A stretch of 11,656 bases of DNA from Deltaproteobacteria bacterium (GTDB taxonomy: Bacteria > Desulfobacterota > Binatia > UBA9968). Below the pieces are notes generated by a model. The model ran no database searches, was not told the origin of the DNA, and was given only the letters and a program-made list of their open reading frames with translations. Location of the stretch: assembly GCA_005878685.1 (NCBI GenBank), contig VBLN01000296.1, positions 1 to 11,656 of the forward strand, given 5' to 3'. Position numbers and translations under genes: made by a program. Below, in pieces: positions 1-11,656 of this stretch. Position 1 is the stretch's first letter. The number at the start of each line of letters is the position of its first letter.

Positions 1-242
1 TGGTTTTAAAAGACGGCCGTACTCTCAACCACTTCACCCCGCATGCCTATGGCACCAAGCAGAACCCGATGGAAACCAAGAGCGTCAACGCAAAGGTGCG
101 GGAGTTGCTGAAGCCGGTGCTCGGGCCATCACGGACCGAGGCTGTCATAGATCGGGTAAACGGTTTGGAGGGCGTGGCCAACGTCCAGGAGCTGCTGCCG
201 TTCCTGACCCTGAAGCCGCAGGAGATGGCAGGCCCGGCCTGA
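1..242 (+). CDS. MmgE/PrpD family protein, C-terminal fragment
   Basis: An open frame enters from the left edge (first full codon at base 3) and ends at TGA 240-242, giving 79 residues. It reads like the last part of an MmgE/PrpD protein. It opens with a beta-strand segment LKDGRTLNHF, then the family-typical YGTKQNPM (small residue, then NPM) followed by a K-rich helix and a closing helix ending VQELLPFL. This family includes 2-methylcitrate dehydratase and many uncharacterised paralogues in catabolic clusters; full proteins are about 450 residues. The active-site part lies outside the window, so the substrate cannot be given. The next gene starts 171 bp downstream, so co-transcription is possible but not shown. 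The family call is fairly secure; the exact reaction is unknown. Confidence 0.72.
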   Translation, partial: VLKDGRTLNHFTPHAYGTKQNPMETKSVNAKVRELLKPVLGPSRTEAVIDRVNGLEGVANVQELLPFLTLKPQEMAGPA

Positions 243-340
243 GAGATACCCCCAGTCCGGCAGTTATAACAGTTGCACTCAATCGCCTCGCTCATGAATC
301 GTGCTCGTGATCGTGCTGCGTGCAACTTGATTACTCCCAG

Positions 341-357
341 GCTTTAGGGGTAAAGGC
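341..357 (+). other. small hairpin upstream of the Kelch gene
   Basis: CTTTA-gggg-TAAAG (342-346 and 351-355) forms a perfect 5-bp stem with a 4-nt loop, about 57 bases before the Kelch start. It could be a leader structure or chance. The rest of 243-413 shows no convincing promoter hexamer pair. Confidence 0.2.
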
Positions 358-413
358 TATGATTGGTCGGTCGCAACAAACGGCTCCAGGGCAATCACAG
401 ACAGGAGGAAACG

Positions 414-1376
414 ATGTACTTTACGTTTTCGAAGTTGCTACAATTCGCCACGCTTTCGACGGCGCTCGCCGTATTGACGGCAACGGCTGACGCCCAATCC
501 CAGGGAAGCTGGACGACGAAAGCGCCGATCCCGCTTGCGCGCAACGAAGTGACGCTCGCGGCAGTCGGCGGGAAAATCCACGTGATCGGCGGCGGCGTCC
601 AGGGCGTCGCAGGGACCTACCACGATGAATACGACCCGGCGACCGATCGCTGGCGCACGCGCGCCCCGCTGCCGCAAGCGCTCGATCACATCGGCACCGC
701 GGTGCTGAACGGCAAGATCTACACGGTGGGCGGCTTCGTCGCGTCCGTCCATAAGGACGCGCAGCCTCACGTTTTTGAGTATGACCCTGCGGCGGACACC
801 TGGCGTTCGCTCAGCCCGCTCAAGTCCGGTCTCGGCTCGGTGGCCGTCACCGTGCTCGACGGCAAGATACACGCGGCCGGCGGACGCAATCCCGCAGGCC
901 AGACGGTGGCAACGCATCAGGTGTATGATCCCGCAGCCGACACTTGGAGCGAGCGCGCCCCGCTGCCCAAGGCGCGCGATCACATGGCGCTGGTCGCCGC
1001 CGAAGGCAAAATCCACGCAGTCGGCGGGCGCTTCGGAGCGTCTAACGATAAAACGGATATGCACGACATCTACGACCCAGCGACGAATTCCTGGACGTCG
1101 GGGCCGCCGCTTCCGACCGCACGCAGCGGGCTCGCCTACGCGCTCTATCAGGGCCTGATCCTGGTGTTGGGCGGCGAGCTTGCGCCCAACACGTTCGCCG
1201 AGAACGAGGCCTACGATCCGAAAACAAAAAGCTGGAAGACGCTCGCCCCGATGCCCGGGGGGCGGCACGGGACCGCCGCCGCGGTGACCGGCGGACGCCT
1301 CTACATCGCCGCCGGATCGTTGAAGCCTGGATCGGGACAGGTCACGGACCAGCTGATCGTCTTCAGCCTGCCCTGA
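414..1376 (+). CDS. Secreted Kelch-repeat beta-propeller protein
   Basis: A 320-residue protein starting at ATG 414, chosen because AGGAGG at 403-408 sits 5 bases before it. A longer TTG start at 363 would push the signal peptide inside the protein. Residues 1-28 form a signal peptide (hydrophobic FATLSTALAVLTA, then ADAQS near the likely cleavage site), so the product is exported. The rest is a Kelch / galactose-oxidase-type propeller. Five linkers YDPxxxxW place Trp at about 80, 130, 178, 227 and 274, each preceded by a Gly pair (59-60, 106-107, 156-157, 204-205, 253-254). A sixth degenerate unit (IAAG at 298-301) gives six blades. No catalytic residues of galactose oxidase are recognisable, so a binding or scaffold role in the periplasm is the likelier reading. 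The binding-protein gene follows after 32 bp. Confidence 0.9.
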   Translation: MYFTFSKLLQFATLSTALAVLTATADAQSQGSWTTKAPIPLARNEVTLAAVGGKIHVIGGGVQGVAGTYHDEYDPATDRWRTRAPLPQALDHIGTAVLNGKIYTVGGFVASVHKDAQPHVFEYDPAADTWRSLSPLKSGLGSVAVTVLDGKIHAAGGRNPAGQTVATHQVYDPAADTWSERAPLPKARDHMALVAAEGKIHAVGGRFGASNDKTDMHDIYDPATNSWTSGPPLPTARSGLAYALYQGLILVLGGELAPNTFAENEAYDPKTKSWKTLAPMPGGRHGTAAAVTGGRLYIAAGSLKPGSGQVTDQLIVFSLP

Positions 1377-1408
1377 GCGGGCGAGCCGCTGAAGACTATA
1401 CGACGACC

Positions 1409-2143
1409 ATGAGTACCCTATCGTGTGACATCAGGGTCATGACCTCGGGCGCCTTTACCGCAGCCTTTCTTGATCTCATCCCGCAATTTGAGCGCGATAC
1501 CCGGAACAAAATCGTGGTAGCCGCAACGTCCATAGGGACCGGAGCCAACTCGATCCCGAGTCGGCTTCAACGTGGAGAACCGGTAGACGTTGTCATCGTA
1601 GCGGACGGCGTACTTGTCGGATTCATCAAGGAGGGCCTGATCATGGCCGAAAGCTATACTCCCCTCGCGCGCTCAGCCATCGGCATGGCCGTACGGGCGG
1701 GGGCGCCGAAGCCGGACATCGGCTCGGTCGACGCGCTGAAGCGCTCGCTCGTGCAAGCGAAATCCATTGCGTACTCCGCCAGCGTGAGCGGCGATTATCT
1801 CTCCACCGAGCTGTTTCAGCGCCTCGGGATATCCGACCAGATCATGGGTAAGAGCCGGAGAATCGAGGGCGAGCGAGTCGGCGCCGCGGTTGCGCGCGGA
1901 GAGGCGGAGATCGGCTTCCAGCAGACGAGCGAGCTACTTCCCGTGCCCGGGATCGATTATGTGGGGCCGCTGCCGCCCGAGGTTCAGAGAGTCTCTGTGT
2001 TCTCGGCCGGCGTCGCCGCAGGCACCAGGATTTCGGGAGCCGCTCACGCGCTTATCGGATTCCTCGCGTCGCCGGAGGCGGCCCATGCGATTACGAAAAG
2101 CGGCATGGAGCCAATCGCGCCTCAGGGGAGAAAAAGGGGATAA
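1409..2143 (+). CDS. ModA-like substrate-binding protein lacking a signal peptide
   Basis: A 244-residue protein of the molybdate/sulfate-type extracellular solute-binding superfamily (type 2 periplasmic fold). The usual landmarks are present: an opening strand IRVMTSGAF (residues 8-16), the S-T-G ligand-site region TSIGTGANSIPSRL (40-53), the VDVVIVAD strand (59-66), a hinge region AYSASVSGDYL (121-131), VARGEAEIGFQQ (161-172) and the closing ALIGFLASPEA. Family members are normally secreted with a 20-25 residue leader. Here the fold begins almost at Met1 and no in-frame ATG, GTG or TTG lies between 1376 and 1409, so the protein looks cytoplasmic. No permease or ATPase gene is nearby. The start has only a weak ribosome site, so translation may depend on the Kelch gene just upstream. 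The ligand is unknown. Confidence 0.8.
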   Translation: MSTLSCDIRVMTSGAFTAAFLDLIPQFERDTRNKIVVAATSIGTGANSIPSRLQRGEPVDVVIVADGVLVGFIKEGLIMAESYTPLARSAIGMAVRAGAPKPDIGSVDALKRSLVQAKSIAYSASVSGDYLSTELFQRLGISDQIMGKSRRIEGERVGAAVARGEAEIGFQQTSELLPVPGIDYVGPLPPEVQRVSVFSAGVAAGTRISGAAHALIGFLASPEAAHAITKSGMEPIAPQGRKRG

Positions 2144-2198
2144 GTCCAATTTTGCGACGGTCGCCGACCAGAGACTGAAGCACGGAGTATTTCGATCC

Positions 2199-2206
2199 AA
2201 GGAGGT
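2199..2206 (+). promoter_or_regulatory. strong Shine-Dalgarno of the cupin gene
   Basis: AAGGAGGT lies 8 bases before ATG 2215, a near-perfect anti-16S match that fixes the cupin start. Confidence 0.8.
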
Positions 2207-2214
2207 AGAGAACC

Positions 2215-2691
2215 ATGGCGGTTAAGGTACGACGAGTAGTCACCGGACATGACGCAAAGGGGCGCGCCGTCGTCAAGATCGACGAAGTCTCCAAGAATGT
2301 CACTTCAAGCCGGCCGGGAGCGACTGCCTGTGTGATCTGGACCACGGAGTCTTTTCCAGTAAACAACGCAGGCGACGCCGACGAGGCGCTGAGGAAGGTC
2401 GGTACGACGCTGAAGAACGGAACGGTTTTTCGCGTCATCGAGTTCGCTCCCGGGGTGGCCCCGCGCAACCACAGGACGGATTCAATCGACTATGCCGTCG
2501 TGGTGTCGGGGGAGATCGACATGGAGATAGAAGACTCGGTCGTCCACCTGAATGCGGGCGACGTGCTCGTGCAGCGCGGAACGATCCACAATTGGGTCAA
2601 CCGCGGCACCAAGCCCTGTGTGCTGGCTTTTATCCTTGTCGACGCCAAGCCAGTCGAGGTCGACGGTAAAGTCCTGAATGCCGTCGGTTAA
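2215..2691 (+). CDS. Cupin-domain protein
   Basis: A 158-residue single-domain cupin. The N-terminus VRRVVTGHDAKGRAVV (4-20) is typical of a small bacterial cupin family often found beside catabolic genes. Cupin motif 1 is degenerate: G80, H86, then T/D in place of the second His and the Glu (NHRTDSIDY, 85-93), ending in the conserved SGE (98-100). Motif 2 is nearly canonical, GDVLVQRGTIHNWVN (115-129), with Arg replacing the usual Pro and H125 retained. The reduced metal-ligand set suggests either an alternative metal site or a non-catalytic ligand-binding role. It follows the binding-protein gene by 71 bp, in the same direction and with its own strong ribosome site, so it may be the last gene of a three-gene unit. 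The stop codon lies inside a small palindrome TTAATC-c-GATTAA (2688-2700). Confidence 0.9.
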   Translation: MAVKVRRVVTGHDAKGRAVVKIDEVSKNVTSSRPGATACVIWTTESFPVNNAGDADEALRKVGTTLKNGTVFRVIEFAPGVAPRNHRTDSIDYAVVVSGEIDMEIEDSVVHLNAGDVLVQRGTIHNWVNRGTKPCVLAFILVDAKPVEVDGKVLNAVG

Positions 2692-2744
2692 TCCGATTAA
2701 AGGGGAGGCTCAGGGTCAGGCTTAGTCACCACCAGGCAACAGTT

Positions 2745-2814
2745 ATGAGTAACGAGTTTGGAGTAACGAGGATTGAGAATGGATGATGGAGGATGAAAAC
2801 GGAAAGCTGAAGCG
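2745..2814. repeat. degenerate heptad (7-bp period) tandem array 1
   Basis: About ten 7-bp units can be laid end to end from 2745: ATGAGTA, ACGAGTT, TGGAGTA, ACGAGGA, TTGAGAA, TGGATGA, TGGAGGA, TGAAAAC, GGAAAGC, TGAAGCG. GA stays in positions 3-4 in the first seven units. The 9-mer GAGTAACGA occurs twice (2747-2755, 2761-2769). The array fills the gap between the 3' ends of the cupin gene (+) and the dCTP-deaminase-like gene (-). Confidence 0.6.
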
Positions 2815-2817
2815 GAA

Positions 2818-3378
2818 TTATTTATCATGGCCGGTTCGAAACCGTAAATTAGGGGGAGTTGCTTTGCTTTGACCACCACCGTATTGGGCCTGTATTTTTT
2901 GCGTCACAGGCTCCTTTAACTCCGCGAAAAGCATCATGGCTATTGGATCTTTGAAATTCAATCTAATTTTAAAGTTTCCAACATTCTTTATTTCTAACAC
3001 TGCGACATGTGGCACCTCGAATGTTCCGTCAATCACTGAAGCAGTTATATGAGTCGTCAGGCCAAGACGGGCAACCGTACTTCTCCCATCTAAAATTGCC
3101 AATACGTTTGGAGGAGTTTGTATCGTTTCATAACTCGCTCCAAGAACAAATTGCCCTGGTTCCAATAAAAAGTCCTCTTTCGTGAGATCTATTTCCTTAT
3201 ATTTGAGATCCTGCCCGACAGTTAAACTTACAACCTGATTAGGTTCGGGCAGAAGCAGACCTTTGGCTAAGTGGATACGAATGCCGACCGGACGTATGTC
3301 TTTCTTATCAAAATCGGGCCCAATAATGATTTTGCCTTCATTGATATACTTCTCAATTGTTTGATGTGATAAAAACAT
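2818..3378 (-). CDS. dCTP deaminase / dUTPase-family protein
   Basis: A 186-residue protein of the trimeric dUTPase-dCTP deaminase fold, close to the ~190 residues of Dcd. The N-terminus MFLSHQTIEKYINEGKIII matches the Dcd opening. The signature helix-strand is DGRSTVARLGL (97-107; Dcd usually has GRSSLARLG), followed by IDGTF and the strand VAVLEIKN with E129 where the catalytic Glu of Dcd sits. The C-terminus QYGGGQSKATPPNLRF (165-180) resembles the nucleotide-closing tail. The usual Asp of the N-terminal S-x-D-x-R-L strand is changed (PVGIRIHLA, 30-38). Such enzymes make dUTP/dUMP from dCTP for thymidylate synthesis; phage and defence versions also exist. The gene is strikingly AT-rich (the 60-base stretch 2941-3000 has 14 G/C), unlike its neighbours, so lateral transfer is likely. 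Start ATG 3376-3378; no strong ribosome site. Confidence 0.85.
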   Translation of the reverse strand: MFLSHQTIEKYINEGKIIIGPDFDKKDIRPVGIRIHLAKGLLLPEPNQVVSLTVGQDLKYKEIDLTKEDFLLEPGQFVLGASYETIQTPPNVLAILDGRSTVARLGLTTHITASVIDGTFEVPHVAVLEIKNVGNFKIRLNFKDPIAMMLFAELKEPVTQKIQAQYGGGQSKATPPNLRFRTGHDK

Positions 3379-3494
3379 GAGATCCAGTATTACATGAAAT
3401 CTTTTCTTTTGCTAAATGGGTGGGCCGTGGGGCCTTGCTGCGGCCAGCTGGAAATTTCGATGGTAGACCCCAGCGCGCGCCAGGATAAACCGAC

Positions 3495-3728
3495 ATGACG
3501 TTTTGCAAGCACACTACGCTCGAACTGTTGCCGGAAAAGAAAAAAAGAGTGCGGTGCCGGCAGTGCCATTTGACCATGGACAGCGAGGAGCTGGGAGACG
3601 GCTATTGTCCTGAGTGTTTCGAGACCTCCGGCAAGAGACAATATGAATTCGAGGAGATGGAAACGGAAGGGCGAGGTGTCGCCCGATACAGGTGCCAGGA
3701 GTGCGATGCGATCGTCGAAAGTGCGTAG
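3495..3728 (+). CDS. Mini zinc-ribbon protein, CxxC x3
   Basis: A 77-residue acidic/basic mixed protein with seven cysteines: C4, then pairs C21/C24, C38/C41 and C67/C70. The first two pairs enclose HLTMDSEELGDGY and form a classical four-Cys zinc ribbon (CRQC ... CPEC); the third pair could bind a second metal with C4/H6 or mediate dimerisation. There is no signal peptide or membrane segment. Similar stand-alone mini-ribbons are usually annotated as hypothetical, and a nucleic-acid or protein-binding role is inference only. It is divergent from the dCTP-deaminase-like gene (116 bp between starts). A heptad repeat array begins 8 bp after its stop codon. Confidence 0.75.
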   Translation: MTFCKHTTLELLPEKKKRVRCRQCHLTMDSEELGDGYCPECFETSGKRQYEFEEMETEGRGVARYRCQECDAIVESA

Positions 3729-3736
3729 CCAACTCC

Positions 3737-3815
3737 ATGAAAGCTGAAAGCCGAAAGATGAAAACGGAGAAAATAATCGTATCACTTCCACGTTTTGAGA
3801 ATTCCCGAGTAACGA
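3737..3815. repeat. heptad tandem array 2 and associated GAGTAACGA copy
   Basis: ATGAAAG, CTGAAAG, CCGAAAG, ATGAAAA, CGGAGAA run in exact 7-bp register from 3737 to 3771. GATGAAAACGGA is shared with array 1 (2792-2803 and 3757-3768), and the array-1 9-mer GAGTAACGA recurs at 3807-3815. Together with array 1 it brackets the AT-rich dCTP-deaminase-like / zinc-ribbon pair. Confidence 0.55.
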
Positions 3816-3902
3816 AAAAACCGTGATCGCGCTCGCGAAGCGTGCTCGTAAAAAACACATTTGGGACGAAGACGACACCGATTGCGCCGGAAGTCTTGGC
3901 GA

Positions 3903-3915
3903 TGTATATCATACA
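3903..3915. promoter_or_regulatory. candidate autoregulatory operator (inverted repeat)
   Basis: TGTAT-atc-ATACA is a perfect 5-bp inverted repeat 5 bases before the ATG of the ribbon-helix-helix relic. Antitoxins of this fold commonly bind short AT-rich palindromes overlapping their own promoter, and this site fits that position. It could also be a bare -10 region; binding is inference. Confidence 0.4.
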
Positions 3916-3920
3916 CCACT

Positions 3921-4139
3921 ATGGCCATGAAAAGGACCCAACTTTATCTCGATGGAGAGATGGCGAGGACCCTGGGGACGCTAGGCCGGTAGAAGGGCAA
4001 GACGGTCTCAGAGCTTGTGCGAGAGGGCGTAGAGGAAAAATACATGAGCAGGAAAGATCTCGATGGCGAATGCAACGAAAATTATCTTGACAACCCTCAC
4101 TTAACGCTACGCGAATCCAAGAAACCCGTAAGGAGGTGA
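3921..4139 (+). pseudogene. Ribbon-helix-helix (CopG-like) antitoxin relic with in-frame amber
   Basis: Reading from ATG 3921 (or 3927) gives MAMKRTQLYLDGEMARTLG, the hallmark beta-strand start of CopG/RHH antitoxins. After TAG at 3990-3992 the same frame continues KGKTVSELVREGVEEKYM, which is the usual second helix of this fold, and ends at TGA 4137-4139. Apart from that one stop the 72-residue frame is intact, so a single base change seems to have broken it (or this is a sequencing error or read-through case). No toxin gene (PIN, RelE, HicA) lies next to it: the next gene starts 4 bases later and its ribosome site overlaps the relic's 3' end. The other frame across 3842-4090 shows no family features and is taken as a shadow. 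Confidence 0.6.
4130..4137 (+). promoter_or_regulatory. strong Shine-Dalgarno of the 103-aa gene
   Basis: AAGGAGGT lies 5 bases before ATG 4143 and overlaps the last codons of the antitoxin relic. This suggests the two genes were once translationally coupled. Confidence 0.75.
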
Positions 4140-4142
4140 GCC

Positions 4143-4454
4143 ATGCGTTTTTTGCTGAAGGTCAACATTCCCGTTGAATCCGGGAACGCGGCCGCGAAGG
4201 CCGGGAAGCTCGGCGCGACCATCCAATCCATTCTGGCAGATTTGAAGCCGGAGGCTGTCTATTTTACGGACAACAACGGTCAGCGCGCCGGGTTCATTTT
4301 TCTCGAGATGCAAGATGCTTCTCAAATCCCAGCCATCGCCGAGCCGTGGTTCCTTGCGTTCAATGCGAGCATTGAGATTCATCCGGTCATGGTACCGGAG
4401 GACCTGGCCAAGGCTGGCGGCAGCATTGAGAAGGCGGTCAAGAAATACGCCTGA
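4143..4454 (+). CDS. Conserved hypothetical protein (~100 aa, small alpha/beta)
   Basis: A 103-residue soluble protein with a fixed start (strong ribosome site). The pattern is strand MRFLLKVNIPVE, helix GATIQSILADL (24-34), strand KPEAVYFTDNNGQRAGFIFLEM (35-56), a loop-helix DASQIPAIAEPWFLAF (58-73), strand ASIEIHPVM (75-83) and a final helix. That order resembles a ferredoxin-like (Dabb/GYD-type) dimeric fold, so a small-molecule or stress role is possible, but no catalytic motif can be named. I recognise it only as a conserved bacterial hypothetical family. Codon use is that of the host (G/C-rich third positions), unlike the AT-rich gene 0.8 kb upstream. It is followed by a 6-bp GC hairpin. 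Confidence 0.8.
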   Translation: MRFLLKVNIPVESGNAAAKAGKLGATIQSILADLKPEAVYFTDNNGQRAGFIFLEMQDASQIPAIAEPWFLAFNASIEIHPVMVPEDLAKAGGSIEKAVKKYA

Positions 4455-4455
4455 A

Positions 4456-4472
4456 CCTCGGGCTAACCGAGG
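4456..4472 (+). terminator. GC-rich hairpin just after the stop codon
   Basis: CCTCGG-gctaa-CCGAGG forms a perfect 6-bp stem starting 2 bases after TGA 4452-4454. There is no following T run, so a rho-independent terminator is only possible, not clear. Confidence 0.35.
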
Positions 4473-4776
4473 GTCTGGCTTGCATCGCTGAATGAAACGA
4501 GAGCTCCGACAGATTGCGAAGAGATTACTCTCGACATCTACTGGCTCGGAAACGAAAGCCTCGAAGAATCCGACAATCTTCCGGACCCCGATGTCCTTGC
4601 CCAGGAGATCGTCGTCCTTCGACTTGTTAAGCCTCGCTCAGGACGACCCCGAGCCAGGGCCAGAGCGATCCCCTGAAAGGCGTCGAGGGGTCGAAGATCT
4701 CGAAGCCGCCCTGGAACCATTCCGCGAAACCGCTAGCGATCTAAGCGCGAACAGTGATAAGAGTGGCGAGTTGTAG
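4467..4776 (+). pseudogene. hsdM (type I methyltransferase) C-terminal relic A, interrupted by palindromic element
   Basis: No start codon or upstream HsdM domains are present. The frame from 4524 reads ITLDIYWLGNESLEESDNL, continuing PDPDVLAQEIV to base 4613. After ~80 bases, frame +1 reads VEDLEAALEPFRETASDL to TAG 4774-4776. Joined, this is the C-terminal tail typical of type I N6-adenine methyltransferase subunits (LDI-WL--ESLE-S-NLPDPDVLA-EIVEDLEAALEQFR). The gap is the palindromic element at 4611-4692; removing 79 bases restores the frame exactly. An ATG at 4492 gives a chimeric 94-residue open frame through the element, which I do not believe is a native protein. No hsdS or hsdR is in the window. 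Confidence 0.65.
4611..4692. repeat. palindromic REP/MITE-like element, copy A
   Basis: The element consists of two hairpins. The first has an 8-bp outer stem GTCGTCCT (4611-4618) / AGGACGAC (4640-4647) with inner pairs CGA/TCG and CTT/AAG around loop gtt. The second has CCCCT (4670-4674) / AGGGG (4686-4690). The core CCTTCGAC ... GCTCAGG resembles intergenic palindromes seen in many environmental genomes (from memory). GTC occurs at both ends, compatible with a 3-bp target duplication. Copy B (6207-6289) differs by one C indel and one substitution. Confidence 0.7.
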
Positions 4777-4802
4777 AAGTCTGCTCCGGAATTTCCGCGA
4801 TA

Positions 4803-6107
4803 ATGAGTAAACATCTTTCAACAGCCGTCGTGGAGTTCATCAAAGTTTGGGGCCTAGTCACGTTGATCGTTGTTGCGGGGTTCGTAGTTGCCTACCAGTA
4901 TGTGGGTGCCCCGCCGCCCAAGGTCGTTCGAATCGCAACGGGAGCAAAGAACGGGGCTTACTATGTCTTCGCCCGACGATACGCGCGCCTGCTCGCGAAC
5001 GACGGCATTTCCCTTGAAGTTGTGTCGACCGCAGGCTCCGTGGAGAATTTTGACTTGCTCAAAAAGGGGGAAGTGTCATTGGCGCTTGTACAGGGAGGCA
5101 GCGCGACGGATGACGATAAGGAACGTTTCGAATCGCTTGGAAGCCTGTTTCTCGAGCCCGTTTGGATCTTTACTCGTAAACAGAAGCCCGTTAGACGATT
5201 TTCAGAATTGAAGGGAAAACGCGTGGCGGTCGGCGCTGCCGGAAGCGGCACTTATCTTCTGGCAATGCAGCTACTTTCCGCCGCCGGCATTACGGAATCC
5301 AATGCGACATTGATCCGGGGGGACGCGGCACAGGCTGTTACATCGCTGTCGCAAGATGAGATCGACGCCGCCTTTTTTGTCGCCTCTCCTGAGGCGCCGG
5401 TGATTCAGAGCCTTTTTCAAAAACCGACCATCGAACTCCTCGACTTCGACCGGGCACCTGCTTACGCTCGTTTGTTTCCTTTTCTAACTCTGGTGACGCT
5501 CAACGAAGGGATGATGAATCTAGAGTACAATGTTCCGTCCCACGACACCACACTCGTCAACCCGAGCCTGATTCCGGCGCTCCTGAACGCAATGACCAGA
5601 GTCCATCGGGCGGGAGGCGTGCTGGAGCAAAAGCGGCAGTTTCCGTCGGTCGACTTCGTCGACCTGCCTCTGAACGAAGATGCCCGGCGCTATATCACGA
5701 ACGGGCCGTCTTTTCTGTTCCGCTGGTTGCCCTACGGAACGGCCGTGCTCCTGGACCGTCTCAAAATACTGGTCCTACCTTTCTTGGCTTTGATCCCGTT
5801 GTTTAGAATTGGCCCGCCACTTTACAATTGGCGGGTTCGGTCGAAGATTTATCGCTGGTATGCGGCGGTTCGGGAAATCGACTCTATGGTCCGGAAAGAG
5901 ACGATTGCCGGAGATGCGGAATCCGCCATCGATCGATTGAAAGAGCTTGAGCGCGAGGTCGCTTCCGTTTCGGTTCCTCTGTCCCATACGGGGGAATTGT
6001 ACCACCTGCGCTTGCACATCCGCTTTCTGCAAGAAAAACTTGAAAAGCTTGCACGCGAATCGTCGCAAACGGGTACCCTACGGCGGCGCGGGTCATCTCC
6101 GGAGTAG
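4803..6107 (+). CDS. TAXI-family receptor with two membrane segments and cytoplasmic coiled coil
   Basis: A 434-residue protein. Residues 12-33 form an N-terminal membrane anchor. Residues 41-300 form a TAXI-type (TRAP transporter solute receptor) domain: RIATGAKNGAYYVFARRYA (43-61; TAXI proteins usually have ATG...G-YY), STAGSVENFDLLKKGEVSLA (75-94), a hinge with VAVGAAGSGTYL (141-152) and DEIDAAFFVASP (185-196). A second membrane segment follows at about 319-337, then ~95 residues with a basic start (NWRVRSKIYRWYAAVR) and heptad-like helices at 371-388 and 400-420. TRAP receptors of the usual kind are secreted or lipid-anchored and partnered with DctQM-like membrane subunits; none is encoded here. 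The topology (periplasmic sensor, cytoplasmic tail) suits an orphan receptor or signalling role, which is inference. Start ATG 4803 lacks a clear ribosome site. Repeats lie on both sides of the gene. Confidence 0.88.
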   Translation: MSKHLSTAVVEFIKVWGLVTLIVVAGFVVAYQYVGAPPPKVVRIATGAKNGAYYVFARRYARLLANDGISLEVVSTAGSVENFDLLKKGEVSLALVQGGSATDDDKERFESLGSLFLEPVWIFTRKQKPVRRFSELKGKRVAVGAAGSGTYLLAMQLLSAAGITESNATLIRGDAAQAVTSLSQDEIDAAFFVASPEAPVIQSLFQKPTIELLDFDRAPAYARLFPFLTLVTLNEGMMNLEYNVPSHDTTLVNPSLIPALLNAMTRVHRAGGVLEQKRQFPSVDFVDLPLNEDARRYITNGPSFLFRWLPYGTAVLLDRLKILVLPFLALIPLFRIGPPLYNWRVRSKIYRWYAAVREIDSMVRKETIAGDAESAIDRLKELEREVASVSVPLSHTGELYHLRLHIRFLQEKLEKLARESSQTGTLRRRGSSPE

Positions 6108-6118
6108 TAAGCGGTCAG

Positions 6119-6153
6119 ACTGAGAGTGCAAAAAGGCACTGGGAGTCTTTTCT
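6119..6153 (+). terminator. weak candidate terminator after the TAXI gene
   Basis: AGTGC-aaaaag-GCACT (6125-6129 / 6136-6140) with outer ACT/AGT pairs is followed by TCTTTTCT, starting 12 bases after the stop codon. The stem is short, so this is tentative. Confidence 0.3.
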
Positions 6154-6155
6154 AA

Positions 6156-6310
6156 GCCTTCCTCGAAGAATCCTCGCCCGCACCTGATGTTCTTGCTCAG
6201 GAAATCGTCGTCCTTCGACTTGTTAAGCCTCGCTCAGGACGACCCCGAGCCAGGGCCAGAGCGATCCCCCTGGAAGGCGTCGAGGGGTCAACGACCTCGA
6301 AGCCGCTCTC
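6156..6310 (+). pseudogene. hsdM C-terminal relic B, interrupted by the same element
   Basis: After an in-frame TAA (6153-6155) the sequence reads AFLEESSPAPDVLAQEIV up to 6209. Beyond the element (6210-6289) it resumes NDLEAALDTN and then loses similarity. It is a second, diverged version of the HsdM tail in relic A. It lacks two codons before PDV, and the four differences in the 24 bases left of the element all fall at third codon positions (CCC/CCT, GTC/GTT, GCC/GCT, GAG/GAA). Two distinct, once-selected hsdM genes or alleles are therefore the likeliest sources. It has no start and no upstream domains. Confidence 0.55.
6207..6289. repeat. palindromic REP/MITE-like element, copy B
   Basis: Same element as 4611-4692, in the same orientation and at the same codon of the HsdM-tail relic (after EIV). 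It has a run of five C instead of four and CTGGAAGG instead of CTGAAAGG; otherwise it is identical over about 80 bases. Confidence 0.7.
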
Positions 6311-6413
6311 GATACGAACCACAATATGTATACTGCCGCAATTTTTATTTTCTCTTCGCTCATATTTTGGGCAATGTGAGGCAGCGAATAGCCCCCATAG
6401 CAGCTTGACGGAT

Positions 6414-6450
6414 GTTATAAACAACTTATCCACATAAGTTTGTGGATAAC
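6414..6450. promoter_or_regulatory. inverted pair of perfect DnaA boxes in a nested palindrome
   Basis: TTATCCACA (6426-6434) and TGTGGATAA (6441-6449) are both exact strict-consensus DnaA boxes, facing each other across 6 bases. A second palindrome, AACTTAT-ccac-ATAAGTT (6423-6429 / 6434-6440), overlaps them, and GTTAT / ATAAC (6414-6418 / 6446-6450) closes the structure with a bulge. AT-rich runs lie on both sides (around 6345-6370 and 6485-6560). No dnaA, dnaN, gidA or plasmid rep gene is in the window, so oriC is unproven. A DnaA-regulated promoter of the gene at 6612, a DnaA-titration site or an accessory-replicon origin are alternatives. Confidence 0.5.
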
Positions 6451-6598
6451 GCAGGATTTGAAAGACCGCCGCACGCAATTCGAGAATTTTTTTCTTGCCT
6501 TTTGCTATTGCTGCTGTACTCTGCGTTTAACACTTCACGTTCGTCACTGAAACTTTTTTTATCGGACCGTTCTAAAGCACATTCGCACTTCAAATCGG

Positions 6599-6606
6599 AA
6601 GGAGAT
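6599..6606 (+). promoter_or_regulatory. Shine-Dalgarno of the zinc-knuckle gene
   Basis: AAGGAGAT lies 5 bases before ATG 6612 and selects that start. Confidence 0.7.
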
Positions 6607-6611
6607 AGACC

Positions 6612-6863
6612 ATGGAGTTTGTTTGTCGGCGCTGCAACGACTTTACAAAAACACCGTCTCGCGTCACAACGGAAGACCGAGGGGTTGTTCTGCTTGATAT
6701 GCTTGTATGCCCTTCATGTGCGCGGCTAGCGAAGCGTCTGGGGCTTCCCACAGTGAAAATGGAGTCCGCGAAAAGAGCCGCCAAGAGAAAAGGTCTCCAG
6801 ACGGTGACAGACGGCAAGCAACAACCTGTTCAACTTCGACCTTCGATTCGCCGAACTGCTTAA
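6612..6863 (+). CDS. Small two-knuckle zinc-binding protein
   Basis: An 83-residue protein whose first half carries C5-x2-C8 (VCRRCNDF) and C33-x2-C36 (LVCPSCARLAKRLGL) separated by GVVLLDM, a compact four-Cys zinc site. The second half (from about 50) is basic and looks disordered (SAKRAAKRKGL ... RPSIRRTA), which would fit nucleic-acid contact. I recognise the N-terminal pattern as a recurring hypothetical mini-protein but cannot give a function. It lies 160 bp downstream of the DnaA-box pair, with an AT-rich leader between, so the boxes could act on its promoter. It converges with the GlcG-like gene, leaving 99 bp between stops with no clear terminator. Confidence 0.7.
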   Translation: MEFVCRRCNDFTKTPSRVTTEDRGVVLLDMLVCPSCARLAKRLGLPTVKMESAKRAAKRKGLQTVTDGKQQPVQLRPSIRRTA

Positions 6864-6962
6864 CTTCGCTGCCTGACGACTTCAACGTTTCACGCAATCA
6901 TTTACGCAGAAGGTTTTGCACCCGTCCGCGCAAGCACGCAAGGGAGATCGACACCACCCCCG

Positions 6963-7493
6963 CTATTTTTTCATGCTCGCGCGAAATTTATTCCAAGCCG
7001 CGATGCCGGCCTCGGCAGCCTTTTCATCCACACCCTGGGGCAATCCGGCGACGCCCACGGCGCCCACCAACCGGTTAGCCACGGCCAGCGGCAGCCCGCC
7101 TCCAACGAGGTAAACTTCGCCGGGGTACATGCCCATGATGCCGAAGTAGCGGTCGGGGCGGGTCTTCGCGAGTTCCGCCGCTGTTTCCGTACGATCGCGC
7201 AAGACGAGCGAAGCGTAGGCTTTGCCTTTGGCGAAGCGTTCGAGGTGAAACGAAGCGCCTTCCATCCGATCTGCGGAAATGAGTTGCCCCTCCTCGTCGA
7301 GAACGACGACGGTCATGGTCAGTTTCTGTTCCCGCGCGTAGGCCACCGCCGTGTCGATGATGACGCGCGCCTCCTGAAGCGATAGCGCCGTCGGCGGCGC
7401 CAGCGGCCGCGGCGCTTCGGCGGCCGACACGGTGACGGCATGGGCAAGGTATCCGACTACCAGAGTCAGACAGAGCGCGGATAATGTTTTCAT
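6963..7493 (-). CDS. Periplasmic GlcG/HbpS-family heme-binding-like protein
   Basis: A 176-residue protein. Residues 1-25 form a signal peptide (MKTLSALCLTLVVGYLAHAV, then VSAAEA). The remainder is a full GlcG/HbpS (DUF336) domain: LSLQEARVIIDTAVAYA (37-53), the strand-turn VVVLDEEGQLISADRMEGA (62-80), FAKGKAYASL (87-96), the Gly-rich GGGLPLAV (131-138) and the closing GAVGVAGLPQGVDEKAAEAGIAA (144-166). Family members bind heme (HbpS of Streptomyces) or accompany glycolate and other oxidases; a periplasmic binding or redox-accessory role is plausible. The start is supported by AGGAGG (minus strand, 7500-7505) six bases before ATG 7493. No oxidase gene is adjacent, so the partner is unknown. 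Confidence 0.9.
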   Translation of the reverse strand: MKTLSALCLTLVVGYLAHAVTVSAAEAPRPLAPPTALSLQEARVIIDTAVAYAREQKLTMTVVVLDEEGQLISADRMEGASFHLERFAKGKAYASLVLRDRTETAAELAKTRPDRYFGIMGMYPGEVYLVGGGLPLAVANRLVGAVGVAGLPQGVDEKAAEAGIAAWNKFRASMKK

Positions 7494-7532
7494 GGGCTGC
7501 CTCCTAAAAATTAGCGTTCGAGCGGCAGGATC

Positions 7533-7688
7533 TTAACATCGCCGCGCGGGATGGACAATAAGAAATTTCAGCGGAGAAAAGTCGAGGTCTGCGGCCCGGC
7601 CGGGATATTTTAGCAATCCGCGAGAGGTAGCTACGACCTTGGTCGCTAGCCCGGTCTCAAGGCCCTCGCGCTTGAATTCTTTCAGCAC
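7533..7688 (-). CDS. Possible 51-aa ORF or gene relic in the 7506-7762 gap
   Basis: The only sizeable open stretch between the GlcG-like gene and the next gene is on the minus strand. From GTG 7688 it reads VLKEFKREGLETGLATKV ... RGLLKYPGRAADLDFSPLKF and ends at TAA 7533-7535. It is balanced in composition and has no obvious ribosome site; the frame is open back to a TAA about 15 bases before the GTG. I do not recognise it. It may be a small protein, a decayed gene fragment or chance. Confidence 0.22.
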   Translation of the reverse strand: MLKEFKREGLETGLATKVVATSRGLLKYPGRAADLDFSPLKFLIVHPARRC

Positions 7689-7762
7689 CCCATTGACGGC
7701 TCTCTTTTACGTGGTACAGAAAGGGTCATTCATTGCGACGACTCGCTCGGACAGAGGATTTT

Positions 7763-7927
7763 ATGGCTAACACATACAGGAAAACGCAAGGCGAAGGTAC
7801 TTGGCACTTTTGCCGCAACTGTCCCCATTGGCCGATCACCAACTATGTTGAGCAGCCCACCGCCCCAAGCACCGGGGAGATGTGTAGCGAGTGTGAAACG
7901 AAGCGGCGCGAAGGAAACTGCCGCTAA
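7763..7927 (+). CDS. Mini zinc-ribbon protein (54 aa)
   Basis: A 54-residue protein with C17-x2-C20 (HFCRNCPHWP) and C41-x2-C44 (EMCSECETKRREG), a simple four-Cys zinc ribbon with aromatic residues around the first knuckle. ATG 7763 is preferred over the upstream in-frame TTG 7733 because AGAGGA (7752-7757) is well spaced before it and homologous-looking sequence begins there. No other domain is present. It is the third such stand-alone mini-ribbon in 4.5 kb. Function unknown; metal-dependent protein or nucleic-acid binding is a guess. Confidence 0.65.
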   Translation: MANTYRKTQGEGTWHFCRNCPHWPITNYVEQPTAPSTGEMCSECETKRREGNCR

Positions 7928-7996
7928 ACCGCGCATAGCTTTCACATAGGACCGGCTCCCCTGGATGACGGGCTAGCTGCCCTCTAATTCGCGACA

Positions 7997-8230
7997 ATGG
8001 CTAACTTGTATTACAACGATCGGCTTATTATCGCCTACGCGTCGATAAACCAAAGCACCAAACTCTGGAGTCCGGGAGCTGAAATCAGTTGGAAACGCGA
8101 CGGCCGGCGGCACTCGCACACCATCGGCGGGCTGTCGGATCGATTCAAAACTTCTGAGGAAGTAGAGAGGTTTGTCATAGGTCTCGCCAAAGCATGGATT
8201 GACGCTAACCCGCAACTCGGAGAGCCATAA
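7997..8230 (+). CDS. Conserved small hypothetical protein (77 aa)
   Basis: A 77-residue soluble protein: strand LYYNDRLIIAYASIN (4-18), strand AEISWKRDGRRHSHTIGG (28-45), then F50-x-T-x-EE and helix VERFVIGLAKAWIDAN (56-71). The pattern of two strands, F-x-T-x-EE-A/V-E and AK-WID is shared by a group of bacterial hypothetical proteins I recognise only by pattern. No catalytic residues stand out. It begins 69 bp after the mini zinc-ribbon gene in the same direction and may be co-transcribed with it. The start lacks a clear ribosome site; no alternative in-frame start fits better. Confidence 0.68.
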   Translation: MANLYYNDRLIIAYASINQSTKLWSPGAEISWKRDGRRHSHTIGGLSDRFKTSEEVERFVIGLAKAWIDANPQLGEP

Positions 8231-8237
8231 AGGCCAA

Positions 8238-8268
8238 CTTCGACTCTTCCGTCCGGCTCAGAGACGAC
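8238..8268. repeat. possible degenerate third copy of the palindromic element (first hairpin)
   Basis: CTTCGACT (8238-8245), 10 bases, GCTCAG (8256-8261) and GACGAC (8263-8268) match the order and spacing of the first hairpin of the 4611 and 6207 elements (CTTCGACT, 11 bases, GCTCAGGACGAC). The stem is no longer complementary, so this is weak. It sits just after the stop of the 77-aa gene. Confidence 0.3.
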
Positions 8269-8361
8269 AAAAATGGGCTCGGAGAGCTAAACCATGTAGA
8301 GGATATTATTCCTGTTCTGCTATTGACGTAGCCCTGTCAGAGCGATAAAAGTGAGGTTGCT

Positions 8362-8815
8362 ATGATTAGCGGCCCTAACTATGCTCAAACCCTTCGGGCT
8401 ATCGGCCAGGAGCTGGAGGCGTTTAATTTGAAATACTTCGAACTCAAGCGCGAAGGGAAAGACTATCTCGTCCGAGCTGCGGCATCCCCCGAACCACTGG
8501 AACTGCGGTATACCCCTGAAGATATAGGGCGTCTTGAGCGTCAAGGGCGGGCAAAACGTAGCGACCCTACTGGGACATCTGATTTGTCGACTGTGTCCCA
8601 AGCCCTGCGTGCGATCGGTGAGTATATCGATCGCAAAGATTGTCGCCTTCTAAGGATCTCCAGGCAGATCGTCTGGGGCAGTACCTTTGCTCAGTATCGA
8701 GTATCAAACGGGCACGCGTGATCGCAAAACGGAGGAAGTTCGAGCCTCCGATCTCTATGACCTTGGTATCCGCATGTACAAACAGCGGGATCAAGGAAGG
8801 GCCAGAATCGTTTGA
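8362..8815 (+). pseudogene. Conserved hypothetical protein with one-base frameshift
   Basis: From ATG 8362 (GAGG at 8353-8356) the frame gives 119 residues to TGA 8719-8721: a helix-rich start YAQTLRAIGQELEAFNLKYF and a middle section QALRAIGEYIDRKDCRLLR. Its last ~18 residues look random. One frame over, the sequence continues SIEYQTGTRDRKTEEVRASD and LYDLGIRMYKQRDQGRARIV to TGA 8813-8815, a convincing beta-strand-plus-helix ending. Dropping one base around 8667-8675 joins them into a ~150-residue protein. So the gene carries a +1 frameshift, real or from sequencing. The family is unknown to me; the repeated ALRAIG segments at both ends of the first part hint at an internal duplication. Confidence 0.6.
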
Positions 8816-8866
8816 TGGGTCTTGCTTCTTGCCAAACTCCTTTATCACGTCATTAACAGACGTGAG

Positions 8867-9133
8867 TCACGACATGAGATCCTTTTTCTTTTCCTCGAAC
8901 TCGGCCTTCTCGATCTCGCCCCTTGCGTAGCGCTGCTTTAGGATCTCCAGCGCTTCCGACGGCTTCTTCCCTCGGCCGGCCGATAGAACAAATCGGACCA
9001 CGAGTGCTATGCCCCCGATGAGCAGGCCCCAACCTCCGCCATGCCAGTAATAGTGCCACCCCCATGGTTCGCGGCCCGGGGATGGCCACGGTCCCTGAAT
9101 CAAAAACGCGCCCGCCGACAGCAAAGAAATCAT
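8867..9133 (-). CDS. SHOCT-domain small membrane protein
   Basis: An 88-residue protein with a short hydrophobic N-terminus (ISLLSAGAFLIQ), a Trp/His/Gly-rich stretch (PWGWHYYWHGGGWG, 23-36), one membrane segment (LLIGGIALVVRFVLSA, 37-52) and a C-terminal SHOCT motif, SEALEILKQRYARGEIEKAEFEEKKKDL (59-86). SHOCT domains are ~30-residue helical hairpins at protein ends, often in small membrane proteins, thought to mediate oligomerisation. I chose ATG 9133 because AGAGG (minus strand, 9138-9142) lies four bases upstream and a promoter-like pair ends just before it. ATG 9145 or 9235 are alternatives, and the much longer frame to 9469 would overlap the divergent DUF748 gene. Function unknown; it is divergent from the DUF748 gene. 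Confidence 0.78.
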   Translation of the reverse strand: MISLLSAGAFLIQGPWPSPGREPWGWHYYWHGGGWGLLIGGIALVVRFVLSAGRGKKPSEALEILKQRYARGEIEKAEFEEKKKDLMS

Positions 9134-9151
9134 CACGCCTCTCATCGATAT

Positions 9152-9180
9152 AATATAGATGGATGCAATTCCAACGGCAA
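9152..9180 (-). promoter_or_regulatory. candidate sigma70-type promoter of the SHOCT gene
   Basis: On the minus strand TTGCCG (9175-9180) and TATATT (9152-9157) are separated by exactly 17 bases. A start near 9145 would leave a short leader containing the AGAGG ribosome site and ATG 9133. Confidence 0.4.
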
Positions 9181-9218
9181 TGGCAGCGTCACGACTCACT
9201 GTTTGATCGTGAAGTTGC

Positions 9219-9251
9219 AGCCTGCTCATTGACATGCCCTCTGGGCAGGCT
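9219..9251. other. inverted repeat in the SHOCT / DUF748 divergent intergenic region
   Basis: AGCCTGC (9219-9225) pairs with GCAGGCT (9245-9251), and TGCCC-tct-GGGCA (9235-9247) gives an overlapping smaller hairpin. It lies between the two divergent starts (9133 and 9323), so an operator is possible. Confidence 0.3.
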
Positions 9252-9322
9252 AAACTCCTTTTATCACTGACTAGCGAGGTTACCCTCGGGTTCCGTTCTT
9301 GACCGGCCCTGCGTAGAGACGA

Positions 9323-10234
9323 ATGGCTTCCAAGGTACAACAGCTCCGCGATCGCGCGAAACAGATTGCGCGCCACCCGCGCACCAAAAAGATCGCGCTC
9401 TGGATTGCCTCGATCCTCGTCGCGATCGGAATCCTGGGGGCTCTCGTGGCGCCTCCCCTGCTCCGACACAAGCTTGCAGCCGAGCTATCCAAGAGGCTCC
9501 ATCGCGACGTGGCCATCCAGCAAGTTCGCATCAACCCGTACGCGATGTCGATCGCGATCCGCGGCTTCTCGATCGCCTTTGACGAGCTCTATCTCGACGT
9601 GGAAATGCGGTCGGTGATTCAGCGGGCGCTTGCGATCAAGGAACTCCGACTGTCGAGGCCGTACATCAGTCTCATTCGTAACAACGACCGGACTTACAAT
9701 TACCAGGATCTGGTCAACGAAGTCATGGCCGGCCCGCCGGGCCCGTCGGGTCCGCCGCCACGCTTTTTGCTTGAAAACATAAAAGTGATAGACGGCAAGA
9801 TCGACTTCGACGACCGGCCGGAGCGGACCAAGCACACGCTGTCTTCGATCCGCATCGACGTGCCGTTTCTTTCCAGCTTGCCCCATGACGTCGATGTCAA
9901 AGTCAAACCGGCTTTTTCGGCGCTCCTCAACGGAGCTCCTATACAAATAGGCGCCGATACCGAACTCTTCAAAGATTCGCACGAAAGCACGGTTCGGATA
10001 AATATCGACAAGCTACAGATCCCCAAATACCTCGACTATTCCCCCGTGGAACTGAACTTTAAAGCTCCCACCGGCCAAATCGACGGTAGACTCACCGCGG
10101 CCTTCAGAACATCCAAAGACAAGCCGTCCGTGCTCTCGGTCTCCGGAGATCTCACGTTGAAGGACTTGGTCTTGCGGCAAAAAGAAGCCGTTGCTGAGTC
10201 TCCCGTCACTGGAATTGGCGATCGAGGATTTTGA
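9323..10234 (+). CDS. DUF748 (AsmA-like) envelope protein, N-terminal part before a frameshift
   Basis: The frame from ATG 9323 gives 303 residues. A basic start and membrane segment (ALWIASILVAIGILGALVA, about 25-43) anchor it in the inner membrane. This is followed by the family-typical PPLLRHKLAAELSKRLHRDV, INPYAMSIAIRGFSI and FDELYLDVE, and then repeated beta-rich segments such as ENIKVIDGKIDFDD. DUF748/AsmA-like proteins are large periplasm-spanning proteins related to lipid-transfer bridges. The text stays family-like to about residue 287 (LRQK, bases 10172-10183), after which the last ~16 residues to TGA 10232-10234 are out of register. The true continuation is in the next feature. The segment between RGFSI and FDELYLD looks about 10 residues shorter than I expect for the family. 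Confidence 0.8.
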   Translation: MASKVQQLRDRAKQIARHPRTKKIALWIASILVAIGILGALVAPPLLRHKLAAELSKRLHRDVAIQQVRINPYAMSIAIRGFSIAFDELYLDVEMRSVIQRALAIKELRLSRPYISLIRNNDRTYNYQDLVNEVMAGPPGPSGPPPRFLLENIKVIDGKIDFDDRPERTKHTLSSIRIDVPFLSSLPHDVDVKVKPAFSALLNGAPIQIGADTELFKDSHESTVRINIDKLQIPKYLDYSPVELNFKAPTGQIDGRLTAAFRTSKDKPSVLSVSGDLTLKDLVLRQKEAVAESPVTGIGDRGF

Positions 10235-11656
10235 GGTTTTCGCCAATCGGGCCGCCTTTCGCGCCGTAAAGGCACAGGGGCTGGAACTGAGTTTGACACG
10301 TGATCGCAACGGCAGGTTGAACCTTGCGTCCCTGGTGGAAAAGCCGCAGCCAACCGGACCTTCGCAGCCGAAAAAGGAGGGCCCGCCCTTCGGTTACCGG
10401 GTGGGCGAAATCCTGCTCGAATCGGGCACACTCCATTTTGTCGATGCGGCGCCGGAGCGTCCGTATCAGGCAACGCTGAGCAACGTTCGTCTCAATGTCA
10501 AGAATCTCACCAACGAGCCGGAGAAAAAGGCCGATGTGGAGCTTTCATTCGATTCTGAAGCGAAGGGGACTAAAGAGCAGCGCGGCAAGGCGTCCAGCGG
10601 CGCCAGAAGCGACAGCAAAGGGACCGTGAGATTGATCGGCACCGCCGGCGCCAATCCCATCGCGGCGCGGTTCAATCTCGAAGCGCAGGGGCTCGAACTC
10701 CCGCCGATCGAACCGTATCTGGCCGGGCAGGTTAATTTCGTGGTGACCAGAGGAAAGGCAGGAACCAAAGGGAATCTATCGCTAGAATCCGGCCGCGAGG
10801 GCCCGCTGAAGGTCGGCTATGAGGGCAGCCTCCAGATTTCGGATTTCACCGCCATCGACCGAGACACTACTCAAGATCTGTTCAAGTGGAAGTCTTTGGA
10901 TCTTCGCGGCTTCCAATGGGCTATGTCGCCATTGCAACTGAGAGTCAACGAAGTCAATCTCGCCGATTTCTACGCGCGCATCTTCATTGGCCCCGACGGC
11001 AAATTCAATCTGCAAAACCTGGCCGCCGAAAAAAAAGAGCCATCGGAGACGACAGCGGCGTCCGCAGCGCCAAACCAGGCTGACGCACCGGCCCCGTCCG
11101 GCGCGCGGCGCGTCACCATCGGCCAAATCAACCTGCGAGGAGGCGACGTCCACTTCAGCGATTTCTTCGTCAAGCCGAATTATTCGGCCAACCTCGCCGC
11201 CGTGCAAGGAACGATCTCGGAGCTGAAGCCTGAGACCCCAGGCGATTTGGCAATCCAGGCCAAGCTCGACAACGCCGCGCCGGTCGACGTCCGAGGCAAG
11301 ATTAACCCGCTCGGAAAAGATCTCTTTATGGATCTTAATGCCGACGCCAGGGATATCGATCTCAGCCCTTTCACGCCCTATTCCGGCAAATACCTCGGCT
11401 ACGGCATCACTAGCGGCAAGCTCTCTTTCCAGGTTCAGTACAAGCTCGCGGAGCGAAAAATGCAGGCGCAAAACCAAATCATTCTCAATCAGCTGACGTT
11501 CGGCGACAAGATCGAGAGCCCGCAGGCGACGAAGCTCCCGGTCTTGTTGGCCGTCGCGCTGTTGAAAGATCGCAATGGCGTGATCGACGTCAACCTTCCC
11601 ATCGGCGGCTCGCTGGATGAGCCCCAGTTCAGCGTCGGCGGAATCGTGCTCAAACT
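10182..11656 (+). CDS. DUF748 (AsmA-like) protein, continuation after frameshift, runs off the window
   Basis: In the +1 frame the sequence reads KKPLLSLPSLELAIEDFEVF and stays open to the right edge (the last full codon is Lys at 11652-11654). It shows DUF748 features throughout: LLESGTLHFVDAA, FKWKSLDLRGFQWAMSPLQL, ARIFIGPDGKFNLQNL, the strand GQINLRGGDVHFSDFF, DLSPFTPYSGKYLGYGITSG and the late hallmark LKDRNGVIDVNLPIGGSLD with PQFSVGGIVLK at the edge. An Ala/Pro-rich linker (about 11040-11105) separates two beta-rich halves. Removing one A from the A5 run at 10179-10183 joins this to the upstream part as LVLRQKKPLLSLPSLEL, which fits the family. A start within this frame is not expected. 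The large minus-strand open frame 10782-11477 is its shadow. Confidence 0.82.

Follow-up and report, generated by a model that had tools for sequence, protein, structure and literature searches.

In a deltaproteobacterial draft genome (G000, 80.6% complete), a TAXI-type transport gene is flanked by two relics of the 3' end of hsdM, each interrupted by an element of 82 or 83 bp. Similar hsdM tails, separated by other genes and lying in one orientation, form rows in relatives, and these rows are the more novel part of our observations. The element is MITE-like, that is short, dispersed, presumably non-autonomous and bounded by terminal inverted repeats, and the hsdM relics are one landing site for it among others. 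We propose, with about even confidence, that a MITE-like element entered an hsdM relic and spread from tail to tail within genomes, that the tails, most of which extend to the end of the gene and which are ragged on the 5' side, are left over from many different hsdM genes, and that the rows arose by homology-anchored joining.

The window (the whole stretch of 11,656 nucleotides that was analysed) is part of contig C45. Counted with their flanking repeat letters, the two element copies span 4611-4692 and 6207-6289, 1.6 kb apart and in one orientation (Table 1). No Rfam match was found in the window, and viral contigs searched with one exact tail-element junction pattern gave no match. Labels of five Deltaproteobacteria draft-genome contigs give the habitats of the relatives as sediment, soil or groundwater. 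Just 5' of the first tail, positions 3922-4138 seem to hold a short ribbon-helix-helix antitoxin frame with an early stop. A 77-aa ORF at 7997-8227 has no Pfam match; its DNA is apparently repeated in four other loci (L068, L080, L082 and L086), and it perhaps represents a small dispersed gene family.

Table 1. Positions of the hsdM relics, element copies and neighbouring features in the window.
Feature	Position	Strand	Evidence or remarks
hsdM 3'-end relic, left part, copy a, peptide DIYWLGNESLEESDNLPDPDVLAQEIV	4525..4613	+	nhmmer left profile E 5.7e-24; tblastn 93% to tail consensus
GTCG, left copy of possible 4-bp target duplication, overlapping last hsdM codon	4611..4614	+	
MITE-like element, copy a, 75 bp	4615..4689	+	terminal inverted repeats CCTTCGAC (4616-4623) and GTCGAGGG (4682-4689)
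GTCG, right copy of possible target duplication	4690..4693	+	
hsdM 3'-end relic, right part, copy a, EDLEAALEPFRETASDLSAN	4693..4753	+	nhmmer right profile E 7.8e-12
TAXI-family TRAP solute-binding protein gene, 434 aa, between both tails	4803..6107	+	TIGR02122 103.6 bits, over cut-off; PF16868 1e-25
Motif AAAAAGGCACTGGGAGTCTTTTC just 5' of tail copy b, resembling 5'-junction motifs of other tails	6130..6152	+	
hsdM 3'-end relic, left part, copy b, 5' truncated	6161..6209	+	nhmmer E 4.4e-05; tblastn
MITE-like element, copy b, 76 bp	6211..6286	+	flanks GTCG (6207-6210) and GTCA (6287-6290)
hsdM 3'-end relic, right part, copy b, 3' truncated	6291..6312	+	nhmmer right profile E 7.2e-04

The tail peptide aligns to the C-terminal region of a protein of 500 aa encoded in a family member (L075), and this full-length relative carries the domains on which HsdM membership rests, N6_Mtase (E 1.5e-70) and HsdM_N (2.1e-14). 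The recognition of HsdM in the first-pass annotation is thereby borne out, although the profile evidence comes from the relative: the window ORF at 4492-4773 matches no Pfam model at E 0.001, and the NCBIfam hsdM model TIGR00497 gave 85 of 243 bits, below its cut-off, so that the protein is a somewhat divergent methylase of the M-subunit type. In one relative (L071), the C-terminal part of HsdR (T1RH-like_C, E 1e-118) lies beside three tails.

The first-pass annotation had described near-identical elements at the same codon of two diverged hsdM-tail relics, and its positions and difference counts hold. In 82 aligned bases the two elements show a single substitution and a single indel, whereas the left 24 flanking bases differ at four positions, all of them third codon positions, and the right 24 at six (element versus 10 of 48 flanking bases, Fisher p = 0.0002). 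A third full copy lies inside another hsdM tail of the same genome (C354:1372-1452), so that all three full copies in G000 are inside tails, and a copy with an internal deletion lies in yet another tail (C354:3526-3613). The contrast between element and flanks recurs with the third copy (C45b/C354 p = 0.0023; C45a/C354 p = 0.039), the three G000 pairs sharing copies so that neither the contrasts nor the codon-position counts are independent. Within each pair, the nearest 27 bases on the left contain at most one difference away from a third codon position. Mismatches between tails of the same genome (15 pairs, 19 tails) number 52, 22 and 106 at codon positions one, two and three; this third-position excess indicates that the flanks diverged as coding sequence in working hsdM genes, and thus that the element is younger at these places. 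The earlier proposal of late separate entry or homogenisation at one site therefore stands, in that the element entered, or was copied into, hsdM sequences that had already diverged.

Within G000 the flanks have diverged 4 to 17 times more than the element, whereas between genera the two are mostly equal. Two G003 tails carry an identical shortened element (0/37) between flanks that differ at 17 of 125 positions (p 0.013). No significant contrast was found in 16 of 18 between-genome pairs, and both exceptions involve G011, where the right flank is partly deleted and its first bases are gone. Since the contrast is mostly absent between genomes, a constantly slow element fails to explain it within them.

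We listed 30 places with the element in 13 of the 25 family genomes; it is a multi-copy sequence without coding capacity, and full copies measure 68-78 bp. Eight places are in hsdM tails; inspection by eye of the 40-base flanks revealed no tail at the remaining 22. The suggestion that the element targets restriction-modification genes is therefore not supported, and specificity for restriction genes is rejected; close hsdM ends that are complete or nearly so are also empty. Thirteen of the 22 non-tail copies are nearly full length; such copies occur in seven family genomes, and partial ones in four more. Terminal inverted repeats CCYTCGAC/GTCGARGG (8 bp), or one-letter variants, were present in the 18 copies examined, a survey that sought these very ends in a set of 20 elements (copies under about 65 nt excluded) and set aside the two without a left end. 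The word 'palindromic' used in the first-pass annotation fits these ends clearly. Folded as single strands, however, both window copies do no better than their shuffles (z -0.5 and -0.8), nor does a non-tail G003 copy (z -0.7), and of the four copies folded only that of G014 beats them (z -3.0), its fold having two hairpins inside an outer stem. Relics of the start of hsdM (L068 upstream of hsdM, about 15520-15780, minus strand; L119:4560-4800) seem by eye to hold other palindromic inserts, one of which is followed by AAGGGTCGGGAGTGTTTC.

GTCG usually stands on both sides of the element, and the left and right 4-mers are equal in 12 of 18 copies (shuffle p 0.047). The GTC noted earlier at both ends is real, and may belong to a 4-bp target duplication of GTCG; the only matching repeats with other letters are ATCG/ATCG and GCCG/GCCG, each at one non-tail copy. 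In nine empty tails chosen from the 29 empty rows of the tail alignment, sense GTCG occurs exactly once in eight, which fits the fixed insertion codon, and filled tails usually have it twice. The reverse, CGAC, is present in all nine, yet full tail copies of the element all lie in one orientation. That these copies all point one way thus calls for more than the 4-mer, either an extended target (C-GTCG-A) or copying from one tail to another. The net length of the insert is a multiple of three in two of six complete tail copies (G011, with its deleted flank, set aside), so no in-frame preference is seen.

Among fragmentary close HsdM matches in the 25 family genomes (51 of 103 rows kept, with identity of at least 57% and length under 200 aa), 41 are C-terminal, six N-terminal and four elsewhere, an excess to be read as an upper impression since conservation of the tail aids detection. 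The C-terminal fragments come from 11 of the 25 genomes; they do not equal copies, as a tail split by the element counts twice and the 41 include at least two right halves that arose in this way. Their 5' limits are spread over residues 417-472, and 23 of 41 end within the last ten residues. The loci read, which were chosen because they hold matches, contain 65 tails, and at least five of these terminate hsdM genes that are complete or nearly so (L068, L075, L131, L132 and L133). Fourteen loci have two tails or more (39 tails), in the same orientation in all 14 and with other genes between, as in L068 (G011), L067 (G001), L071 (G003), L072 (G002) and L081 (G006). The spacing is 0.6-5.2 kb in 24 of 25 cases and 12 kb in one.

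The genes between tails are diverse: the TAXI gene in the window, NMT1-type and lactonase-like genes in L068, and Fic in L071. A REP-type transposase adjoins a tail in G003 (NF047646, 61.7 bits, below the 80-bit cut-off), and a PhdYefM/YafQ-like pair, below the Pfam cut-offs, adjoins another. The L068 row, with four clear tails downstream, is the only one that contains a near-complete hsdM (in two frames), which stands first. As a control, an HsdR C-terminal query gave six matches in the 25 genomes; these include two short 3' pieces and one match that a contig end interrupts, so that hsdR too leaves 3' remnants, though fewer than hsdM. The rows are known here from this family, a DNA match being present in 42 of 145 genomes when weaker ones outside the family are included. 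Searches of open-access literature on hsdM returned nothing resembling them at title level, and a literature search for the core letters of the element returned nothing relevant by title.

One genus carries genes between ribD and ribE, and G014 has two hsdM tails there. The corresponding gap of G007 (L114:5169-6947) has no tail; a repeat of about 60 bases from the start of ribE stands on both sides of an inserted block, which probably contains a DUF4143-like ATPase. This raises the possibility that gene-end duplication with insertion of a new gene extends beyond hsdM. The accessory pieces in the gap are in a different order in G019.

Immediately 5' of many tails are motifs such as AAAGGGGTCGGGAGTCTTTTC, GGGGACGCGAACATTTTC and GGGGTCGAGCGTGATATTTG. 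In 416 kb, 11 of 17 strict matches lie just 5' of a same-strand tail, with patterns that were written after the junctions had been viewed and so do not constitute an independent test. Y1_Tnp is found in all 25 family genomes, and sequences of the GGGTCAG kind precede most of 22 Y1 transposase genes inspected by eye. Among these genes, L169 (AGGGGTCAGGCGTGATATTTGC) most closely resembles the third motif; neither of the other two motifs was seen at any Y1 gene inspected. A second junction type, with a GTGATATTTGATATTT-like sequence immediately 5' of a shorter hsdM tail, occurs in G012, G005, G003 and partly G019 (L115:5386-5493 and 6994-7080; L118:425; L127:3908; L083:2450).

The tail alignment contains 11 element-bearing tails from six genera, all interrupted at the same codon. 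In a tree that omitted the element columns and took 40 of the 65 tails, chosen for having both halves or a sufficient number of letters, their union in one clade was rejected (AU p 0.0014); the tree includes one misplaced element (G011C294b), and in three short-form rows the first right-flank letters are element-derived. Element-bearing and empty tails are sisters in G003 (99/95) and G002 (100/92), and the aligned ends of close hsdM genes that are complete or almost complete (G019, G011 and G022) are empty. Empty tails, for which the first-pass annotation had proposed to look, exist within G000 itself (C95, C11 and C354:8745).

The elements in tails also resemble one another. GT[A/G]GACC occurs in four of seven tail elements versus none of 13 non-tail elements, and GTGGCC-type letters in none versus 11. 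All three G003 tail elements have CTCAG[C/T]CTCG, which is absent from the three non-tail elements of that genome that cover this part. Tails that do not form one clade, carrying elements with common letters, point to spread from tail to tail. The tree of the elements themselves neither rejects a single clade of tail elements (AU p 0.38) nor the pairing of tail and non-tail elements of the same genome (G003 p 0.16; G014 p 0.26), and with four changes needed by its best topology it is too short to decide.

According to the proposed model, the element (68-78 bp) would have entered one hsdM 3'-end relic at sense GTCG, between the codons EI-V^E-D, and would then have spread in each genome among tails that had already diverged within different working hsdM genes. 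Recombination between dispersed tails may have carried the insertion along through gene conversion, or the element may have transposed repeatedly into one and the same target, C-GTCG-A. Conversion would explain the right-truncated copies that lack one inverted repeat; target-preferring transposition would account for old coding differences that are still found 3-6 bases from the element ends. In G000 such differences persist 4 bases to the left and 3-6 bases to the right, closer than the usual length of a conversion tract, which favours transposition. Recurrent insertion and conversion had both been offered in the first-pass annotation; either fits and these data do not fully separate them, and we lean slightly towards recombination or conversion. 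The rows would result from accessory genes added side by side, each addition leaving an hsdM tail in the same orientation, through joining that is anchored by homology at one end and illegitimate at the other. Tentatively, the hsdM 3' end may be a recurrent joining point, at which each added accessory gene (for transport, Fic or a probable toxin-antitoxin pair) leaves the stump of a different hsdM in one orientation, so that rows would record serial turnover of restriction-modification genes and homologous stumps would exchange insertions, the MITE spreading at the same base.

Recurrent transposition alone, with a C-GTCG-A-preferring MITE landing independently in neutral relic tails that each offer one such site and exchange nothing, is possible but doubtful. 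The coding differences next to the element, the single sense GTCG of most empty tails, the ATCG and GCCG repeats and the dispersed nearly full-length copies all agree with it. It accounts less readily for letters of tail elements that are absent from non-tail copies, even within G003, or for the right-truncated form, without one inverted repeat, that two G003 tails share in identical letters between diverged flanks (a deletion at the GACC repeat could, however, have happened twice); nor does it readily yield full tail copies that point one way when CGAC sites are available in every tail checked. That the element inserted once, long ago, into an ancestral hsdM tail, was inherited from there and evolves more slowly than its flanks is improbable: the common codon in six genera and the GT[A/G]GACC letters would suit it, but the element-bearing tails are not a single clade, the lower divergence of the element that is seen within G000 mostly disappears between genera, against a constant slow rate, the flank differences fall mostly on third codon positions, which is a coding pattern, and close hsdM ends are without the element.

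Integron cassette rows, in which the tail or the element would be an attC-like recombination site, are very unlikely. The rows do consist of genes with a repeated one-way site, and integron integrases (TIGR02249) exceed the cut-off in nine of 25 family genomes versus none of 14 controls (e.g., G004:C49, G005:C137, G008:C303 and G013:C484; several have stops or are cut). However, a strict scan for RYYYAAC/GTTRRRY pairs, run without a positive control, found no attC-like pair in 14 tail-bearing or rib loci and one candidate (L183) in 14 integrase loci, 13 integrase loci hold neither the element nor a tail better than E 1.3, and the 5' limits of the tails are ragged. The genes that precede an intI fragment of G000 (C414) have, by eye, an ordinary appearance. 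That one interrupted relic was simply duplicated as a segment within the window, as two same-orientation copies 1.6 kb apart might suggest, is hardly credible; the first-pass annotation had argued against it, and it is rejected by the uneven divergence of element and flanks (p 0.0002) and by the limits of the two tails, which differ at the 5' as well as the 3' end.

Gene tails that act as punctuation between accessory genes would give a readable record of defence-gene turnover and a natural test of whether short homologous relics steer where new genes join the chromosome. Because the flanks keep older coding differences almost to the ends of the element, the element also provides a clean case in which to separate target-specific transposition from conversion.

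Several known systems share features with the one described here. Some integrative elements use the 3' ends of genes, such as icd, as attachment site, and L068 likewise has a near-complete gene first, 3' remnants downstream and other genes between. However, the 5' limits of the remnants reveal no single crossover point, and no integrase was found among the annotated genes of tail loci, in which part of the genes are annotated. REP and BIME sequences are palindromic repeats associated with RAYT (Y1) transposases; the element is likewise a palindromic repeat in Y1-bearing genomes, and the sequence to the left of one Y1 gene is similar to a tail-junction motif. The co-occurrence with Y1 is at genome level, and the matching end repeats look like a target duplication, which IS200/IS605-type elements are not known to produce. 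Rickettsia palindromic elements (RPE) are inserted inside protein-coding sequence, as is this element, which lies here in relics and without preference for frame; in-frame insertion in functional genes of the RPE kind was not seen, the close hsdM ends of G019, G011 and G022 being empty. Bacterial MITEs are short and dispersed, have terminal inverted repeats and no ORF, and duplicate their target. The element is like them in its shortness, lack of an ORF, inverted repeats, dispersal and possible target duplication, and differs in that no parent transposase is assigned to it and that eight of its 30 places are one site in the relics of one gene.
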